From a virus: a stretch of 61,453 nucleotides of DNA. The stretch spans positions 1 through 61,453 of the IMG/VR virus record IMGVR_UViG_3300031216_000013. One strand, 5' to 3'. The notes under the pieces are model-generated. The model did no database searches. It was not told the DNA's origin and worked only from the letters and a program-made list of their open reading frames with translations. Shown in pieces: positions 1 to 61,453 of this stretch (position 1 is its first letter; each line of letters opens with the position of its first letter). Both the position numbers and the translations under genes were made by a program.

Positions 1-219
1 TGGTAACTATAACAATGGTGACAGTAACACTGGTAGCTGTAACACTGGTAGCCGGAACACTGGTAACTATAACAATGGTGACAGTAACACTGGTAGCTGT
101 AACACTGGTTACAGGAACACTGGTAACATGAACACTGGTAACATGAACACTGGTAGCTGGAACACTGGTAACTGGAACACTGGTAACTGGAACACTGGTG
201 ACTGGAACACTGGTGACCT
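1..219 (+). repeat. Tandem 15-base repeat encoding N-T/N-G-x-x pentapeptides
   Basis: About 14 head-to-tail units of 15 bases (model AACACTGGTAACTGG) run from the left edge to about position 219. Translated in the frame that starts at base 2, they give N-T-G-x-x or N-N-G-x-x pentapeptides, such as NTGSC, NTGNW and NTGDW. A 60-base higher-order unit is visible in the first 120 bases, where bases 1-60 and 61-120 are nearly identical. Such repeats can expand or shrink by slippage or recombination. Confidence 0.9.
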
Positions 220-601
220 AAATACTACCAAACCTACCGTTAGGCTTTTTAATAAAGATAGCGGATTAGAGTTTAATGGAGAAGTTCACATTAAAATTAG
301 AAACACTGTAAGTAGTTATCAAAAAATGCTAGGTGAATGGGTCTATGAAAAAAACATGACTGACCAAGAGAAGACTGATAATCCTACATATAAAACTACT
401 GGAGGATACTTAAAAGTAAACAAAAGTGTTTACAACGGCAAAAAGGTAACGAAGGAGCATATATGTTTTCTAGAATCTTTGCCTAATTTTTGTCCTAAGA
501 TTCTAAAGGAATGTACTGGTATTGACTTAGAAGAAAAAACATGTAACAATAAAATTGTTGAAATTGATGGCAAAAAATACAAGCTTATGGAGTTAAAATG
601 A
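2..601 (+). CDS. Pentapeptide-repeat protein, N-terminus outside window
   Basis: The frame is open from base 2 with no start codon until an ATG at 128 inside the repeats, so the gene most likely begins left of the window. The first 70 or so residues are N-T-G-x-x pentapeptides, similar to the xNxGx repeat class (PF01469) and to mycobacterial MPTR repeats, which form an elongated right-handed helix. About 130 non-repetitive residues follow, with an FNKDSG segment right after the repeats; phage proteins with NTG repeats followed by such a tail are common but unassigned. The cellular role is unknown. The stop overlaps the next start as ATGA. Confidence 0.75.
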   Translation, partial: GNYNNGDSNTGSCNTGSRNTGNYNNGDSNTGSCNTGYRNTGNMNTGNMNTGSWNTGNWNTGNWNTGDWNTGDLNTTKPTVRLFNKDSGLEFNGEVHIKIRNTVSSYQKMLGEWVYEKNMTDQEKTDNPTYKTTGGYLKVNKSVYNGKKVTKEHICFLESLPNFCPKILKECTGIDLEEKTCNNKIVEIDGKKYKLMELK

Positions 602-903
602 ATAAGAAGGAATTAGAAGAACATAACAAAGCACTTAGATCTAAACTGGATGAAGTCCAGAAAGATCTAGACGCCTATAAGAATGAAGAGAAGGTCTTAG
701 GTTTATTAGACGAAGAAGCTGTTGGTGCTTTTTTTGATGATGAGGAAAGAATGTGGAATTTAGTTACCTTAGGTTACAATAAGGACACAGGTGAGGCTAA
801 AGTAGAAAAGATAGAAAAAGTAAGTCAAGACTTTGCTATGTTAGATTATAGAATTAAACAATTCGTAGCAGAGAATATCAATTTAAAAAACCTTAGGAGG
901 TAA
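598..903 (+). CDS. Small coiled-coil protein, unknown function
   Basis: A 101-residue acidic protein. Residues 1-35 are a heptad-like Lys/Glu/Leu coiled coil (MNKKELEEHNKAL...). The middle is an acidic stretch, FFDDEERMW. No enzyme motif is seen. The ATG overlaps the stop of the repeat protein, so the two are translationally coupled. It sits directly upstream of the recombination genes and might be a partner of them, but that is inference only. Confidence 0.7.
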   Translation: MNKKELEEHNKALRSKLDEVQKDLDAYKNEEKVLGLLDEEAVGAFFDDEERMWNLVTLGYNKDTGEAKVEKIEKVSQDFAMLDYRIKQFVAENINLKNLRR

Positions 904-905
904 TT

Positions 906-1340
906 ATGGAACTAAAGGATTTAGGGAGGTTCGCAGTAGATGCGGCTCCTCACGCAACAGGAAGAATGATGGTCACTGTAACCCAGTTAGCAGAAAGTAA
1001 GCTAGATGGTGGCAATCAACGATCTTTGTCAGCTATTAATGTGACTTCGGGCGGTAAAAATGAATCTGCTGCTACAGAAAACGGAATCAAACTAGCACTA
1101 AAGAGATTAACTGACCTAAAAGGTAAGTCTGAAATTGTAAAACTAGGCGTTGTGAGCTTGGAAGAGAACAAGAAAGACAACACTTTTGAGAGTGTGGTCC
1201 AGCTTGGTTTTTTTGATAAATCTAATGACGGTGCTGATCTTATTAAGAAAAAATGTCTAGGATTTGGTAGTGGTAAAACAGCAGATGCTGCTGAAGAGGC
1301 TGCTATTAAAAGCGCTCTTAGTTTAATGGGAGAGAAGTAG
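906..1340 (+). CDS. Conserved protein beside ERF recombinase; dsRBD/Rad52-like C-terminal signature
   Basis: A 144-residue protein preceded by a strong AGGAGG site. The C-terminal helix region GFGSGKTADAAEEAAIKSAL follows the pattern G-x-G-x-S/G-K-x-x-A-x-x-A-A-x-x-A-L, which is seen in double-stranded RNA-binding-type folds and resembles the end of Rad52-family domains. The neighbour immediately downstream (1 base away) is an ERF single-strand annealing protein. A role in recombination or in binding DNA or RNA is plausible, but the similarity is short and was judged by eye. It could equally be an unrelated alpha/beta protein. Confidence 0.5.
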   Translation: MELKDLGRFAVDAAPHATGRMMVTVTQLAESKLDGGNQRSLSAINVTSGGKNESAATENGIKLALKRLTDLKGKSEIVKLGVVSLEENKKDNTFESVVQLGFFDKSNDGADLIKKKCLGFGSGKTADAAEEAAIKSALSLMGEK

Positions 1341-1907
1341 ATGGAAGACGTAAAAAATACAGAGACAAAATTAATTTCAGTGGTAATGTCGAACAATATT
1401 GCAGATATTGCGACTGCATTATCGAAAGCTCAATCTGAACTAGACTCTGCTAAAAAAGACAGCTCTGGCTATGGATACAATTATTCAGATTTAGCATCTG
1501 TTATAAATACATCAAAACCAGTATTAGCAAAACACAATTTATCAGTTGTACAATTAGTAGGCAAACAAACAGAAACTCAAGTTGAAGTTACTACAATCTT
1601 AGCCCACAGTTCAGGTCAGTTTTTTAAGTCGATTGCAACTTTACCTGTTATCGAGATGAAAGGTTGCAACAAGGCACAAGGTGCCGGGGCTTCGTTGAGT
1701 TATCTTAGACGCTATGCATACCAATCAATTATCGGTCAACCGAGTGAAGATAATGATGGGAGTAGTGAAAATAAAAAACCAGCAACCTCTTCTAATTTTA
1801 AGAAGAAAGAGGAACCTAAGAAAGCCGCTAAAAAAGAAGCTACTGCTAAAAAGCCTAACTTTAGAAAGAAAGCTGTAACTACCGAAACAAGTAGTGGAGG
1901 TCTTTAA
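1341..1907 (+). CDS. erf: ERF-family single-strand annealing recombinase
   Basis: 188 residues. Residues 5-135 fit the ERF superfamily: an N-terminal I-A-x-A-L-S-K-A-Q-x-E-L helix, YNYSDLASVINTSKPVLAKH, a central beta region, and the signature GAGASLSYLRRYAYQSIIG near residue 120. The last 50 residues are Lys-rich and disordered, which is typical of ERF C-termini. ERF proteins anneal complementary ssDNA during phage recombination and genome circularisation or concatemer formation. The start is the ATG right after the previous stop; the stop overlaps the next ATG (TAATG). Confidence 0.85.
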   Translation: MEDVKNTETKLISVVMSNNIADIATALSKAQSELDSAKKDSSGYGYNYSDLASVINTSKPVLAKHNLSVVQLVGKQTETQVEVTTILAHSSGQFFKSIATLPVIEMKGCNKAQGAGASLSYLRRYAYQSIIGQPSEDNDGSSENKKPATSSNFKKKEEPKKAAKKEATAKKPNFRKKAVTTETSSGGL

Positions 1908-2239
1908 TGGATAAAGCAGAAGAACTTGCATCAAAAATGGACGTTGATTATTTTAACCGTCTATTACAAGACCAAGTTAGAGATTTTAATAACCTAATAG
2001 CCAAGAAAAAGAAAATGCTATCAAAAGGAGAGCTATTTCAACTAACAAAGGCGTTAGTTAATTACCCTGATACTACAGGTATCTTAAAAACAGAGAATTT
2101 AAAAGACCTAATAGAACTTGGGGTAGCAGCAAAAGAATCATATCTAGCATTAACGGTACAGATGTTAATTGAACAAGGACAAAAAGTACAAAAAGAGAGC
2201 GACAATAAATTCGTTCCAGAAGGAGAGAGTAATGAGTAA
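1907..2239 (+). CDS. Hypothetical helical protein
   Basis: A 110-residue, mostly helical, charged protein with no recognised motif. It is coupled to erf by a TAATG overlap and overlaps the next gene by 8 bases. A role in DNA metabolism is suggested only by its position. Confidence 0.6.
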   Translation: MDKAEELASKMDVDYFNRLLQDQVRDFNNLIAKKKKMLSKGELFQLTKALVNYPDTTGILKTENLKDLIELGVAAKESYLALTVQMLIEQGQKVQKESDNKFVPEGESNE

Positions 2240-2474
2240 GAAGTATTTAGATTTTGCATCAATTTTAGAAGGCAAACCTGAAAATGGAGGGGGCTTCTAC
2301 ATTAAGGTTAACTCAGCAGTGACACTTAAAGAAGGTGAAATTGTTTACGTTGATAAACCTGCTGATAAAATCAACAAACTAGTTGAACTAGGATTTATTG
2401 ATGAAGCAGAAGCTGAGTCTAGAATCGAAAGGGTTCCTAGCTTTATTAAGTACACGTTGACAAAGAAAAACTAA
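2232..2474 (+). CDS. Hypothetical 80-residue protein
   Basis: The ATG at 2232 is chosen because AGGAGAG lies just before it; the reading frame stays open upstream to 2169, but that stretch overlaps the previous gene. The sequence has a compact KVNSAVTLKEGEIVYVDKP section, which suggests a small beta-rich fold, then a helix. The function is unknown. It is the last gene before the tRNA. Confidence 0.65.
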   Translation: MSKKYLDFASILEGKPENGGGFYIKVNSAVTLKEGEIVYVDKPADKINKLVELGFIDEAEAESRIERVPSFIKYTLTKKN

Positions 2475-2536
2475 TACCCCCTCTCTTCTTTCGAGATTAG
2501 AGTTGCCCTGAGTACTGGCATAAAAAGACTCACCAT

Positions 2537-2609
2537 TAGGGGCTAGTTTAATCGGTTGGAATACTAGATTGTGAATCTGGAGACGGGAGTTTGATTCTCC
2601 CACCCCTGA
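2537..2609 (+). tRNA. tRNA-His (anticodon GTG)
   Basis: A 73-base cloverleaf can be folded by hand. The acceptor pairs 2537-2543 with 2602-2608 (one C-A mismatch at the inner end). There is a D arm with GG in the loop. The anticodon stem CTAGA/TCTGG holds the loop TTGTGAA with GTG at 2571-2573. A short variable loop follows, then the T arm GGGAG/CTCCC with loop TTTGATT. CCA is not encoded. It lies between two coding genes and is followed within 20 bases by the next start. Phage tRNAs can match phage codon use or replace host tRNAs cut by anticodon nucleases. Confidence 0.78.
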
Positions 2610-2627
2610 CCGTTACTGGGAGGTAAA

Positions 2628-2849
2628 ATGTCTATTAAATACAAAATGAGGGACTACCGTGCCAGTATAAAAGGTCTAGTAAAGGCTTATGAAAAAAAGG
2701 GACTGGAAGGTGTTCAAATGTACTGTGTTGTTTCATTTATCCCAGTTGCAGTAGCCTATACTTACCTACTAAGAACACACAAAGACGAGAAGATGAAAGA
2801 ATGTTTAGAAGGTGTAATTAAATTTTATAAATGCGAGGTAATCGACTAA
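2628..2849 (+). CDS. Hypothetical 73-residue protein
   Basis: An ATG with the GGGAGG site at 2618 opens a 73-residue basic protein with a central hydrophobic stretch (YCVVSFIPVAVAYTYLL, about residues 30-46). That stretch may be a buried helix or one membrane segment. The function is unknown. Its stop overlaps the start of the primase-helicase gene (TAATG). Confidence 0.6.
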   Translation: MSIKYKMRDYRASIKGLVKAYEKKGLEGVQMYCVVSFIPVAVAYTYLLRTHKDEKMKECLEGVIKFYKCEVID

Positions 2850-4858
2850 TGGAAAAACGATTTTACAGGATATGCGAAACTTTAACCGATTACGGAAAAT
2901 ATGTCCCATATGATGAAGATATATTCAAACACGTAAACCAAAGTAAACCATTCTATCAAAGTATTTACACCTATAACGAAGAACAAGTAAAAGCTGCCAA
3001 AGAAATGATTGAAGTTACCAAGAATAACAAAACAATAACAAGACCCAGAGGTATCGTTGGCGTAACTGATGTTCTATCTAAAAGACTAGTATGGGACTTC
3101 GACAGCGATGAAATAGAGAATGCACAAAAAGATACACAACAATTAGTAGACAAACTTCAGGAGAACGGAATTTCTGAAGATTATATTGGCATTTACTTCT
3201 CAGGAAGGAAAGGATTCCATGTAGAAATCGAGACTGACACTTTTTTAACGCCTCAACAGTTTAAAAGCATTACCTCCCATTTTGCTCAAGATCTCGAAAC
3301 TTTTGACTCAGTAGTGGCTAATCCTGCAAGGATTTTCCGCATAGCTTACACAAAGCACAACTCTACTGAATTCTACAAAACTCGACTATCTCTTCAAGAG
3401 TTAAACGAGTCCTCAGTACAGCAAGTACTGGAAATTGCCAAAGAAGCATACCAGCCAGAAGGGGTGGAGGAATTATCTTTAACTCCATCTCTTCTGGCAT
3501 TTGGTAAAGAGGAAGAGAAACCAAAGAAGCAAAAACCTAATTTGTTAGATAGGTTAAACAAGTATACTAACGGCATACATGAGGGAGATTTTAGTCTAGA
3601 CCTAACAAAGAAGCCTCCTTATTTATCTAATTGGAAGTATGCAATATCACAGGGTTTATACCTTGCAGGTAGTAAACATCAAGCAAGGATGATATTGGCT
3701 GCAACCTACAAAGGACTGGGTAAGGAAAAACAAGAAGCATACTACCTACTAAAATCTGCAGCAGATATGCAAGCTATTAGGTTTAATGAAGAGAGAACGC
3801 CTAAAGAGATGATGTGGAGTGCTATTGAAGATGTCTACTGTGAGATGTGGAATGGAGGAACTTACTCAGAAGATAATTTTCCAAAAGAAATCACTAAATA
3901 CTTAGAGGAATTAGAGATCCCTAGGTTCTCTGATGTAGAGATAGATGAAGACCTTATCGTTAACGTCTCCGAAGGATTTGATAACTTTTATGACTATGCA
4001 ACTAAGATTGATGAAAACCGACTAAATTTTGGCATTCCATCCCTTGACAATATCTTAAAACCACAAAAAGGACATTTAATTGGATTGTTAGCTGGTCCGG
4101 GGGTGGGGAAAACTAGTCTTGCTCTAGAATTGCTTTCTAACACATCTAAAGACGGTTGTAAGAGTTTCTTTGGTTCTTATGATATGAACAGTAACATTTT
4201 GTTCCAAAAGCTCTTACAAAGGGAAACAACATTCACTGATGATGAAATTTATGACGTTTACCGAAGGGGCGATCAAGAACAGATTGATAAATTTAAACTT
4301 ATTCTAGAAAAACATTACGAAAACGTAACTTTTTGTTTTAAAGTCGGTCAGAGCATTGGGGACTTAAAAAGATCTATCGCACAAAAGGAACAGACTTTAG
4401 GGGAAAAAATAGGACTAGTTGTTGTTGATTATATTGAGTTAATATTATCTGATAAATCCGACTCAACACAAGCCTCGGCTGAAGCTGCTCAAGGGTTGAG
4501 AGAAATAGCCAACTCAGGTAAGGTCGTAGTAGTGTTACTTCAACCTAATAAAATGAGCAGTAAACCTGACGAAGCTCCTAAAAGCTATAACGCAGCAAAA
4601 GGATCATCAGCTATTCCTCAAGCTGCAACATCTATGATGGGGTGCTTTAGACCTGGATATAATCCAGAAGATACCTCAATGGATAAATTCTTTGGCGTTG
4701 CTATATTAAAGAACAGAATGGGACCGCTTGGCACTTGTTATTTTGATTGGGTTGGAGCTAGAGGTAAAATCACAGAATTAGAAGACATCCAAAAACAAGA
4801 ACTATCTGAGTTTCTTGAAATGAAGAAAGCAAATAACACAGAGGATCATGGACTATGA
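2849..4858 (+). CDS. Fused AEP-type primase and DnaB/RecA-type replicative helicase
   Basis: 669 residues; the ATG at 2849 is preferred over 2831 because it overlaps the upstream stop and has GAGG upstream. The N-terminal half has archaeo-eukaryotic primase motifs: VWDFDSD (catalytic Asp pair near residues 83-85), YFSGRKGFHVEI (the sxH-type nucleotide site) and NPARIFRIAYTKH. The C-terminal half is a RecA/DnaB motor: Walker A GPGVGKTS near residue 410, Walker B LVVVDYIELI near residue 530. One polypeptide would therefore unwind the fork and lay primers, as T7 gp4 does, but with an AEP primase instead of a DnaG-type domain. It would work with the family B polymerase downstream. Confidence 0.85.
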   Translation: MEKRFYRICETLTDYGKYVPYDEDIFKHVNQSKPFYQSIYTYNEEQVKAAKEMIEVTKNNKTITRPRGIVGVTDVLSKRLVWDFDSDEIENAQKDTQQLVDKLQENGISEDYIGIYFSGRKGFHVEIETDTFLTPQQFKSITSHFAQDLETFDSVVANPARIFRIAYTKHNSTEFYKTRLSLQELNESSVQQVLEIAKEAYQPEGVEELSLTPSLLAFGKEEEKPKKQKPNLLDRLNKYTNGIHEGDFSLDLTKKPPYLSNWKYAISQGLYLAGSKHQARMILAATYKGLGKEKQEAYYLLKSAADMQAIRFNEERTPKEMMWSAIEDVYCEMWNGGTYSEDNFPKEITKYLEELEIPRFSDVEIDEDLIVNVSEGFDNFYDYATKIDENRLNFGIPSLDNILKPQKGHLIGLLAGPGVGKTSLALELLSNTSKDGCKSFFGSYDMNSNILFQKLLQRETTFTDDEIYDVYRRGDQEQIDKFKLILEKHYENVTFCFKVGQSIGDLKRSIAQKEQTLGEKIGLVVVDYIELILSDKSDSTQASAEAAQGLREIANSGKVVVVLLQPNKMSSKPDEAPKSYNAAKGSSAIPQAATSMMGCFRPGYNPEDTSMDKFFGVAILKNRMGPLGTCYFDWVGARGKITELEDIQKQELSEFLEMKKANNTEDHGL

Positions 4859-5049
4859 ATAACGTTGTAAATTTATTACACAAAGACGAAGAAGACTCGA
4901 CAAATGAAACTCAACATGTTAATATTGATTTACTGGACAACGGATACGTTGTTCACGTAACTACTGAGGCTAATGAGAGCAAGTTGGTATTTTCTTACAA
5001 TGAACGAGTAGAAATGATGAAATATCTTGAGGAGGTATTGGGCGTATGA
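4855..5049 (+). CDS. Hypothetical acidic 64-residue protein
   Basis: A small acidic protein with no recognised motif. Its ATG overlaps the stop of the primase-helicase and its stop overlaps thyX, so it is part of the replication operon. Confidence 0.6.
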   Translation: MNNVVNLLHKDEEDSTNETQHVNIDLLDNGYVVHVTTEANESKLVFSYNERVEMMKYLEEVLGV

Positions 5050-5678
5050 TTAAAGTGCAATATGTAGACCATATGGGAGATGACCTGCGAGTTGTAAACT
5101 CTGCAAGAATCTCTATGGGGAAATCAACAGACATTTTAGAGAAGAAAGATGAGAAACTTATAAAATACCTAGCAGATCATTCACATATGACACCTTTTGA
5201 ACATAATATCCTCACAGTTATCATTGAATGTCCTTTGGATATCAGAACTCAATTGATTCGACACAGAACATTCAGCTTCAATGAAGTGAGTAGGAGATAT
5301 ACGTCAGAGGATATCGAATTGTTTACTGAATCTAAGTTCAGGAAGCAACATAAATCTTCCAAGCAATGTTCAGATGGAGAACTTTCAGATGAAGACCAAT
5401 TGAAAGCTCAGGTTATTGAACAAGATATACATAGAAAATGTATGGACGCTTTTCAGGCTCTCCTTGATATCGGAGTATCCAGAGAGCAGGCTAGGAGAAA
5501 GTTGCCTATTGGGATGATGACTAAATTCTACATGACGGGGAACCTGAGAAACTGGTCACACTTTTTAAAACTAAGATTGGATAGTCATGCCCAAGAGGAA
5601 GCTCAAATTGTGGCTAGACAAGTTAGGGATATCCTAGTTGACAAGTTCCCTTTTTCTGGTAAGTTGTTACTAAAGTGA
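5046..5678 (+). CDS. thyX: Flavin-dependent thymidylate synthase ThyX
   Basis: 210 residues with the ThyX signature: RHRTFSFNEVSRRY at residues 72-85 matches the RHR-x7-S core that binds FAD and dUMP. The N-terminal RISMGKS and the MTPFEH motif (about residues 48-53) are also typical. It converts dUMP to dTMP using methylene-tetrahydrofolate and FAD, and supplies dTMP for phage DNA. It pairs logically with the dUTPase at 10644, which makes the dUMP. The ATGA overlap at the start couples it to the upstream gene. Confidence 0.95.
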   Translation: MIKVQYVDHMGDDLRVVNSARISMGKSTDILEKKDEKLIKYLADHSHMTPFEHNILTVIIECPLDIRTQLIRHRTFSFNEVSRRYTSEDIELFTESKFRKQHKSSKQCSDGELSDEDQLKAQVIEQDIHRKCMDAFQALLDIGVSREQARRKLPIGMMTKFYMTGNLRNWSHFLKLRLDSHAQEEAQIVARQVRDILVDKFPFSGKLLLK

Positions 5679-5803
5679 TTGACAATATCATAACTTCTGT
5701 TAAAATATTATTATGTTCGATAGTTGGTCACAATTGGGAACATTTTAAGAATAGTGCAGTCTGTTCCAGATGTGGACTAATTTTAACTAAGGTTAAAAAA
5801 TGA
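5675..5803 (+). CDS. Small zinc-ribbon-like protein (GTG start)
   Basis: A 42-residue reading frame overlaps thyX at its start and the next gene at its stop (ATGA). The sequence LLCSIVGHNWEHF...VCSRCGLIL has the C-x4-G-H-x-W ... C-x-x-C-G arrangement of tiny phage zinc proteins. A similar arrangement occurs in the 40-residue protein at 58695. No strong ribosome site precedes the GTG, so translation may be coupled to thyX. The function is unknown. Confidence 0.55.
   Translation: MIDNIITSVKILLCSIVGHNWEHFKNSAVCSRCGLILTKVKK
5679..5706 (+). promoter_or_regulatory. Possible sigma70 promoter after thyX
   Basis: TTGACA at 5679-5684, a 16-base spacer and TAAAAT at 5701-5706 match sigma70 elements well. 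The site lies inside the start of a likely small coding frame, so it could be a chance match in AT-rich coding DNA. Confidence 0.4.
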
Positions 5804-6129
5804 AACTAACAGAAATTGAATACTATAGACTAACAGTAGTCCTTCTTGAAAAAAAGCTAACTTACAATGATATGTTAACGTGGCTAGAAACCAAAGACCT
5901 AAAACTTAACGGTATACCTAGGGCTTTAATTGGAATAGGAGAAGGTGAAAGGGTCATAGAAAGGATTCGAGAAATGACAAACACTTGTTACGCATGTAAA
6001 ATTAATTGCGGAAACGATAACTGTTTTACCAATCGAGATAACCCTAAATATTACATATTCGATAATGACAGAGAGGACATTCAATTACTAGAAAAACTAC
6101 GAAAACAAAAGAAAGCTGGAAATGAGTAA
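5800..6129 (+). CDS. Hypothetical protein with Cys cluster
   Basis: 109 residues. A helical N-terminal half is followed by a cysteine cluster TCYACKINCGNDNC (about residues 67-80), which could bind a metal. It overlaps its neighbours on both sides. No family is recognised. Confidence 0.65.
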   Translation: MKLTEIEYYRLTVVLLEKKLTYNDMLTWLETKDLKLNGIPRALIGIGEGERVIERIREMTNTCYACKINCGNDNCFTNRDNPKYYIFDNDREDIQLLEKLRKQKKAGNE

Positions 6130-6259
6130 ACTCGAAAAGTGTATCATAAAAAACGATCGGATACGTAAGATACAAAGTCTAGTTGACTGGACTATGTGTA
6201 TTATATTTATAACAAGTACTATTTCATTATGGGTACTTATCATATCAACGGTTCTATGA
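6122..6259 (+). CDS. Small single-span membrane protein
   Basis: A 45-residue frame with ATG at 6122 overlapping the upstream stop and a stop that overlaps the next ATG (ATGA at 6256). Residues about 22-45 are hydrophobic (MCIIFITSTISLWVLIISTVL), consistent with one membrane span at the C-terminus and a basic N-terminus in the cytoplasm. The function is unknown. Confidence 0.6.
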   Translation: MSKLEKCIIKNDRIRKIQSLVDWTMCIIFITSTISLWVLIISTVL

Positions 6260-6558
6260 CCTCCGTATTAGGAGCTGTAGGCTCTCTTCTCCTTGCCCTA
6301 TGCGCCCTACCAGAAGTAATTTCAAGTATCCGTAAGGGCTATTGTGGAGCCTCTAATGGGTTGTTATTTACATGGCTGCTAGGGGAATGTCTAACCTTAG
6401 CGTACGTATACTTAACCTCAAAAGATATTTTCCTCTTGCTAAACTATGGAACTAATGTTATCTTAATCTTGGTGCTAGTTTTTTACAAAACTAAGCCGGT
6501 GAAGTTTCAACCTAACAAAACGATTAGTAATTTCCTAGCTCTAAAGGAGCGTAAATGA
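6256..6558 (+). CDS. PQ-loop/SemiSWEET-like small membrane protein
   Basis: The ATG at 6256 is chosen because it overlaps the upstream stop; the frame could open at 6196, but that would run through the neighbour. The 100-residue protein has three hydrophobic spans and a PQ-loop-like stretch, LPEVISSIRKGYCGASNGLLFTWLLGE, with PE in place of PQ. Its size and three spans fit a SemiSWEET or half PQ-loop transporter, a family that dimerises to move sugars or amino acids. The substrate cannot be inferred. It may also be an unrelated three-span protein. Confidence 0.55.
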   Translation: MTSVLGAVGSLLLALCALPEVISSIRKGYCGASNGLLFTWLLGECLTLAYVYLTSKDIFLLLNYGTNVILILVLVFYKTKPVKFQPNKTISNFLALKERK

Positions 6559-6941
6559 CAATAGATTGTCCCGTATGTGATCATAACTTTGAACCTGAAA
6601 CTGACGCAGAAGGGAAATGTTACTGTCCTAGCTGTGGGACTGGTATGATGTTACTCAATTCTTCTACTGGAGGTTTTGATTATACTAATGATTTTTCTGA
6701 CTGTTACCTTGAATCGGCTATCATAGAGAATGAAGTCAAGAACATAGATGATACTCACTTAGAGGATGAAATAGCTCAAGAGATGGCAATAGGAACTTAC
6801 ATGAAAGGTACTGAGTGTATATTTCAAGAAATGTCTAGTGTGGGTTATATGGCATATGATACCAGAAAGAAAGCTGAAGGTGTGTATATATTAATGCATA
6901 GTAGATTATGGTTTAAGGGGTTTAAAAATGAACATCATTGA
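6555..6941 (+). CDS. Zinc-ribbon protein
   Basis: 128 residues. The N-terminus CPVCDHNFEPETDAEGKCYCPSCG is a C-x2-C ... C-x2-C zinc ribbon (residues 5-27). The rest is acidic and helical. It starts at an ATGA overlap. The function is unknown; zinc ribbons of this type usually bind nucleic acid or protein. Confidence 0.7.
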   Translation: MTIDCPVCDHNFEPETDAEGKCYCPSCGTGMMLLNSSTGGFDYTNDFSDCYLESAIIENEVKNIDDTHLEDEIAQEMAIGTYMKGTECIFQEMSSVGYMAYDTRKKAEGVYILMHSRLWFKGFKNEHH

Positions 6942-7333
6942 AACTGACGAATTTGAGGAGTACTGAAAAGACTTTAACCAAGAATCACATACTGGTTTAC
7001 CTATTTTTACTGAAGGCGACAAGGTTCTTGCTAAAGAAATCTGGGATCACCAAGAAAGTAAAACTTGGAAAGAAGTGACAGAACTAGGTAGTTGTTATGT
7101 CGAGATGGAAAAAGAACAACAAAAGAAAATCGACGAGCTAGAAAAAGAGATTTATTGGTTTAATCAGATATTATCAGGTCACATTAAAAGATGTTGTTGA
7201 AAAGCTCACTCAAGTCACCAAAGAGAATGTTGCACGGAAGACTTGTCTGGAATTCTACATAAACGAAAATACAGATATCATCGCAGTAAAAGCTATACAA
7301 TGTGAAGAGAAAATAAAAAAGGACAAAAAATGA
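6928..7333 (+). pseudogene. Broken gene: in-frame TGA and a frameshift
   Basis: The ATG at 6928 overlaps the upstream gene and gives 12 residues, MNIIETDEFEEY, then TGA at 6964. Reading on in the same frame gives 77 further protein-like residues with a coiled coil (MEKEQQKKIDELEKEIYWF) up to a TGA at 7198. Near 7186-7190 (AAAA run) a frame change continues into DVVEKLTQVTKENVARK... ending at TGA 7331, which overlaps the next ATG exactly as intact neighbours do. The simplest reading is one gene of about 134 residues with two lesions. Sequencing errors are the main alternative. TGA is used as a normal stop elsewhere in this window. Confidence 0.6.
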
Positions 7334-7758
7334 GAATTATTAGGATAGGTATATTATTAAGTATAGCTATATTTGCTATCCATTTTAATAGTTGTGGGAC
7401 TCCCGTAAACAAAAACGTAAAAGACAAAGTTAAATCATTTGAAGAATTAACTGGGAGAAAGATCACTAGTCGCATACGTTTCGCTAACCTAAAAGGTAGA
7501 ACTGTTGGATTATGTATCTACGGTCTAAATCACGTATACCTTGATAAGGTATATTACGACTCGGCAAGTGATATACAAAGAACTGCTCTTATTTACCACG
7601 AATTGGGACATTGTGAATGCTTATCAGGTCATGTAGACCCTAAAGAATTTTCTTTTTGTCCTGATAGCATTATGAATGCCACTACCACAACAGACTGGTG
7701 TAACCGAATTAAGTGGAATCAATACAAAACAGACCTAAGGAAAAGATGTCAGAAATAA
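7330..7758 (+). CDS. Secreted zinc metalloprotease-like protein
   Basis: 142 residues. An N-terminal hydrophobic signal (residues 3-18) is followed by FNSC at 19-22, a poor lipobox, so it is either a signal peptide or a lipoprotein. The motif HELGHCECLSGH at residues 90-101 gives HExxH plus a third His, and SIMNA at 113-117 resembles a metzincin Met-turn; the spacing to the third His is one residue longer than the standard metzincin HExxHxxGxxH. There are several Cys, which fits the periplasm. It probably cleaves a protein or peptide outside the cytoplasm. It overlaps the polymerase gene. Confidence 0.65.
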   Translation: MRIIRIGILLSIAIFAIHFNSCGTPVNKNVKDKVKSFEELTGRKITSRIRFANLKGRTVGLCIYGLNHVYLDKVYYDSASDIQRTALIYHELGHCECLSGHVDPKEFSFCPDSIMNATTTTDWCNRIKWNQYKTDLRKRCQK

Positions 7759-10199
7759 TATTTGGCAAAGATAAAACAAAAGGCATAGTTGCAGCCGAAG
7801 TTGTTGAAGATTATGTCGTTTGTTTAACTAACGAAGAGGATCAAATTTACTTTCCATTAATCTATTGGGTTCTTACTAGGTTTCCTACAAAAAACTCCCA
7901 GCCTTTAACAGGTAAGAATCATTACCGACATATCGTCACATTCGATAATAGGAAAGAATGGCAACTCTTTCTCAAAAAAGCAAGATCTAAACGTGTTGAC
8001 TTCTACACTATATATAATGAAATTGAATCCGCAATGCTCTATTATGGGTTCACCTTTTTCAAGGATATTAAAATTGAAGAGGTTTCTGTTCTTTCTTTTG
8101 ATATTGAGGCTAATGGTCTTGTTCGAGATCATACCTCTGAAACTTTCGTTATAACTAATACCTACAGAAATAGAAAGGGTGAAACATCCAAGAAACAATT
8201 TATACTTGATGATCGTGGTCAGGAATTAATGATTGCTGAATGGTGTGATTGGGTTAGAGAAGTAGACCCTGACTTTATCACAGGTCATAACATAAACGGA
8301 TACGATTTACCCTACTTAGAGCACTGTTCAGGAAATGGTCTTAAATTAGGTAGGGATGATAGTTACATTTCATTCCGTGACAGAAGCTCTAATTACCGAG
8401 TAGACGGCTCTCAAACTTGGGAGTATAATAAGATAACATGCTATGGTCGTGGAGTGATTGACGGTATGTTTCTAGCTGTTAAACACGACATTGGTAGGAA
8501 CTATCCAAGCTGGGGTTTGAAAACTATTGCTGAGTATGAAGGTTTTGTTAGTGAAGATCGTCAGTTTTACGATGCAAGTCTTATTGGTAAAAACTGGCAC
8601 ATACCTGAAGAAAGAGAAAAGATTATTAATTACTGTGAAGACGATTCTGATGATTCATTGAAAGTCTTCGACCTGATGGCTCCATCGTTCTTCTATATGT
8701 GTCAATCCATACCTAAACCGTTCCAACTAGTAACTGAATCTGCATCTGGTAGTTGGTTAAATGCTATACTAGTTAGGTCTTATCTACAAAAAGGACATTC
8801 AATACCTAAGGCTAGCGAAAAGGAATACGTTGGTGGGGGTATGAGTTGGGGAAATCCCGGTTTATACACTAACGTATCTAAATGGGATGCTGCTTCATTC
8901 TACCCTAGCACAATTCTTGCTTTTAATCTCTATGATAGAAAGAAAGATCCTGACGGACATTATTATGAAATGATCGAATACTTTACCAATAAAAGATTTG
9001 AACAGAAAGCAAAATATAAAGAAACAGGTGATAAATATTACGATGATATGCAAGCCTCAAGCAAAGTTTTTATAAATTCCGGTTATGGGCTGATGGGAAC
9101 TAGCGGTCTGAATTTTAATAATTTTAGCATAGCTCAAGAGATTACTAAGTGTTGTCGGAAAGGTTTACAAAAATGTATAGTCTGGGCAACAGGGAAAAAT
9201 GTTAACGAATGGTGGGGTGTAGATGAAAAACTATACAAAATCATAGAATTTCCTAAAGCTGACATGTGGAAAATGACTAAAAAATATGAAGAATTCATTG
9301 AAGTGATCGAGGACGGAGAAATAATTAAAGCATGGGTTCCTAAAGGAAAAACAGGAAAAGATTGGAAAGTTTGTTATAAACACAGTAAAGCTGCCAAGCA
9401 AGATTATCCCAACTTTGATCACATTGACACAATGGCTAAAGTTAAATTCGATGAGATGAACAGACACGATTGGGTCTTAGTAAATATTGATACTGACGCT
9501 CTTGCCTTCGCTAAAAAAGACGGATCTGAGTTTACAAAAGAACAGAATAAATACATTGAAGAATGTATAAATAATATAATGTATTCAAGATGGGAAGCTG
9601 ATGGCGAGTTTGATAAGTTCTTGGTAGTTAAGGCTAAGAATTATGTAATGCAAGAGAAAGGAGAAACTAAATATAAATACAAAGGAAGCAGTTTAACGGA
9701 CCAAAAGAAAGAACCAGCTCTCATAGAACTACTTCAGGTCATGATAGATAAGATAATGCACAGTAGACCAGACGAGTTGTCAGAAGTATATAACGACTAT
9801 ATTCGAGAAGTTAAAGAAATTAAAGACATATTTCGATGGTCGGTTAAGAAAAGCGTAACTTCTTCAGTTCTTAACCCTGAACGAGCCAACGAACAAAAGG
9901 TTTTAGACGCTCTCACTGGACTAGAAGTTCAAGAAGGAGATAAATATTACATGTTTTCTGATATCGATGGTCAGATTCAGCAAGTTCAAAAAGGAGAGCT
10001 TGTGTTTCTGAAAAGCGGAAAACCTAAAATGATCGATAATCGAATACTCCGACTTGCTGAAAATTATGCAGGTTCTTATGATTTACTTCACTACCTAGAA
10101 AGAGTCTATAAGACTGTAGATATTTTAAATACAGTTGTTGACATGGATCTTTTTACGAAGTATAGTAAAAGCAAGTTAAAACTATTGGAGGAATTATGA
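7746..10199 (+). CDS. polB: Family B DNA polymerase
   Basis: 817 residues from the ATG at 7746 (AAGGAAAAG upstream; the longer start at 7713 lies inside the protease gene). Proofreading exonuclease: SFDIEANGL (ExoI), GHNINGYDLPYL (ExoII), YCEDDSDDSLKVFDL (ExoIII, Y-x3-D type). Polymerase: motif A WDAASFYPSTI, motif B KVFINSGYG, motif C VNIDTDALA with the catalytic DTD. All catalytic motifs are present, so it should be active with proofreading. It is the replicative polymerase of the phage, working with the primase-helicase. There is no sign of a protein-priming terminal protein next to it. Confidence 0.93.
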   Translation: MSEIIFGKDKTKGIVAAEVVEDYVVCLTNEEDQIYFPLIYWVLTRFPTKNSQPLTGKNHYRHIVTFDNRKEWQLFLKKARSKRVDFYTIYNEIESAMLYYGFTFFKDIKIEEVSVLSFDIEANGLVRDHTSETFVITNTYRNRKGETSKKQFILDDRGQELMIAEWCDWVREVDPDFITGHNINGYDLPYLEHCSGNGLKLGRDDSYISFRDRSSNYRVDGSQTWEYNKITCYGRGVIDGMFLAVKHDIGRNYPSWGLKTIAEYEGFVSEDRQFYDASLIGKNWHIPEEREKIINYCEDDSDDSLKVFDLMAPSFFYMCQSIPKPFQLVTESASGSWLNAILVRSYLQKGHSIPKASEKEYVGGGMSWGNPGLYTNVSKWDAASFYPSTILAFNLYDRKKDPDGHYYEMIEYFTNKRFEQKAKYKETGDKYYDDMQASSKVFINSGYGLMGTSGLNFNNFSIAQEITKCCRKGLQKCIVWATGKNVNEWWGVDEKLYKIIEFPKADMWKMTKKYEEFIEVIEDGEIIKAWVPKGKTGKDWKVCYKHSKAAKQDYPNFDHIDTMAKVKFDEMNRHDWVLVNIDTDALAFAKKDGSEFTKEQNKYIEECINNIMYSRWEADGEFDKFLVVKAKNYVMQEKGETKYKYKGSSLTDQKKEPALIELLQVMIDKIMHSRPDELSEVYNDYIREVKEIKDIFRWSVKKSVTSSVLNPERANEQKVLDALTGLEVQEGDKYYMFSDIDGQIQQVQKGELVFLKSGKPKMIDNRILRLAENYAGSYDLLHYLERVYKTVDILNTVVDMDLFTKYSKSKLKLLEEL

Positions 10200-10270
10200 C
10201 AAAGGAAAATACTAAATTAGAAAAGATAACAAAATATCTGTTAGAGGAAATAAAAATTCAGAAGATATGA
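10196..10270 (+). CDS. Possible 24-residue peptide after polB
   Basis: An ATG overlapping the polB stop has a strong GGAGGAAT site and opens a 24-residue Lys/Glu-rich helix (MTKENTKLEKI...). It is too short for a family call; it may be a real coupled peptide or a decayed gene start. The rest of the gap up to 10342 holds only a 14-residue frame. Confidence 0.35.
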   Translation: MTKENTKLEKITKYLLEEIKIQKI

Positions 10271-10342
10271 AATACATAGCAGTTTGCGCTCACGTTCTTA
10301 TTGTTAACTAGAACTATTACAATAAATTAAGGAGATGGCACG

Positions 10343-10654
10343 ATGAAACTTAAACACAAAGGAGGTATATATTCTTTAAATGTAGATGCCGCCCTAAGAT
10401 TGTCTGAACTGAAACAATTTAACGGAAGGAGTAATACTATAGACCTCCCTAACGTAGAAGGTCTGAACGAAGCTGTCCTTCTTATTAATTACCTATGTAG
10501 TATCACATTACAGAAATACCAAAGAGACTCAGAAGATTATTATCTCTTAGAAAAAGGATCTGAAATAGCGAAATTAGCAAAGGGAGGTTTGGACATGTGT
10601 GAAATAAAAGACATCCTAAAAGAAGTTTACAACAAGGGTAAAAATGAAAACTAA
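10343..10654 (+). CDS. Hypothetical 103-residue protein
   Basis: It is preceded by an AGGAGATGG ribosome site. The protein is helical, with NTIDLPNVEGLNEAVLLINYLC in the middle; no family is recognised. It overlaps dut by 11 bases, so it is coupled to it. Confidence 0.65.
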   Translation: MKLKHKGGIYSLNVDAALRLSELKQFNGRSNTIDLPNVEGLNEAVLLINYLCSITLQKYQRDSEDYYLLEKGSEIAKLAKGGLDMCEIKDILKEVYNKGKNEN

Positions 10655-11072
10655 ATTTAAGAAACTATCACCAGATGCAACAATCCCACAAAAAGCTCAT
10701 CCCTCAGACGCAGGGTATGACCTAGTTGCCACAAGCTGTGTGTATGATCCTGAGACTGGTTTATATACATATGGAACATCTATAGCTTGTGCTATTCCAA
10801 AGGGTACAGTTGGGTTGCTATGTCCTCGTAGTAGTATTTCTAAAACAACATTGAGACTCTCAAACTCAGTTGGAGTAATTGATCAAGATTATAGAGGTGA
10901 GATTATTTTTAAATTCGACATGAAGTTTCCAAATAGATGTAATGAATATAAAGTAGGAGACAGAATAGGACAACTGGTAGTAGTTCCTCTAGGGGATGCT
11001 GGTAGCGAAGAGGTTGAAGATTTAGATGTAACAGTAAGAGGTTCTGGTGGGTTTGGAAGTTCGGGATGTTAA
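10644..11072 (+). CDS. dut: dUTPase (trimeric type)
   Basis: 142 residues with all five dUTPase motifs: 1 DAGYDL (22-27), 2 PRSSISK (61-67), 3 GVIDQDYRGEI (77-87), 4 GDRIGQLVV (105-113), 5 RGSGGFGSSG (132-141). It hydrolyses dUTP to dUMP, keeping uracil out of phage DNA and feeding ThyX. Its length is normal for the family and all motifs are intact. Confidence 0.95.
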   Translation: MKTKFKKLSPDATIPQKAHPSDAGYDLVATSCVYDPETGLYTYGTSIACAIPKGTVGLLCPRSSISKTTLRLSNSVGVIDQDYRGEIIFKFDMKFPNRCNEYKVGDRIGQLVVVPLGDAGSEEVEDLDVTVRGSGGFGSSGC

Positions 11073-11365
11073 CATTTTCAGAAGCTTTTGATAGAATCAC
11101 GACATTTGAATCAACAGGTGTTCTTTTTGAATGGATACCTGATATGGAAGATCTTGAAGACCAACTAGCAGAAGGCAATTTTAAAGAAAAACCCCCAAGT
11201 CAAATGGGATACAAAGCTGATATTCTAAGTTTAGTTTGTCTTTTTCGTTTTGAAATAAAACCTCAAACATCATACCTACCAAGAAAGAAAAAGAAAAGAC
11301 TTGCAATGCATTATAAAAAGAAGTACAATAAACTTAACAAAGAGCTTAGGAGGCGTTATGACTAA
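11066..11365 (+). CDS. Hypothetical basic 99-residue protein
   Basis: It starts inside the end of dut (7-base overlap). The N-terminal part is acidic and aromatic; the C-terminal 30 residues are very basic (RKKKKRLAMHYKKKYNKL), which may bind nucleic acid. No family is recognised. Confidence 0.6.
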   Translation: MLTFSEAFDRITTFESTGVLFEWIPDMEDLEDQLAEGNFKEKPPSQMGYKADILSLVCLFRFEIKPQTSYLPRKKKKRLAMHYKKKYNKLNKELRRRYD

Positions 11366-11531
11366 ACAAGAATTCAGATTAAAACTAATACTAGAACTCA
11401 GCAATGGGGTTGCCATTAAAAATGGCGTAAACGTTGATAAGGTATTTAATGAAGCGGCTTCTGCTGGAATTGTTGCTACAGCAAATGCAATAACTGATAG
11501 AGTATTCGCTGAAACAGTAAAGGAAGACTAG
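11358..11531 (+). CDS. Hypothetical 57-residue protein
   Basis: The ATG at 11358 with AGGAGG upstream is chosen over the longer frame that begins at 11301. It is a small helical protein, MTKQEFRLKLILELSNG..., with no recognised motif. Its stop overlaps the GTG start of the next gene. Confidence 0.6.
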   Translation: MTKQEFRLKLILELSNGVAIKNGVNVDKVFNEAASAGIVATANAITDRVFAETVKED

Positions 11532-11749
11532 TGGAAAACATTATCTATGTCGTCATTGGTCTCGTTTTGGGAGTCCTAGGTCTTACAAAGTATAAATCCA
11601 AAGAACTTCCTAAAGGTCTGTCTGACGATAAAGTAGAAGACCTTTCCGATAAGATTGATGGGTTAGATAAAAAGTCTAACCGTTTAAATAAAGAAGGAGC
11701 TTCTGACCTAAACTCAGAAGAAGTGGAGAATTTTTGGAAGAACAAGTAG
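11531..11749 (+). CDS. Small membrane-anchored coiled-coil protein (GTG start)
   Basis: 72 residues. Residues 3-18 form one membrane span (NIIYVVIGLVLGVLGL), followed by a charged, coiled-coil-prone tail ending in SEEVENFWKNK. A short N-terminal anchor plus a periplasmic or cytoplasmic coil is compatible with an inner-membrane spanin (Rz) or a small anchor protein, but no outer-membrane partner lies next to it. Confidence 0.55.
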   Translation: MENIIYVVIGLVLGVLGLTKYKSKELPKGLSDDKVEDLSDKIDGLDKKSNRLNKEGASDLNSEEVENFWKNK

Positions 11750-11862
11750 AACATAATTGTGAAAATTGTGGAAAAGATTCTGAAGCGTTAAGTATGTACA
11801 CTGGATACGGATATCATGAAGAAACCCCTTGGCTATGTGAGGTATGCTTTGACGATGAGTAA
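11734..11862 (+). CDS. Small zinc-finger protein (TTG start)
   Basis: A 42-residue frame with TTG at 11734 preceded by GGAG overlaps the gene before it. The sequence CENCGKDSEALSM...WLCEVCFDDE has two C-x2-C knuckles about 29 residues apart. Many small phage proteins have this layout; the function is unknown. Confidence 0.55.
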   Translation: MEEQVEHNCENCGKDSEALSMYTGYGYHEETPWLCEVCFDDE

Positions 11863-11929
11863 ACTAGATATGAGATTTCTGATTAGTGAAAATAAGAGGT
11901 TAACTGTTGAAAATGAAATTGAGGGATGA
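11855..11929 (+). CDS. Possible 24-residue peptide
   Basis: The ATG overlaps the upstream stop; the frame encodes MSKLDMRFLISENKRLTVEN and four more residues. Its helical pattern resembles the start of small coiled-coil proteins such as that at 59329 (LLENENRRL). It may be a leader peptide or the remains of a longer gene. Confidence 0.3.
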   Translation: MSKLDMRFLISENKRLTVENEIEG

Positions 11930-12101
11930 GTTTTTAAGAGAAATGGAAAATGCTAGTACAGATTATCTAGACTGGGAAGAATTATACTTTGGTGATAAAG
12001 AAAAGTCGGGATTAGAAGAAGCTACTGCTTCCTATGAAGGATTTAAGCATGCAATATTGTTCTTATCTTTAAAAGGGTATTTAAAAAAGGAAGAGAAATG
12101 A
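11907..12101 (+). CDS. Hypothetical acidic 64-residue protein
   Basis: AGAGG at about 11895 is best spaced for the TTG at 11907; the ATG at 11913 is the alternative. The protein is acidic and helical. It ends in an overlap with the next start. No function is recognised. Confidence 0.55.
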   Translation: MKMKLRDEFLREMENASTDYLDWEELYFGDKEKSGLEEATASYEGFKHAILFLSLKGYLKKEEK

Positions 12102-12445
12102 AACTACTACTAGCCCTAATATTATCAATTAACCTATCTTTTGCTCAGACAATCAAACCCATTAACCAAGGCGACACAGCTCCCTTTACTGGTTACATCA
12201 TTGATAAGAAGTTTGAACAAGCTAGAAGAACAGAGAGAGAACTATTAGACCTTGAGAAGTCTAAAACGGTAGTTCTAAGGGAGTTGGGTAAGGTTCATGT
12301 AGGTAGGACTGAATTTTACAAGGAAGAGGCTAAGAGGGCTAAAAGAGAGGTTCTTAAGGGACAGTTTAAGACTGTTCTATATTTTGTTGGTGGTATCGTT
12401 TTAGGGGGTGCTGCTGTGTATCTAGGATCAAAGGTGGCTAAATGA
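12098..12445 (+). CDS. Exported coiled-coil protein with C-terminal membrane span
   Basis: 115 residues. Residues 1-17 are a clean signal peptide with an SFAQ cleavage site. The middle is a charged coiled coil (residues 35-80). Residues about 90-112 form a hydrophobic span, YFVGGIVLGGAAVYLGS. It overlaps the lipoprotein gene next to it, as spanin pairs often do. A normal Rz has an uncleaved N-terminal anchor instead, so a spanin role is only a guess. Confidence 0.6.
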   Translation: MKLLLALILSINLSFAQTIKPINQGDTAPFTGYIIDKKFEQARRTERELLDLEKSKTVVLRELGKVHVGRTEFYKEEAKRAKREVLKGQFKTVLYFVGGIVLGGAAVYLGSKVAK

Positions 12446-12699
12446 TTAATGTTTTGAGAATTTTATTGGTAATGGTATTTTTAGTAAGTTGCAGCGAAGA
12501 TCCAATTAGTGAAACAGGTACTGATAATCCTAATATTAAAATAGATCTTCTATTTAATCATAATGGATGTAGTGTTTATAGGTTTAGAGATGGTGGATAT
12601 TCTCGCTATTTTTCTGACTGTAGCGGTTCTATAAGTTCTAGAGTCTACTGTGGAAAAACCTGCACCAGACCAAACACAACAATTAATATGGGACAATAA
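12442..12699 (+). CDS. Small Cys-rich lipoprotein
   Basis: 85 residues. The signal ends in lipobox LVSC, predicting an N-terminal lipid on Cys 17 and an outer- or inner-membrane location. The mature part contains CSVYRFRDGGYSRYFSDC, a YRF-x-D-x-G ... YF-x-x-C arrangement common in small phage-encoded secreted proteins, and several more Cys that suggest disulphides in the periplasm. It is coupled to the exported protein upstream; together they could act in lysis or in the envelope. Confidence 0.65.
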   Translation: MINVLRILLVMVFLVSCSEDPISETGTDNPNIKIDLLFNHNGCSVYRFRDGGYSRYFSDCSGSISSRVYCGKTCTRPNTTINMGQ

Positions 12700-12702
12700 G
12701 TC

Positions 12703-13728
12703 ATGAAATTCACAAGATATTCATCAATTGAAAACGCATACAGAACCAAATTTATTCAAAAAATGCAAATGTATATGAGTAATGAAGAGTTTGTTGTTCA
12801 AGAAAAAATACATGGAGCTAACTTCTCTTTCTATTGTGATGGTGAAACTGTTCTTTGTGGAAAACGATCTTCTATTTTACAAGGAGAGGAAATAGGTCAA
12901 TTCTTCAATGCCGATAGTTTACTTAGTCAACATAAAAGTAAAATACTGGAGATATTTAACCACGTTAGATTGATAAAATTCTTTGATAAAGAAAGCACAG
13001 ACGTAACCTCAATATCTATACATGGTGAACTTTACGGAGGAACATATCCCCACGATAATGTAGATAAAAATAACTCAGCCAAGAAAGTTCAGAAAGGTGT
13101 ATTTTATTCACCAGATAATGAATTTGTTGCTTTTGATATGAAAGTTAACGAAGAGTATGTGAATATCGATCACATGAACGAATGGCTTGATAGGTCAGGA
13201 TTAACTAGATTAGAGATCTTAAAAAGAGGAAAATTAAATGAATGTTTAGATTACCCTAACGACTTTAATAGTCACTTACATAAATGTTTTCCTGAACTTG
13301 ATAACAACACTTGTGAAGGAGTGGTTATTAAGACTGTCAATCCTGTTAGATTCCCTAGTGGAGATAGACCTATTGTTAAGAATAAAAACGCCAAATGGAG
13401 TGAAAAGAAGAAAGGAGAGGGTAAAAGTGTACAAAAAGAACTACCTGAACATGTTAAGAAGCATGTATTGATAGGTCAAGAATACATTACGGAGAATAGA
13501 CTGAGGAACGTACTATCTTACATTGGTCCAATTGTTGAAGTCAAGAAAGCCTTTGGTCAGATCTTGGGAGCTTTTAATAAAGATGTTATAAAAGACCTCA
13601 TGGTAGAAAACGAAGAGTTCTTGGACCTAGAAAAACAAGATAGGAAAATAGTGACTAGTATGTTAAAGGGGTTGTCAGCGGAGATGATTAGACCCAACTT
13701 CGCCAATATACTCGATGGGGAGTTTTAA
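12703..13728 (+). CDS. RNA ligase, T4 Rnl2 family
   Basis: 341 residues. The N-terminus FTRYSSIENAYRTKFI and motif I EKIHGANF, with the nucleophile Lys35, resemble T4 Rnl2 closely. Motif III HGELYGG, motif IV CEGVVIKT and motif V VKNKNAKW are all present, followed by a helical C-terminal domain. Rnl2 enzymes use ATP to seal 3'-OH/5'-PO4 nicks in duplex RNA. It is the first gene of an RNA-repair cassette; its stop overlaps the HD-Pnk start. Confidence 0.88.
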   Translation: MKFTRYSSIENAYRTKFIQKMQMYMSNEEFVVQEKIHGANFSFYCDGETVLCGKRSSILQGEEIGQFFNADSLLSQHKSKILEIFNHVRLIKFFDKESTDVTSISIHGELYGGTYPHDNVDKNNSAKKVQKGVFYSPDNEFVAFDMKVNEEYVNIDHMNEWLDRSGLTRLEILKRGKLNECLDYPNDFNSHLHKCFPELDNNTCEGVVIKTVNPVRFPSGDRPIVKNKNAKWSEKKKGEGKSVQKELPEHVKKHVLIGQEYITENRLRNVLSYIGPIVEVKKAFGQILGAFNKDVIKDLMVENEEFLDLEKQDRKIVTSMLKGLSAEMIRPNFANILDGEF

Positions 13729-14735
13729 TGTCTACAATGACAGAGAAAATTATATGGTTTCAAAAATACCATCCAGAATTAGTAAAAGAAATGCAACAAT
13801 GTACTCATCATGGTGAAGACCTCAATCCTTATCACTTAGAAGGGGATGTTTGGACTCACACTATGATGGTCTGTAAGCAATCAGAGAATCAATCGGAATT
13901 AGTACAATGGGCAACTTTACTACATGACATTGGTAAACCTAAGGTTCATTCTATTAATAAAAAAGGACATTCGTGCTTTTATAATCATGATGCAGTTAGT
14001 GCTTTTATGGCTTTAGACGTTCTAGAAAATGCTAACTTTTGGAAGTTTAGCAACTTAATTGACCGACATAAGTTAACAATTTTTAAAGCAATATCAATAC
14101 ATACCCAAGTGTTTAAACAAACACCTGACAAACTTGGGGAAATGTTTGCTAATGATGTTCTTACTGCTGAAACTTTCTATGAGCTTGGGGTAGCTGATCA
14201 TTCAGGTAGATTTACTAGTACAGAGGGTTCAGTTAACGAACCGGTATATACTTCTAGAGGATATCCTTCCGATAAAACAAAAAGACTCACTCTGTTATGC
14301 GGATTACCTGCTTCTGGCAAATCAAGTCATGTTAGTATCTCTGATTACGATTTTGTAGTATCTAGAGACGGATTAATAGAAAGTTCTTCACTAAATGGAA
14401 CTTACAATGAAAAATGGAAGAACGCTGACCAGAAAGAAATAGATAGGTTACTGCAACTGCAATATGTCTGGGCAAAACAATACAATAATGTTGTTATAGA
14501 TATGACACATATGAACAAGAAGAGTAGAAGAAAATCTCTTTCTCACTTTGGAGATGAATACTATAAATGTTGTATTGTGTATATTTCACCTCTTTCAGTA
14601 TTAGAGTTGCGTAATATGAATAGAAATGGTAAGGCAGTACCTGATGAGGTTTATGAAAGGATGTTGAAGTCTTTCTATCCTCCACTAATGGACGAGTTTG
14701 ACGAGGTAATCTGGAAATATGACAACACTTTTTAA
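13728..14735 (+). CDS. HD-Pnk: HD phosphoesterase plus 5'-OH polynucleotide kinase
   Basis: 335 residues with two domains. Residues about 20-160 are an HD domain (His44, then LLHDIGKP with His66-Asp67, then HD at 87-88). Residues 186-335 are a kinase with P-loop GLPASGKS (192-199). This order matches HD-Pnk of Runella slithyformis, where the HD part removes a 2',3' or 3' phosphate and the kinase adds a 5' phosphate. It would make broken RNA ends ready for the two ligases on either side. It overlaps both neighbours. Confidence 0.85.
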   Translation: MSTMTEKIIWFQKYHPELVKEMQQCTHHGEDLNPYHLEGDVWTHTMMVCKQSENQSELVQWATLLHDIGKPKVHSINKKGHSCFYNHDAVSAFMALDVLENANFWKFSNLIDRHKLTIFKAISIHTQVFKQTPDKLGEMFANDVLTAETFYELGVADHSGRFTSTEGSVNEPVYTSRGYPSDKTKRLTLLCGLPASGKSSHVSISDYDFVVSRDGLIESSSLNGTYNEKWKNADQKEIDRLLQLQYVWAKQYNNVVIDMTHMNKKSRRKSLSHFGDEYYKCCIVYISPLSVLELRNMNRNGKAVPDEVYERMLKSFYPPLMDEFDEVIWKYDNTF

Positions 14736-15798
14736 AGAACTAGATAAAAGAGTAGAAGATGGACATCTAAGAAAGGTAATATCCCCATGCAGAAAACTCG
14801 TACTTTTTAACTATACTGATGCTTGCACTTACGATAAAGCATGGGACGAGCATACTTTAAACGCAAGAGGTACTGTTTACGAAATCGAAACAGGTAATAT
14901 TATTGCTCAAGCTTTTCCAAAATTCTTCAACTACGGAGAGCTAGACTTAGATTTACAAAAAGACTTATTACATAGAAAGGATTTCGATGTTTATGAAAAA
15001 GCTGATGGCAGTTTAGGTATTATATATCATTTTGATGGTGAGTGGAGGGTCAACACTAGAGGGAGTTTTTCTTCAGACCAATCTGTATTTGCATCTAGTA
15101 TGTTAGGCAATTACGATCTATCGGGATTCCCTAAAGACATAACGCTCCTTGTTGAGATTATATATCCTGAAAATAGAATAATAGTAGACTATGGGGACGA
15201 TAAAAAGTTAATACTTTTAGGAGCTTTTCAAAATGTCATTGATTTAAATTCTGAATTATTCGATATAGGATCTCGAATCAAAATGGAAGTCGCTCAAAAG
15301 AAGTCTTTCAGCTCTATTGACGAACTAATCAAAGAAAGAGAAGTTATTCCTGCAGGAGAAGAAGGATTTGTTGTTAGGTTTTCGGATGGAGAAAGAGTTA
15401 AATTTAAAGGAATGGAATATCTAAAAGTTGCAAGAATACTCCAAGGTTGTTCTCCCCTAACATTTTGGGAGTCTATGGTCGAAGGTAATGTTGATAGGAC
15501 AATACTAGAACAGATACCAGAAGAGTTTAGGGATGAATTTGATAGGATTGCTCAGGTTATTGAACATAAATACAGCGTCCAAAAACAACAATACACTGCT
15601 CTTTACTTTGATATAACAAGAAAACTAGCATTACCTCTAGTTCACGATCAAGTTAACGAAGAACATAGAAAGAAATTAGGTATATACTTAAAGGAAAATA
15701 ACATTAAAGAGTCTGGTGTTATTTTTACATTACTACTTGGACAGTCTATAGATAAGCAAGTGATGAGAGCAATAAGACCTACAGCGAACGTTCTATGA
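14719..15798 (+). CDS. RNA ligase, T4 Rnl1 family
   Basis: 359 residues. Motif I YEKADGSLG carries the nucleophile Lys94, and the LNARGTVYE region, motif IV EEGFVVRF and motif V VKFKGMEYL follow. The arrangement fits T4 RNA ligase 1 (gp63), which rejoins tRNA anticodon-loop breaks in single-stranded RNA. Together with HD-Pnk it could restore tRNAs cut by a host anticodon nuclease. The start overlaps HD-Pnk by 17 bases, so the proteins are made together. Confidence 0.87.
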   Translation: MTTLFKELDKRVEDGHLRKVISPCRKLVLFNYTDACTYDKAWDEHTLNARGTVYEIETGNIIAQAFPKFFNYGELDLDLQKDLLHRKDFDVYEKADGSLGIIYHFDGEWRVNTRGSFSSDQSVFASSMLGNYDLSGFPKDITLLVEIIYPENRIIVDYGDDKKLILLGAFQNVIDLNSELFDIGSRIKMEVAQKKSFSSIDELIKEREVIPAGEEGFVVRFSDGERVKFKGMEYLKVARILQGCSPLTFWESMVEGNVDRTILEQIPEEFRDEFDRIAQVIEHKYSVQKQQYTALYFDITRKLALPLVHDQVNEEHRKKLGIYLKENNIKESGVIFTLLLGQSIDKQVMRAIRPTANVL

Positions 15799-15992
15799 CA
15801 ATTAAACTTTTATTTCCCACCATTTATGTAGAAAAAAAGTCTGAAGCATTGTTAGGTCAAGACCTAATAGAGACTAACATATCTTTCCCTACACAACTAA
15901 ATTTGCAAACTTGGTCCAATTCCGTTATACTAATTATTAGTGTGTTGGGGTTTGGAGTAAGGATATATTGGAGATACAATGAACAAACATGA
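15795..15992 (+). CDS. Small C-terminally anchored membrane protein
   Basis: 65 residues; the C-terminal SVILIISVLGFGVRIYW (about residues 43-59) is one membrane span. It overlaps Rnl1 and the next gene. No function is recognised. Confidence 0.55.
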   Translation: MTIKLLFPTIYVEKKSEALLGQDLIETNISFPTQLNLQTWSNSVILIISVLGFGVRIYWRYNEQT

Positions 15993-16257
15993 ATGCTTAG
16001 AATTTGAAAAAAGAGGTGTGCTTCATTTTATAGGAGCTGACTTTAAAAACAACACGATAATTATAAATTCCAAGTTCGAATTAAGAAAACCTACAGTTAT
16101 TGATGTACTAAAAGCATACCTAACGTTAACAATACCTGCAGCAATGTTGGCTAGGGTTATCAGAAAAACTAGAAACAGAAAAGGAACAGTTCTGGAAAAT
16201 ATATGTATGAAATATTATTATGACAACACGGTAAAACTTTTAGCAAAGGAAAGTTAA
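15979..16257 (+). CDS. Hypothetical 92-residue protein with possible membrane helix
   Basis: The sequence has a beta-rich N-terminal half (GVLHFIGADFKNNTIIINS) and one amphipathic or membrane helix (VLKAYLTLTIPAAMLARVI), then a basic tail. The GGAGATACA ribosome site lies in the upstream gene. The function is unknown. Confidence 0.55.
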   Translation: MNKHECLEFEKRGVLHFIGADFKNNTIIINSKFELRKPTVIDVLKAYLTLTIPAAMLARVIRKTRNRKGTVLENICMKYYYDNTVKLLAKES

Positions 16258-16259
16258 TT

Positions 16260-17450
16260 ATGAAAAGCTATACGCACACGGATGAACAATTACAGTTTAT
16301 AGTAAAAGAAGGCAATAGAGACGACATTTCTTGGAAACAACTTGCTATCAATTTTGAAAAGAAGTTTGGTATAAGTAAAACAGAAAACGCTGTTAGAAAG
16401 CTACACTCTACTTGGAAAGATCACGACTTTTCTTCTGACGAAATGTTAAAAAACATCAAAACAGCGCATAGTACCAAGAAATTAAACAGTAAGTTAAGAA
16501 AAGAGAACAATACTATACTAGACCATCTTGCGTTAATGGAGAACTTTCTTGACGACATTAATGAAGTAATCGTAAAATCTAAGGTTAAAAAAGAAAATCT
16601 ACCCAAGGCAAGGTATAGCAAAAAAAAGAAGAATATGGGAGTAGAACTTTTTATATCTGACGTTCACGTTGGATTAAAAACGAAAAGTTACAATTTAGAA
16701 GTTTGTGAAAAAAGAGTAAAGAAGTATACTGAGGATGCAATTAAAGATATCGGTAGACACGAGAAAGATTATAATATTTCAAAAATACAAATAAACTTTG
16801 CTGGAGATCTAATGCAAGGGGAACATTTACATGGAGCTGATAGTCAACACTCGTGTGAGTTTTCAGATGCAAGGCAAATGGCAGAATCGATCAGAGTGTT
16901 CTTCTATAAAGTAGTATTGCCTGTTGCTAGGTTAGGACATAAAGTAGATATCATTGGTATAGCAGGGAACCACGACAGACAGTCTAAGGACCGACCTATT
17001 ACTAATGCTGGAGAAAGATATTTAACCTACACTATCTATAAAGCTATGGAAATGTTATGTATTGAAGCAAGGCTAACCAATGTCACTTGGGAAATACCTT
17101 TAAAAGAGTATACTTCTTTTGATATGTTTGGTCACAATTTCATTGTCGAACACGGTCACGCTAAAGGAATTCAACCAAATAGTAACGCTTTAGAAAAGCA
17201 ACTACTAAAAAGAGCAAACCAACTAGGTATCATTGCAAAAGGGATTAGAATAGGACACTTCCACACTTCGGTAGTTTCTAATAACGGCAGACATATTGTC
17301 GGACCTTCACCAGTATCAGATGACTGCTTTGGTGATCACTTAGGTTACGTCTCTCACCCTGCTATGATGATTAATTACTATGTTGAAACAAAAGAGAGAA
17401 ATACTAGTTTTTACCATAGTTTTGATGTTAACTTGGAAAACGTAACATGA
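16260..17450 (+). CDS. Metallophosphoesterase with N-terminal Myb-like DNA-binding region
   Basis: 396 residues. Residues 1-60 (TDEQLQFIVKEG...SWKQLAINFEKKFGISKTENAVRKLHSTWK) resemble a Myb/SANT-type helix-turn-helix. The rest has all calcineurin-like motifs: SDVHVG, GDLMQGEH, GNHDRQ, EHGHAKG and GHFHT, which bind two metal ions. Such enzymes cut phosphodiester or phosphomonoester bonds; SbcD/Mre11 and phage lambda phosphatase belong to the superfamily. A DNA repair or recombination nuclease is the likeliest role given the location, but the substrate is not known. Confidence 0.82.
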   Translation: MKSYTHTDEQLQFIVKEGNRDDISWKQLAINFEKKFGISKTENAVRKLHSTWKDHDFSSDEMLKNIKTAHSTKKLNSKLRKENNTILDHLALMENFLDDINEVIVKSKVKKENLPKARYSKKKKNMGVELFISDVHVGLKTKSYNLEVCEKRVKKYTEDAIKDIGRHEKDYNISKIQINFAGDLMQGEHLHGADSQHSCEFSDARQMAESIRVFFYKVVLPVARLGHKVDIIGIAGNHDRQSKDRPITNAGERYLTYTIYKAMEMLCIEARLTNVTWEIPLKEYTSFDMFGHNFIVEHGHAKGIQPNSNALEKQLLKRANQLGIIAKGIRIGHFHTSVVSNNGRHIVGPSPVSDDCFGDHLGYVSHPAMMINYYVETKERNTSFYHSFDVNLENVT

Positions 17451-18022
17451 AAGACGCCATTTCTCAACTATTCGACTACGATTTATGTTTAGAAACTAGA
17501 ACAATAACATTTTTTGACGAGGTTAACGAAGAATCAGCTAGTAAGTTCCTAAAAGCTCTACATTTACTAGACAACTATAAGACAGGAACAATCACAGTAC
17601 TTATTACCACCGAGGGTGGAGATGTTGGTGCTGGGTTAAAGATGTTAGACGCTATCAGGCTTCTAAAAAACCCCTCTAGAGCCATTTGTTACGCAGGGGT
17701 TGAGTCTATGGGTACTGTAATCCTACAAGCGTTCACAGAACGTTGTATGACCGCTAATAGTTATTTAATGATTCACGGCGGGGAGTCGGGAGCAATAGGT
17801 AAAAGCAAAGACCGAGCTGAGTGGAACAGACTGTTAGACTATCAAGAAGACATCTGCGTAAAAGAGTATTTAGACAAGATAAACAACAGACAGAAAGATA
17901 AGAAAAAGAGAAAGTACACAAAAGAAGGCTTGACTAAAATTTTAGATTTTGATAAGATTTTGTTACCAAAAGAGGCAGTTCAATTGGGACTTGCTGATAT
18001 GATGATGGAAGGTGATTATTGA
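17447..18022 (+). CDS. ClpP-like serine protease
   Basis: 191 residues. Landmarks of the ClpP fold: TTEGGDVGAGL (oxyanion strand and helix), GVESMGTVIL with catalytic Ser87, YLMIHGGESG with His110, and DFDKILLPKEAVQLGLADMM with the acid near 167-169. The full triad is present. In phages such proteins are often capsid-maturation proteases, but this gene sits in the replication region, 34 kb from the capsid gene and on the opposite strand. A regulatory or host-takeover role is therefore also possible. Confidence 0.82.
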   Translation: MKDAISQLFDYDLCLETRTITFFDEVNEESASKFLKALHLLDNYKTGTITVLITTEGGDVGAGLKMLDAIRLLKNPSRAICYAGVESMGTVILQAFTERCMTANSYLMIHGGESGAIGKSKDRAEWNRLLDYQEDICVKEYLDKINNRQKDKKKRKYTKEGLTKILDFDKILLPKEAVQLGLADMMMEGDY

Positions 18023-18597
18023 TGGGTATTAAAGTTGGTGATAAATTTAAAGTAAATAATAAATACAATGACGAATTGTTTAATGTTGGGGACATTATTA
18101 CTATAGTAGACCATAAACTTAATGATTATGATGTTCGAGCTTCAGGGTCCACTCTTAAACCAGACAACTATTGGTATATTCCAAAAAAATACCTAACTCC
18201 ATTAAAAGATGAACCTAAACTTAGGGTTGGAGATGCCATTGAAAAAACCCCCCCAACAACAGAAGGAGGGGCTTTACGTTACAACGAAGGTAAACCTCAG
18301 TTTTCTCATTTATCTCCAGACTTCATACTAGAGATGATGAAAAGCATGACCGCTGCTAACGAAAAATATGGTTATTTGAATTACGCAAAGAAAATGGACG
18401 TTCGTACAGCATCAGATAGTCTCATGAGACATTTCCTAAAGTTTCAGCAAGGGGATAACATAGACGAAGAACTAGGAACTCACCACTTAGCTTTGGTGGC
18501 AGTTAATGCTATGATAATGTATCAGAATCTTATGGATTTTGGTGACGAAGTGGATAATAGGTATTCAAAAGCAAAAGATGAGGTCCAGAATGTTTGA
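18022..18597 (+). CDS. DUF5664 (dATP/dGTP diphosphohydrolase-like) protein
   Basis: 191 residues from the ATG at 18022 (GGAAGG upstream; the TTG three bases earlier is not needed). The first 60 residues form a beta-rich domain (VGDKFKVNNKY...WYIPKKYL). Residues about 85-180 match DUF5664: RYNEGKPQFSHLSP, ANEKYGYLNYAK, SLMRHFLKFQQGDNIDEELGTHHLALVAVNA. DUF5664 members include MazZ, which removes dATP/dGTP in Z-genome phages, but the family is broader and no PurZ gene is seen here. It probably cleans or balances the dNTP pool. Confidence 0.75.
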   Translation: MGIKVGDKFKVNNKYNDELFNVGDIITIVDHKLNDYDVRASGSTLKPDNYWYIPKKYLTPLKDEPKLRVGDAIEKTPPTTEGGALRYNEGKPQFSHLSPDFILEMMKSMTAANEKYGYLNYAKKMDVRTASDSLMRHFLKFQQGDNIDEELGTHHLALVAVNAMIMYQNLMDFGDEVDNRYSKAKDEVQNV

Positions 18598-18754
18598 ATT
18601 AGCTTTAAAAATAACAATGGGGACATTTGCTCTATTCTTCTTTCTTATGTTTTTAGTTAGTTCTATTGGTATTTTTTCTGTAACCTTTGAAATGATAAGC
18701 GGTATAGACTTAATAACTGCTTTTATTAGACCTTTTTTCCAAAGTTTAATTTGA
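18590..18754 (+). CDS. Small membrane protein
   Basis: A 54-residue frame from the ATG at 18590 (GAGG upstream), overlapping the previous stop. Two hydrophobic stretches (FALFFFLMFLVSSIGIF and LITAFIRPFFQSLI) suggest one or two spans. No function is recognised; small phage membrane proteins of this type include holin or anti-host factors. Confidence 0.55.
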   Translation: MFELALKITMGTFALFFFLMFLVSSIGIFSVTFEMISGIDLITAFIRPFFQSLI

Positions 18755-18779
18755 CTATTTTTTAATAACATGGTATTTT
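18751..18779 (+). promoter_or_regulatory. Possible sigma70 promoter
   Basis: TTGACT at 18751-18756, a 17-base spacer and TATTTT at 18774-18779 lie in one of the few non-coding gaps of the left arm, directly before a gene with a good AGGAG site. The match is moderate. Confidence 0.35.
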
Positions 18780-18797
18780 TATTTAAAGGAGAACTCA

Positions 18798-19082
18798 ATG
18801 TTTAGCAAAATTAAAAGAATGTCCAACTGGAGATTAAAAATAAAGTTTATGAAAGAAGCTCACGGTTTTAATTATTTTAATATACTTACTCTTTTTTTAG
18901 AAGAAAGACCATTGGATGATAACCCAGAGAATTTAATTAATTCTGGATTTTTTTTACTATTTTCTCTTACTAAAGACATTGGACCAGAAGGTAAGATCGA
19001 CGGTAATTGGAACATTAGAGTACATAATAAATACTACCTAAACGGTCCGAAAGGACTCTGGAACCCAGCAACTAAACCTTAA
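18798..19082 (+). CDS. Hypothetical 94-residue protein
   Basis: AAGGAG precedes the ATG. The protein is basic at the N-terminus (MFSKIKRMSNWRLKIKF) with a hydrophobic patch in the middle. It has its own possible promoter. No family is recognised. Confidence 0.6.
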   Translation: MFSKIKRMSNWRLKIKFMKEAHGFNYFNILTLFLEERPLDDNPENLINSGFFLLFSLTKDIGPEGKIDGNWNIRVHNKYYLNGPKGLWNPATKP

Positions 19083-19109
19083 ATACTTACTTAACAAAAA
19101 GGAATAAGA

Positions 19110-19319
19110 ATGATCAATAAATTAAAACAAACTATCGAAGCTAAATATAAATACTGGATTGCAGATTTTGTATCCTTGTTTATATTTTTAGTACTAGCTT
19201 CTATTGTGTCTACTTTTTTAGACTCAGCTTACTTGGGCGTAGTATTCTTTGGATCGGGACTTCTGCATGGAAAACTTTCTAAACCATTAGAGGAAAAGTT
19301 AGTTGAAAAAATTAAATAA
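19110..19319 (+). CDS. Small two-span membrane protein
   Basis: 69 residues. Hydrophobic segments at about 20-38 and 42-55 (VSLFIFLVLASIVSTFL and AYLGVVFFGSGLLHG) with charged ends suggest a hairpin in the membrane. AAGGAATAAG precedes the ATG. It could be holin-like, but it lies in the early region. Confidence 0.55.
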   Translation: MINKLKQTIEAKYKYWIADFVSLFIFLVLASIVSTFLDSAYLGVVFFGSGLLHGKLSKPLEEKLVEKIK

Positions 19320-19515
19320 TCACATTGGCGAATGGACGAACGAATATACTGATCTCGTTCTTATTGTTAAAAAAGTACATCACAGATACGAAGACGGTAC
19401 AGTAAAAATTAGATACCGTCTTCTCAATAAGAAAAATGGCATAGAATATGAGAATCGTAACGGTAAACTTCCCAGTACTTTTTTTAAAATAAACAAAAGA
19501 ATAGCGAACACATAA
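19303..19515 (+). CDS. Hypothetical basic 70-residue protein (TTG start)
   Basis: A TTG start 16 bases before the end of the previous gene, with GAGGAAAAG upstream. Beta-rich and basic (VLIVKKVHHRYEDGTVKIRYRLLNKK). No function is recognised. Confidence 0.5.
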   Translation: MKKLNNHIGEWTNEYTDLVLIVKKVHHRYEDGTVKIRYRLLNKKNGIEYENRNGKLPSTFFKINKRIANT

Positions 19516-19525
19516 GCGAGTGTAA

Positions 19526-19840
19526 ATGAATAAAAAGGCTCAAAAGATGACTTATCCTAAAGAAGATAATGCTAAACTTAAAGACGCAAATAGAGAATTG
19601 AGAGCTAAAGTAAAAAGACAAAAGAATGAAATCGTACAATTACAGAGACGACTAGACCAGTATGAAGATGCTTTTGCTAGAAATTACGACCATATTACAG
19701 GAATGATGGAAGGGATGACAGTAGAAGACGCAATAAGGATAACCAAAAAACAATCAAATAAATCTAAACCCGAGACTAAAGAAATAGTAAAAGAAAAGTT
19801 TAAAGAAATGTACAGTAGGAATAAAAATGAAGAGAAGTGA
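19526..19840 (+). CDS. Coiled-coil protein
   Basis: 104 residues. Residues 18-50 are a strong basic coiled coil (LKDANRELRAKVKRQKNEI...), which could dimerise. It overlaps the next gene by 14 bases. No family is recognised. Confidence 0.6.
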   Translation: MNKKAQKMTYPKEDNAKLKDANRELRAKVKRQKNEIVQLQRRLDQYEDAFARNYDHITGMMEGMTVEDAIRITKKQSNKSKPETKEIVKEKFKEMYSRNKNEEK

Positions 19841-20075
19841 AATGTTAGATATTATAGAGGTTAATATCTTGGAAACCGAGGGTCAACTTAACGCTTATCA
19901 ATTAGCCGAAAGGTTATTGACTAGGATACAACAGTTAGGAATGTTACCACCTCTTTCAAAAACTAACGATGATGTCCTAAATGAGCTTATAATGAGTTCA
20001 GAACCTGTTAATGGTAGAATATACGATTCTGATAATGTTATGTCATATTTTACATGGGAGCCAGAAGATGATTAA
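19827..20075 (+). CDS. Hypothetical 82-residue protein
   Basis: An acidic helical protein with an LNAYQLAERLLTRIQQLGMLPP segment, reminiscent of short phage helical proteins, and an acidic end. It is coupled by overlap to both neighbours. Confidence 0.55.
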   Translation: MKRSEMLDIIEVNILETEGQLNAYQLAERLLTRIQQLGMLPPLSKTNDDVLNELIMSSEPVNGRIYDSDNVMSYFTWEPEDD

Positions 20076-20433
20076 ACAAGGATATTATGGGTTGGTTAGA
20101 GCTGACCTTGATAGAAAAGAATACCCCCATGGAGCTGTTCTTTTAATTATGTCACACAATACTCACGAAAAACAGTACCAAGTCACTGATGTACTAGATA
20201 GTATTGCAACTAATATAAATCCATACATTTTAGAGAACGAAGAAACAGGCTTTAAGATCACAAAAGAACAATTTGACACAGGAGAGTTTCTTCCTTACAA
20301 TATGGTAGAGCCTTTTACCTTTGAACCTGAGTTGACTGTAGTAAAGTTCTTACGTTCTACTGTGGGCATTATATCGTTAAATGTCTTAGTTTTTTGTGCT
20401 GGCGCACTTCTTGCTCTGGAGTTTGTAAAATAG
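20068..20433 (+). CDS. Hypothetical C-terminally anchored membrane protein
   Basis: 121 residues from the ATG at 20068, chosen over the longer frame beginning at 20011 because it overlaps the upstream stop and has a purine-rich lead (CCAGAAG). The N-terminal 95 residues look like a soluble domain; residues about 98-120 (TVGIISLNVLVFCAGALLALEF) are a membrane span. A tail-anchored protein facing the cytoplasm is likely. Confidence 0.55.
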   Translation: MIKQGYYGLVRADLDRKEYPHGAVLLIMSHNTHEKQYQVTDVLDSIATNINPYILENEETGFKITKEQFDTGEFLPYNMVEPFTFEPELTVVKFLRSTVGIISLNVLVFCAGALLALEFVK

Positions 20434-20444
20434 ACCCTATAAAA

Positions 20445-20849
20445 ATGAAACCCAAAATTATATCCGCTCTCAGAAAATTAACTTATGGGTGGGAGCCGAG
20501 AAAGGAAATGTCAGCAGCCGCTAAAAGAGCCCCTGCAACATGGGAATGTTGTGCCTGTAATTATTGGTGTTATGATGGAACTTCTGAAGTCAATTTCAGG
20601 AAACTTAAGGATGAGTTTCCTTCACAAAATATTAAAATGGAAAAATGTAAGGATGACCATATAAACCCAGTGATAGACGTTAAAGATGGGTTCGTAGATT
20701 GGAACACTCTTGTCGAAAGGATGTTTTGTCCTTATGATAATTGGCAAAAAGTTTGTAAAACCTGCCATGATATGAAAACAAAAGAAGAACGAGAACAAAG
20801 AAAACAATGGCGAAAGAAAAGAAAGGTTGAAGAAAATGCAAAGACTTAA
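20445..20849 (+). CDS. HNH endonuclease
   Basis: 134 residues from the ATG at 20445. Paired Cys, CCACNYWC (about residues 27-34), then DHINPVID and NWQKVCKTCHDMKT, give the HNH finger (D-H ... N ... H) with zinc-binding Cys pairs. Such enzymes nick or cut DNA and often act as free-standing homing endonucleases or in packaging. It is far from the terminase and inside the early operon, so a homing or host-DNA role is more likely. Confidence 0.75.
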   Translation: MKPKIISALRKLTYGWEPRKEMSAAAKRAPATWECCACNYWCYDGTSEVNFRKLKDEFPSQNIKMEKCKDDHINPVIDVKDGFVDWNTLVERMFCPYDNWQKVCKTCHDMKTKEEREQRKQWRKKRKVEENAKT

Positions 20850-21693
20850 CAGATGGGAAGCTAAATATATAACAGATCTAAAAGACAAAGATCTACTAGC
20901 TTGGGATGATTTTTACGCATGGCAAAGATACCCTAAATTCTCTTGGGTTTATGATAAGCAGGCTTTAGCTAAGTTTACTAATCTTCCCACCTACGATCTT
21001 GAAAGAGAGATACCAGATAATTCTTTTTACCCTTATATAGTGAAACCTAGAACAAACTTTGATGGTCTATCTAAAGGCTGTTATGTTGTTAATTCAGAAG
21101 ACGAGATAGAAGACTGGTCTGGGATGATTGCTCAGGAATTTATGGTTGGACAACAAGGCACTGCAGATATCGTAATACTAGAAGGGACGATAAAGGACTC
21201 ATTTGCGTTTACAACTCACACAAACTTCTACGGAGAGATTACTTTATTTGAATCTAACCCATTTCTACCTCTTCCTGTAGCTAACCTAGTTAGGAATCTA
21301 TTTCAAGACTATACAGGAGTAATTAATGTTGAATACATAGAGGGTACTGTATTTGAGATACATCTTAGACCTAGTTTACAATTTTATGACATCTGTGGCG
21401 GTTTTATTGAACAGTTACCTAGTTTTATGAAAACCAAAAAATGGGAAAAGACTAAGTATGAAAGGACGTTTAGTAGAGTATTCAGGACCAAACATGATGG
21501 TATTCCAGAGATAAAATCACTACCCCCTATAGGCGAAGCAATTAGAAGTATTCAATTATGCTGGGAAGACGGAAAGAAACTTAGCGAAACTGATCCTAGT
21601 CTAGGAAAAAATAGATACATGGTAATAAATGGAACAAACTTGCAAGCCATTGAAAACTATGCAAAAGGAATAAACTTATGTCTAAAACCGTAA
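20836..21693 (+). CDS. ATP-grasp-like protein
   Basis: 285 residues from the ATG at 20836 (GAAAGG upstream). The stretch YPYIVKPRTNFDGLSKGCYVV (about residues 69-89) looks like the ATP-grasp Lys-plus-glycine-loop region. MIAQEFMVGQQGTADIVILEG resembles the hinge and second Lys/Glu strand, and INVEYIEGTVFEIHLRPSLQF resembles the metal-binding E-x-N/H-x-R end. ATP-grasp ligases join a carboxylate to an amine or thiol through an acyl-phosphate. The substrate is unknown. The call rests on pattern recognition and the N-terminal pre-ATP domain is very short. Confidence 0.5.
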   Translation: MQRLNRWEAKYITDLKDKDLLAWDDFYAWQRYPKFSWVYDKQALAKFTNLPTYDLEREIPDNSFYPYIVKPRTNFDGLSKGCYVVNSEDEIEDWSGMIAQEFMVGQQGTADIVILEGTIKDSFAFTTHTNFYGEITLFESNPFLPLPVANLVRNLFQDYTGVINVEYIEGTVFEIHLRPSLQFYDICGGFIEQLPSFMKTKKWEKTKYERTFSRVFRTKHDGIPEIKSLPPIGEAIRSIQLCWEDGKKLSETDPSLGKNRYMVINGTNLQAIENYAKGINLCLKP

Positions 21694-21854
21694 AATTCAC
21701 TTGTACAAATCGCAAATGTCGTTTAGAGTACAATGTATCTAAGTCTCAAGAGCATATTGAGAGACTTCATACCTGCTTTGACTGTAAGTCAGTTGCAGTA
21801 AAAAACATTGACCAAAAAGTGGTCTTTATTCACCCAAAGAAACGGAGGTTTTAA
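21678..21854 (+). CDS. Small zinc-finger protein
   Basis: A 58-residue frame with ATG at 21678, coupled to both neighbours. CTNRKC (about residues 9-14) and CFDCKS (about residues 34-39) give two Cys pairs that can bind zinc, and the end is very basic (HPKKRRF), suggesting nucleic-acid binding. The function is unknown. Confidence 0.6.
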   Translation: MSKTVKFTCTNRKCRLEYNVSKSQEHIERLHTCFDCKSVAVKNIDQKVVFIHPKKRRF

Positions 21855-22567
21855 TGAGGGTAGTTTACTTTCTTTTAGCATTTTTAATCACAGCCTGCAG
21901 TGGCGACCCTAGAACCCCCAAACAGAAAATGAGACAAGACACTGGCAGTGCCGTAGTTAGGATCTTCGGCAAGACCTCTCAAGGATACCCATCAGGAGGC
22001 ACAGGATTCGTCGTAAGAGCTTCTTCAGGAAAGACCTATATTCTCACTAACAAACACATTTGTAAGCTTCAGGACACTTCTCAGAGATTGATAGTGGAGT
22101 TCCCCGGTTTAAAACGTAAATATAAGAAAAGAGTCATTGAAATTAGCGAAGAACATGACCTATGTTTGGTAGAAAATAACCTAGGCTTTAAAAAAGCTCT
22201 GATTATTGCTGACAAAGTATCTACAGGAGAACTAAGTTACGTCGTTGGGCATCCTAAATTGTATGCACTTACTGTGGCTGAAGGCGAGTATATCGAAACA
22301 GCTAATATTTCGGTTATAACGAGTAAAAAGGACGGTAAACCTGTTCGGATTTTTAGAAAAGAGAACTCTTCCATGTCGATTGCAGGAGTTGTCGAGCACA
22401 GTGCCTTTAGGTTTAGTGTTTACTCTAGGGGAGGTAACTCGGGCTCACCTATTGTTAATAACCTAGGTCAAGTTATTTCTGTACTGTTTGCAGGTAACAG
22501 AAATGATGTAATGGAAACGTATGGAGTACCACTAAAAAATGTCAAACGATTCATTGAAGGATATTAG
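21854..22567 (+). CDS. Trypsin-like serine protease, lipoprotein
   Basis: 237 residues. The signal peptide ends in lipobox LITAC (lipidated Cys15). The chymotrypsin/DegP-type triad is visible: TNKHIC with His68, EEHDLCLVE with Asp102, RGGNSGSP with Ser196. SGGTGFVV (47-54) matches the usual strand before the His. The enzyme would be anchored in the envelope and act in the periplasm. No PDZ domain follows, unlike DegP. A secreted protease in the early region of a phage is unusual; superinfection exclusion, envelope remodelling or defence evasion are possible roles. Confidence 0.85.
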   Translation: MRVVYFLLAFLITACSGDPRTPKQKMRQDTGSAVVRIFGKTSQGYPSGGTGFVVRASSGKTYILTNKHICKLQDTSQRLIVEFPGLKRKYKKRVIEISEEHDLCLVENNLGFKKALIIADKVSTGELSYVVGHPKLYALTVAEGEYIETANISVITSKKDGKPVRIFRKENSSMSIAGVVEHSAFRFSVYSRGGNSGSPIVNNLGQVISVLFAGNRNDVMETYGVPLKNVKRFIEGY

Positions 22568-22874
22568 TTCCTTACAAAACACAGTATATAGATACCTAAA
22601 AAAACGTAACGTTAGAGGGGGGGGTTGTAAAACTCCTCTTTTCGTGTTATATTATCATTATGTTACTTATTGTCGAACTAACTATTGTAAATTCGTTTCA
22701 CCAATTGAGTTTGCTAGGAGAATGACTGTCTACTTTGAAAAAGGAAAATCAGGTAGATATAGTTACTATTTAACTAATTTGGAACCTCCAGAGTCAAAAA
22801 GAAGACGTAGAATTCGACTGTGGTATGATAAAATTTGGGCAAGGATGCGTAATGACAAAAAAGAAGAGAAGTGA
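22539..22874 (+). CDS. Hypothetical basic protein with a G8 tract
   Basis: 111 residues, overlapping the protease end by 29 bases. The protein is basic and Tyr-rich (FVLYYHYVTYCRTNYCKFVSP), with PIEFARRMTVYFEKG like a winged-helix recognition segment; the C-terminal 25 residues are strongly basic. A run of eight G at 22617-22624 encodes Gly-Gly-Gly. It may be a DNA-binding protein of the replication-initiator or regulator type; this is weakly supported. Confidence 0.5.
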   Translation: MSNDSLKDISSLQNTVYRYLKKRNVRGGGCKTPLFVLYYHYVTYCRTNYCKFVSPIEFARRMTVYFEKGKSGRYSYYLTNLEPPESKRRRRIRLWYDKIWARMRNDKKEEK

Positions 22875-23535
22875 TTATAAATACCCTAACCTCAGTAGAG
22901 AGGTTAATTTGAAGTCCCGACAGGACTACATTGAAACTGATTACATAAACGGAATATACGACAATAATGGAAACGAATTGATGCGTCCAATGACAGCAGA
23001 AGAAAAGGAATGGTTAGATACTTTCTATGGGGAGACAATTGTTACTTCGAGTAAAAAGTTCAATCCTACACCCGAAACAAAAAAACTAGCAAAAAGAAAA
23101 GGAAAATACAAAGCGAAAGCTGCTAAAAGAAAAAAAGAAATTAAACTAAAAGAACATGAAAATGATAATAAACTAAAGTACTATAAGAAAAAAATTAGTG
23201 ATATTGAAGAGTGTTTAGATTTTTTAAGAAAAGAAGCAGGAGTGTTAAACTATAAATCAGAGGACCAAAGGTCGTTGTATAAAGACAACAACACAAGAAA
23301 TGATTGTATCTATAATAATTTAAAATCCAGAGGAATGTTAATTGATTTAACCATTGAAAATTACGATTCATTTATAGCCCAAATGTGGGAGCTTATTTCG
23401 ACTGACATATATGATTCTCAAGATGCAATGATAGAGGAAGTAGAAAAAAGACTTAGAGGTAGTTTTTTACCAGAATCAGTAGAGAGTTATCCCCAAGATC
23501 TTAGTGATTCCAGCGATTCCTCCGATGATGATTGA
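22852..23535 (+). CDS. Hypothetical basic coiled-coil protein with acidic tail
   Basis: 227 residues from the ATG at 22852 (CAAGGA well placed; an ATG at 22825 is in frame but lacks a site). A Lys-rich region (residues 75-120) is followed by a helical domain and a Ser/Asp tail DSSDSSDDD. It is the last plus-strand gene of the left arm and its last 60 bases overlap the end of the opposing late operon. The function is unknown; the acidic tail is unusual and may mimic DNA. Confidence 0.6.
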   Translation: MTKKKRSDYKYPNLSREVNLKSRQDYIETDYINGIYDNNGNELMRPMTAEEKEWLDTFYGETIVTSSKKFNPTPETKKLAKRKGKYKAKAAKRKKEIKLKEHENDNKLKYYKKKISDIEECLDFLRKEAGVLNYKSEDQRSLYKDNNTRNDCIYNNLKSRGMLIDLTIENYDSFIAQMWELISTDIYDSQDAMIEEVEKRLRGSFLPESVESYPQDLSDSSDSSDDD

Positions 23536-23805
23536 AATAAGACCTAATCTTGTAGACCAGTACTTTACCTTTAAATTTCTCTCTTTCTTTTTTAATTCTT
23601 GAAATTGATGTATTTCAGCTATTTCTACTATTAGTGGAAGTTTTTCCAGAACAGGAATTAATTCATTTATAATCTTTTTGTCACCCGCAATATGTTCTTC
23701 GATTTTAGGTAACATGTGTTTCATGTCAATTCTCATTTCTATAACATCATGCTGCACTTTATCTAACTTATCTTCAATACGCTCTATTCTATTATCAACT
23801 TTCAT
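23476..23805 (-). CDS. Coiled-coil protein with C-terminal membrane span (XhlA/holin-like)
   Basis: 109 residues. Residues 1-75 are a coiled coil (MKVDNRIERIEDKLDKVQHDV...), residues about 84-105 (RLGLISIIIGGIAGITKILG) a membrane span. This layout matches XhlA-type lysis proteins and other phage anchors. It is the last gene of the late operon. A lysis role is plausible; no endolysin is adjacent, although the lytic transglycosylase of the virion lies two genes upstream. Confidence 0.6.
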   Translation of the reverse strand: MKVDNRIERIEDKLDKVQHDVIEMRIDMKHMLPKIEEHIAGDKKIINELIPVLEKLPLIVEIAEIHQFQELKKKERNLKVKYWSTRLGLISIIIGGIAGITKILGITLY

Positions 23806-26053
23806 CCTCTTTCTCCACTCTACGTAACAGCTCTCTAAATGCTGGTTGCTGTAATAATCCCATCAACGTTGTATTTTTCTTACCTTGACCTTCTCCCTCA
23901 ATTTTTGATAGTACCCTAGCAAAATCCTGAGCAGCAGGACTGTCCATTTCAGCCATTTTAGTTGAAACGAAATTAATATTCTCATCACTTTTGAGACTCT
24001 CTAATTTAGCCACTACCTGACGGTCTGGTTTCTGCTTTAAAGGGGTTCCGGCTTCATAACTACCATAATTAGCCTTACCTGCTTCCCTAGCTTTAGCTTG
24101 TCGATGAGGGGCTTGTCTGTTCATTGCAGCTATTGATATTGGTGTTGGGTTTAACTGTTCCACTGCAGCATAGGCTCCTTTCGCTAGTGGACTTTCTAGA
24201 CCAAACTCATCCCCTGCTTCAGCATAATCTGCAGCAAATGTGGCGAGGGGTAGTGCACCTAATGCAACTTTTCCTAGTCCTTTGACTAGTGGGTTTTTAC
24301 CTATTTTACTTGCAAACTTTGCTCCTCTAGTTGCCATTTCTTGAACTTTTGTTGCTGTACTTCTTAAAGATCTCTCAGCAGGGGCAACTGCCATACCTCC
24401 AGTCTTTACCGCAACTAGAGCATCTAACATACTAGCTTTATTTTCTTTAGTTGATTGTAGTATTTTATTTAATTCAGCATCTGTTATTAAGTCCTGTCTA
24501 TTATATCTTTTTAATAAATCCATTAAATCGCTTTTAGCAGTAAGCTCTGCCCCCTCTTCAACACTCATTAGTCCTGCTAATCCCCTGTTAAAGTTGCTAG
24601 ATGTAGTCTTTTGTCTGATCTTAGTACCTTTTCTATTTTCGGTAAAATCGTCAACAGATTCCAAAGGTAAGTCTCTTAGTAAGGACTTACTATCGCTAAT
24701 TGCCCTTGCAGCTTTATTATCCGCATGTTGAGCGTAAGAAGACAGTTCATGCATGACCTCTCTCATTGCTTTTCTAACTTCATCAGATCCTGTTTTTCCA
24801 TACTGCTTGTTTAAGTACTTTCGTAAAGAGTGTAAATCTGACCCTTTTAGTACTTTTTTATTACCAATTCTAGCTTTTAATGTCTTCATAAAAGAATCAA
24901 CCTCTGGTGATAGGTTTTTTGTTTTTATTGAAGAAACTTTTGCTGCTTTTTTTGCTTCCTTATAATCTGAACTTAATTTTTCTAGTCTACTATTAGCTTT
25001 TTTAGTATTACTTCCTATTCTTTTAAATTCATCTTTTTTATCGTAACTTAATTGTTTTTTATCTTTTTTTAATTGTATGTTTTCTTTTTTTAGATCATCA
25101 ACAACCTCTTGGTCTTTTCTGATAAGTTCAAAATCTTCTTTTAGTTGTTCGCTTAGTTTTCTTTTAGCATCTTTTAGTTTATTCTCTTGTTCCTTTATAT
25201 CGAAGATGGCTTCTCTACTTCCACCTGCTCTTTGGTATTCTACTTTTTCATCTCTAAGTTCAGATAAACGATCGTTTATCTCAGCTATCTGTCGATTTTT
25301 AGTTACAGTTAGATCCATTTTTTTTGATTTATTAGCTTCATACTCTCTAATACGATCATCAGTCTCTACTGACTTATTTTCAATATCTCTTAGTTTTTGT
25401 TCATAGAAGTTATTAGCTTTTTCTTTTACTATTGCTTGTTTTTCAAGCTCCACCTGAGCTTTTGTTCTTTTAGTTTCTGCAGACTTTAACCTTCTTTTTC
25501 CTTTTTTAGCTTCTTGAAGTTTTTTCTCGTCAGGCTCAAATAAAGCTCCTCCTGTTTTTTGTTCAAGTTCATCAATTAACTCATCAGTCTTTAACTGTAT
25601 CCCTTGTGCGTCCATTACATTTCCAACATGCTTAGTTGCTGTGTATCCCGTATCTTCAACGTTTTTATTGAATTTAGCAAAATCGTCACCCAGCGTACCC
25701 GGACTAGACTTAATCTCCTTGTACCTATCAACGTTTTGGTATAACGTTTTTACGTCTGAAGAGTCTAACCCACCTAAAGGAAGTCCTCCAATAACTGAAG
25801 CTCCTGCAGCTTTTACGTTCTTTTTAAGACTTTGAACGGGTTTACTGTTAACCACATCACTAACGCCTTGACCTATTAAATCTGCCTCAAGAACACCAAC
25901 ATTAGGACTAGGTAAATTAGATTCGTCTGTTGGAGAATCCGAAAGTTCTCTAAGTTCTATACTTTCAACATCATTTACATCAAAAGATGTAGTTTCATCC
26001 CAACTTGGGGTTTCAATTATTTCTTCAGTGTCGTCCCATTTTGGAGTTTCCAT
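23795..26053 (-). CDS. Large coiled-coil internal virion/ejection protein
   Basis: 752 residues from the ATG at 26053 (GAGGATTAAT upstream; the ATG at 26065 lies before the neighbour's stop). The N-terminus repeats WDxTE/S motifs, the centre (about 180-390) is a long Lys/Glu coiled coil, and the C-terminal third has Ala/Gly helices (GLGKVALGALPLATFAADYAEAG) that could enter a membrane. It follows the lytic transglycosylase and two other large Gln/Ala-rich proteins, the position of T7 gp14-gp16-like ejection proteins. Confidence 0.6.
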   Translation of the reverse strand: METPKWDDTEEIIETPSWDETTSFDVNDVESIELRELSDSPTDESNLPSPNVGVLEADLIGQGVSDVVNSKPVQSLKKNVKAAGASVIGGLPLGGLDSSDVKTLYQNVDRYKEIKSSPGTLGDDFAKFNKNVEDTGYTATKHVGNVMDAQGIQLKTDELIDELEQKTGGALFEPDEKKLQEAKKGKRRLKSAETKRTKAQVELEKQAIVKEKANNFYEQKLRDIENKSVETDDRIREYEANKSKKMDLTVTKNRQIAEINDRLSELRDEKVEYQRAGGSREAIFDIKEQENKLKDAKRKLSEQLKEDFELIRKDQEVVDDLKKENIQLKKDKKQLSYDKKDEFKRIGSNTKKANSRLEKLSSDYKEAKKAAKVSSIKTKNLSPEVDSFMKTLKARIGNKKVLKGSDLHSLRKYLNKQYGKTGSDEVRKAMREVMHELSSYAQHADNKAARAISDSKSLLRDLPLESVDDFTENRKGTKIRQKTTSSNFNRGLAGLMSVEEGAELTAKSDLMDLLKRYNRQDLITDAELNKILQSTKENKASMLDALVAVKTGGMAVAPAERSLRSTATKVQEMATRGAKFASKIGKNPLVKGLGKVALGALPLATFAADYAEAGDEFGLESPLAKGAYAAVEQLNPTPISIAAMNRQAPHRQAKAREAGKANYGSYEAGTPLKQKPDRQVVAKLESLKSDENINFVSTKMAEMDSPAAQDFARVLSKIEGEGQGKKNTTLMGLLQQPAFRELLRRVEKEDES

Positions 26054-26054
26054 A

Positions 26055-27536
26055 TTAATCCTCATACTTTATAAATTCTTTAGTTTCGGCATCAAATAAT
26101 GCAGTCCTTCCGTCTTTTGTTTTTCTTTTTACCGTTACGGGCATTGTTTTTTTTTCGCCTACAACAGAAGCAAAACCTGATAAGGATTTATTTTTTTCAT
26201 AATATTGAGCTTTTTTAGTTTGCATCTTTAAGTTATCTTTTAGTTCTTTTATCTTACCCTGTATCCTTATAGCATTACTTTTATTATCCAACTCGTCATT
26301 CCAAAACTCTCTAGCAGCAGCCTCACGTTCCGCATCAGAAAGCTGTCCACCAAAAAGCTCTTTTAGTGTTTTATTAGCAAAGTTTCTAGCATCATCTCTA
26401 CGCTCAATAGCAAGTCTACTTCTAAACACGTCAGGTATAGGAAATCTAGTTCCTCCGGCTTCTCCAAAGCCTGTATCTGCTGCAACTTCTGCTTGTAACT
26501 TTTCTAACTTTGCGATAGTATTTGATGCATTATTCATACCTGTAGCTGTAAATTTGTTATATTCTTTAGCGTAATCTTTATCTACGGCTTTTTGTCCTTC
26601 AGTTAAGCCTTCTTCCTTCTTTTGTTTTTTATCTAATCTTTTATTTTTAGAAATCAACTCTTTATTTCTTAAATCTAAAGATTCTTTCTGATAAGGAGTC
26701 ATATTAGGGTCTTTCCCTAATCCTTGTAGTTTTGCTATATTGATAGTTTCATTGAGACTAGGAGCTGGTCCTGCATCAAATTGTTGAGCTTTCAAAGCTA
26801 CACTGTTTGGTGAGTATTTGTCAAAAGTAGAAGCTATTGAAGAAAGAGCTGACATATTATCAGCACTTGATTGTCTCTTATTGTATTCTTCTTTTTCTCT
26901 TCGATAGTCCTCTATAAGCTTTTCTATATTATCAGGTTCTTTAGACATTAACCCTCCATCATCATAATCTTTAGCTGATTCTACTTCAACTTTAGGGGCA
27001 CTTCCTAAACCATTAAGTTTATTTTTTAAGTCTTCTAATTTTTTTAATTTATCCATTTCTTTTTCATCCTTTAATGGGATATTATTTAACAAATCTAAAT
27101 ACTCAACTGCTTTTGTACCATATGCATCAGTAGGAACCTCTCCTGTTTTTAGCATTTTAGAAACACCCCCAGCTCCCACTAAATGAGCCGCACCAACAAG
27201 TCCTGACTCTGATACTTTCCTTCCGTTAAAGTCCTTACCTATATAATCAGTAGCACCTTTATTTTTAAGATATTTTCGACTAAGTTTAATATGGTCATCC
27301 ATAGCTTTTTCTTGGATTTCTGGGGAATTTAAAAAGTCTTCTTCTCTCTTTATTCCATCCTTTCCTGTCCAGTTACCTTTTTTATCCTTGTATCCAGTAT
27401 CAACTAGGGCATCTTTACCAAACTGATACTTTCCAATATAGCCTAGAGTGTTCTTGGCTTTGTAATTGTTACTGGATTCTCTTTTAGCTAATATCTCTTT
27501 GTACTTTTGCAATGAAGCGGGGTCTCTTTTCTCCAT
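26055..27536 (-). CDS. Virion lytic transglycosylase / ejection protein
   Basis: 493 residues from the ATG at 27536 (AAGAGGTAAA upstream). The longer frame from 27626 would add a false signal-like leader that overlaps the upstream gene. Residues 15-130: KRESSNNYKAKNTLGYIGKYQFGKDAL contains the catalytic Glu20 followed by the GYIGKYQFG signature of phage transglycosylase domains, and SGLVGAAHLVGAGGV completes the fold. The remaining 360 residues are helical and disordered. It would cut peptidoglycan to let DNA pass during ejection, like T7 gp16. Confidence 0.78.
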   Translation of the reverse strand: MEKRDPASLQKYKEILAKRESSNNYKAKNTLGYIGKYQFGKDALVDTGYKDKKGNWTGKDGIKREEDFLNSPEIQEKAMDDHIKLSRKYLKNKGATDYIGKDFNGRKVSESGLVGAAHLVGAGGVSKMLKTGEVPTDAYGTKAVEYLDLLNNIPLKDEKEMDKLKKLEDLKNKLNGLGSAPKVEVESAKDYDDGGLMSKEPDNIEKLIEDYRREKEEYNKRQSSADNMSALSSIASTFDKYSPNSVALKAQQFDAGPAPSLNETINIAKLQGLGKDPNMTPYQKESLDLRNKELISKNKRLDKKQKKEEGLTEGQKAVDKDYAKEYNKFTATGMNNASNTIAKLEKLQAEVAADTGFGEAGGTRFPIPDVFRSRLAIERRDDARNFANKTLKELFGGQLSDAEREAAAREFWNDELDNKSNAIRIQGKIKELKDNLKMQTKKAQYYEKNKSLSGFASVVGEKKTMPVTVKRKTKDGRTALFDAETKEFIKYED

Positions 27537-27537
27537 T

Positions 27538-29400
27538 TTACCTCTTGCGTTTACTGAGCATAGACATAAGATCACCCATGCCACCTGTAGGTTCTTTAAC
27601 AATTCTTTCATTCGGTAGATCCTCAATTTCTAGCTCACCTCTGGCTACTGCCATAAGATTTTCTTGTTGAGAAGGATTGACTTCTTTCGCACCTTCGTCT
27701 ACCATTGTATCAGTTCTCATCTCACTTTTCAAACGCTTATAATCCATTAACATGTCGTTAATACGATCTTGTTGTTCCATGTTCAGTACCATTTCGCCAT
27801 CATTTATACGATCAGGTAAGTTATCCCCTGAAAAACTATCAGTACCTGAGTCTATAATAGTACCTTCTCCTCCATCATTGTAAGCCATTCCATTAGAAAC
27901 TCCACCGTTATTATACTGATGTCCTTTTTCTATGTTTTTTATGATACTTTTATCCAGCTCATCTATTTGTTTCTTGTACTTATTTGCGTTATAGTAGTCT
28001 TCTCCCATTTGTTGTTTCAATTGAGTCTTACTGTCTATTAACTTCTTTAGGTTATCATCTGAGTATTTAGTCCCCCCATCAGCAGCAATCAATCGTTGAC
28101 TTCCTAAGCCAGATAAAGCTTTAGTATTAACTACAGGCGCATTAGATATGTTCACCTGTCTCGTTTGAGCTTTTGGTTTGTTTGATTGACCTGCAATAGC
28201 TGATAATGCTTCCATATTTAGATCTGATTTACCTTTTGGGGCTTCAGCCGGGTTAGCTTTAGGACTTCTACCGATTAGTTCTTCTAGACCTGACATTAAA
28301 GTTCCTGCTGACTCTGCTGTGCTTCTTGTACCTCTTTCTCCGAACATTGCTTTTTTATACGGATCGTCACCGAACTTCTGATCGTTCATGTAATCGGCTT
28401 CAGCTTGCCTACCGTCCATTTGATCTTTAGAAAGTCCTCCATCAGCAAAATTACCAGAGTTATTACTTTGCATACCTCCACCAACAGCTCCACCAAGTTG
28501 AGCACCAACTGAAGCTCCTTTTGCTCCTGTCCCCGACATTGCACCAATTCCTGCTCCTACTAATGTACCAATCATCCCCCCCGGTCCTTGACTTCTACTA
28601 ACATTCTGGGCAGTCATATTAGCAATAGGTTGAGTTGCATTTACATAAGCACCGGCTTTTTGCATTTCATTGCCAAATTGTTGTTGTTGTAGATTACCTA
28701 AGTTACTGTACATTTGTTGTTGTTGTTGCGACCTTTGGTCCTCTTGTCCTTGTCTAAGATTTAGGTTTTGAGAATTTGTATTTTGTCTGTTCATTGCATT
28801 AAAAGCTGCAATCTGATCTCTAGCTGTTGCTGCTGTTGATTTTTCTCCATACTCCTGTGATCTCATTCCAGTAGATGCATTAGCTACTTGTTGTAAAGCT
28901 GATCTTCTGGAAGCAGCTTGATCCATAGCGAGTCTATCGCCAGCCTCTGCTGCATTTTGTGCCGAATCTTGTGATGATTGTAGCCTAGCAATTAGTTCAG
29001 ATCCTGAACCCCCCACACCACGTTGAGCCATGTCACTAAGTATTGATTTTTGTCTAGCTTGTTCGTTAGAATTTACTTCTCTCTGAAGTGATCTTCTTTG
29101 AGCCATGTCCTCTTCGGTTAACCCTGATTCAGCAGCTTCAGATAACCCTTCAAGAGCCTGCATTTGAGCGTCTTTTAACCTAGGGTCGATTTCGATGTCT
29201 TCTAAAGCAGAGTCTTCTCTATCTATATTTTGATATAGACCCATTAGTCCGGGACGTTCTGCTGCCATAGATCGAATGTAATCTTCCATCTGATTATAGT
29301 CAGGTTCTGCTACGGCTTCTAGTTTTGCTCTAGCTGCTTTCTGTTCAGCTATAGCAGCGTTCATTGCCTGCACTTCAGCTTCATTAGTCTTTTTACCCAT
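27538..29400 (-). CDS. Ejection protein with glycine-zipper segment
   Basis: 620 residues, rich in Gln, Ala, Ser and Gly. The N-terminal 230 residues are helical; the centre has a glycine-zipper stretch (GTLVGAGIGAMSGTGAKGAS, about residue 280) typical of proteins that insert in membranes, as in T7 internal core proteins. Short Gly-Gly motifs (FADGGLS, AYNDGGEG, RINDGEMVLN) recur in the C-terminal half; such DGG motifs are common in phage ejection proteins. It probably forms part of a trans-envelope DNA channel. Confidence 0.62.
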   Translation of the reverse strand: MGKKTNEAEVQAMNAAIAEQKAARAKLEAVAEPDYNQMEDYIRSMAAERPGLMGLYQNIDREDSALEDIEIDPRLKDAQMQALEGLSEAAESGLTEEDMAQRRSLQREVNSNEQARQKSILSDMAQRGVGGSGSELIARLQSSQDSAQNAAEAGDRLAMDQAASRRSALQQVANASTGMRSQEYGEKSTAATARDQIAAFNAMNRQNTNSQNLNLRQGQEDQRSQQQQQMYSNLGNLQQQQFGNEMQKAGAYVNATQPIANMTAQNVSRSQGPGGMIGTLVGAGIGAMSGTGAKGASVGAQLGGAVGGGMQSNNSGNFADGGLSKDQMDGRQAEADYMNDQKFGDDPYKKAMFGERGTRSTAESAGTLMSGLEELIGRSPKANPAEAPKGKSDLNMEALSAIAGQSNKPKAQTRQVNISNAPVVNTKALSGLGSQRLIAADGGTKYSDDNLKKLIDSKTQLKQQMGEDYYNANKYKKQIDELDKSIIKNIEKGHQYNNGGVSNGMAYNDGGEGTIIDSGTDSFSGDNLPDRINDGEMVLNMEQQDRINDMLMDYKRLKSEMRTDTMVDEGAKEVNPSQQENLMAVARGELEIEDLPNERIVKEPTGGMGDLMSMLSKRKR

Positions 29401-29725
29401 TATTTAATTCCTTAACAAAATAGAGAAGTTCTTCATTATTTACTTGCGTGAATCCTGCAGATTCTATACCTTTTTTATTAACTTCCCAATTATTAGTTGT
29501 GGTATCTATTGTTGTTATTACTCTATTACAATTCATTCTTTTTGCTATTTTTATGGTCTGTTCTACTAGTTTTCTTGCGATTCCTGTTTTTCTCTTTTCA
29601 AAACAAACGAACATGTCCCTAAGATATAATGCGTCATCTATTTTTTTATATGTAACAAAAGAGTCCTTATCTTCAAAACAACCAAAACCTTCACGTTCCA
29701 TTATATAATCTGAATACAAACTCAT
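29393..29725 (-). CDS. GNAT-family acetyltransferase
   Basis: 110 residues. LYLRDMFVCFEKRKTGIARKLVEQTIKIAKRMNCNRVITT covers the acetyl-CoA-binding R/K-x-x-G-I/L-A motif, followed by NNWEVNKKGIESAGFTQV with the usual end helix and Gly-Phe turn. It overlaps both ejection-protein genes by 1-8 bases, so it is expressed late with them. The substrate may be a virion or host protein. It is somewhat shorter than typical GNATs (about 140-160). Confidence 0.75.
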   Translation of the reverse strand: MSLYSDYIMEREGFGCFEDKDSFVTYKKIDDALYLRDMFVCFEKRKTGIARKLVEQTIKIAKRMNCNRVITTIDTTTNNWEVNKKGIESAGFTQVNNEELLYFVKELNNG

Positions 29726-32025
29726 TATTGCCCAAGGGTTGTTTTAGCAGCATCACTTTGAACAAACGAACTTTCAGACTCGCCTCTTAGTGCGTTACTA
29801 TTTCCAGCACTAAACATTTCATTGGCAGCTTGTGTTTTTTCTAGTGCAGAAATAACCGCATTTCTTATTCGATCAGCACTAACTGATACTCCATGTCTTC
29901 CATTTTGTCCCACATGGTTCCAATAAACAGCATCTCGTAGGAGACCGATAGCATTTGGATCTCCGTTAACAACGTCCTCTAAATTTACATCAGTGTGGTT
30001 TGTACCTGTAAATCCTTTTTCTACTAATTGTTGGATATTGGATGATATTATACCAACATCGGGATCTTGTTGTTGTAGACTCGATTTTATTTCGTTTCGT
30101 GCTTGGTCTAGATTTTCAAATTGTTGTCCCGATCTTAACTTATCTTTAAATTGCATAACCGAGTTTCTATCGTTATTACTCAGCTCACCTAAAGTCGTAG
30201 TTTGTTCTTGACCCTCACCTCTTAATTGACGAGCCATGATTTCATTTTCATTAAGAAACATTTCCTGATTATCTTTACCTGATAGACGAGCTAGGGCTTG
30301 CGCCCTAGCCACATCTGTCAAGTTAGCTACGTCTTGGATACTATACTGAGTGGGATCATATTCATTTAGTAACGTAGCTGGGTCTAAATTGTATCTTTCT
30401 TCACCTGTAATGCCTAGTATTTCTCTATCTTGAGCTGAGAGTCCTTGACCTGATTGTAATTTATCTTGTAGTTCTTTTATGTAACTACCTTCTCCACTTT
30501 GAACTCTACTTTCTAGATCTTGCTGTAGCGTTTCGTTTGCTGTGTCTAGTCCTTGCTGTAATTCTTTTTGTAAATTCTCAGTTCCAAGTCTTAGTTCATC
30601 TTGACTAATCCTTCCTTGCTCGAAAGCATCTTTCAACATTCTTTGAGTGTTCTGTGCTTGATCTCTTAGACCCTGAACTAACGAAGAACTTGCTTCTTTA
30701 TTTCCACTTAATATCAAATTATCTAGAGTAGCTTGACCTGAAGTATACCCGCCTTGCTGACCAAAGTTTTGTCTTAGTAGGTTTCTTCTTCCTTCACTGG
30801 TATTAGATAGTTCCGCTGAACTAGAAAGTTCATCTGATTCTCGTTGCTGCGTGGTTAAATTAAGTATAGCATCATCAAACCTCTCAACGCCAGTTCTTAG
30901 GTCATTAAATCTCTGAATGTCATCCTGAGTTAATTCTTGAGAAGCATTATCTATCTTTTCCTGAATAGCAGCCATTTCAGTTTGAAGTTGGTTTTTATTT
31001 TGGAATAATCTTTGTTGTTCTTGTGCTCTATTATATTCATCCTGAAGCTGGTCTAACTTGCCCCGCTGTGTTTGATTTTGACCTTGTGCTTCTTGTTGAG
31101 CGTTTAGGCTTTGTCTGTATTGTTGAAAAGAGTCTAAACGTCCAGTCAAAGTATTCAGTTCATCTATTAGTCCCGGATTACCTGTCCCTAGTTGTAGTTG
31201 TTCGTTTATTTGATTAACTCTAGTCTGATCTTGCTGTAAACTCTGATCTACAGCTTGAATCATGTTTTGATCTCCAGAAGCAAGTCCTTGTTGAACTTGT
31301 TCATTGTCGAAGTAAGTAGGGGTCACTCTTACGCCTTCTTGAAATCTATTATATGTCATTTGCTCACCAGACTGTACTGGTTGATTTAACTGTTGTCCAA
31401 AGTTCTGCGCCTGTTGATTAAAGTTTTGTTGTGCTTGATTGTAAGCCTGTTGTGATTGATCGTAAGCTATTTGTTCTGTAGCTTGGTTTTGTTTATTTTG
31501 ATTTATATTTGCTGTTTGGTCTGTAAGATTGGGATTAAACTGATCATACCTCTGTTGTGTATCCGACTGTTGTTGCTGTAACATAGGGGTACTTTCTTGA
31601 ATTTGAGCTTGTTGTATCGTTTGTTGACCAAAGTTCTGAGCCCCTTGTATCCTATTGCGGTTAGACTCGACCCTAGACATGAAATCGTTCTTTTGTTTAC
31701 TTATTGCATTTTGAACGTTCTGGTTTTGCATTCCTGTATTTTTTTGAATGTTCTGGGACATATTCTGAGCCCCAGCTTTGTTTTGATTAATATACTTTTG
31801 GATATTAGTGAACATACCTGAAGAGGCTTTCTTAGAAGCTCCTGAGGGTGCCTTGGGGGCAGTCTGGGTGTTAGTGTTACCGACAGTAGCACTTTGTGCC
31901 CCAGACACGTTTAAATCTTGATTCTGAGCTTGTGGTTGATTGTTTTGTTGGGTAGCGTTAGACTGAGGGGCAAGTATATCCATGCCCGACTCTTCGTTGT
32001 CGTCCTCTTTTGGTATGTAAGCCAT
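29725..32025 (-). CDS. Gln/Asn-rich coiled-coil ejection protein
   Basis: 766 residues. The first 220 residues are extremely Gln/Asn-rich (many NQAQQ-type runs); the middle is coiled coil; the end is more ordered (GDPNAIGLLRDAVYWNHVGQNG). GAGG with good spacing precedes the ATG. A late-type promoter element lies about 26 bases upstream. Its position at the head of the ejection block suggests an internal core or ejection protein. Confidence 0.6.
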   Translation of the reverse strand: MAYIPKEDDNEESGMDILAPQSNATQQNNQPQAQNQDLNVSGAQSATVGNTNTQTAPKAPSGASKKASSGMFTNIQKYINQNKAGAQNMSQNIQKNTGMQNQNVQNAISKQKNDFMSRVESNRNRIQGAQNFGQQTIQQAQIQESTPMLQQQQSDTQQRYDQFNPNLTDQTANINQNKQNQATEQIAYDQSQQAYNQAQQNFNQQAQNFGQQLNQPVQSGEQMTYNRFQEGVRVTPTYFDNEQVQQGLASGDQNMIQAVDQSLQQDQTRVNQINEQLQLGTGNPGLIDELNTLTGRLDSFQQYRQSLNAQQEAQGQNQTQRGKLDQLQDEYNRAQEQQRLFQNKNQLQTEMAAIQEKIDNASQELTQDDIQRFNDLRTGVERFDDAILNLTTQQRESDELSSSAELSNTSEGRRNLLRQNFGQQGGYTSGQATLDNLILSGNKEASSSLVQGLRDQAQNTQRMLKDAFEQGRISQDELRLGTENLQKELQQGLDTANETLQQDLESRVQSGEGSYIKELQDKLQSGQGLSAQDREILGITGEERYNLDPATLLNEYDPTQYSIQDVANLTDVARAQALARLSGKDNQEMFLNENEIMARQLRGEGQEQTTTLGELSNNDRNSVMQFKDKLRSGQQFENLDQARNEIKSSLQQQDPDVGIISSNIQQLVEKGFTGTNHTDVNLEDVVNGDPNAIGLLRDAVYWNHVGQNGRHGVSVSADRIRNAVISALEKTQAANEMFSAGNSNALRGESESSFVQSDAAKTTLGQ

Positions 32026-32043
32026 TTAATCCTCGTATAATAT

Positions 32044-32063
32044 CCTATATCTAGTTGTTATTT
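32044..32063 (-). promoter_or_regulatory. Late promoter element before the ejection genes
   Basis: The minus strand reads AATAACAACTAGATATAGG, sharing 16 identical bases (AACAACTAGATATAGG) with the copy before the first late gene at 58286. Core CTAGTTGTTA on the plus strand at 32051-32060. The likely start at AGG leaves a leader of about 20 bases before the ejection protein. Confidence 0.75.
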
Positions 32064-32067
32064 CAAC

Positions 32068-32481
32068 CTAGTATATGACTTCACATAACAGTTGAAAGCG
32101 GTTAGAAGCAGGTAAACCTGTAATTTTATTGACTTTATATAGTGAATTGCCCGTAGGTTCAAACGAAATGAAAGGTGAAGCATTAGGGAATACCGCCCTA
32201 TTCGTAAGATTTTGAGCACTTAAAACAACAATACCTCTAATAGTATTTCCGGTTTCAGTTCTGAAAGTTATTGGATTTATTGAGTTTCCAGATCCATCTA
32301 ATGTCACGTCTATCGTTATTAACTCTCTATTTATGTTGTCGTAGTCCAACCTACCATTAACAGTATCAACGGTCTGTGTCATAAAGTAATTAAATATTTC
32401 AGCAAACTTAGCTACTAACTCACGATCCTCTTCTTCAAAATCTTCTATCCTAAGTCTTTGCACATTTGATAGTCTAGTCAT
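32068..32481 (-). CDS. Hypothetical virion protein
   Basis: 137 residues, helical N-terminus (LRIEDFEEEDRELVAKFAEIFNYF) then a beta-rich domain (GIVVLSAQNLTNRAVFPN...SFEPTGNSLYKVNKI). It is coupled to the nozzle gene by a TAATG junction. In podoviruses a small protein often sits beside the tail genes; it is probably a minor structural or assembly protein. Confidence 0.55.
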   Translation of the reverse strand: MTRLSNVQRLRIEDFEEEDRELVAKFAEIFNYFMTQTVDTVNGRLDYDNINRELITIDVTLDGSGNSINPITFRTETGNTIRGIVVLSAQNLTNRAVFPNASPFISFEPTGNSLYKVNKITGLPASNRFQLLCEVIY

Positions 32482-35400
32482 TATTTATATGCCCTGTTAC
32501 TAATCTGTCTAACCATTAAAGAAATTCCGTTTATCCTGACTATTTCCCTAGCATTAAGATGGTTAATTTGGACTGTCAAATATCGACACCTTTGCTTTTC
32601 AAGAGGTATTAAAGTTCTAAAAGGAACATCGTTACCTAAGCCTCCCCAAGTACCTGTACCCCAAAAAGGTGTACCCCATTCACCAATTCCCAGTCCACTA
32701 AAATTAGTAGAGACGAAGGACGCAGATTGATCACTGGCGTAAGCTATAGACCCACCATAGAAAGCACTTTGGTCGAATAAGATTGTTCCTTGTCTTATTT
32801 GTTTTAGCAGTGTTGGGTCTCCAAAGTGTTCTGGGGCATATTGAACTTTTACTGGTATCCCTTTGAATATTGTTATAGAACCTTCCACGAATGGCGTATC
32901 GAAAAGTCCAGTAAGTAAGTTGCCTTGAGTTGTCACGCTATCAACGACTACTTCATAAGAAACAAGAAGTGATACTTCTGAGTAATCTTTAAAAGAAGTA
33001 CCTGAACTGACAATATTCAATTCTTGCATTAGGTCGTTGTATTGATCTTTTTGTGTTTCGATGTCATTACTGTATACAACAGGCGTAACCGATATACCAT
33101 CAGTAATTAATTTATCATTAATATCACCCAACGCATTACTAATCCTAGTACCTGCAGCGTATTGAATAGTCTGTTCGTAATTCGAACTAGATACTCCGTT
33201 ATCGATATCTAATTTTTGTAAGAGCCTTCTAATCACAGATAAGGTAACGTATTGATTTTGAAAAACTACATCACCTTTTTCTACTTCAGAAACTGTACTT
33301 ACGCTTAATACATTAGAAGAAACTCCTGAAGGTAATAATGTTAAATTAAAATCTCTGTCAGAATAGTCTGTTCTGTTGTTGTTTTTACGTTCCTGAGTTA
33401 GTGTATTTCTATCACCTGCTCCTATTATTAATTTATCATTTCTACTAGTTACCATACCACAAGTAGCGTCTATAATGAATCTAGTCCAAGTTCTAGTAAA
33501 AGAGTTAAACCTATAGCATTGTGTTGCCGTCGTATCCTCTTCATTCGTTGGTAACCACAAAAGATAACTTCTATCTGAACTGTATGATACACCAAATGCT
33601 ACAGTAGAAAAGTTAAACCTACTATTAACTACATTTTTTATTAAGTTCTCTATAGGTCTTGATATTACCTGTACTCCAGTGTCTGAAATCCTAACAACAC
33701 CTTCATCAGTAAGAGCATAGATAACATTATTTAACACAACAGCACTGTCAGGAGCTTTTAGCTCCGTAGACCCATCCAATAACCTCACAGTGAAATTGGG
33801 AGCAGAGGTTCCAGATATGATATATATGCCGTCTTCCTTTAATGCGAATAAGTTATCTCTTAGAGGTAGTATTCTGAGTATCGGTTTGTCTTTAGGACCG
33901 ATATCAATAAAATTAACTATAGGGACAGCCTCTGGTCTATTGCTTTTTGAGAAGTATATCCTATTGGGTTTTTCTTCATTATCAGAAAAGTTACTTCCTA
34001 AAAATACCTCTCCTTCATTGAGGGTGTCTGTTGTTGTTTCAAAAGGTATAGTAAAATTATTATTATTTATCTTAGTGATCAAAAACGATCCTCTAATTAT
34101 AGGACTTGAAGCTAAGTTTTCAACAAAAACAGTTTGACCTGTTGCATATCCATGACTGACGGATTCAATGTTAGTAGCTGTTCCTAATGTGGTTGATGTT
34201 ATAGTCTTTTCTAAATTTAAACTAGGGTCGAAACTAGGTTGTGTGTTTAGGTCTGATGTCGCTATGTAAAATGTATCATCTACTAATGTTTTAGCTTCTA
34301 GCAAGATTATCCCCGGAACGTCGTTTGCTGAGGAAAGATAATAAGCATTAACTGGGGATAGACTATCTGCGTTAATAACTTTAACTATACTTCTAGCAGT
34401 TTCATCTATACTTGCGGCAACTGATATTTGATTAGAAAGAAGAAATTCTTGCAAGCCAGTGTCTTCTCCATCCCCTTCTGTAGAAGGAGCAGAAAATACA
34501 AACCCTGTACTTTCTGAAACGGAATCCCTAGCGTTTTCAGTTACGATACCATTCTTAGACCATGTTATAGTCATAACTGAACCTAAAACTGAAATTTCAA
34601 AATCACCGGTAGTAGCAAGTGCTGTTGCTATTTTTACTGCAATATCATCAGTAGAATCTCCACTATTATAACGGACCCTAACTGCTATTTTATTATCGAA
34701 TTCAGAATCAGTAGGTAGTGGGTCATTACCATCTTCGTCGAAATAAACAAAATACTTCCTCTGGTTTCTAGCTGAGTCGATTAACCAACCTTTACCGCCT
34801 ATTGTATTAGAGTTTACTTCTATATCTTGAACTTGAGTTTCACCTATCGCTGTGTATTTTCTTTTAACTTGGTCGTTAGCTATGATAAAATCAGAAACTC
34901 CAGATGTAAAAGAAAGAACAGAAACTAAGTTAAAAGTTAACTTATGAGTTGTTTTAGTATTTGAAAAAAACGTAGAACCATTAAAAAGTGCTATATCTTT
35001 TGCTACTGGAGGTCTAGAGTTCGCTTGAGTTATGCCTTCTCCAGATATAGGATTCGTGTATAAAAAAGCTGCTGAAGCTCTAAAATCCTCGGGTGTTATA
35101 TCTTCAATTGTTACTTCGGTTAAGAGATCTCCGTTCGAATCTAGCGGATTTCCTTCGAATACTAAATTCATTTCGTCCCCCGGATCAATATCATCAAGGG
35201 TTAATCCGTCAGGGACTGTTACTGAAGTAGTTCTGTATATTTGATAGAAATAGGTATTGTCTATTCCAGAAGGAACACTAAAATTAACAGTTGTATTTGC
35301 AGAAGTTCCCTCTGTTACTGATCCTTGTTCTAAAACTGTAGTAGTAAAATTAGTAGCCGGTCCTCCTGATGTTTCGTAGTCAGCAACGTCGTCTACGTTT

Positions 35401-36281
35401 TCTGCTTCTACTACCGAAACTTGAACTGCATTAGAACTAATCGATACTTCAAACTCAAATAAATTAGATATAGCGTCAGCTGTTTTAGATGCTGTAGTCA
35501 AGTTTGTTTGACCGGGACTTGATAAATTTATTTCAATACCAGTTTTTCCTAAGGTTTCTGCTGTCTGAGGTTCTTCATCCGTACCCGATAACTGATACCA
35601 AATAAAATAATCATTTACGCTTGACGAAAAAGTAAAATACTCTGCGGTTGTAGGAACGGATGTGAATGTTATCTGAAAAGTCTCTGAAACCTCCACCGAG
35701 TTGCTTGTGTTAGTTAATACGAAACGTTCTGAAGGGTGTCCCAAGAGTAAATTACTATTGTTATCTTTTTTTCCCCACAAAACTCTATATGCGGTTTTAC
35801 TTTGAGGAGGAAGAAATCCGCTTTGATTAAACAATAAAGACGCCTCCAAAGATACTGCCCTAGGTACACCTGCTTCTTCTATCGAATCAACAGTCACTTG
35901 GGAAGAGTTAACTGCTGATATCTTTTTAATGCCACTATTTTCTGTAAAGTAAAAATTACCGTTTGCTTCTAATGATTTTATTCTAAGACCAGCTTTTAGT
36001 TCTTGATATGAACCAATAAAATCAGTAAAAACTCCAGAACCGTTATCATATTGTAGTTGATCGTTAAAGTGTCTAATAATTAAATCTTTATACTCACTAA
36101 CTTGTTTCACTCGATCATCAATGTTAGGAAGATCATCACCAAACTCAGCTTGACCTCTTCTAATTTCGATAACATCATCTTCGTCTATTATGATATTATT
36201 AGCAATATCCATGGCTCCATCAGGAACTGTCGTTTCATTTTTGTACGTGTACAGTCCTTTTGCGTTAAGTGTAAATGGCAT
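32481..36281 (-). CDS. Tail nozzle / tubular protein B-like structural protein
   Basis: 1266 residues, beta-rich. The N-terminus (DGAMDIANNIIIDEDDVIEIRRGQ) and the region YFSKSNRPEAVP...NFIDIGPKDKPILRILPLRDNL followed by IYALTDEGVVRISDTGVQVISRPI look like the beta-propeller of podovirus nozzle proteins (T7 gp12, P22 gp10 type). Two copies of an inserted domain (for example RKYFVYFDEDG...DDIAVKIATALA) also occur in the protein at 42049. It follows the adaptor gene as in T7. It would form the tail tip that DNA passes through. Confidence 0.68.
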   Translation of the reverse strand: MPFTLNAKGLYTYKNETTVPDGAMDIANNIIIDEDDVIEIRRGQAEFGDDLPNIDDRVKQVSEYKDLIIRHFNDQLQYDNGSGVFTDFIGSYQELKAGLRIKSLEANGNFYFTENSGIKKISAVNSSQVTVDSIEEAGVPRAVSLEASLLFNQSGFLPPQSKTAYRVLWGKKDNNSNLLLGHPSERFVLTNTSNSVEVSETFQITFTSVPTTAEYFTFSSSVNDYFIWYQLSGTDEEPQTAETLGKTGIEINLSSPGQTNLTTASKTADAISNLFEFEVSISSNAVQVSVVEAENVDDVADYETSGGPATNFTTTVLEQGSVTEGTSANTTVNFSVPSGIDNTYFYQIYRTTSVTVPDGLTLDDIDPGDEMNLVFEGNPLDSNGDLLTEVTIEDITPEDFRASAAFLYTNPISGEGITQANSRPPVAKDIALFNGSTFFSNTKTTHKLTFNLVSVLSFTSGVSDFIIANDQVKRKYTAIGETQVQDIEVNSNTIGGKGWLIDSARNQRKYFVYFDEDGNDPLPTDSEFDNKIAVRVRYNSGDSTDDIAVKIATALATTGDFEISVLGSVMTITWSKNGIVTENARDSVSESTGFVFSAPSTEGDGEDTGLQEFLLSNQISVAASIDETARSIVKVINADSLSPVNAYYLSSANDVPGIILLEAKTLVDDTFYIATSDLNTQPSFDPSLNLEKTITSTTLGTATNIESVSHGYATGQTVFVENLASSPIIRGSFLITKINNNNFTIPFETTTDTLNEGEVFLGSNFSDNEEKPNRIYFSKSNRPEAVPIVNFIDIGPKDKPILRILPLRDNLFALKEDGIYIISGTSAPNFTVRLLDGSTELKAPDSAVVLNNVIYALTDEGVVRISDTGVQVISRPIENLIKNVVNSRFNFSTVAFGVSYSSDRSYLLWLPTNEEDTTATQCYRFNSFTRTWTRFIIDATCGMVTSRNDKLIIGAGDRNTLTQERKNNNRTDYSDRDFNLTLLPSGVSSNVLSVSTVSEVEKGDVVFQNQYVTLSVIRRLLQKLDIDNGVSSSNYEQTIQYAAGTRISNALGDINDKLITDGISVTPVVYSNDIETQKDQYNDLMQELNIVSSGTSFKDYSEVSLLVSYEVVVDSVTTQGNLLTGLFDTPFVEGSITIFKGIPVKVQYAPEHFGDPTLLKQIRQGTILFDQSAFYGGSIAYASDQSASFVSTNFSGLGIGEWGTPFWGTGTWGGLGNDVPFRTLIPLEKQRCRYLTVQINHLNAREIVRINGISLMVRQISNRAYK

Positions 36282-37243
36282 TAGTTACCTCTAAATTTGT
36301 TACGGTTTCCGTTTACTGCATCTCTAAGGGGACTATGGCGAGGCTTGATCTTTTGCGGAGCACCTTCCACTCTATTATCTATTAGGTTAGTTACTGCTTT
36401 TTCCATTTTCATAAGTTTTCTTGTTGCATTTGTTAAGCCTTCGGTGTCACCTAACGCTTGTAAACAAAGTAAAGCCCCTCGTTGAGCTAAGATTGCATGT
36501 AGTTCAGTTGGCATTTGGGGATATGGTGACTCTTCGGCTTGACATATGTAGTCTCCAGAAACTAAATCAGAAGGTAACATATCATTATTAATAGTTACTG
36601 ACTTAGTGTTCTTATTTATAGAGGTTGCTTGTATATCAAACTTTTTCAATTTATTAGGAGACTTACTACCTACTATGTCAAATAAAGGATTATTTGCAAA
36701 GGTATCAGGAAAGTTATCTATCGTTATAACCGTTTCTGTAGTTCCTTTTGTTATTCCTATAATTTTTCCTGTTTCTTTTACTAGAACTAGATCGCTAGGT
36801 CTTAAATAGAAGTACATGCGTAATTTAGAATTAGGTTGAATAGACAATGAAGGAATAACTACGTTGTTGTTTTCTAAATAAAAAACCGATGCTTGATTTG
36901 TCGAATAAGAACTAGTGTAATCAGATATCTCTTCGAGACTAACTCTTGACAGTTCTGAAGGATTTCCAGCACTGTCAATGTATGCAACATCTCTAAGTTT
37001 GTTACCTATTGAGCGATAAGGAATCTCATATTGAAAGGGAGCTTCAATATCTGCAGGTATTTCAACATAATTAACTAAATGTTCCTCGTGTTGTTCCAGC
37101 AAGTAAGGGAGAATCCCAGTACTAATCTCTTCGTTCAGTATCTCTAAAAAATCTTCTGACTCAAACGTAGATTGGTCGGTTGGTATCAGAGCGCGTCTTT
37201 TTAGTGATCTGATTAAATCATCAGATGTTAAGGGTTTAGCCAT
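36281..37243 (-). CDS. Head-tail adaptor / tubular protein A-like
   Basis: 320 residues. A helical N-terminus (DDLIRSLKRRALIP...FESEDFLEILNEEIS) is followed by EIPYRSIGNKLRDVAYID and a beta domain, then a C-terminal helical part with EESPYPQMPTELHAILAQRGALLCLQALGD. This arrangement resembles podovirus adaptor proteins that join portal and nozzle. Its position directly before the nozzle gene supports this. Confidence 0.6.
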   Translation of the reverse strand: MAKPLTSDDLIRSLKRRALIPTDQSTFESEDFLEILNEEISTGILPYLLEQHEEHLVNYVEIPADIEAPFQYEIPYRSIGNKLRDVAYIDSAGNPSELSRVSLEEISDYTSSYSTNQASVFYLENNNVVIPSLSIQPNSKLRMYFYLRPSDLVLVKETGKIIGITKGTTETVITIDNFPDTFANNPLFDIVGSKSPNKLKKFDIQATSINKNTKSVTINNDMLPSDLVSGDYICQAEESPYPQMPTELHAILAQRGALLCLQALGDTEGLTNATRKLMKMEKAVTNLIDNRVEGAPQKIKPRHSPLRDAVNGNRNKFRGN

Positions 37244-37258
37244 TTTTTTATACCTTTA

Positions 37259-37495
37259 TTATTTAGATTTTTTCTTAGATTCCATTGCAGCCTTGATGAG
37301 GTCTTTCATGTCTCCAGACTTAATACTTTTTACTGTGTCTTCGGCAGCTTCTAGTCCTTCTTCTAGTCCTTCGGCATCATCGGCTACCACTTTTACTGCC
37401 ATTTTGCCTTTCAATTCTTCTGGCATCTCGCTTCTTTTCATTTCTGATTTCAAGGATTTAATAGCTTCTCTTCTAGCTTTATTGTTATTTTTCAT
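37259..37495 (-). CDS. Small Lys/Glu-rich protein
   Basis: 78 residues, highly charged (EEGLEAAEDTVKSIKSGDMKDLIKAAMESKKKSK), with GGAGAATCA before the ATG. It is the first gene after a late promoter element, with a leader of only about 10 bases. Similar small charged proteins occur in phage structural operons, but the role is unknown. Confidence 0.55.
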   Translation of the reverse strand: MKNNNKARREAIKSLKSEMKRSEMPEELKGKMAVKVVADDAEGLEEGLEAAEDTVKSIKSGDMKDLIKAAMESKKKSK

Positions 37496-37994
37496 TGATT
37501 CTCCTATTTCTAGTTGTTATTAAACTTTCTATATCGTGCGGTTTTACTAAATCAGCGTCTAGGTCGTAATCTCCTAAGTGTTTAAAAACATGAAGATATA
37601 ATAATTCGGAACAATTTCTTCCTGTTTTCCAAGGGTTTTTAACCTTAACCCCAAAAACATTAAGTATATCTACCAACACTATTCCTACATTTTGCATAAC
37701 GCCATAAGGAGCACCTGCTTCCTCGTGGCATTCATTTCTAATTGTTAAGTACAATTCATCAGAAACCTCTATTATATATTCTTTAACTATGTTGTGTTTT
37801 TTAATAAACTGCAACTCAGACATATAGTTTACCATTCCGTCTGAAGCTTGATAAAAAGTATCATACTTAAATATAGGACTGTCCATTCTAAGGGCAACGT
37901 GTGAATACTCTTTATTAGTCCAAAGTCTTATAAGCCAAGAACCTATAGCAAATTTCTTTTTGGACTTTGTAAATACTATGTTTAATTGTCTCAT
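37485..37994 (-). CDS. Permuted NlpC/P60 (YiiX-like) papain-fold enzyme
   Basis: 169 residues. NKEYSHVALRM carries a His (residue 32) and TGRNCSELLYLH a Cys about 100 residues later. The order His then Cys is that of circularly permuted NlpC/P60 enzymes. Such proteins cut amide bonds in cell-wall peptides or lipids. It lies among tail genes, so it may be a virion enzyme or the phage endolysin; no signal peptide is seen. Confidence 0.62.
   Translation of the reverse strand: MRQLNIVFTKSKKKFAIGSWLIRLWTNKEYSHVALRMDSPIFKYDTFYQASDGMVNYMSELQFIKKHNIVKEYIIEVSDELYLTIRNECHEEAGAPYGVMQNVGIVLVDILNVFGVKVKNPWKTGRNCSELLYLHVFKHLGDYDLDADLVKPHDIESLITTRNRRINEK
37503..37522 (-). promoter_or_regulatory. Late promoter element before the adaptor genes
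   Basis: The minus strand reads AATAACAACTAGAAATAGGAG. Core on the plus strand at 37510-37519. If transcription starts at the AGG, the ribosome site GGAGAA is the very start of the mRNA. It lies inside the end of the upstream gene. Confidence 0.75.
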
Positions 37995-38620
37995 TTTACG
38001 TACGCTCTTACTGTTGCCTTTACGCCAACATCAGTGGTTCCGTTTGATGTATATTTTATTCTAATTATTAAACCTAAGAGGTTTGTTTCAGTAATGGCTT
38101 TGTTTTTTGCGTGAGCATATCCCACGGTGTTATCTGATTTATGTATATCAATAGGAATACTATCTAGGTATAAGTGGATATCCTGCCCTGATACTGGGTG
38201 AGCTATGCTCATTGATACAACGTCATCTCTATGAAAATCATACGCTATGAGGTGTCCGTCTTTTACAAATAAGTCTGATGTCACTGTATAATCAAAGCTA
38301 GTGGTCGTTCCTGCTGTTGCTGTAAAGATAATGCCCTTATCGGACACCCTGTCTCCACCTTGGGGAATGACCTCTTCGTATTTAACTACTGACTTGTCAG
38401 GTGCGGATGCTCCTGTGTGTGAGCTAAGTAATGCGACTAGCAAGGTCTCTTCTTCGGTTGATAAGGGTGCTTTAAAGTTTATATCTAAGTTATCGTTTGC
38501 CGCTGATACACTAGCTAATGCTATAGTTATAGAAGACTCTACGATCTCTTTGTTAAGTTGAACCATGTCTACTTTGTTATTTAAAGTAGCCAAAGAAATG
38601 TTGTAATTGTAATTAGTCAT
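37991..38620 (-). CDS. Virion surface or fibre-associated protein
   Basis: 209 residues from the ATG at 38620 (GGAGAACAAA upstream, overlapping the previous stop as ATGA). It is beta-rich with a Thr/Ser-rich middle (TATAGTTTSFDYTV). No family is recognised; the neighbours are fibre proteins. Confidence 0.55.
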   Translation of the reverse strand: MTNYNYNISLATLNNKVDMVQLNKEIVESSITIALASVSAANDNLDINFKAPLSTEEETLLVALLSSHTGASAPDKSVVKYEEVIPQGGDRVSDKGIIFTATAGTTTSFDYTVTSDLFVKDGHLIAYDFHRDDVVSMSIAHPVSGQDIHLYLDSIPIDIHKSDNTVGYAHAKNKAITETNLLGLIIRIKYTSNGTTDVGVKATVRAYVK

Positions 38621-40122
38621 TTTGTTCTCCAAACTTCTATGACACTTTCATACACTCTAGATTCCCTATTTGATCTTTCAGGTCTAAGTTGTAACGTAAA
38701 GGTGTGGTTTCCTACTGATAAGTTCTCAGCATAGTGTAGTAAATTGTTTTGTATTCTTTGATCTTCTCTGCTGTCTTTTGGTTCTATCCTTAGTTCTTTG
38801 ACTTCTACTCCGTCAAGTAATACTCTAACTAATATGTCGTTAGCTGTCGAGCCATGGCTCCAAAAGAAATCAGCGTTTAGCCTGTATGTGTTAGTTCCAG
38901 TAGACTCTGTTACAGTAAAAGGTAGTTCATCATAAGTAACAAAGGAGTTTCCTGTAACAGTCACAGTTGCTATTCTCGTTGTACTGTCTGCGTCTCTTCC
39001 GAATACTACTGAATTTAGTTGTGTTTGCAGTTTTCCTATTGCAACAAGTATAGAATCCGATGCTGTTACTAGTGTTGTGTTCGCAAAGGATAATCCAGTT
39101 AAGATGGTTGACCTAACTGTTTCAGCAAAGTCGTTGATTGTTGACGATAGTTGAGTCCCTGTGTGATTAGATCTAGCTCGATTATTAGTATCCCTTACGT
39201 TCAGTTGTGCAGGAGTTTCATAGCCTTGCGGATTAGAGTTGTTGTACTTTAGGTTCAATGCTGTTTGTGTTGCTGTGGATATTGGTTTGTTTAAATCACT
39301 TGTGTTATCTACGTTTCCTAGACCTACATCTGTTTTGTCTAGTTGAGAGTTTACCCAAAATGATCCATTATATTGCAAAACTTCTCCAGTTGTCTGAGTC
39401 GGTACTTGAACATCAGTAAGCTCATCTAAGGTTAGGTTCATTAGTGTGCTTATTGGAACTTTAAACCAAGCACAAGGTCTAACGTCTACTGCGCCTCCTC
39501 CAGTTACCGTTCTAAAGTTTACGACATCTCCTGCGATATATTGTACCGGAGCAGGCAATTCTACAAAACCCGAGTTATTAGATTGTAAACCTGTGGTTGC
39601 CACGTTTGTGTTGTTTTGAGTTACGGCTATTTCTGTGTTCGTTCCTGAAGTTTCAGCTTGATACGATACAGCAAACAATCTAGCATTTACTGGTATAGTT
39701 ACGCCTATGTTTCCTGTTGATCCGTTTCCGAATGAAAACTCTAAACTATTATTAGCTAGTCCTCCGTTTTCTTCAGCCCATATAGCAAATATACCAAATT
39801 CGTTTGGAGTAACAGTTAACTCTTCTAGTGCGCTTCTTACGTCTTTTGAAACGAAACTAGAACTGTCTAATCTTACAGAATTTGCAAAATTAGGGAATGA
39901 AACGTAGTTAATTCCTTCTGTCGATGATAGGTCAGAAACGCCATCATTTACTACAACCTCTCCTGCGTTTATAAGAGGAGTTAATTCTAGTACGGAATCT
40001 ACTGTTGCTAGAGATATGTAATCTTGTGCATTTATTTCTATTTCACCCAATGCTGGAATGTCTATTCCTAAAACATTAAGATCTATGATGGTCCCCGTGG
40101 TGTTTTTTAATATCTTAGACAT
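38617..40122 (-). CDS. Tail fibre protein
   Basis: 501 residues. KTDVGLGNVDNTSDLNKPIS (about residue 270) is the classic phage fibre collar repeat. SFVSKDVRSALEELTV matches the DVQ-x-A-I/L-E-E-L module also present in the proteins at 40122, 43676 and 47028. The C-terminal 130 residues look like a jelly-roll receptor- or sugar-binding domain (FTVTESTGTNTYRLNADFFW). It probably takes part in host recognition. Confidence 0.72.
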   Translation of the reverse strand: MSKILKNTTGTIIDLNVLGIDIPALGEIEINAQDYISLATVDSVLELTPLINAGEVVVNDGVSDLSSTEGINYVSFPNFANSVRLDSSSFVSKDVRSALEELTVTPNEFGIFAIWAEENGGLANNSLEFSFGNGSTGNIGVTIPVNARLFAVSYQAETSGTNTEIAVTQNNTNVATTGLQSNNSGFVELPAPVQYIAGDVVNFRTVTGGGAVDVRPCAWFKVPISTLMNLTLDELTDVQVPTQTTGEVLQYNGSFWVNSQLDKTDVGLGNVDNTSDLNKPISTATQTALNLKYNNSNPQGYETPAQLNVRDTNNRARSNHTGTQLSSTINDFAETVRSTILTGLSFANTTLVTASDSILVAIGKLQTQLNSVVFGRDADSTTRIATVTVTGNSFVTYDELPFTVTESTGTNTYRLNADFFWSHGSTANDILVRVLLDGVEVKELRIEPKDSREDQRIQNNLLHYAENLSVGNHTFTLQLRPERSNRESRVYESVIEVWRTK

Positions 40123-40598
40123 TAAGAATTACTCCCAGATAAGTTTATACCAACTACCACATTTTTAGCTGATCCTCCAGTTAGCCTAACCGCTAACTGC
40201 CTACCGGTAGTAACAGGTACTGATATTGTTCCACTATCTCCTACCTTAGACGACGTTACTGAGATTGTAGTTAGTATTGTTAAATTGGCGGAATCTCCCT
40301 CGTGTTCGTATATTGTGAGAGTATAAGTATTTAAGTTTTCAGTTGATATATAGATCCTAACAATATTTGCATTATTAAACGTGACAGCGCGACCCGATCT
40401 ATTTGAAGAAACTCCTTCGTTACGGAGCCATGTATTTGCACTTATGTTACCAGATCTTCCCCATGAGAACCCCGGAGAAGCCGATGTTGCAACTTTAGTA
40501 CTAAGTTCTTCAATAGCACCCTGTACATCATCGGAAGCAAATCCATTACTATCGTTATCAAAAGGAATAGATTCTGCAACCTGAGATTTTTTTATCAT
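40122..40598 (-). CDS. Fibre-associated protein
   Basis: 158 residues. GFASDDVQGAIEELSTKV is a fibre linker module; the rest (residues 45-158) is a beta-sandwich-like domain rich in Thr, Ser and Val. Start and stop are coupled to both neighbours. It is probably a short fibre or fibre adapter. Confidence 0.6.
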   Translation of the reverse strand: MIKKSQVAESIPFDNDSNGFASDDVQGAIEELSTKVATSASPGFSWGRSGNISANTWLRNEGVSSNRSGRAVTFNNANIVRIYISTENLNTYTLTIYEHEGDSANLTILTTISVTSSKVGDSGTISVPVTTGRQLAVRLTGGSAKNVVVGINLSGSNS

Positions 40599-40900
40599 CC
40601 TAGATCCGTCACAACGACATCTACCGTTCCACTGTCAGTGATCATAAAAACCGATTGCCCTTTAATTGCAATTTCAATCCATTGTTTTTTTAAAAGAGGT
40701 TCTCCTGATGCAACCGTTAATCCCGTTGGACCAACGTATACAGTCTTTGTTCCCTTATTATAGATTCTAACAAATTCTCTTTCATCAATGTTAGTTGTGG
40801 CTCCTATAGCCTCTACTTGAACAATACCTACCGAAATTACTTCTTGCTCATATAGATCAGAGTTAGTGTCATCAAATTCTCCAGATACTTGTATGCTCAT
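40595..40900 (-). CDS. Small beta-rich virion protein
   Basis: 101 residues. NIDEREFVRIYNKGTKTVYVGPTGLTVASGEPL resembles a fold seen in small phage head or fibre proteins; the same pattern (IQNLDNRAVFLGNASVTISNG) is found at the end of the 251-residue protein at 41278, so the two share a domain. It probably decorates the virion. Confidence 0.55.
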   Translation of the reverse strand: MSIQVSGEFDDTNSDLYEQEVISVGIVQVEAIGATTNIDEREFVRIYNKGTKTVYVGPTGLTVASGEPLLKKQWIEIAIKGQSVFMITDSGTVDVVVTDLG

Positions 40901-40901
40901 T

Positions 40902-41219
40902 TTATTTTGTCCGTTTTCTTGTAGTTTTTGGTTTTTTTATTTTTTCTAATTCTTCTTTTAGAAGTTTGTTTTCTTGTTTTAATTCTTCTGCAAATTCAAC
41001 TACTTTACTGTTTTCTTCTTTTACCGCCAAACAAAGCTCATCATAAGACATTTCTATTTGAAGTGCATTCGCTATTTTACTCTGCAAATCCTGAACTAAT
41101 TTAAAGGAATGATATGCTTTAGATACGTCTTCACAATCTAAATTATCTAATTTTACGTTTTGTGCTATTAATTTTAATAGATAACCACTAACTAAATGAT
41201 CCGACTTTACAAACTTCAT
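40902..41219 (-). CDS. Coiled-coil protein
   Basis: 105 residues from the ATG at 41219 (CGGAG upstream; the GTG at 41225 is less likely). Residues 60-95 are a strong coiled coil (EFAEELKQENKLLKEELEKIK) with a basic tail. It lies just after a terminator, so its expression may depend on readthrough. The function is unknown. Confidence 0.55.
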   Translation of the reverse strand: MKFVKSDHLVSGYLLKLIAQNVKLDNLDCEDVSKAYHSFKLVQDLQSKIANALQIEMSYDELCLAVKEENSKVVEFAEELKQENKLLKEELEKIKKPKTTRKRTK

Positions 41220-41238
41220 AAACACTCCGAGTTAAATT

Positions 41239-41268
41239 AAAAATAGGGGCATCTTCATAATACCCCTA
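41239..41268 (-). terminator. Rho-independent terminator after the 41278 gene
   Basis: The minus strand forms a TAGGGG...CCCCTA stem (41263-41268 with 41244-41249) around a 13-base loop, followed by TTTTT. It lies in the only gap between the 251-residue virion protein and the next gene. Confidence 0.7.
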
Positions 41269-41277
41269 AAATTAAAA

Positions 41278-42033
41278 TTATGCAAGTTCTAAAATACGAA
41301 TATCCGCAGTACCAGAAGCTGAAATTGCATGAAAGTCTAGTCCCGAACCGACTTTCAGTGTAATCGAACCTCTTGCTGGAACTCTAATTCCGTTAGAGAT
41401 CGTAACACTGGCGTTTCCAAGAAAAACGGCTCTATTATCTAGGTTTTGAATCGTTATCTCTTTCCTTTCGGTTAAAGCTGACGATACTAACTGAGTTGCA
41501 ACATTTGTAACACTTATTGCAGAAGTAGCAAACCCCGTTGCTGCTCTATCAACCACTTTAAGGTCTGTATTTGTTGACACTCCTGCTAAAGTGGTGCCGT
41601 CGCCAATTCTTAGTGAATCAAAGTTAGCCCCAGTGTGTTCAAGTTGAACGTTAAGGTCGCCAGCAGTAATTTGAATATCACCAGTAGCTGATGTTAGTTT
41701 CACAGGCAGAGGTTGGTTGTTTGCAGGTGTTATGCTGTCTTCGATAACTTCAACAACAGCGCCATCTAGTCTAAACTTAACCGGACTGTCCAGTGTAGCA
41801 TTAACGTTAATAGAACCGTCAGCTTGGACATCTAATTCATCACCATCAGAATCAACTATAGAAATACCACCAGTAGATCCTGCTAAATTAACATCGAGCG
41901 CTTGTACTGCTCCTGTTGTGTTTGTGTGCGTCAGTAATGTTCCGTCCGAAGAACGAAGATAAGCACCAACAGAATCACTATCTGCAATTTCTGTTGGATC
42001 GAAAATTAATTGGTCTTTTCCAATTACACTCAT
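41278..42033 (-). CDS. Beta-rich virion protein, possible head fibre or decoration
   Basis: 251 residues. A strong GGGAGG site precedes the ATG. The first half has regular Asp/Gly/Thr-rich repeats (SIVDSDGDELDVQADGSINVNATL), the C-terminal 75 residues a compact domain like that of the 40595 protein. With its own terminator and strong ribosome site it is probably abundant in the virion. Confidence 0.55.
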   Translation of the reverse strand: MSVIGKDQLIFDPTEIADSDSVGAYLRSSDGTLLTHTNTTGAVQALDVNLAGSTGGISIVDSDGDELDVQADGSINVNATLDSPVKFRLDGAVVEVIEDSITPANNQPLPVKLTSATGDIQITAGDLNVQLEHTGANFDSLRIGDGTTLAGVSTNTDLKVVDRAATGFATSAISVTNVATQLVSSALTERKEITIQNLDNRAVFLGNASVTISNGIRVPARGSITLKVGSGLDFHAISASGTADIRILELA

Positions 42034-42048
42034 AAAACCTCCCTAAGG

Positions 42049-42990
42049 TTATGTCCAGTAAACCAATTCTACAGTTTTACCGGGTTTATTTGTTTCAAAG
42101 AATATCGTAACGCTAGTTGTTAAAAGGTTATCTTCTGTATATATAATCGCCCTCTTTAATTCAAGAAAACTCCCTGCTGCGTCATATTTTATTTTTAGTT
42201 TTGTATCGTTCTCTCTTACTTTTATAGTAAATTTTTTGGTATTATCAGGTAGTGCTATTGATTGTTCAGTATTAGCCAATAGCACCGTCAGGTTTACGAT
42301 TGTTGGAGTTCTCGAACTTGATTCTAAAGTCACTTCAATAGGACTTGTATCTATAACCTCAAAGGTTTTTTCATAAGGATTATAAACATACTTAATGTCG
42401 TTTTGTTGAGGGAAATCGTAAGTCTTTACTAAACTTGAGATACCATCCTGTATTGTATCGAAATTAAACCCCGTATCAAAATCTGAAATACTAGATTGAC
42501 CTATTACTTCATTTTCTATTTGTATTTTATTACCAAGTAACATTTTAACATTAAACTCTGGTATGTTATTTAAAACGAGTTGACTTGCTAAGGCTGTAAT
42601 TCCTGCAGGATCATTGAAAGCCACTGGCACTTCTATTCCTGTTCTACCGGGTATTTCAGGATCTACTCCTGTCCCTCCTACATTATACCAAACATAAAAT
42701 TGTTTTTCGTTCTGTCCCGAGTTAATAAGAAATGTTTTATTATTTAAACTTCCAGCAACATCAGCTAAAGTAGTTAAGTTATATATTCCTCTTTTTTCAT
42801 CATAGTAAAAATCAGCACTTTCTACTGAGTCATTACCGTCGTAAGCTAAAACAACATGACTCCAATAAGATCCTACGATATTGTCAGTATCGATGACACG
42901 TAAAGCGTCCGCTTCTTGAGAGTGAACATTCTTTAAGACCCCTCCGGGGTCTAAGTTACTAGCATACTTCCTTGTTGGTCTACCTACCAC
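42049..42990 (-). CDS. Structural protein sharing a domain with the nozzle
   Basis: 313 residues if read from the GTG at 42990, which has AGAGG 7 bases before it; the ATG at 43029 would overlap the upstream gene by 50 bases. Residues about 70-180 (QFYVWYNVGGTG...RTGIEVPV...ASQLVLNNI) match domains inserted in the nozzle protein. The rest is beta-rich. It is probably part of the tail or its appendages. Confidence 0.55.
   Translation of the reverse strand: MVGRPTRKYASNLDPGGVLKNVHSQEADALRVIDTDNIVGSYWSHVVLAYDGNDSVESADFYYDEKRGIYNLTTLADVAGSLNNKTFLINSGQNEKQFYVWYNVGGTGVDPEIPGRTGIEVPVAFNDPAGITALASQLVLNNIPEFNVKMLLGNKIQIENEVIGQSSISDFDTGFNFDTIQDGISSLVKTYDFPQQNDIKYVYNPYEKTFEVIDTSPIEVTLESSSRTPTIVNLTVLLANTEQSIALPDNTKKFTIKVRENDTKLKIKYDAAGSFLELKRAIIYTEDNLLTTSVTIFFETNKPGKTVELVYWT
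42106..42125 (-). promoter_or_regulatory. Degenerate late promoter-like element inside a gene
   Basis: The minus strand reads TTAACAACTAGCGTTACG: the ten-base core (plus-strand 42113-42122) is perfect but the initiation part is ACG instead of AGR. It lies in the coding end of the 42049 gene, about 80 bases before the next start. It may be weak, or a codon coincidence (Leu-Thr-Thr-Ser). Confidence 0.35.
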
Positions 42991-43666
42991 TATATACCTC
43001 TTTTGCCGAAAGCTGAATAGGATGATCAACTAAAGGGAAATATATTGAGAAAACATCACTCCAGTTTCCGTGAGTTCTTTTTATTAGAAAATCACAGACT
43101 AATCCTGCGAAACGCATACTTAAAAAATTACGCTTTAACATCTCGACTTTAACCCATGTTAAAAGTTTTCCAGAGGTATGAGGTCTAGATTTCATGCAAG
43201 CAATAATACAAGCTACTCCCAATAAAGGCAAGAGGAGTCCACCTATAATAGGACAGTTTACTGCTACGTACAAAACCCAGTCTCTCGGGTGTATCAATCT
43301 TACTTCTTTATCTTTAACGTTATTATAAAAAAACAACTTTTGATTCTTTATTTCAGCCATGATCTCTTTATGAAAAACCCAGTCTTCCCTGTAACTAATT
43401 AACATTATGGCAATCAATTGATCAGGAGACATATAAGTGTCTCTTTTGTGAGCAACTCCAAATTCAACGTGTGAGGGGTTTTGCATGAACAACCCTTGTC
43501 CTACCCTGCATTTTTCTATAGAACGCTTTAAAATAGCAATTCTGGCTCTCTGATCGTTACCTTTTCTCTCCTCTAAGAGTATATGTTGTAGAGTCCAGAG
43601 TAGTCCATTCTCAGCTCCACTTTCATCTGGTTTTGAATTTGTTAGTCCGTATTTATCTATAAACAT
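42980..43666 (-). CDS. Phage protein of unknown function, late region
   Basis: 228 residues with a start like MFIDKYGLTNSKPDESGAENG, seen in a group of phage proteins encoded near fibre genes, and one hydrophobic stretch (CPIIGGLLLPLLGVACIIACM, about residues 140-160). It contains several His, Asp and Trp and may be an enzyme, but no catalytic motif can be named. It does not look like a fibre. Confidence 0.5.
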   Translation of the reverse strand: MFIDKYGLTNSKPDESGAENGLLWTLQHILLEERKGNDQRARIAILKRSIEKCRVGQGLFMQNPSHVEFGVAHKRDTYMSPDQLIAIMLISYREDWVFHKEIMAEIKNQKLFFYNNVKDKEVRLIHPRDWVLYVAVNCPIIGGLLLPLLGVACIIACMKSRPHTSGKLLTWVKVEMLKRNFLSMRFAGLVCDFLIKRTHGNWSDVFSIYFPLVDHPIQLSAKEVYSGR

Positions 43667-43675
43667 TATTATCCA

Positions 43676-45196
43676 TTATATATGAGTTACGAGTGCTCTA
43701 AATGACAATTCCGTAGATATGTGTCCTGTTATATCAGTAGAATCATACGTAACTTGACCATCGTTGTCTATGTCAAATGTTACCCCAGATAAGTCTCCCA
43801 AGCTGGAGTATGAGATTTCCCAGACACCACCACGATTGAGTCCTAAAATCTCGAATGCTTCAAATAGATCCAAAGTTGCATCTCTACTTACTGATACTAA
43901 GGCTTTAAAAGACCTAACAACAAGTTTATCAAATAGTAAACCAGTCACATCAAGTCCACTTACGTTGTTTGCTCCTATAAAACTAGTTAGATCTATATCT
44001 CCACTAGCCTTGGCTAAAGATCCAGCAGGAGTTGCGTTGTTTATGTATGTCTTTATTGCGTCAACCGACGGAGCTTGATCTGTTTCGTTCCCTGTTGTGG
44101 AGTTCACCACTGCTGATGTTTTAGCCCGTGCATCTGTAAAATAAAGGTTAGCGATTCCTTCACTGAGACCATCAGTATCCTCGGCAGCAAAATCTATACC
44201 AAATAGCGAACTAAAATTAGAGATAGCTACTTTTTCATTGTCAACTTCTTCAATGGCATCCTGAACGTTGGTTGCTATGATGTCGCCTGCGGGAGTAAAC
44301 GTAATCTCTGAAGCTTCGTCCTTAGTTAACACTGCAGTATCTACGTAATTTTTTACAGTTAGTGATGTTGGCACTTTCGTATCGTCTGCTGTAGAAAGAG
44401 TATCATCTAGATCAATAACTCCTGTTTTGAAATTATCTAACTCGATATTACTGACTGTATTACTATCTAGGTCTATAGTTTTATTGAGTAAGGATTGAGT
44501 ATGGGTTGTCGTTGCAATTTCTCTTAGATCGCCAACTTCGCCCACTTTCATTTTAGAAGTAAGAGTTGAATCGAACCCCAAAGCAACGTTAGTTGCATCC
44601 GACATTTCAACAGTTAGACCGGCAGTGCCTAAATCGGCAGAGACTTCAGTTCCTCCATCGTTTACTGTAATATTTGCATCAGAGACATCTAAATTAGTCG
44701 AGTTTATTGAAGTTGTTGTTCCATTGACAGTGAGATCACCAGTTACAATCATGTCTTGAATGCCAGTAACATTGCCAGAATCGTCAACAGTAATTGACGT
44801 TTGTTCCATGTCAACCCCAGTAGTTCCAACAGATTTTAATAATCTATTATCTGCAACTGGAGATATTCTGTTTACTTTTTCATCTAATCCATCTTGTATT
44901 TTCTGAGAAGACCATAAAGTTGATGTTGTTGTTTGCGCGTCATCCTGTACTCTATGTTCTTCTATTTCAAAATTTAAAAGAAGGTCATGGTCAATGACAG
45001 TTTCATCAACATCTAAAACTAGGGTCTCGTTGCCAAATGGGTTGCCTATTGATTTGGTTATTTTTCCTGATAACGCAGGTTGTATTTTATCATCTAAGAA
45101 TCCAGAGCTACTATCAGAGATTCTAGTCTTAACTCGAATGTCAGTGCCACCTGTAGCTAATAGATCTATTCCAAGTCTTTTGTACGTGTTTGCCAT
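43676..45196 (-). CDS. Tail fibre protein
   Basis: 506 residues. It carries QSLLNKTIDLDSNTVSNIELDNFKTGVID, an N-terminal fibre module repeated in the 991-residue fibre at 47028 (LSNKTL...VSNLEVDNLKSGVL), plus a VQDAIEEV linker and ANLYFTDARAKTSAVV, the common fibre YFTDaRA motif. The last 75 residues match the C-terminus of the 50015 protein. It is a likely trimeric fibre. Confidence 0.7.
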   Translation of the reverse strand: MANTYKRLGIDLLATGGTDIRVKTRISDSSSGFLDDKIQPALSGKITKSIGNPFGNETLVLDVDETVIDHDLLLNFEIEEHRVQDDAQTTTSTLWSSQKIQDGLDEKVNRISPVADNRLLKSVGTTGVDMEQTSITVDDSGNVTGIQDMIVTGDLTVNGTTTSINSTNLDVSDANITVNDGGTEVSADLGTAGLTVEMSDATNVALGFDSTLTSKMKVGEVGDLREIATTTHTQSLLNKTIDLDSNTVSNIELDNFKTGVIDLDDTLSTADDTKVPTSLTVKNYVDTAVLTKDEASEITFTPAGDIIATNVQDAIEEVDNEKVAISNFSSLFGIDFAAEDTDGLSEGIANLYFTDARAKTSAVVNSTTGNETDQAPSVDAIKTYINNATPAGSLAKASGDIDLTSFIGANNVSGLDVTGLLFDKLVVRSFKALVSVSRDATLDLFEAFEILGLNRGGVWEISYSSLGDLSGVTFDIDNDGQVTYDSTDITGHISTELSFRALVTHI

Positions 45197-45199
45197 GTC

Positions 45200-45556
45200 C
45201 TAATGCCTCCGCTTACCTGAAAACTCAACTACTTCGATATCACACGAACCGCTATTAATAACAAAAGCAACTCTAATGTAATTAACACCCATTTCAGAAA
45301 CATCCCAAATATGAGTTCCTGTTGCATCGGTTACATTCTGAACAGACTCATCAATCCTAGAAAAACTTTGACCATTAGTTGAAACCTCTAGGTAAAGGTC
45401 CATATCAAGTCCTACTCCATTCAAATAATCAACTTGAACCGAAAACGTATTCTCAACACCAGATATATCATAATCTTCAGTTGTAGTGTCAGAACTAATA
45501 GATTCTGGACCTTCTAGTATTTTCTTTTTTACAATAGCGTCAAGAAAGTTACCCAT
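45200..45556 (-). CDS. Small beta-sandwich virion protein
   Basis: 118 residues. The pattern FSVQVDYLNGVGLDMDLYLEVSTNGQSFSRI ... INSGSCDIEVVEFSG resembles small phage decoration or appendage proteins of discoidin-like shape. It is coupled to the holin-like gene. Confidence 0.5.
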   Translation of the reverse strand: MGNFLDAIVKKKILEGPESISSDTTTEDYDISGVENTFSVQVDYLNGVGLDMDLYLEVSTNGQSFSRIDESVQNVTDATGTHIWDVSEMGVNYIRVAFVINSGSCDIEVVEFSGKRRH

Positions 45557-45750
45557 TATGATTCCTTCTTAAGTTTTTTAGTGACATAAGGCATCAAACT
45601 AACTAAGGCTAGTCCTATATCATTAGCCCCTAGTGCAGGGGTTACCATGATCTTCCCTAGCATTAATATTGCTGCGATATTTGAGATAGACAGGTTATTT
45701 TCATTATCTAGTATTCTAAAAAACCTACCGACTCTTTTAATCTTTTCCAT
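45556..45750 (-). CDS. Small membrane protein, possible holin
   Basis: 64 residues; two weak spans (NIAAILMLGKIMVTPAL and NDIGLALVSLMPYV), a basic start and a basic end (TKKLKKES). This is a holin-like layout. A regulatory gap of 190 bases lies directly upstream. No endolysin is next to it. Confidence 0.5.
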   Translation of the reverse strand: MEKIKRVGRFFRILDNENNLSISNIAAILMLGKIMVTPALGANDIGLALVSLMPYVTKKLKKES

Positions 45751-45810
45751 ATGCGTATATTCCCTATTATCTATTAACCTTTGGTATTTACTTATATTTT
45801 ACATTTTCTT

Positions 45811-45838
45811 TTGACAACTCTTCTTTTTTTGTTATAAT
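45811..45838 (+). promoter_or_regulatory. Consensus sigma70 promoter pointing against the late genes
   Basis: TTGACA at 45811-45816, a 16-base spacer and TATAAT at 45833-45838. Both hexamers are perfect. It is on the plus strand, inside the minus-strand late operon, in one of the few gaps. It would transcribe a 26-residue frame and then antisense to the chaperone-like gene at 45941. Confidence 0.6.
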
Positions 45839-45848
45839 AAAAGACACG

Positions 45849-45929
45849 ATGTGGTTGAGTATGCTAATTTCACTTTTGGTCACATTAGCTTTTCGACACA
45901 TAGATTACAGTTTTATTGTACAGATGTGA
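45849..45929 (+). CDS. Possible 26-residue hydrophobic peptide
   Basis: ATG 11 bases after the -10 box gives MWLSMLISLLVTLAFRHIDY and six more residues, which looks like a small membrane peptide. No good ribosome site is seen and the first codons are very close to the expected transcription start, so it may be leaderless or not translated. An imperfect hairpin, GCTAAT (45863-45868) with ATTAGC (45884-45889), lies inside it; the transcript could act as an RNA instead. ATGTG-A-CACAT at 45924-45934 is a small palindrome that may be an operator. Confidence 0.35.
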   Translation: MWLSMLISLLVTLAFRHIDYSFIVQM

Positions 45930-45940
45930 CACATTGTGGA

Positions 45941-46384
45941 TTATGTATAACTTTCATATCCGGGTATATGTCTAACGGATTCCACCCACTTCTTCCACCC
46001 ATCAAACTCCATCAGCTTACGTTCTAATTTACCCTTTTTTATATCTTCTGGTAAATTACGTAAATATTCTCTATACTTCCTATATTCTTTTCTCTTGTTA
46101 GAATCTAGAGGATTGTCAGCAAGTTGAGTCCAGTCGGTTTCTTTTAAAAGAACATCCCTGTCTTCTCTTAAACGTCTCAGCTCTAGTTTTAGTTTGTCTT
46201 CTTCACATGATATGCTTAAGTTTTCTAAAAGCTTTAAACGTTTTTCTGCTAACTTTTTATCTTCTTCTTCTAGTATATATTTCTTAAAGTACTCGTATGG
46301 TTGATACTGAGGAGCTGCTGTTACCAACAACTCCTCGATATCATCTAACGCCTCAAATCTTTTGGTCCACTCAGCAGTATCCAA
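45941..46384 (-). CDS. Tail assembly chaperone-like protein
   Basis: 147 residues from the TTG at 46384, which has AAAGGA 7 bases upstream; a TTG at 46408 is the alternative. LLKETDWTQLADNPLDSNKRKEYRKYREYLRNLPEDI matches the R-x-x-L-L-x-x-T-D-W ... Y-R-x-x-L-R-x-x-P signature of phage fibre-assembly chaperones. The rest is coiled coil. It may help the nearby fibres to fold. Confidence 0.6.
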   Translation of the reverse strand: MDTAEWTKRFEALDDIEELLVTAAPQYQPYEYFKKYILEEEDKKLAEKRLKLLENLSISCEEDKLKLELRRLREDRDVLLKETDWTQLADNPLDSNKRKEYRKYREYLRNLPEDIKKGKLERKLMEFDGWKKWVESVRHIPGYESYT

Positions 46385-46395
46385 GACGTATTCCT

Positions 46396-46632
46396 TTATT
46401 CTTCCCAACTAGACCATTTGTCTAGAGGGCATTTTTCTTGTCTGATTAAGCTCTTAGCTTTTATAAAACAAAAACACTCTCCACATTGTCCTGTAGCTTT
46501 TAGCCTAGGACACCCTGCGCAAATTGCTCTTCTTTCTTCTTTAACAGCTTCTGGTACAGATTGATCTACTCCAGTAGCTGCGTTCTTAGCAATAGTAAAT
46601 AGTGACTTCATACCACCTTTAATCTTGCTCAT
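46396..46632 (-). CDS. Cys-rich metal-binding protein
   Basis: 78 residues. CAGCPRLKATGQCGECFCF ... CPLDKW gives six Cys that fit one or two zinc sites. Phage proteins with this C-x2-C ... C-x2-C-x-C ... CP-x-x-KW layout are common near fibre genes; their function is unknown. Confidence 0.6.
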   Translation of the reverse strand: MSKIKGGMKSLFTIAKNAATGVDQSVPEAVKEERRAICAGCPRLKATGQCGECFCFIKAKSLIRQEKCPLDKWSSWEE

Positions 46633-47026
46633 TTAGTAAACCTCTCATTTGCTCAAGTAGAGGTTTTAGTTCTGTAGGGTTATTAGTTTTACCTAAGAAC
46701 TCTTCGTCTTCTGGGTTAACAAAATAAAAAGAAGGAGCAGCGTAGATAGGCTCTAGTATGTCATTGCCTTCTTCGTCTTTTAGCACCTTTGAAAAAGGAC
46801 GACCTGAGTGGTTTTTTAATACCTCACCTTTGTCGTCTTTTAAGTATTCTTTTGCAGGCTCTAACTCTGCATGAGCTATGTAAAGCTCAATCTTGTCTAC
46901 AGGAAGAGATGCCTCAGTAAAGGTAAACTCTTTGTATTCGTTTTTTAGCTTCTCGAAAAGTAGCTTAGCTGCATCGCAAGCTCGACACCCTTCTAGTTGA
47001 TAAAAAACGACCTCCATGCTACTCAT
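46619..47026 (-). CDS. Thioredoxin/glutaredoxin-fold protein
   Basis: 135 residues. The start VVFYQLEGCRACDAAKLLFEKLK is a thioredoxin-fold beta strand with the redox pair CRAC (about residues 14-17); a cis-Pro position is visible at YAAPSFYFV. A charged insert sits between. It may reduce disulphides of the Cys-rich neighbour or of virion proteins; its expression is late. Confidence 0.7.
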   Translation of the reverse strand: MSSMEVVFYQLEGCRACDAAKLLFEKLKNEYKEFTFTEASLPVDKIELYIAHAELEPAKEYLKDDKGEVLKNHSGRPFSKVLKDEEGNDILEPIYAAPSFYFVNPEDEEFLGKTNNPTELKPLLEQMRGLLNEQD

Positions 47027-47027
47027 A

Positions 47028-50003
47028 TTACCTGACCTTTGTGATTTTTAACTGAGTATAAACTTCACTTACTCCAAAGTTTGAAGCGAGACCAAAGCCT
47101 GATGTTGACTGAGTTCTGCTACATCGGTGTTGAATTTCAAACACCTTAGCTACACTAATATTTAGTACTCCTTTGAATGGCGAGTTTGTCGGCATTGCCA
47201 CGGAACTACTAGCATCATCTCCTCTAGCAGTACCGCCAATAATGCTATCAACTGAGTCTGTAATATTTCTAACTTTTGTTTTATGAATGTTAACAAAATA
47301 AGCAGGGCCATATCCCTCAATGGTGTATTTGCCCGAATCTAAAGTAAGTTGATTTGAAGATAGCGACAAGAAATAACAGTCTCCCTCTAGGGTATTTATA
47401 TCTCTAGTTCGCCACGCTCCTGATGTAAAGGTTCCCCCTGCGCTATCGTTTATCTTAACGTCTTTAACGTAGCAAGTAGGTTGATCAAGACCGTTAGGAA
47501 ATACCATCGTTCTCTCGGTTTCTTTTATGTAGTCGGGTGCCATTTTCGTAATTGCGCAATGGTAGTTTCCGTCTACGTCAACATCGGAGCTGGCAATATA
47601 TGTCCTTACGTCAAAGCCAGTTGTCGTTACATTTTTTATCTCTGCATTTACGTTCCCAAAATCATCACTTGTGCATCTTACAGATGGAATCTTTGTTAAG
47701 GATAACCCTGGGTATGCTATAGAGGTGCTTCCTGTGGCAGACCTAGATACTCCGAAGGTTCCGACAATGGACTCTTCGCTAATGACGGCTGTTCCATTAT
47801 TCGTTACCCAAAAAGCAAAATCATTCTCCACGCTGCTAGAATCTGTGCGCCCCATTACCACTACACCTTGGGCTGAGTCTGACCAGCCTGCGATTGGTAC
47901 TTCAAGCCAAAAGGTCTGAGCCTCACCTGTACCAAAAACCGTACCACCAGTTACGGGGGAAGTTTGTACCGTTGAAACTGTCCTGTCGCTTCTCCCAAGT
48001 TCAATAAACGAGTCGCCCTTTGTAGCCAAGAAATGGAGATATGTGTTTGAGTTACTTGCTCTTAATAGCCTTCCCGTAGGGACAACTAGAGCGGTTTCCC
48101 CTCCGACTGTTAAACCATTAGGTAGACCGAGCTGAAACAAACTTCCTGTAGGTGTACCAGTTGTAAAAGTCCCTCTTATTTTCATATTAGAGCCACTTCT
48201 CATCCACTCGATTGCGACGAGGGAGGGGGTGCCTATACCTTGAAAGACTGGAGTATAGGACTCCCACTCCGAACTAGCATAAACATCTGTAGGGGCAAGA
48301 GGGTTAACCTTAAATTCGACGTCATCAATAGTCAACACTGCACCAATATTCTCAGTGATAACTTGAATACCATAACGCATTTCGGTACAAGTTTCTGGTA
48401 TATTAAATACCAATTCAGTAGGCTTAACTGTTGCATTTGCTCTTAGTGGAGCAGAGGCTATAACCGCAGAATTAGTTACATCGTATACAATTAAATCTAC
48501 TTCATTATTGTTACCAGTGTATGTAGAGGAGATGTTAACTCCTGCTAATTGTCCACGCTCTTTGATATCTACAGCAAAGGCAGGAAAAGCGAAATAGTCC
48601 ATAGATGAACCAGCTACTTGAGTGTATTTTATACTACGATCTCCTTTTAAAGGAGATACTTCTTCGTTAACAGGACTCGCAGAGGCAACTCCTCCACCAA
48701 GAAACGCTGCATCACTACCAGTGGTAGCATCAACAGCTTCTGTTTGTTCAAACCTCTCTACGTGGAATATATCAACTCCACCAACACCAGAACCTCCGAT
48801 TGAAATTAATTCAGCATCAACAACTTGGTACATTTGTTTTTCATCAGTTGCAAAGACAATTTGACCGTTTGAAGCACCAATAGCATAAACCTCTAAGTTT
48901 ACTTTAGTATCTTGTTTTACATCACTTCTAATGGGCGTTTCTAAAGACGCGCCTTGTATCGTTTTACTTGTGAGTGTTTGCGAGTCGGTAGTTCCAACAA
49001 CGTCGCCAGTTACACCGTGAACTCCAGAAGTATCTCCCGTATGAGATGTTAGGTCTGCGTTAGTAGCTCTGGTATCAATATCAGTTTGAAGTTCATTTAC
49101 AGCTTCTTGCATATCAGTCGCAACTAAATTACCAGAAGGAACATTAGAAATAGCTGAAGCGTCATGAGCATCTACAGCATCCGACAAGTGATCAGATAAC
49201 CCAGAAGCAGCATCAGAAGCAACAGTTTCGGTTGTGTCTAGTCTTCCCTCAACTTCATCAATGGCACCTTGAACTTGAGTAGCAGCAAGTCCTGATGTTG
49301 TATTAACATACTCTATGGCTGACGCAGCATGAGCGTCCGTAGCATCGGTTATGTGAGCGTCTAGTTGTCCAGATGTAGCTCTGGTATCAATATCAGTTTG
49401 AAGTTCATTTAGAGCACCCTGAGCGTCTGTGGCAGCTAGGTTTCCTGAGGGGGTGTTTGTGATAGCGGAAGCTGCATGGGCGTCAGTTGCGTCAGCAATA
49501 TGGTCATCTATATCAGATTGGGCAGAATCTCCAGATCCTTGAGCAGCAGCAGCACTGTTAGCAACGTTATCAAGAGCAGCTTGAACATCAGTTCCAGCCA
49601 CATTAGGATTTGTGTCATCAAAACTGATCTCTGAAGCGTCATCCTTGCCTGCGATAGCAGAAGCAACGTGAGTTCTAACTGCAGCAGCAGAGGGAAGTTC
49701 AGTATCAGTTCCTGCAACACTGATATCGGTAGTCAAAACTCCTGATTTTAGGTTGTCTACTTCTAGGTTAGACACTGTTGCAGTATCTGCGTCAATTGTA
49801 ACTGAATTGTCTGCAGAACTTAGAGTTTTGTTACTTAGTGTTTGCGTTTGATCATTCGTGACAATCTCTCTTTCAGAGCCTTCAGTAAAAATCTTTTGTT
49901 TACTATCAGCAGAGTCGTTACGAATTTCACCTTCTTCTGTTGCAGCAGAAGTAGTAGGCTTTGTTATAACGCCTTTTGTGAATCTTTTCGATTTAATTGT
50001 CAT
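47028..50003 (-). CDS. Large tail fibre or spike protein
   Basis: 991 residues. The N-terminal 330 residues consist of linker modules: QTLSNKTLSSADNSVTID, then four repeats around DATDAHAASAI ... SGNLAATDAQGALNELQTDID. The middle (SDVKQDTKVNLEVYAIGASNGQIVFATD, about residue 350) is a fibre trimerisation-type segment. The C-terminal 600 residues are beta-rich, with two related modules (residues about 400-560 and 590-760) that look like lectin or carbohydrate-binding domains. It is the best candidate for the main receptor-binding protein. Confidence 0.72.
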   Translation of the reverse strand: MTIKSKRFTKGVITKPTTSAATEEGEIRNDSADSKQKIFTEGSEREIVTNDQTQTLSNKTLSSADNSVTIDADTATVSNLEVDNLKSGVLTTDISVAGTDTELPSAAAVRTHVASAIAGKDDASEISFDDTNPNVAGTDVQAALDNVANSAAAAQGSGDSAQSDIDDHIADATDAHAASAITNTPSGNLAATDAQGALNELQTDIDTRATSGQLDAHITDATDAHAASAIEYVNTTSGLAATQVQGAIDEVEGRLDTTETVASDAASGLSDHLSDAVDAHDASAISNVPSGNLVATDMQEAVNELQTDIDTRATNADLTSHTGDTSGVHGVTGDVVGTTDSQTLTSKTIQGASLETPIRSDVKQDTKVNLEVYAIGASNGQIVFATDEKQMYQVVDAELISIGGSGVGGVDIFHVERFEQTEAVDATTGSDAAFLGGGVASASPVNEEVSPLKGDRSIKYTQVAGSSMDYFAFPAFAVDIKERGQLAGVNISSTYTGNNNEVDLIVYDVTNSAVIASAPLRANATVKPTELVFNIPETCTEMRYGIQVITENIGAVLTIDDVEFKVNPLAPTDVYASSEWESYTPVFQGIGTPSLVAIEWMRSGSNMKIRGTFTTGTPTGSLFQLGLPNGLTVGGETALVVPTGRLLRASNSNTYLHFLATKGDSFIELGRSDRTVSTVQTSPVTGGTVFGTGEAQTFWLEVPIAGWSDSAQGVVVMGRTDSSSVENDFAFWVTNNGTAVISEESIVGTFGVSRSATGSTSIAYPGLSLTKIPSVRCTSDDFGNVNAEIKNVTTTGFDVRTYIASSDVDVDGNYHCAITKMAPDYIKETERTMVFPNGLDQPTCYVKDVKINDSAGGTFTSGAWRTRDINTLEGDCYFLSLSSNQLTLDSGKYTIEGYGPAYFVNIHKTKVRNITDSVDSIIGGTARGDDASSSVAMPTNSPFKGVLNISVAKVFEIQHRCSRTQSTSGFGLASNFGVSEVYTQLKITKVR
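49000..49600 (-). repeat. Repeated modules inside the fibre gene
   Basis: Near-identical stretches encode NELQTDIDTRAT (twice), DATDAHAASAI/DAVDAHDASAI (three to four times) and PSGNLAATDAQ/PSGNLVATDMQ. They are close enough at DNA level (for example GCTCTGGTATCAATATCAG at about 49070 and 49378) to allow recombination that changes fibre length. Confidence 0.7.
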
Positions 50004-50014
50004 TTATTTCTCCG

Positions 50015-50485
50015 TTATAAATCTATTGTTTGGGCTTTAAAAAGTATCAATGATGAAACGTGATCAGTTAAGTCACTGGAAGTATATGTGAATTGCCCAC
50101 CTGAGGTTATATCTAGATTAACTCCAGTGTCATCACCAGTTGATTCGATACTAATTCTAAAATCAGCACCATTGAAATTTCCATATATTGGACCAGATTC
50201 AGTAATAACGGAAGCTCCGCTATCAAAAGTTCTGATTACGAGATATTCAACATCTATATGTTGAACTTCACCTGTGTTAAATACTAATCCGGGGATGTTT
50301 TGAGGAGTTATAGAATTGTTTGCTAGGTTTGCTGCACTTATCAATATATCATTTGGTCCTAAGAAATTGGCAAGAGCCGCTGTTACACCTTCTGCCCATG
50401 CTGTGGCGTCTTCTCCGTGACCGTTACCTTCACCTTGAACTGGATAATTATATGTAGTATTACCTATTTGTAACTTGATTGACAT
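50015..50485 (-). CDS. Small fibre-related virion protein
   Basis: 156 residues. The N-terminus (MSIKLQIGNTTYNYPVQGEGNGHGEDATAWAEGV) is typical of a phage fibre start: a beta hairpin then DATAWAEGVT. The C-terminal 75 residues (VEYLVIRTFDSG ... DLTDHVSSLILFKA) match the end of the fibre at 43676. It follows the capsid terminator and its own late promoter element, so it may be strongly expressed. Confidence 0.62.
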   Translation of the reverse strand: MSIKLQIGNTTYNYPVQGEGNGHGEDATAWAEGVTAALANFLGPNDILISAANLANNSITPQNIPGLVFNTGEVQHIDVEYLVIRTFDSGASVITESGPIYGNFNGADFRISIESTGDDTGVNLDITSGGQFTYTSSDLTDHVSSLILFKAQTIDL

Positions 50486-50504
50486 AGTGGACCTTTTAAT
50501 ATTC

Positions 50505-50524
50505 TCTAATACTAGTTGTTAAAT
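50505..50524 (-). promoter_or_regulatory. Late promoter element before the 50485 gene
   Basis: The minus strand reads TTTAACAACTAGTATTAGAG. Core on the plus strand at 50512-50521. It lies right after the capsid terminator, giving a fresh transcription start for the fibre operon. Confidence 0.72.
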
Positions 50525-50530
50525 AATACG

Positions 50531-50559
50531 AAAAGAGGGGAACAGAACGCTCCCCTCTT
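50531..50559 (-). terminator. Rho-independent-type terminator after the major capsid gene
   Basis: The minus strand forms a perfect 9-base stem AAGAGGGGA/TCCCCTCTT (50551-50559 with 50533-50541), loop of 9 bases, followed by a short TT before CG. It lies 26 bases after the capsid stop and just before the next promoter element. The short U-tract makes partial readthrough likely. Confidence 0.72.
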
Positions 50560-50584
50560 GAACTTGAATACAGGACGTATTCTA

Positions 50585-51832
50585 TTATGATTTAATGAAT
50601 GTGAGTAGTACTGTTTTACCGGGACAACAGGTAAATAACGCTTGATCTGTGTACATTCTCATTTCGTAACCGTTAAAACCTTCCATTAACTTAAGGAATT
50701 GACCGCCTAGACCCGGACGCTCATAAGTAACATCGGAAGAACCGATTCTCATGAAGTCTTTCTCACAGATCATGTAAGCATATCCTTCTTTACAGTAAAT
50801 AGTAGAGCTGATGCGGATAGTACCGTTTTGAGCAGTAAACTCAAGTTCTTTTGAACCGTTTTTTAGTTTAGAATCAGAGTATGAACTATCAAACTGTCTT
50901 TTAGCAACTTGCTCAGTAAGAAGGTTAGACCATGATTTAGGGTTACAAAGTAGAAGAACTTCTTCATCTGCAAGACCTTTTTCCATTGCTCTTGAGATAC
51001 CAGATTCAACTTTAGCGAAAGAAAGAACAGCTTCGTTACCAGCAAAATCAGTACCAACTTCTACAACGTTACCTTTCCAGAGATTGTATGCAGAAGCATC
51101 AATGTTGAAAAGTACACCAGTATTAGTGATGATTTTGTGAATACCAGCAAATTCGTTGTCTTTTGCACCTTTGTAAAAGATTACGTCAGTAGCAGCAACT
51201 GAAAGAGTTGTTAGATCTGTCCCAACTGTAACGGTTTTAGCGTCAAAGTCGTAAGAAACAACAGCAACTTCACCTCTAAGAGCACCAGCAGCACTATAAA
51301 TTTGAATTGGCATATTTTCAGTACCAGACCAAATTCCTGCAGCCCATTCGTGATCTTCGATTTTTATTACATCATCACCAGCACCTTGTACTGCTTCGAC
51401 TACACCAAGACCAACTTGACCGTACATAAGTTGTACTTCGAGTCTGCGAACGAATGATTTAAGCATATTTTCAACAATAAACTTAGTTTCTTGTACAAAA
51501 GCGCCTTTACTGTTGCTTGAACGAGAAGCGGCACCAACAGAAAGAAAAGATCTAAGGACCATTTCGTGACCTTTAATCTGGGCTCTTTTGTGAGTAGAAG
51601 CAACCGCTTGGTTAAGAGCAAAAGCTGTACCATCTTGTCCACCATAAGTGAAACCGTGCTCAAGACCTAAAGAAACAGGTTGAACGTAGTCAAGACCGTT
51701 TTGTTTCTCAGCTCCGATAAAAGCAATTGAGTTATAAAGTTTAACGCCTTCAGGAATGAGATCTACGATCTTATCAGCATAGATATCCTTAAAGTGTGCG
51801 TTAAGTGTTTGAAAATCGTTATTTTGTGGCAT
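50585..51832 (-). CDS. Major capsid protein (HK97-fold type)
   Basis: 415 residues. It follows scaffold and portal, has a strong AGGAG site and its own terminator, and lacks enzyme motifs. Features fitting a phage major capsid protein: an early N-arm helix (FQTLNAHFKDIYADKIVDLIPEGVKLYNSI), a long spine helix (FIVENMLKSFVRRLEVQLMYG, about residues 118-138), and a beta-rich P-domain and A-domain ending in EMRMYTDQALFTCCPGKTVLL. It is probably the most abundant late protein. Confidence 0.78.
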   Translation of the reverse strand: MPQNNDFQTLNAHFKDIYADKIVDLIPEGVKLYNSIAFIGAEKQNGLDYVQPVSLGLEHGFTYGGQDGTAFALNQAVASTHKRAQIKGHEMVLRSFLSVGAASRSSNSKGAFVQETKFIVENMLKSFVRRLEVQLMYGQVGLGVVEAVQGAGDDVIKIEDHEWAAGIWSGTENMPIQIYSAAGALRGEVAVVSYDFDAKTVTVGTDLTTLSVAATDVIFYKGAKDNEFAGIHKIITNTGVLFNIDASAYNLWKGNVVEVGTDFAGNEAVLSFAKVESGISRAMEKGLADEEVLLLCNPKSWSNLLTEQVAKRQFDSSYSDSKLKNGSKELEFTAQNGTIRISSTIYCKEGYAYMICEKDFMRIGSSDVTYERPGLGGQFLKLMEGFNGYEMRMYTDQALFTCCPGKTVLLTFIKS

Positions 51833-51933
51833 TATTAATCTCCTAATAGATTTTTGTTTTAAAGTGTGTTATGATTAAATTGTCATATTCACATGAGGGT
51901 ATCTAACAATCCATTAAGGGTATGTATGAATCC

Positions 51934-51951
51934 TAGTTATGTTTCAATAAC
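51934..51951 (-). promoter_or_regulatory. 5' hairpin in the capsid mRNA leader
   Basis: A perfect 6-base stem AGTTAT/ATAACT with a 6-base loop lies at the start of the 120-base capsid leader, about 10 bases after the expected late transcription start. It may protect the mRNA end from decay. Confidence 0.45.
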
Positions 51952-51953
51952 TC

Positions 51954-51973
51954 TCTAATGCTAGTTGTTAAAT
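51954..51973 (-). promoter_or_regulatory. Late promoter element before the capsid gene
   Basis: The minus strand reads TTTAACAACTAGCATTAGAG. Core on the plus strand at 51961-51970, directly after the scaffold stop. It gives a leader of about 120 bases before the capsid ATG. Confidence 0.75.
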
Positions 51974-52977
51974 TATCGTCCTAAGTTCCTGAAAAAGTCA
52001 GAAGATCTAAGTTTTTCTTTTGAAGAATCTTCTGTTTTCGATACCTTAGCCGTTTCTTTTATTGTTTGCTTTGGGTTATTCTTTATAGAATCTACTCGAC
52101 TTTTACGAAGTCTTTCGATATTCTTTTTACCAATAACTTCCTCCATCATAGTTTCTGGTGCGTTGTCTAGGAAACTTCTCATCTCTGCTCTAATTTCTTT
52201 TTCTACTTCAGGTATAATATCTGCAACAGTGATTCCGCTTGCATCATATCCATTCTCTTCAGCATAATCCATAGCATGTAACAGTGCATCTGCAATCCTA
52301 GCCATAGTTTTTTGTGTCGGAGGTAAAGTACTGTTATCTTTTAATTCAGTAATGATTTCTTCTTCTAATTGCGCTCCAGCTTCTGCTATTTTTTCTTGTT
52401 CTTCTTTGTCTTGTTGAGTTTTCTCAATTTCTTGAAGACGTTTGCGTGCTTGAGATAGTTCGATTTCCATCTTTTCTTTCTCTAGTTGATCTGGGGTTTT
52501 TTTCATTTCTTCAATTCGATCTTCGATGAATCTTTCATTAAGATCTTCTGGATCTAGACCTAGCTCTTTTAATACTTCCCAAGGATTAGATTGTAGTCGG
52601 GCAATTTCATTTTCATACGTTTTTTTTAATTTTGCAGCTTCTTGGGCTGTGTGATTAAAAGCTGCTGATTTTTGAAGTTCTTGTCGGACGGCATCTTCAT
52701 CCGAAAGATCAATCTCTCTTTCAATTGTTTTACCATTAACTTTTAATTGGAACTTACGTACCATTGATTTAACTTCTTCTTCCGAAGCACCATCTTCAAT
52801 AGCCTCTGCCACTTCTTCTTGAAACTCTTCGGTAGTTTCTGCTTCAACTTCGGGTGAATCAACGATATCAGGTGAATCAACGATATTAGGTGAATCGTCA
52901 ACAATTTCTAGATCTGTTGTTTCTTCTAAAACTTCCGTTACTTCTTCTGGTGCTGAATCTACTGCTTCATTCGACAT
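51973..52977 (-). CDS. Scaffolding protein
   Basis: 334 residues, strongly acidic at the N-terminus (EEVTEVLEETTDLEIVDDSPN and repeats of PDIVDSP) with a long central coiled coil (about 100-220), DPEDLNERFIEDRIEEMKK and a basic end. This composition and the position between portal and major capsid are typical of phage scaffold proteins, which guide procapsid assembly and then leave. Confidence 0.75.
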   Translation of the reverse strand: MSNEAVDSAPEEVTEVLEETTDLEIVDDSPNIVDSPDIVDSPEVEAETTEEFQEEVAEAIEDGASEEEVKSMVRKFQLKVNGKTIEREIDLSDEDAVRQELQKSAAFNHTAQEAAKLKKTYENEIARLQSNPWEVLKELGLDPEDLNERFIEDRIEEMKKTPDQLEKEKMEIELSQARKRLQEIEKTQQDKEEQEKIAEAGAQLEEEIITELKDNSTLPPTQKTMARIADALLHAMDYAEENGYDASGITVADIIPEVEKEIRAEMRSFLDNAPETMMEEVIGKKNIERLRKSRVDSIKNNPKQTIKETAKVSKTEDSSKEKLRSSDFFRNLGR

Positions 52978-53014
52978 AATCTTCTCCTATGTTACAATTT
53001 ATATATGTAAACAT

Positions 53015-53039
53015 GTCTCAGCCGTTATTGGTATGAGAC
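53015..53039 (-). promoter_or_regulatory. Hairpin between the 53039 gene and scaffold
   Basis: GTCTCA at 53015-53020 pairs with TGAGAC at 53034-53039 (6-base stem, with GCC/GGT nearly extending it). No T-run follows on the minus strand, so it is more likely an RNA-processing or mRNA-stability element than a terminator. Confidence 0.4.
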
Positions 53040-53308
53040 TAAAATGCTGTGTTGTCGTCTTCGAATTTTCTTTGTTCTCTTAATTTTTTTAGTTTTTTTA
53101 ATATCCTCTCTTCTTTTTTTGTGTCACCATCTTCTGATGCTTGGATTGAGTCTTTCGCTAATTTCTTCATAACAGACGTCATTGTTTTATCTCTTAGTTT
53201 TTCCAAAGCTTTTTTCCGAGCTGTATTGGGACTTTTTAATGATTCAGAACCATCTACTTCAACAACATCACTATCTAAATACGTCTTTACTCTCTTTTTA
53301 TCTTTCAT
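53039..53308 (-). CDS. Small charged protein between portal and scaffold
   Basis: 89 residues, Lys/Asp/Glu-rich and helical (ARKKALEKLRDKTMTSVMKKLAKD...RILKKLKKLREQRKF). It is coupled to the portal stop (TAATG). It is probably a head assembly accessory protein; no family is recognised. Confidence 0.55.
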   Translation of the reverse strand: MKDKKRVKTYLDSDVVEVDGSESLKSPNTARKKALEKLRDKTMTSVMKKLAKDSIQASEDGDTKKEERILKKLKKLREQRKFEDDNTAF

Positions 53309-55374
53309 TAACCTACCTTTGGTGGTTGTGCAACTCTAGGCATCCCTGAGGTATTAGATGCTTGTTGGGACTCTGCTCCGGGGTTTCCCATTGCAGGAGA
53401 GGGTGCTTGATTAGGTTGAGGTGCTGCTGCATTATTAGGATTGACAGGACTACCTCCAACTGGAGCTAGAGGTTGTTCTCCTATTATACTAAGAAGATCT
53501 GGGTTAACTTGTCTCAACGCATCAACGTGCTCTTGGATATGAGCTAGTGCTCTTGTAACTAATTCGATGTCTAGTCGAGCATCGGGGTCAGCAAGTACAA
53601 TTTTATGCTCTCTAATGTGTAAAGCATGATCGTCGGTATCAATTGCAATAACATCACTACTATCATCAACCAGTCTTTCGTTTTCTGCTTTTATTAATAA
53701 CAGTTCGTCGTGTTGACCTTGGATCAAAGGTTCTAGTTTACCAGTATTAAGCACTGCGAAATATTCTTCTGGACTTTTTATTAGTCCCATTTGTAAAAGA
53801 TTAGAAGCCATCTCTGCTCTACCGGCTGTCGTCTGGGAAAGAGGATTACCGGCATCAACCACAACTCTAGTGATACTATTAACATCATCTCCGACAAATT
53901 CTTTCATCTTACTTCGATTAGATTTTCCTGCAATTTCGGCTATCCTAGGGACTTTTGCAAAATCCTGAATTAGCTTAATTAAGCCTGTACCGAGGTCTTC
54001 AATCAATTGGATATAAGATTGAGACAGACCTGAAAGAAACTGTAATGCTTGAGATTGAACTAATGCTAGTGCATTACCCGACCTCAGTGAAGCTTCAGGA
54101 TTACCCCTTGCAACAGAGTTAACACCAGAAACCGTTTCCATTGCTCTCTCTATCATTTGTAGGAAGTTAAAGATTTCTCCGGGGGTCTGAGTTAAGTTTA
54201 ATGAAGTAGGTGCACCTCCGTTTGGAGCCCCATCTACTGTGTTGTATTCGATAAAATTCATACCTTCTGCAACCTGAGAAACTTTAACGTCATTACCTCT
54301 TGGACTTAAAATACTTTGAACTCCGTGCGCATTTTGGTTAGTGAGAATTGTAGAATATAATGTATTTACTGCATCCTGCATTGGAAGTAAATCAAACATT
54401 GAAGTATACCCATAAGGTGTACCTAATATGTCCGAAGGAGATATCCTATATATAGGCAGGTTTCTATAAGGCATGGGAGTATCCATAAGCGCGATATTAG
54501 TATCAACATAAAGAAGATACCTGCCCTCAGGAATGGACTCTGTTTTTTTATGAAAAAACTCATACACAGGAACTTCAACGGTATCATCGATATACGACAA
54601 CGTTGCGCGTATCCCACTTTGTTCTTGGTTTTTAGACTTTAGAGACATTATTTCTTCAGCTTTTTCTGGATATTTTGCCGCAATGTCGAATTTATTCTTA
54701 AACGTTCTAGTAAGAACCCAATCGTGGTTTTCTGCGCTTTCTTTTGTATTATCAAAAATAACATCATAAGGTGATAGGTTTTCAAACTCAACATCACCTT
54801 GATATACTGGGAATGGTTTTAGAATACGACCATTCTCGTCAAGAGGGTTATCGTCTTCATCATAGTCAACTATTAGTTCTTCATCAAAGTCTATTGTATC
54901 GTATACTTCACCGCTAGTTGAGTTCCATTCCATTTTTATAAAACCCGAACCAAGAACGATAGCATACTCAACCGCTTTTTTAATAAACCTTTCTAGTCGT
55001 TTTTCTCTCATATAGTATTCTAGGATGCCATGAGCGAGGTATGTTTGAACTTGAGATTTATGGTCGATATTAGATGATCGTGCTTGGAAAGCTGGTCGAG
55101 TTGATGTCACCATAACTAACATATGTTGAGCTATATTTCTAAAGTGATTAACCGCAATATTTACATACTCACCTTGCTCTCCTCCGAAAGTTATTTGATG
55201 TCCATCTCCACCATTATCAGTAAAATAGGCTCCATGATACGACATCCAGCTTCTTTTAATTTTTTCAAGGTATCTATTATGATATAGGTGATTAAACCAA
55301 TTAGAACCTTTCTTTGATAAATATTCGACGGTTTTCTCTACTTTGTCTGCAGCAAAATATATTTCTGAACTCAT
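53308..55374 (-). CDS. Portal protein
   Basis: 688 residues, immediately after the large terminase and before scaffold and capsid. Residues 20-120 (RYLEKIKRSWMSYHGAYFTDNG ... VNHFRNIAQHMLVMVTSTRPAFQARSSN) match podovirus portals. LRSGNALALVQSQALQFLSGLSQSYIQLIEDLGTGLIKLI is the long wing/stem helix region. The C-terminus is Pro/Asn-rich and disordered (PNNAAAPQPNQAPSPAMG). It forms the dodecameric ring at the capsid vertex. Confidence 0.85.
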   Translation of the reverse strand: MSSEIYFAADKVEKTVEYLSKKGSNWFNHLYHNRYLEKIKRSWMSYHGAYFTDNGGDGHQITFGGEQGEYVNIAVNHFRNIAQHMLVMVTSTRPAFQARSSNIDHKSQVQTYLAHGILEYYMREKRLERFIKKAVEYAIVLGSGFIKMEWNSTSGEVYDTIDFDEELIVDYDEDDNPLDENGRILKPFPVYQGDVEFENLSPYDVIFDNTKESAENHDWVLTRTFKNKFDIAAKYPEKAEEIMSLKSKNQEQSGIRATLSYIDDTVEVPVYEFFHKKTESIPEGRYLLYVDTNIALMDTPMPYRNLPIYRISPSDILGTPYGYTSMFDLLPMQDAVNTLYSTILTNQNAHGVQSILSPRGNDVKVSQVAEGMNFIEYNTVDGAPNGGAPTSLNLTQTPGEIFNFLQMIERAMETVSGVNSVARGNPEASLRSGNALALVQSQALQFLSGLSQSYIQLIEDLGTGLIKLIQDFAKVPRIAEIAGKSNRSKMKEFVGDDVNSITRVVVDAGNPLSQTTAGRAEMASNLLQMGLIKSPEEYFAVLNTGKLEPLIQGQHDELLLIKAENERLVDDSSDVIAIDTDDHALHIREHKIVLADPDARLDIELVTRALAHIQEHVDALRQVNPDLLSIIGEQPLAPVGGSPVNPNNAAAPQPNQAPSPAMGNPGAESQQASNTSGMPRVAQPPKVG

Positions 55375-55381
55375 ATTATCT

Positions 55382-55401
55382 CCTGTTTCTAGTTGTTACT
55401 T
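55382..55401 (-). promoter_or_regulatory. Late promoter element before the portal gene
   Basis: The minus strand reads AGTAACAACTAGAAACAGGAG. Core on the plus strand at 55389-55398, overlapping the stop codon of the terminase gene. The ribosome site GGAGATAAT follows directly, so the leader is about 10 bases. Confidence 0.75.
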
Positions 55402-56877
55402 TTTCCGATTCATCACTGAGTTCATAAAAGTTTGTTGACTAGTTTGTTTATTTCCTAAGTGTGATTGGTAAACATTACTTCCTGATAATTCGAAATACCC
55501 TTCTGGATAGGGATTTTTTTCAGGTTGCAAATTTCTAACGAGATACACGAGCGCATCAAGTAAATCTGAGTGATTAGCTTTAATATTCTTATTTTTATTT
55601 CCTTTATTTCTAGCAAATTCTTTTCTATTAGGTTTCCATTTAGCATTGCGAATATGTTCTATTAAATTAACACATCGGGGATGGATCTCTATCTCACCAC
55701 GTTTAAACATCATCCTAACCATGTTCACTTTATCTTCTTTTCCGTCTTTTTTTGTAGCTTTAAATCTGATATCATGGTTAGCAAGAAGGTCGTTTATGAG
55801 AAGTGGTAAGTTATTATCAATAATTCTCATGTAAGGTTTTTTTACTTCGCCAGTATACGGGTTTGTGTATACTGAGGATTCTTTTCTAACTATACAATTA
55901 GCTATATCGTCAGTGGTTAATGCTCTTTGTCCTTCTCCACCAAGAACACCTTCATCTACTATTACTAGTTTTTTTCTAAGGTAATCAAAATAACCAAAAA
56001 CTATTCCAGTTAAATCGACAACTGCCGGATCGCACGACACGTACCCATCGTAGTAAACTGGAATTTCTACCTCTTTGAGTATATCTTTTTCAAGATCGGA
56101 CCACTCAGGAATAACCATTAAAGAACTATATGTATTACTCTTAAGAAGGTATTCTCTTTGGTATTCTGGATCTTCCTCTCCTAGAGGGTATCTGGCTATA
56201 ATTTTTTCTCTAACTTTATCATTAATTAACGGATTCGAGTATATATCGTACTCAACAAGCCAACCTTTGGATCTATAAACATCAACAAAGTTAGTTAAAA
56301 AAGGATGATCAGGTTCTTTAGAGGGAGTTGATGCTATTATCATTTTACCATTAGTAGTTGTCATGGTAGGTAATAGAATAGAGTTAACTATGTACATCAT
56401 GTCGTTATAAGGAAAAAACCCACCTTCGTCACATAATATTAAATGTATAGTCTTTCCTCTTGCCGCTTCTGCATGTCCACCATCAGCACCAGCCATCATA
56501 ATAATAGAACCGTTGGGGTATACAAATTCTTTATCTGCGATTTTATGTTCAGGTTTAAGGTATTCAGGACAATCTTTATGTATTGTTCTCATTTGTTCTT
56601 TAGCGACTGCTGCTGCCATGTTTTTTTTAGGAAACATTAATAGAACTTTTGTGTTCGGGTTTTTTTGACAATACTCTGCAGCAATTAAACACATGGTATA
56701 ACTTTTTCCTGTTTGTCTCGAACATAAGAAAACGGTAATGTCGTGAGGCGAGTCGTACACTTTATCGCGCATTTCTTTTTGTATTCCTTTTAGCTTATAC
56801 GACAAATCTCCAATTTCCCAGAGTTTCGCTATTGCTTGTTCTTTAGATAATGTCTTTTTTCCACGTTTGGTTGTCAT
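55396..56877 (-). CDS. terL: Terminase large subunit
   Basis: 493 residues. ATPase: Walker A SRQTGKS (residues 53-59), Walker B region HLILCDEGGFF with the Asp-Glu pair, and a coupling motif IIASTPSKEPD. Nuclease: VSCDPAVVDLTG, then the IIDNN region and SDLLDALVYLVR with the late acidic residue. The length is normal. It packages and cuts DNA at the portal. Confidence 0.92.
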   Translation of the reverse strand: MTTKRGKKTLSKEQAIAKLWEIGDLSYKLKGIQKEMRDKVYDSPHDITVFLCSRQTGKSYTMCLIAAEYCQKNPNTKVLLMFPKKNMAAAVAKEQMRTIHKDCPEYLKPEHKIADKEFVYPNGSIIMMAGADGGHAEAARGKTIHLILCDEGGFFPYNDMMYIVNSILLPTMTTTNGKMIIASTPSKEPDHPFLTNFVDVYRSKGWLVEYDIYSNPLINDKVREKIIARYPLGEEDPEYQREYLLKSNTYSSLMVIPEWSDLEKDILKEVEIPVYYDGYVSCDPAVVDLTGIVFGYFDYLRKKLVIVDEGVLGGEGQRALTTDDIANCIVRKESSVYTNPYTGEVKKPYMRIIDNNLPLLINDLLANHDIRFKATKKDGKEDKVNMVRMMFKRGEIEIHPRCVNLIEHIRNAKWKPNRKEFARNKGNKNKNIKANHSDLLDALVYLVRNLQPEKNPYPEGYFELSGSNVYQSHLGNKQTSQQTFMNSVMNRKK

Positions 56878-56912
56878 TTGTTCCGTCGAATTTATTAGAT
56901 TTACTGTTATTT

Positions 56913-57260
56913 TTAACTTTTTGCTATTTTGATCAGATCTTTAACTTGGGCTTTAGTTTTGGTTTTAGCTTTCTTTTTAGGTTGACCTCCCCTAATAAGG
57001 TTCAAGTCTTTCACTAGAGTGTCGAATATTTTAGCTTGTTCTTGGTCGAAAGCCATTCCTTCAGATTGTTCCTTTAATCTACCTATCTGAGAGATACATA
57101 TATATTCCTCATCTGACATTTCAGGTATATCATCTATGTCTAGGTCATTATCTCTTATAATCTGTTCATACTTGTAGATTTCTTTTTCTAATTCGGAAAT
57201 TTTTTTTCTTAAAGCTTCATTCTCAAATCCACTTTCCATTCCTAGTATATCATCTGACAT
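56913..57260 (-). CDS. Possible terminase small subunit
   Basis: 115 residues directly upstream of terL. Residues 14-50 are a coiled coil (NEALRKKISELEKEIYKYEQII); FDQEQAKIFDTLVKDLNLIRG resembles a helix found in some small terminase or packaging proteins; the tail is basic (KKKAKTKTKAQVKDL). Its position and coil/basic layout suggest DNA recognition for packaging, but no clear helix-turn-helix is seen. Confidence 0.45.
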   Translation of the reverse strand: MSDDILGMESGFENEALRKKISELEKEIYKYEQIIRDNDLDIDDIPEMSDEEYICISQIGRLKEQSEGMAFDQEQAKIFDTLVKDLNLIRGGQPKKKAKTKTKAQVKDLIKIAKS

Positions 57261-57528
57261 TCTTTCTCCTAATCTCTCTAGTAAGTTTCACGCCAAGTCC
57301 CATTGCTTGGATGACTCGACGAACTCTTTCTTTTAGGTATCTAATGTCTTTGGTTTGAGATACCCCTCTCCTAACTATGTTTCCATTACCCATATTAACG
57401 ATCTCGAATTTCATACCTTCAGGGTAGAGTCTAATGGTATAACGTGCTCCGGTTACTTGTGATAATATAACCCCAGATACGAGTCTTTCATTTTTCTGGT
57501 CTTTAAAGTATCTTATTCTAGTTTTCAT
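57250..57528 (-). CDS. Hypothetical basic 92-residue protein
   Basis: GAGGACTTA before the ATG. A beta-strand-rich start (YTIRLYPEGMKFEIVNMGNGN) is followed by a basic helix (RYLKERVRRVIQAMGLGVKLTREIRRKN). It overlaps the next gene by 11 bases. It may bind DNA; no family is recognised. Confidence 0.55.
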   Translation of the reverse strand: MKTRIRYFKDQKNERLVSGVILSQVTGARYTIRLYPEGMKFEIVNMGNGNIVRRGVSQTKDIRYLKERVRRVIQAMGLGVKLTREIRRKNVR

Positions 57529-57592
57529 TAAGTCCTCTTGTCAAAAACATTTATTTACTTCCTGTAAATTGTTTTTGCCTACGGCATCCTGC
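57529..57592. other. Short gap in the late operon
   Basis: 64 bases. Only a 4-base stem TGCC-TAC-GGCA is seen (about 57571-57581), with no T-run on the minus strand. No gene is visible. Confidence 0.4.
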
Positions 57593-57943
57593 CTAAAAGC
57601 GCATTCCACCTTTAGTTTCGATAGTTTTACTAATTTCACGTTTTGTGTATTCTTGATCTGTTAAGAACTTCTTAAGTTTTAAGGCTGCAATGTCATTTTC
57701 TTTTTTTAAGGCAGCGATTTCGGAATCTTCCAAAATAGGCTTTTTAAGGTCAAGCTCTTTATCAAGGATACGAAATTTTCTTAAGTCCTTACGGTGTAGA
57801 TGTGACAACACCTTAGGGACTACCATCAAAAGAGATAGGACACCTAAAACGAGAGCTTCTTGGAATGTAATTGGATGTAATACTGATTTAGAACAAATAA
57901 ATAATAAATAGGCTACAAATAAGCCTAACGGAAGGTGTTTCAT
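57593..57943 (-). CDS. Membrane protein with coiled-coil tail
   Basis: 116 residues from the ATG at 57943 (AGGAGTGAAAAA upstream; the ATG at 57979 lacks such a site). Two spans (HLPLGLFVAYLLFICSK and LVLGVLSLLMVVPKVL) and a charged coil (IAALKKENDIAALKLKKFL). A holin or membrane anchor of the late operon is possible. Confidence 0.55.
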   Translation of the reverse strand: MKHLPLGLFVAYLLFICSKSVLHPITFQEALVLGVLSLLMVVPKVLSHLHRKDLRKFRILDKELDLKKPILEDSEIAALKKENDIAALKLKKFLTDQEYTKREISKTIETKGGMRF

Positions 57944-57990
57944 TTTTTCACTCCTGAAGTAAGTCCAGTAAACCAGCAATTAAGTATTGT

Positions 57991-58227
57991 TTACTTTTTC
58001 TTTTTAAGTAGTTTTTTTAATTTATCATATTTGACACCACCACATGCGTAAGTGTCATTATCTTCTCTTTCTTTTCTTTTTTTGTTGGCAGCATCAATGG
58101 CTTTTGCCCGAGCTATGTCAGTTGGGTCCATTCCTTCGTAATTTCTTTCATAAGGATCTTTCTCGCCAGTTTCTTTTCTTCTTCTTTTTTTAGAGAGCAA
58201 TTTAGCTCCCATAGCTTTCCAATCCAT
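57991..58227 (-). CDS. Small basic protein, first late gene
   Basis: 78 residues, very basic (LLSKKRRRKETGEKDPYERNYEG ... YDKLKKLLKKKK), with GGGAGAGTCAAC before the ATG. It follows the first late promoter element with a leader of about 50 bases. It may bind nucleic acid; the role is unknown. Confidence 0.55.
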   Translation of the reverse strand: MDWKAMGAKLLSKKRRRKETGEKDPYERNYEGMDPTDIARAKAIDAANKKRKEREDNDTYACGGVKYDKLKKLLKKKK

Positions 58228-58278
58228 ATGTTGACTCTCCCAAGTATATATGCTATTCTTATTTTGACGTATTAATAA

Positions 58279-58298
58279 CCTATATCTAGTTGTTAAAT
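58279..58298 (-). promoter_or_regulatory. First late promoter element
   Basis: The minus strand reads TTTAACAACTAGATATAGG. Core on the plus strand at 58286-58295. It is upstream of the whole late operon, in the divergent gap between right-arm early genes and late genes. Confidence 0.78.
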
Positions 58299-58304
58299 TT
58301 ATGA

Positions 58305-58448
58305 AAAACTACCTATTTAAATCTAAAGTTCTTTTCCCTTTGTCCTTCTGAAGAGGAGTATTGGGTAGATGCGGAGATTATTGTTGATGAATTAGCCTAC
58401 ATGATTTTATCTCAATGGGAAGTAGGGTCATCTAGAGCAGTTTGGTAG
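58305..58448 (+). pseudogene. Coding-like remnant without a start codon
   Basis: A 47-codon open frame encodes FFSLCPSEEEYWVDAEIIVDELAYMILSQWEVGSSRAVW and a stop at 58446, which looks protein-like, but a TGA at 58302 closes it upstream and no start codon is available except an internal ATG. Its last seven codons (GSSRAVW, 58425-58444) match the first codons of the next gene (GLSGAVC) at 17 of 20 bases. It may be a decayed or partly duplicated small gene. Confidence 0.35.
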
Positions 58449-58450
58449 GT

Positions 58451-58466
58451 TGAGAACAATAATTCT
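58451..58466 (+). promoter_or_regulatory. Small hairpin before the right-arm genes
   Basis: GAGAA-CAATAA-TTCTC is a perfect 5-base stem, followed by TATATTTTAGG. It could be a weak terminator or a leader hairpin; the support is slight. The rest of the gap up to 58504 shows no clear promoter. Confidence 0.25.
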
Positions 58467-58504
58467 CTATATTTTAGGTTTAATGTTACAATTAAGGAGT
58501 CAAT

Positions 58505-58729
58505 ATGGGGTTATCTGGAGCAGTCTGTCCGGCAAATAGGTCTAAAAACATTCTAAAAGACCTTCAATACATAAAAGAAACCTATGTTGAGTACTTTTTA
58601 GGTGGAAATGAGAGTGGTTTGCGTGAAGCTAGTGATCTTTTTTCTAAGATTGAAAAGTATATAGTAGAAATCTCAGCAGAAAGGAAAGTACTAGATGCTA
58701 AATTGGCTGAAGAAATTAAAAAATCTTAA
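58505..58729 (+). CDS. Hypothetical 74-residue protein
   Basis: AAGGAGTCAAT precedes the ATG. Helical and charged (LQYIKETYVEYFLGGNESGLREASDLFSKIEKYIVEI). It is the first plus-strand gene of the right arm. No family is recognised. Confidence 0.6.
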   Translation: MGLSGAVCPANRSKNILKDLQYIKETYVEYFLGGNESGLREASDLFSKIEKYIVEISAERKVLDAKLAEEIKKS

Positions 58730-58817
58730 AATTTGGTGTTATTTTGGGTTTCATAGATGGGTAAAGATTAAAAAGGAGTTGATTTGTTCAAAATGTGGAA
58801 AGATTGTACTATTCTAA
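58695..58817 (+). CDS. Small zinc-ribbon-like protein
   Basis: A 40-residue frame overlapping both neighbours. KIWCYFGFHRWVKIKKELICSKCGKIVLF has the C-x3-G-F-H-x-W ... C-x-x-C-G layout seen in the 42-residue protein at 5675. Basic at the start. No good ribosome site, so probably coupled to the gene before. The function is unknown. Confidence 0.5.
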   Translation: MLNWLKKLKNLKIWCYFGFHRWVKIKKELICSKCGKIVLF

Positions 58818-59071
58818 TAGGTCTTTCACTGCCTCCCGTACTTTTTATTTGCTTTTGTTTGTATTTTATAGTACCTTCTTACAGAGTTGGTGATTGTTTA
58901 TTGCTAAATGATAACAATAAGTTGTACAGAGTTACTGGTTTCAGACTAGACCGCTATATTTTGAACGAAAAGATAAAATTAAATTATAGAATGGTAGATA
59001 ATAGCTCTAAAAAAGTAAAATGTACCATTTCTGTAAAAGATAAATATATGTTAGATAAGGACTTTAAATGA
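58784..59071 (+). CDS. Membrane-anchored protein (signal-peptidase-like segment)
   Basis: 95 residues from the TTG at 58784 (AAGGAG 6 bases before; an ATG at 58793 is the alternative). One N-terminal span (LIGLSLPPVLFICFCLYFIVPSY), then a beta-rich exported part; YRVGDCLLLNDNNKLYRVTGF resembles the beta segment of signal-peptidase-like folds (P-S-x-x-x-G-D), but no catalytic pair is visible. The function is unknown. Confidence 0.55.
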   Translation: MFKMWKDCTILIGLSLPPVLFICFCLYFIVPSYRVGDCLLLNDNNKLYRVTGFRLDRYILNEKIKLNYRMVDNSSKKVKCTISVKDKYMLDKDFK

Positions 59072-59154
59072 GAAAAGTGTTTGATAGCATTGCTATAATT
59101 CTAATAGGTTGGAGTTTAGGTACATTAATTACACACTTAGTATTAGGAGTTTAG
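59068..59154 (+). CDS. Small single-span membrane peptide
   Basis: A 28-residue frame, ATG overlapping the upstream stop (ATGA). The sequence MRKVFDSIAIILIGWSLGTL and eight more residues form one span. No family is recognised. Confidence 0.5.
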   Translation: MRKVFDSIAIILIGWSLGTLITHLVLGV

Positions 59155-59155
59155 T

Positions 59156-59332
59156 ATGTATTGTGCTATATTAACTTTGTTGTTGGTTAACGGACAGAAT
59201 TGGACATTTGAAGACCTGAATGATATGGAGTATCAGGCAATCAAATGTAATACCAGAGGGTTAGGTTGTTTAAGTAAGGTTACGAAAAAGAGTGAATACG
59301 AAATAGAATACACTTGTGAGGTAAAAAGATGA
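59156..59332 (+). CDS. Small secreted Cys-pair protein, paralogue A
   Basis: A 58-residue frame. A short hydrophobic N-terminus (MYCAILTLLLVNGQ) then WTFEDLNDMEYQAIKCNTRGLGCLSKVTKK ... YTCEVKR. It shares its length, the NGQ-x-WTF-x-DL core and four Cys positions with the protein at 59568, so the two are paralogues. The hydrophobic start suggests export; Cys pairs suggest a disulphide fold. The function is unknown. Confidence 0.6.
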   Translation: MYCAILTLLLVNGQNWTFEDLNDMEYQAIKCNTRGLGCLSKVTKKSEYEIEYTCEVKR

Positions 59333-59571
59333 GTAATTATACGTTTTTATTAGAAAATGAAAATAGAAGACTAAGAAAGTCAGTTAAAAAAGAAGTTGAA
59401 GACAACCATAATCAATTATTTGATAGAATTGACTTTTTAAATGACAAAATTATCGAAGCAATCGGTTGGATGCACGCTGAAGCTTGTGTTGCTGTAGACA
59501 AAGGGGAAGATATTAGAAATATATCAATCCCAGATTTAATAGATAGAGCAAAAAGGGATTTAGAGTTGTGA
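59329..59571 (+). CDS. Coiled-coil protein
   Basis: 80 residues. A coiled-coil start (LLENENRRLRKSVKKEVEDNHNQL), then WMHAEACVAVDKGEDIRNISIPDLIDRAKRDL. It lies between the two paralogous small proteins, so the duplication may have included a unit of two genes. No family is recognised. Confidence 0.55.
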   Translation: MSNYTFLLENENRRLRKSVKKEVEDNHNQLFDRIDFLNDKIIEAIGWMHAEACVAVDKGEDIRNISIPDLIDRAKRDLEL

Positions 59572-59747
59572 TCTGTACGGTACTGTTGTTAGTTCTACTA
59601 AATGGTCAAACATGGACCTTCAAAGACCTGACTAATATCAGAGCTTCTGCTAAATCTTGCCAAAGAGAATATAAACAATGCTTAGGTAAGTTTGTGAAAA
59701 AGGGTAATAGGAATTACTATGCAGAATGTAAAAATAAAAGTAAGTAA
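59568..59747 (+). CDS. Small secreted Cys-pair protein, paralogue B (GTG start)
   Basis: A 59-residue frame starting at GTG in an overlap with the previous stop. MICTVLLLVLLNGQTWTFKDLTNIRASAKSCQREYKQCLGKFVKKG ... YYAECKNKSK matches paralogue A at the hydrophobic start, the NGQ-x-WTF-x-DL core and three further Cys. The overlap with the next gene is 29 bases. Confidence 0.6.
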   Translation: MICTVLLLVLLNGQTWTFKDLTNIRASAKSCQREYKQCLGKFVKKGNRNYYAECKNKSK

Positions 59748-59994
59748 ATATAAAAGAGAGATAGAAGAATACTACATGTATGAAGATATTTTTTGTACTA
59801 ACTGTGGAGAAAAAGGACACGTTTATAGTCGGCTAGGTAATGAATGTTACTACCAAGGGGCAACTTATTATTGTATTAATTGTAGTAGCGTGGCAATGGA
59901 ACCTTGCTTCCATAAAACCGAAAATGACGAATCTATCATTGCTTTGAAGAAGACATTAGAGAAGGCTTTAGAGCTTGACAAGAAAGAGGACTAG
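59719..59994 (+). CDS. Zinc-finger protein
   Basis: 91 residues. CTNCGEKGHVYSRLGNECYYQGATYYCINCSS has three Cys pairs or knuckles suitable for zinc. The last 30 residues are an acidic coil. The ATG lies inside paralogue B. The function is unknown. Confidence 0.6.
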   Translation: MQNVKIKVSKYKREIEEYYMYEDIFCTNCGEKGHVYSRLGNECYYQGATYYCINCSSVAMEPCFHKTENDESIIALKKTLEKALELDKKED

Positions 59995-60063
59995 GGATAG
60001 TATAGGTTTAGCCCATGGGAGGGCTTAGAGAAAGGATGAGAGCTTCTGGGGGAGGAGTTAGTA

Positions 60064-60198
60064 ATGGAGACTACGTTTACAATAAAATTAGACCATGAAG
60101 GGTTTTTTATTGCAAGAAATGTGACAGTTATGTCACCCCCTACAAGATTAACCGAAGAACAATTAATGGAGCTAAACGTTGACGTTGTATATATTTAA
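60064..60198 (+). CDS. Short 44-residue protein, possibly truncated
   Basis: The ATG at 60064 has a strong GGAGG site. METTFTIKLDHEGFFIARNV continues to VVYI at the TAA at 60196. The same frame stays open after this stop for 170 more bases, so the protein may be the start of a once longer gene (see the following entry). A hairpin AGCCC/GGGCT at 60010-60025 lies upstream. Confidence 0.45.
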   Translation: METTFTIKLDHEGFFIARNVTVMSPPTRLTEEQLMELNVDVVYI

Positions 60199-60455
60199 TA
60201 CTATAAGACAAGCGATCTACCAAAAATGCTTCCTGAATGTTCCAAGCTAAGTTTAAACGGAACTAAAGATTACAAAGTACACACGCTAACCCAGAGAACC
60301 GATCGTCTTAGAGGGTGTAGGTTTTATTTGTCGATTGTTTTTGGTTTAATGAAACGTGCGAAGAAATAATCCGTATCACCAAAAGGGACACTAAAGTTCA
60401 AGCTATTGATTGTTGGTCTGGAGAATGGGGTGATGTGTGTAACATACAGTATTAA
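60199..60455 (+). pseudogene. Coding-like remnant with a frameshift
   Basis: After the TAA at 60196 the same frame reads YYKTSDLPKMLPECSKLSLN and on to about 60320, then a shift near the T-run at 60322-60329 gives a second open frame, FVDCFWFNETCEEIIRITKR ... VQAIDCWSGEWGDVCNIQY, ending at TAA 60453. The second part has no start codon and looks protein-like (Cys- and Trp-rich). One broken gene from 60064 to 60455 is the simplest reading; a 47-residue frame from the ATG at 60226 is an alternative. Confidence 0.4.
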
Positions 60456-60513
60456 GTCTAGGTAAGTATATATATTGTTAGAGAGTCTCCTATAAATCAC
60501 CCAACCCAAATGT

Positions 60514-60535
60514 CCCTCACCCCCCACCACCCCCC
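60514..60535 (+). other. C-rich tract next to the sigma54 array
   Basis: CCC-TCA-CCCCCC-ACCA-CCCCCC in a genome that is mostly A/T. On the other strand this gives G tracts of 6, 2, 6 and 3 bases, enough for a two-layer G-quadruplex. It abuts the first dyad. It may mark an origin, a strand-switch point or a binding site. Confidence 0.4.
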
Positions 60536-60571
60536 TTGGCATGGAACTTGCAGATGCAATAAACGTGCCAG
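60536..60571. promoter_or_regulatory. Dyad 1: facing sigma54-type promoter elements on both strands
   Basis: Plus strand: TGGCAT-N5-TTGC at 60537-60551. Minus strand: TGGCAC-N5-TTGC (60570 down to 60556). GG and GC are 10 bases apart on both strands, the exact sigma54 spacing. The two -12 elements are separated by 4 bases at the centre. A perfect TTGCA-GA-TGCAA sits in the middle. Confidence 0.7.
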
Positions 60572-60579
60572 TGTTCTAG

Positions 60580-60615
60580 CTGGCATGGAACTTGCAGTAG
60601 CAATAATTGTACCAG
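60580..60615. promoter_or_regulatory. Dyad 2: facing sigma54-type promoter elements
   Basis: Plus strand: TGGCAT-N5-TTGC at 60581-60595. Minus strand: TGGTAC-N5-TTGC (60614 down to 60600), one change from consensus. 36 bases long, 44 bases after dyad 1. Confidence 0.65.
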
Positions 60616-60648
60616 AGCTACCCCTTGCAAGTAACGGACCAAGAAGAC

Positions 60649-60684
60649 TTGGCAACCTACTTGCAGATGCAATAGTTGTGCCAA
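60649..60684. promoter_or_regulatory. Dyad 3: facing sigma54-type promoter elements
   Basis: Plus strand: TGGCAA-N5-TTGC at 60650-60664. Minus strand: TGGCAC-N5-TTGC (60683 down to 60669). The outer arms TTGGCA/TGCCAA and inner arms TTGCA/TGCAA are perfect inverted repeats, making this the most symmetric copy. A degenerate half-site (minus strand TGGTCC-N5-TTGC, 60641 down to 60627) lies between dyads 2 and 3. Confidence 0.68.
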
Positions 60685-60690
60685 CCTTCT

Positions 60691-60746
60691 AAGATAGTTC
60701 TTGACACATAATAGTTTGATTACCCAAACAAAGATAGTTCTTGACA
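60691..60746 (+). repeat. Two 16-base direct repeats containing TTGACA
   Basis: AAGATAGTTCTTGACA occurs at 60691-60706 and 60731-60746, 40 bases apart (about four helix turns). Each ends in a perfect -35-like TTGACA but neither has a -10 box at a suitable distance. They may be activator or repressor sites. Confidence 0.5.
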
Positions 60747-60785
60747 AACCTTTTAGTATGCAAGATCTATGCCATTAATACCTTG

Positions 60786-60818
60786 TCAAGTGTTAATATT
60801 CTGACACCCATTGTATAA
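60786..60818 (+). promoter_or_regulatory. Early promoter-like element before the 60848 frame
   Basis: TGTTAATATTCTGACACCCATTG then TATAAA resembles the repeated early promoters at 60992 and 61327 (shared TGACAC, spacing and TGTATA). It is followed by a 26-residue frame at 60848. Confidence 0.4.
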
Positions 60819-60847
60819 ACATTTTACATATCTATCAGGATAACAGA

Positions 60848-60928
60848 ATGACCGCTCTAAGCTATCCTAACGTTACCCCTAGTCAGTACATGGAAAGTTA
60901 TTTTAAATGGATTCTAGAGGTAATCTGA
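60848..60928 (+). CDS. Possible 26-residue peptide
   Basis: The ATG has AGGA about 10 bases upstream and encodes MTALSYPNVTPSQYMESYFK and six more residues. It follows an early-type promoter element, as the 61068 gene does. It may be a small early protein or a leader peptide. Confidence 0.35.
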   Translation: MTALSYPNVTPSQYMESYFKWILEVI

Positions 60929-60957
60929 GCTGCCACAGATTGTTGGCATTAGGTCTA

Positions 60958-60972
60958 TGGCATGTTTCTTGC
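60958..60972 (+). promoter_or_regulatory. Fourth sigma54-type element, plus strand only
   Basis: TGGCAT-N5-TTGC with GG and GC 10 bases apart, followed by AATA as in dyad 1. It has no minus-strand partner. It lies 20 bases before the sigma70-type early promoter at 60992, so the downstream gene could respond to both sigma factors. Confidence 0.6.
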
Positions 60973-60991
60973 AATACCTTCTTATAGTGTA

Positions 60992-61033
60992 TATAAAAAT
61001 AGTGCTTGTAATAAATGACACATGGTGTATACT
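60992..61033 (+). promoter_or_regulatory. Early sigma70-type promoter, copy 1 of a 40-base module
   Basis: Bases 60992-61031 are identical to 61327-61366. -35 TTGTAA (61006-61011), 16-base spacer, -10 TATACT (61028-61033) with an upstream TG. A shared AAACAACAAAGG leader follows, carrying the ribosome site. Confidence 0.7.
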
Positions 61034-61067
61034 GGTTATATAGAAATAAACAACAAAGGAATTAAAT

Positions 61068-61331
61068 ATGACTAAGTGTCCAAGTATTTTAACTCACCTA
61101 TTAAGCGTTTATAAATCAGCCAATGATGAGGGAGCTGCTTACAGAACATTAAAGGCTTGTGTATTCACTAATAATCAGCCAGTCAATATAGTGTCAGCGA
61201 TGACGGCGATTAGAGACATTCAATGTATGATTAGATTAGATAGGTGTCATGCTGTAGAATTAGAGTATTGTATCAGATACTTTTCAGAAGTAACGGCATA
61301 TAGTGCGATTGAAATAAATCAGCGATTATAA
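61068..61331 (+). CDS. Small early protein, unknown function
   Basis: 87 residues, AAAGGAATTAAAT before the ATG, directly under early promoter copy 1. Helical with four Cys (MTKCPSILTHLLSVYKSAND, then TLKACVFTNNQPVNIVSAMTAI and CMIRLDRCHAVELEYCIRYF). Such first-expressed small proteins often act on the host; there is no direct evidence here. Its stop lies within early promoter copy 2. Confidence 0.65.
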   Translation: MTKCPSILTHLLSVYKSANDEGAAYRTLKACVFTNNQPVNIVSAMTAIRDIQCMIRLDRCHAVELEYCIRYFSEVTAYSAIEINQRL

Positions 61332-61368
61332 AAATAGTGCTTGTAATAAATGACACATGGTGTATAAT
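61327..61368 (+). promoter_or_regulatory. Early sigma70-type promoter, copy 2 of a 40-base module
   Basis: -35 TTGTAA (61041+300: 61341-61346), 16-base spacer, perfect TATAAT (61363-61368) with an upstream TG. The first 40 bases are identical to copy 1. It begins inside the last codons of the gene before it. Confidence 0.72.
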
Positions 61369-61399
61369 GAAGTATAGAAACAAACAACAAAGGGAACTT

Positions 61400-61453
61400 A
61401 TGAACTTAGACACTACACTTATAGAAAATTTAGAGCTGATAGACAAAAAGAGA
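61400..61453 (+). CDS. Start of a small early gene, cut by the window edge
   Basis: An ATG with AAGGGAACTT upstream opens a frame of 18 codons (MNLDTTLIENLELIDKKR) that runs off the right edge. It follows early promoter copy 2 with the same leader as the 61068 gene. Confidence 0.55.
   Translation, partial: MNLDTTLIENLELIDKKR

Follow-up and report, generated by a model that had tools for sequence, protein, structure and literature searches.

The window, a 61,453-base virus record analyzed at its full length, carries a cassette of three complete ORFs on the + strand (12703-15798). In order, these encode an Rnl2-type RNA ligase, a fusion of an HD phosphoesterase with a polynucleotide kinase (HD-Pnk), and an Rnl1-type RNA ligase. 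We read the cassette as a modular phage RNA-repair operon (probability roughly 0.7), in which HD-Pnk would heal broken ends and Rnl1 and Rnl2 would seal them, allowing escape from host defences that cut tRNA or other RNA. The cassette is real, well formed, and of a familiar type, as all three enzyme types were previously known in phages. Its novelty is the compact placement of an HD-Pnk between two different ligases. The features considered are the following.

2537..2611, + strand: tRNA-His(GUG) with U at -1, U1:G72, and A73; 10 kb from the cassette
12703..13728, + strand: Rnl2-type RNA ligase, 341 aa (Pfam, TIGR02307, T4 Rnl2 structure, residues)
13728..14735, + strand: HD-Pnk, 335 aa, with an N-terminal HD phosphoesterase and a C-terminal 5'-OH polynucleotide kinase (Pfam, phrog, residues, model)
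14719..15798, + strand: Rnl1-type RNA ligase, 359 aa (Pfam, phrog_562, T4 Rnl1 structure, residues)

The three proteins and their genomic setting

The Rnl2-type ligase matched Pfam RNA_ligase (E = 1.7e-22) and T4_Rnl2_C (E = 8e-15, above cut-off), the latter revealing the Rnl2-specific C-terminal domain. TIGR02307 matched over its full length (5.1e-53), with a score of 180.7 bits against an equivalog cut-off of 197.15. Judged by these profiles, this is a divergent Rnl2-type protein. Its closest solved structure by sequence was T4 Rnl2 (2hvq, 8.3e-27), and alignment to that enzyme showed retention of K35, R55, E109, E205, K226, and K228, with motifs I, III, IV, and V present. Lys35, previously proposed as the nucleophile, aligned with K35 of T4 Rnl2.

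The Rnl1-type ligase matched Pfam RNA_lig_T4_1 (4e-16, above cut-off) and phrog_562 (1.3e-57), with T4 Rnl1 (2c5u, 4.4e-7) as its closest solved structure by sequence. As TIGR02308, the T4 RnlA family, scored 60.2 bits against an equivalog cut-off of 242.25, the protein is classed by profile as Rnl1-type and not as a T4 RnlA equivalog. Alignment to T4 Rnl1 showed R50, K68, K94, E146, E215, K228, and K230 to be retained. Here K94, the other suggested nucleophile, aligned with K99 of T4 Rnl1, while K68 and K228/K230 are the equivalents of K75 and K240/K242.

HD-Pnk contained Pfam HD (5.9e-9, residues 41-118) and AAA_33 (2.4e-11, residues 187-319) domains, both above cut-off, and matched phrog_6931 over nearly its full length (3.8e-49). 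Its closest solved structures by sequence were kinase and poly(A)-polymerase domains. Across nine phage homologues, H36, H44, H66-D67, H87, H125, and D157 of the HD half were invariant, and the kinase half kept its P-loop GLPASGKS (K198/S199), D214, and R299. R295 aligned with R122 of T4 Pnkp, such that the lid comprises R295/R299. The position of T4 R38 is occupied by I217 and that of T4 D85 by M259, with D258 adjacent. The kinase pocket of the window protein thus differs from that of T4, although R38 was also absent from the homologues of phage RM378 and the Campylobacter phages. An AlphaFold2 model had a mean pLDDT of 85.9, and Foldseek matched its kinase half to Pnkp structures from mammals, C. 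thermocellum, and T4. No solved HD structure was recognizable among the fold matches listed for the HD half, and its assignment is based on Pfam and the conserved residues. Both domains of an HD-Pnk are thus present, with predicted 2',3'-phosphoesterase and 5'-kinase activities.

Families, catalytic residues, and kinase fold therefore agree with the preliminary description of the three overlapping genes as Rnl2-type ligase, HD-phosphoesterase/kinase fusion, and Rnl1-type ligase. Catalytic motifs are intact in all three proteins, as judged by alignment to the T4 enzymes and, for HD-Pnk, also to the nine phage homologues.

A near-identical contig of 80,105 bases (G001, loci L003 and L011) represents the same phage. 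The placement of its tRNA and polymerase genes leads us to infer that the genome is circular and about 79.9 kb long; the window would then lack about 18 kb. The cassette is located in a dense operon that also holds nucleotide-metabolism genes. The Rnl2 and HD-Pnk genes share a single base between stop and start (TAATG, 1-nt overlap), HD-Pnk and Rnl1 overlap by 17 nt, and the ORF downstream of Rnl1 overlaps it by 4 nt. The overlaps on which a coupling of the three genes had been proposed are thus real, but we rejected them as a sign of special coupling, because 27 of 39 neighbouring pairs (40 + strand genes taken) overlap or lie at most 4 nt apart. Dense packing is typical of the whole strand, so overlap tells little about the cassette.

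Outside the window, the same phage carries PRPP-synthetase-like, NAMPT, and DarG-like macro-domain genes in a row (12291-15931 of locus L181, G001:51000-69900). The NAMPT gene includes a weak intein-domain match. Together, the trio looks like a set for NAD+ restoration and anti-ADP-ribosylation.

Relatives and probable remodelling of the cassette

Homologues of HD-Pnk were found at 25 loci in IMG/VR and in 74 records of a named phage collection, predominantly from Campylobacter phages; 54 of the 74 matched over 80% or more of the query. Of 17 HD-Pnk phage records searched over their whole length with Pfam RNA-ligase models, 16 held one or more RNA ligases scoring above cut-off, often adjacent, and G009 had none. 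A scan of bacterial genome contigs for HD-Pnk gave mostly short HD-domain matches, which we interpret as CCA-adding-type enzymes; longer matches occurred in three short contigs. The arrangements among the phages were as follows.

Window: Rnl2, HD-Pnk, Rnl1, overlapping
L014/G005 (IMGVR 3300027861_000031): Rnl2, PolyA_pol, HD-Pnk, RlaP, Rnl1, tRNA-His, over about 9 kb
G003 and G007: HD-Pnk, RlaP, Rnl1; in G007, Rnl2 about 12 kb off
G004: HD-Pnk, an unrelated ORF, Rnl1
G006: HD-Pnk adjoining Rnl2; Rnl1 about 9 kb off
L023/G010: HD-Pnk, tRNA-His, DRB0094-type ligase
G012: ligase, then HD-Pnk
LR756500: HNH-Rnl2-like, then HD-Pnk

Two ligases with an HD-Pnk recur within single genomes (G001, G005, G006, and G007), and G003, G005, and G007 each place HD-Pnk, RlaP, and Rnl1 side by side. 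Only the window phage, among the relatives checked, has the tight three-gene version. G005 comes close, as it shares with the window the order of Rnl2, HD-Pnk, and Rnl1 on one strand (7.3 kb span) as well as a tRNA-His. Unlike those of the window, its genes are spaced apart and interleaved with PolyA_pol, RlaP, and HNH genes. Its PolyA_pol-type and RlaP nucleotidyltransferases lie among Rnl2, HD-Pnk, and Rnl1 (L014 7124-10529), forming a richer RNA-repair island. Neither nucleotidyltransferase was found in the 80-kb contig of the window phage.

Phylogenies placed the window HD-Pnk in one group with those of G003, G004, G005, G006, G007, and G010 (support 99/99). The Rnl1 tree united the window, G003, G004, G005, and G007 with L045 and L059 in one clade (support 97/98). 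Branch order within both groups was mostly unresolved. The Rnl1 neighbours in L045 and L059 are HAD-type Pnk proteins. Because a single Rnl1 clade adjoins either HD- or HAD-type Pnk, HD-Pnk appears to take the place of T4 Pnkp, and this shared clade is the best comparative evidence that it does the same job. Across the phages compared, the phosphatase module varies between HD, HAD, and calcineurin-like types beside a constant Rnl1, which supports functional equivalence.

Two further loci show other fusions. L047 (5176-9071) has a two-ligase cassette without HD, in which genes for a kinase, for Rnl2, and for a fusion of Rnl1 with a calcineurin-like phosphoesterase follow one another. L049 (6696-9107) combines kinase, phosphoesterase, and Rnl1 in one fusion of 803 aa.

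The portal, capsid, and terminase of the window match those of G003, G004, and G010. As these structural genes unite the four phages, remodelling of the cassette seems to have taken place inside a single phage group. Compared with named phages (Vibrio, Salinibacter, cyanobacterial, and Silvanigrella phages), the terminase, polymerase, portal, and capsid are distant, with about 24-28% identity. The best named match for the structural genes was a Silvanigrella-associated record.

The tRNA-His gene

The tRNA-His(GTG) gene announced at position 2537 is genuine (2537-2611), and is the sole tRNA in both the window and the 80-kb contig G001. Its proposed use as a pointer to PrrC does not hold. PrrC cleaves tRNA-Lys, and T4 Pnkp and Rnl1 mend the PrrC-cut tRNA-Lys (PMC2610378). 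The window gene therefore encodes the wrong tRNA, is 10 kb from the cassette, and lacks the histidine identity pair G-1:C73. Nor was any tRNA detected in the sister phages G003, G004, and G007, all of which carry HD-Pnk and Rnl1, and we rejected tRNA-His as a PrrC sign. The cassette thus does not require a tRNA.

All four tRNA-His genes from HD-Pnk phages (window, G005, G010, and G006) have A73 and no G-1 (window 2537-2611, L014 13317-13392, L023 9818-9892, and L015 1702-1776). For comparison, a pattern search gave 65 distinct viral tRNA-His genes, one of which was the window phage's own. The remaining 64 had C73 in 58 cases and A73 in 6. Fisher's test gave p = 2.6e-4 for 4/4, or 0.0018 when counted as 3/3, from samples that are non-independent, a comparison picked post hoc, and controls selected by pattern.

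Absence of G-1 with A73 is normal in one large alphaproteobacterial group and in most SAR11 strains (PMC3937112). Among the genomes we examined, the Caulobacterales genome had A73 and the Halobacteriovoraceae genome C73. Since this form is standard there, an alphaproteobacterial host would explain the odd tRNA-His, and provides a plain alternative account of it. We consider it improbable that the A73, G-1-less tRNA-His is a working partner of HD-Pnk cassettes, acting as a replacement or decoy that escapes or absorbs a host nuclease attacking tRNA-His. If true, cassette and tRNA would together form a repair-plus-substitute system directed at a single tRNA, and the pattern, if upheld, would indicate that host defence targets a specific tRNA. 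Among 120 pattern-selected tRNA-His loci, many of them short, none had a Pnk or Rnl1 match. Two of 119 pattern-selected tRNA-Asn loci did, both with tRNA arrays, and many of these loci were also short. A general link of phage tRNA-His with repair genes was not seen across these 120 His and 119 Asn loci.

Proposed role and comparison with known systems

Cleavage by host ribonucleases would produce a 5'-OH on one side of the break and a 2',3'-cyclic phosphate or 3'-phosphate on the other. HD-Pnk would strip the 3' phosphate with its HD domain and phosphorylate the 5'-OH with its kinase domain. Rnl1 may then seal single-stranded breaks (e.g. tRNA anticodon loops) and Rnl2 duplex-held nicks. Restoration of cleaved tRNAs, and perhaps other RNA, would allow the phage to evade tRNA- or RNA-cutting defences. 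RM378 HD-Pnk is reported to have 3'-phosphatase activity (PMC1997131), in favour of this scheme. In Deinococcus DRB0098, changes to HD residues gave no drop in 3'-phosphatase signal (PMC1997131), which counts against the proposed HD role.

We regard counter-defence as the likely role. A 2021 survey of jumbo phages read such gene sets as answers to tRNA cleavage, noting that these phages may hold any mix of RtcB, Rnl1, and Rnl2, and that the phosphatase step in a few is apparently performed by HD-like domains (PMC7824862). In Bacillus Thrax phages, a nucleotidyltransferase and a polynucleotide kinase occur with either one or two RNA ligases, and phage ligases have been proposed as possible answers to Cas13a tRNA cleavage. 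Our literature search found no paper on phage HD-Pnk as anti-defence. Of the suggested protection against host nucleases, protection against RNA-cutting defences stands as the most probable role, but no particular nuclease, whether PrrC or another, is indicated.

The strongest competing account, which we hold to be possible but unlikely, accepts RNA repair and assigns it to general RNA upkeep or phage RNA processing. The dense operon with its nucleotide-metabolism genes fits such a role, as does the absence of a candidate host nuclease. It is opposed by the T4 precedent (PMC2610378), by the tie to tRNA cleavage drawn in the jumbo-phage survey (PMC7824862), and by the NAD-salvage-like and DarG-like macro genes on the same phage contig. 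Less probable still is that the cassette chiefly repairs DNA ends, with HD-Pnk healing breaks in DNA that have 3'-phosphate/5'-OH ends, a DNA ligase sealing them, and the adjacent RNA ligases being incidental. DRB0098, an HD-Pnk-type protein of Deinococcus that phosphorylates 5' ends, is indeed encoded in an operon that is induced by radiation and also holds an ATP-dependent DNA-ligase-like gene (PMC1997131). However, both neighbours of the window HD-Pnk belong to RNA-ligase families, and across phages HD-Pnk is linked to Rnl1, Rnl2, and DRB0094-type ligases and to RlaP. That the Rnl1-type protein is instead a tail-fibre attachment factor, as in the second role of T4 gp63 and the phrog_562 name 'RNA ligase and tail fiber protein attachment catalyst', is very improbable, as its gene adjoins HD-Pnk, structural genes are distant and on the opposite strand, and all ligase residues checked are present.

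The RNA-repair operon that we favour can be set beside several known systems. The Runella HD-Pnk is bacterial and has an HD-then-kinase architecture beside a ligase gene, a likeness to the window drawn from description. The preliminary description was right to identify an HD-Pnk but named Runella as its sole precedent; a characterized HD-Pnk was already on record from phage RM378 (Blondal 2005, cited in PMC1997131 and PMC2610378). The Deinococcus DRB0098 operon similarly places an HD-then-kinase protein beside a ligase gene; unlike the window, it is bacterial and its partner ligase is DNA-ligase-like (PMC1997131).

Among phages, Fletchervirus F348 and related Campylobacter phages resemble the window in having an Rnl1-type ligase gene downstream of HD-Pnk and in the same orientation. 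Their HD-Pnk is about 31% identical to that of the window, the two genes are 0.9 kb apart in F348, and these phages lack an Rnl2-type ligase above cut-off. Rhodothermus phage RM378 shares the HD-then-kinase architecture and has its own Rnl1. Its HD-Pnk is 24% identical to that of the window, its Rnl1 gene is on the opposite strand at a distance of 6.5 kb, and Pfam RNA-ligase models found no Rnl2-family ligase.

T4, with pseT, rnlA, and rnlB, has in common with the window both ligase families, the healing-then-sealing logic, and the kinase fold. Its three genes had been described as lying at separate places, which is correct for the remote rnlB but not for pseT and rnlA, which are 1.4 kb apart on one strand. 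T4 Pnkp carries a HAD-type phosphatase after its kinase, whereas the window protein has an HD domain before it. With HD replacing the HAD domain of T4 Pnkp, the window cassette would be a compact natural set expected to heal and seal looped as well as nicked RNA.
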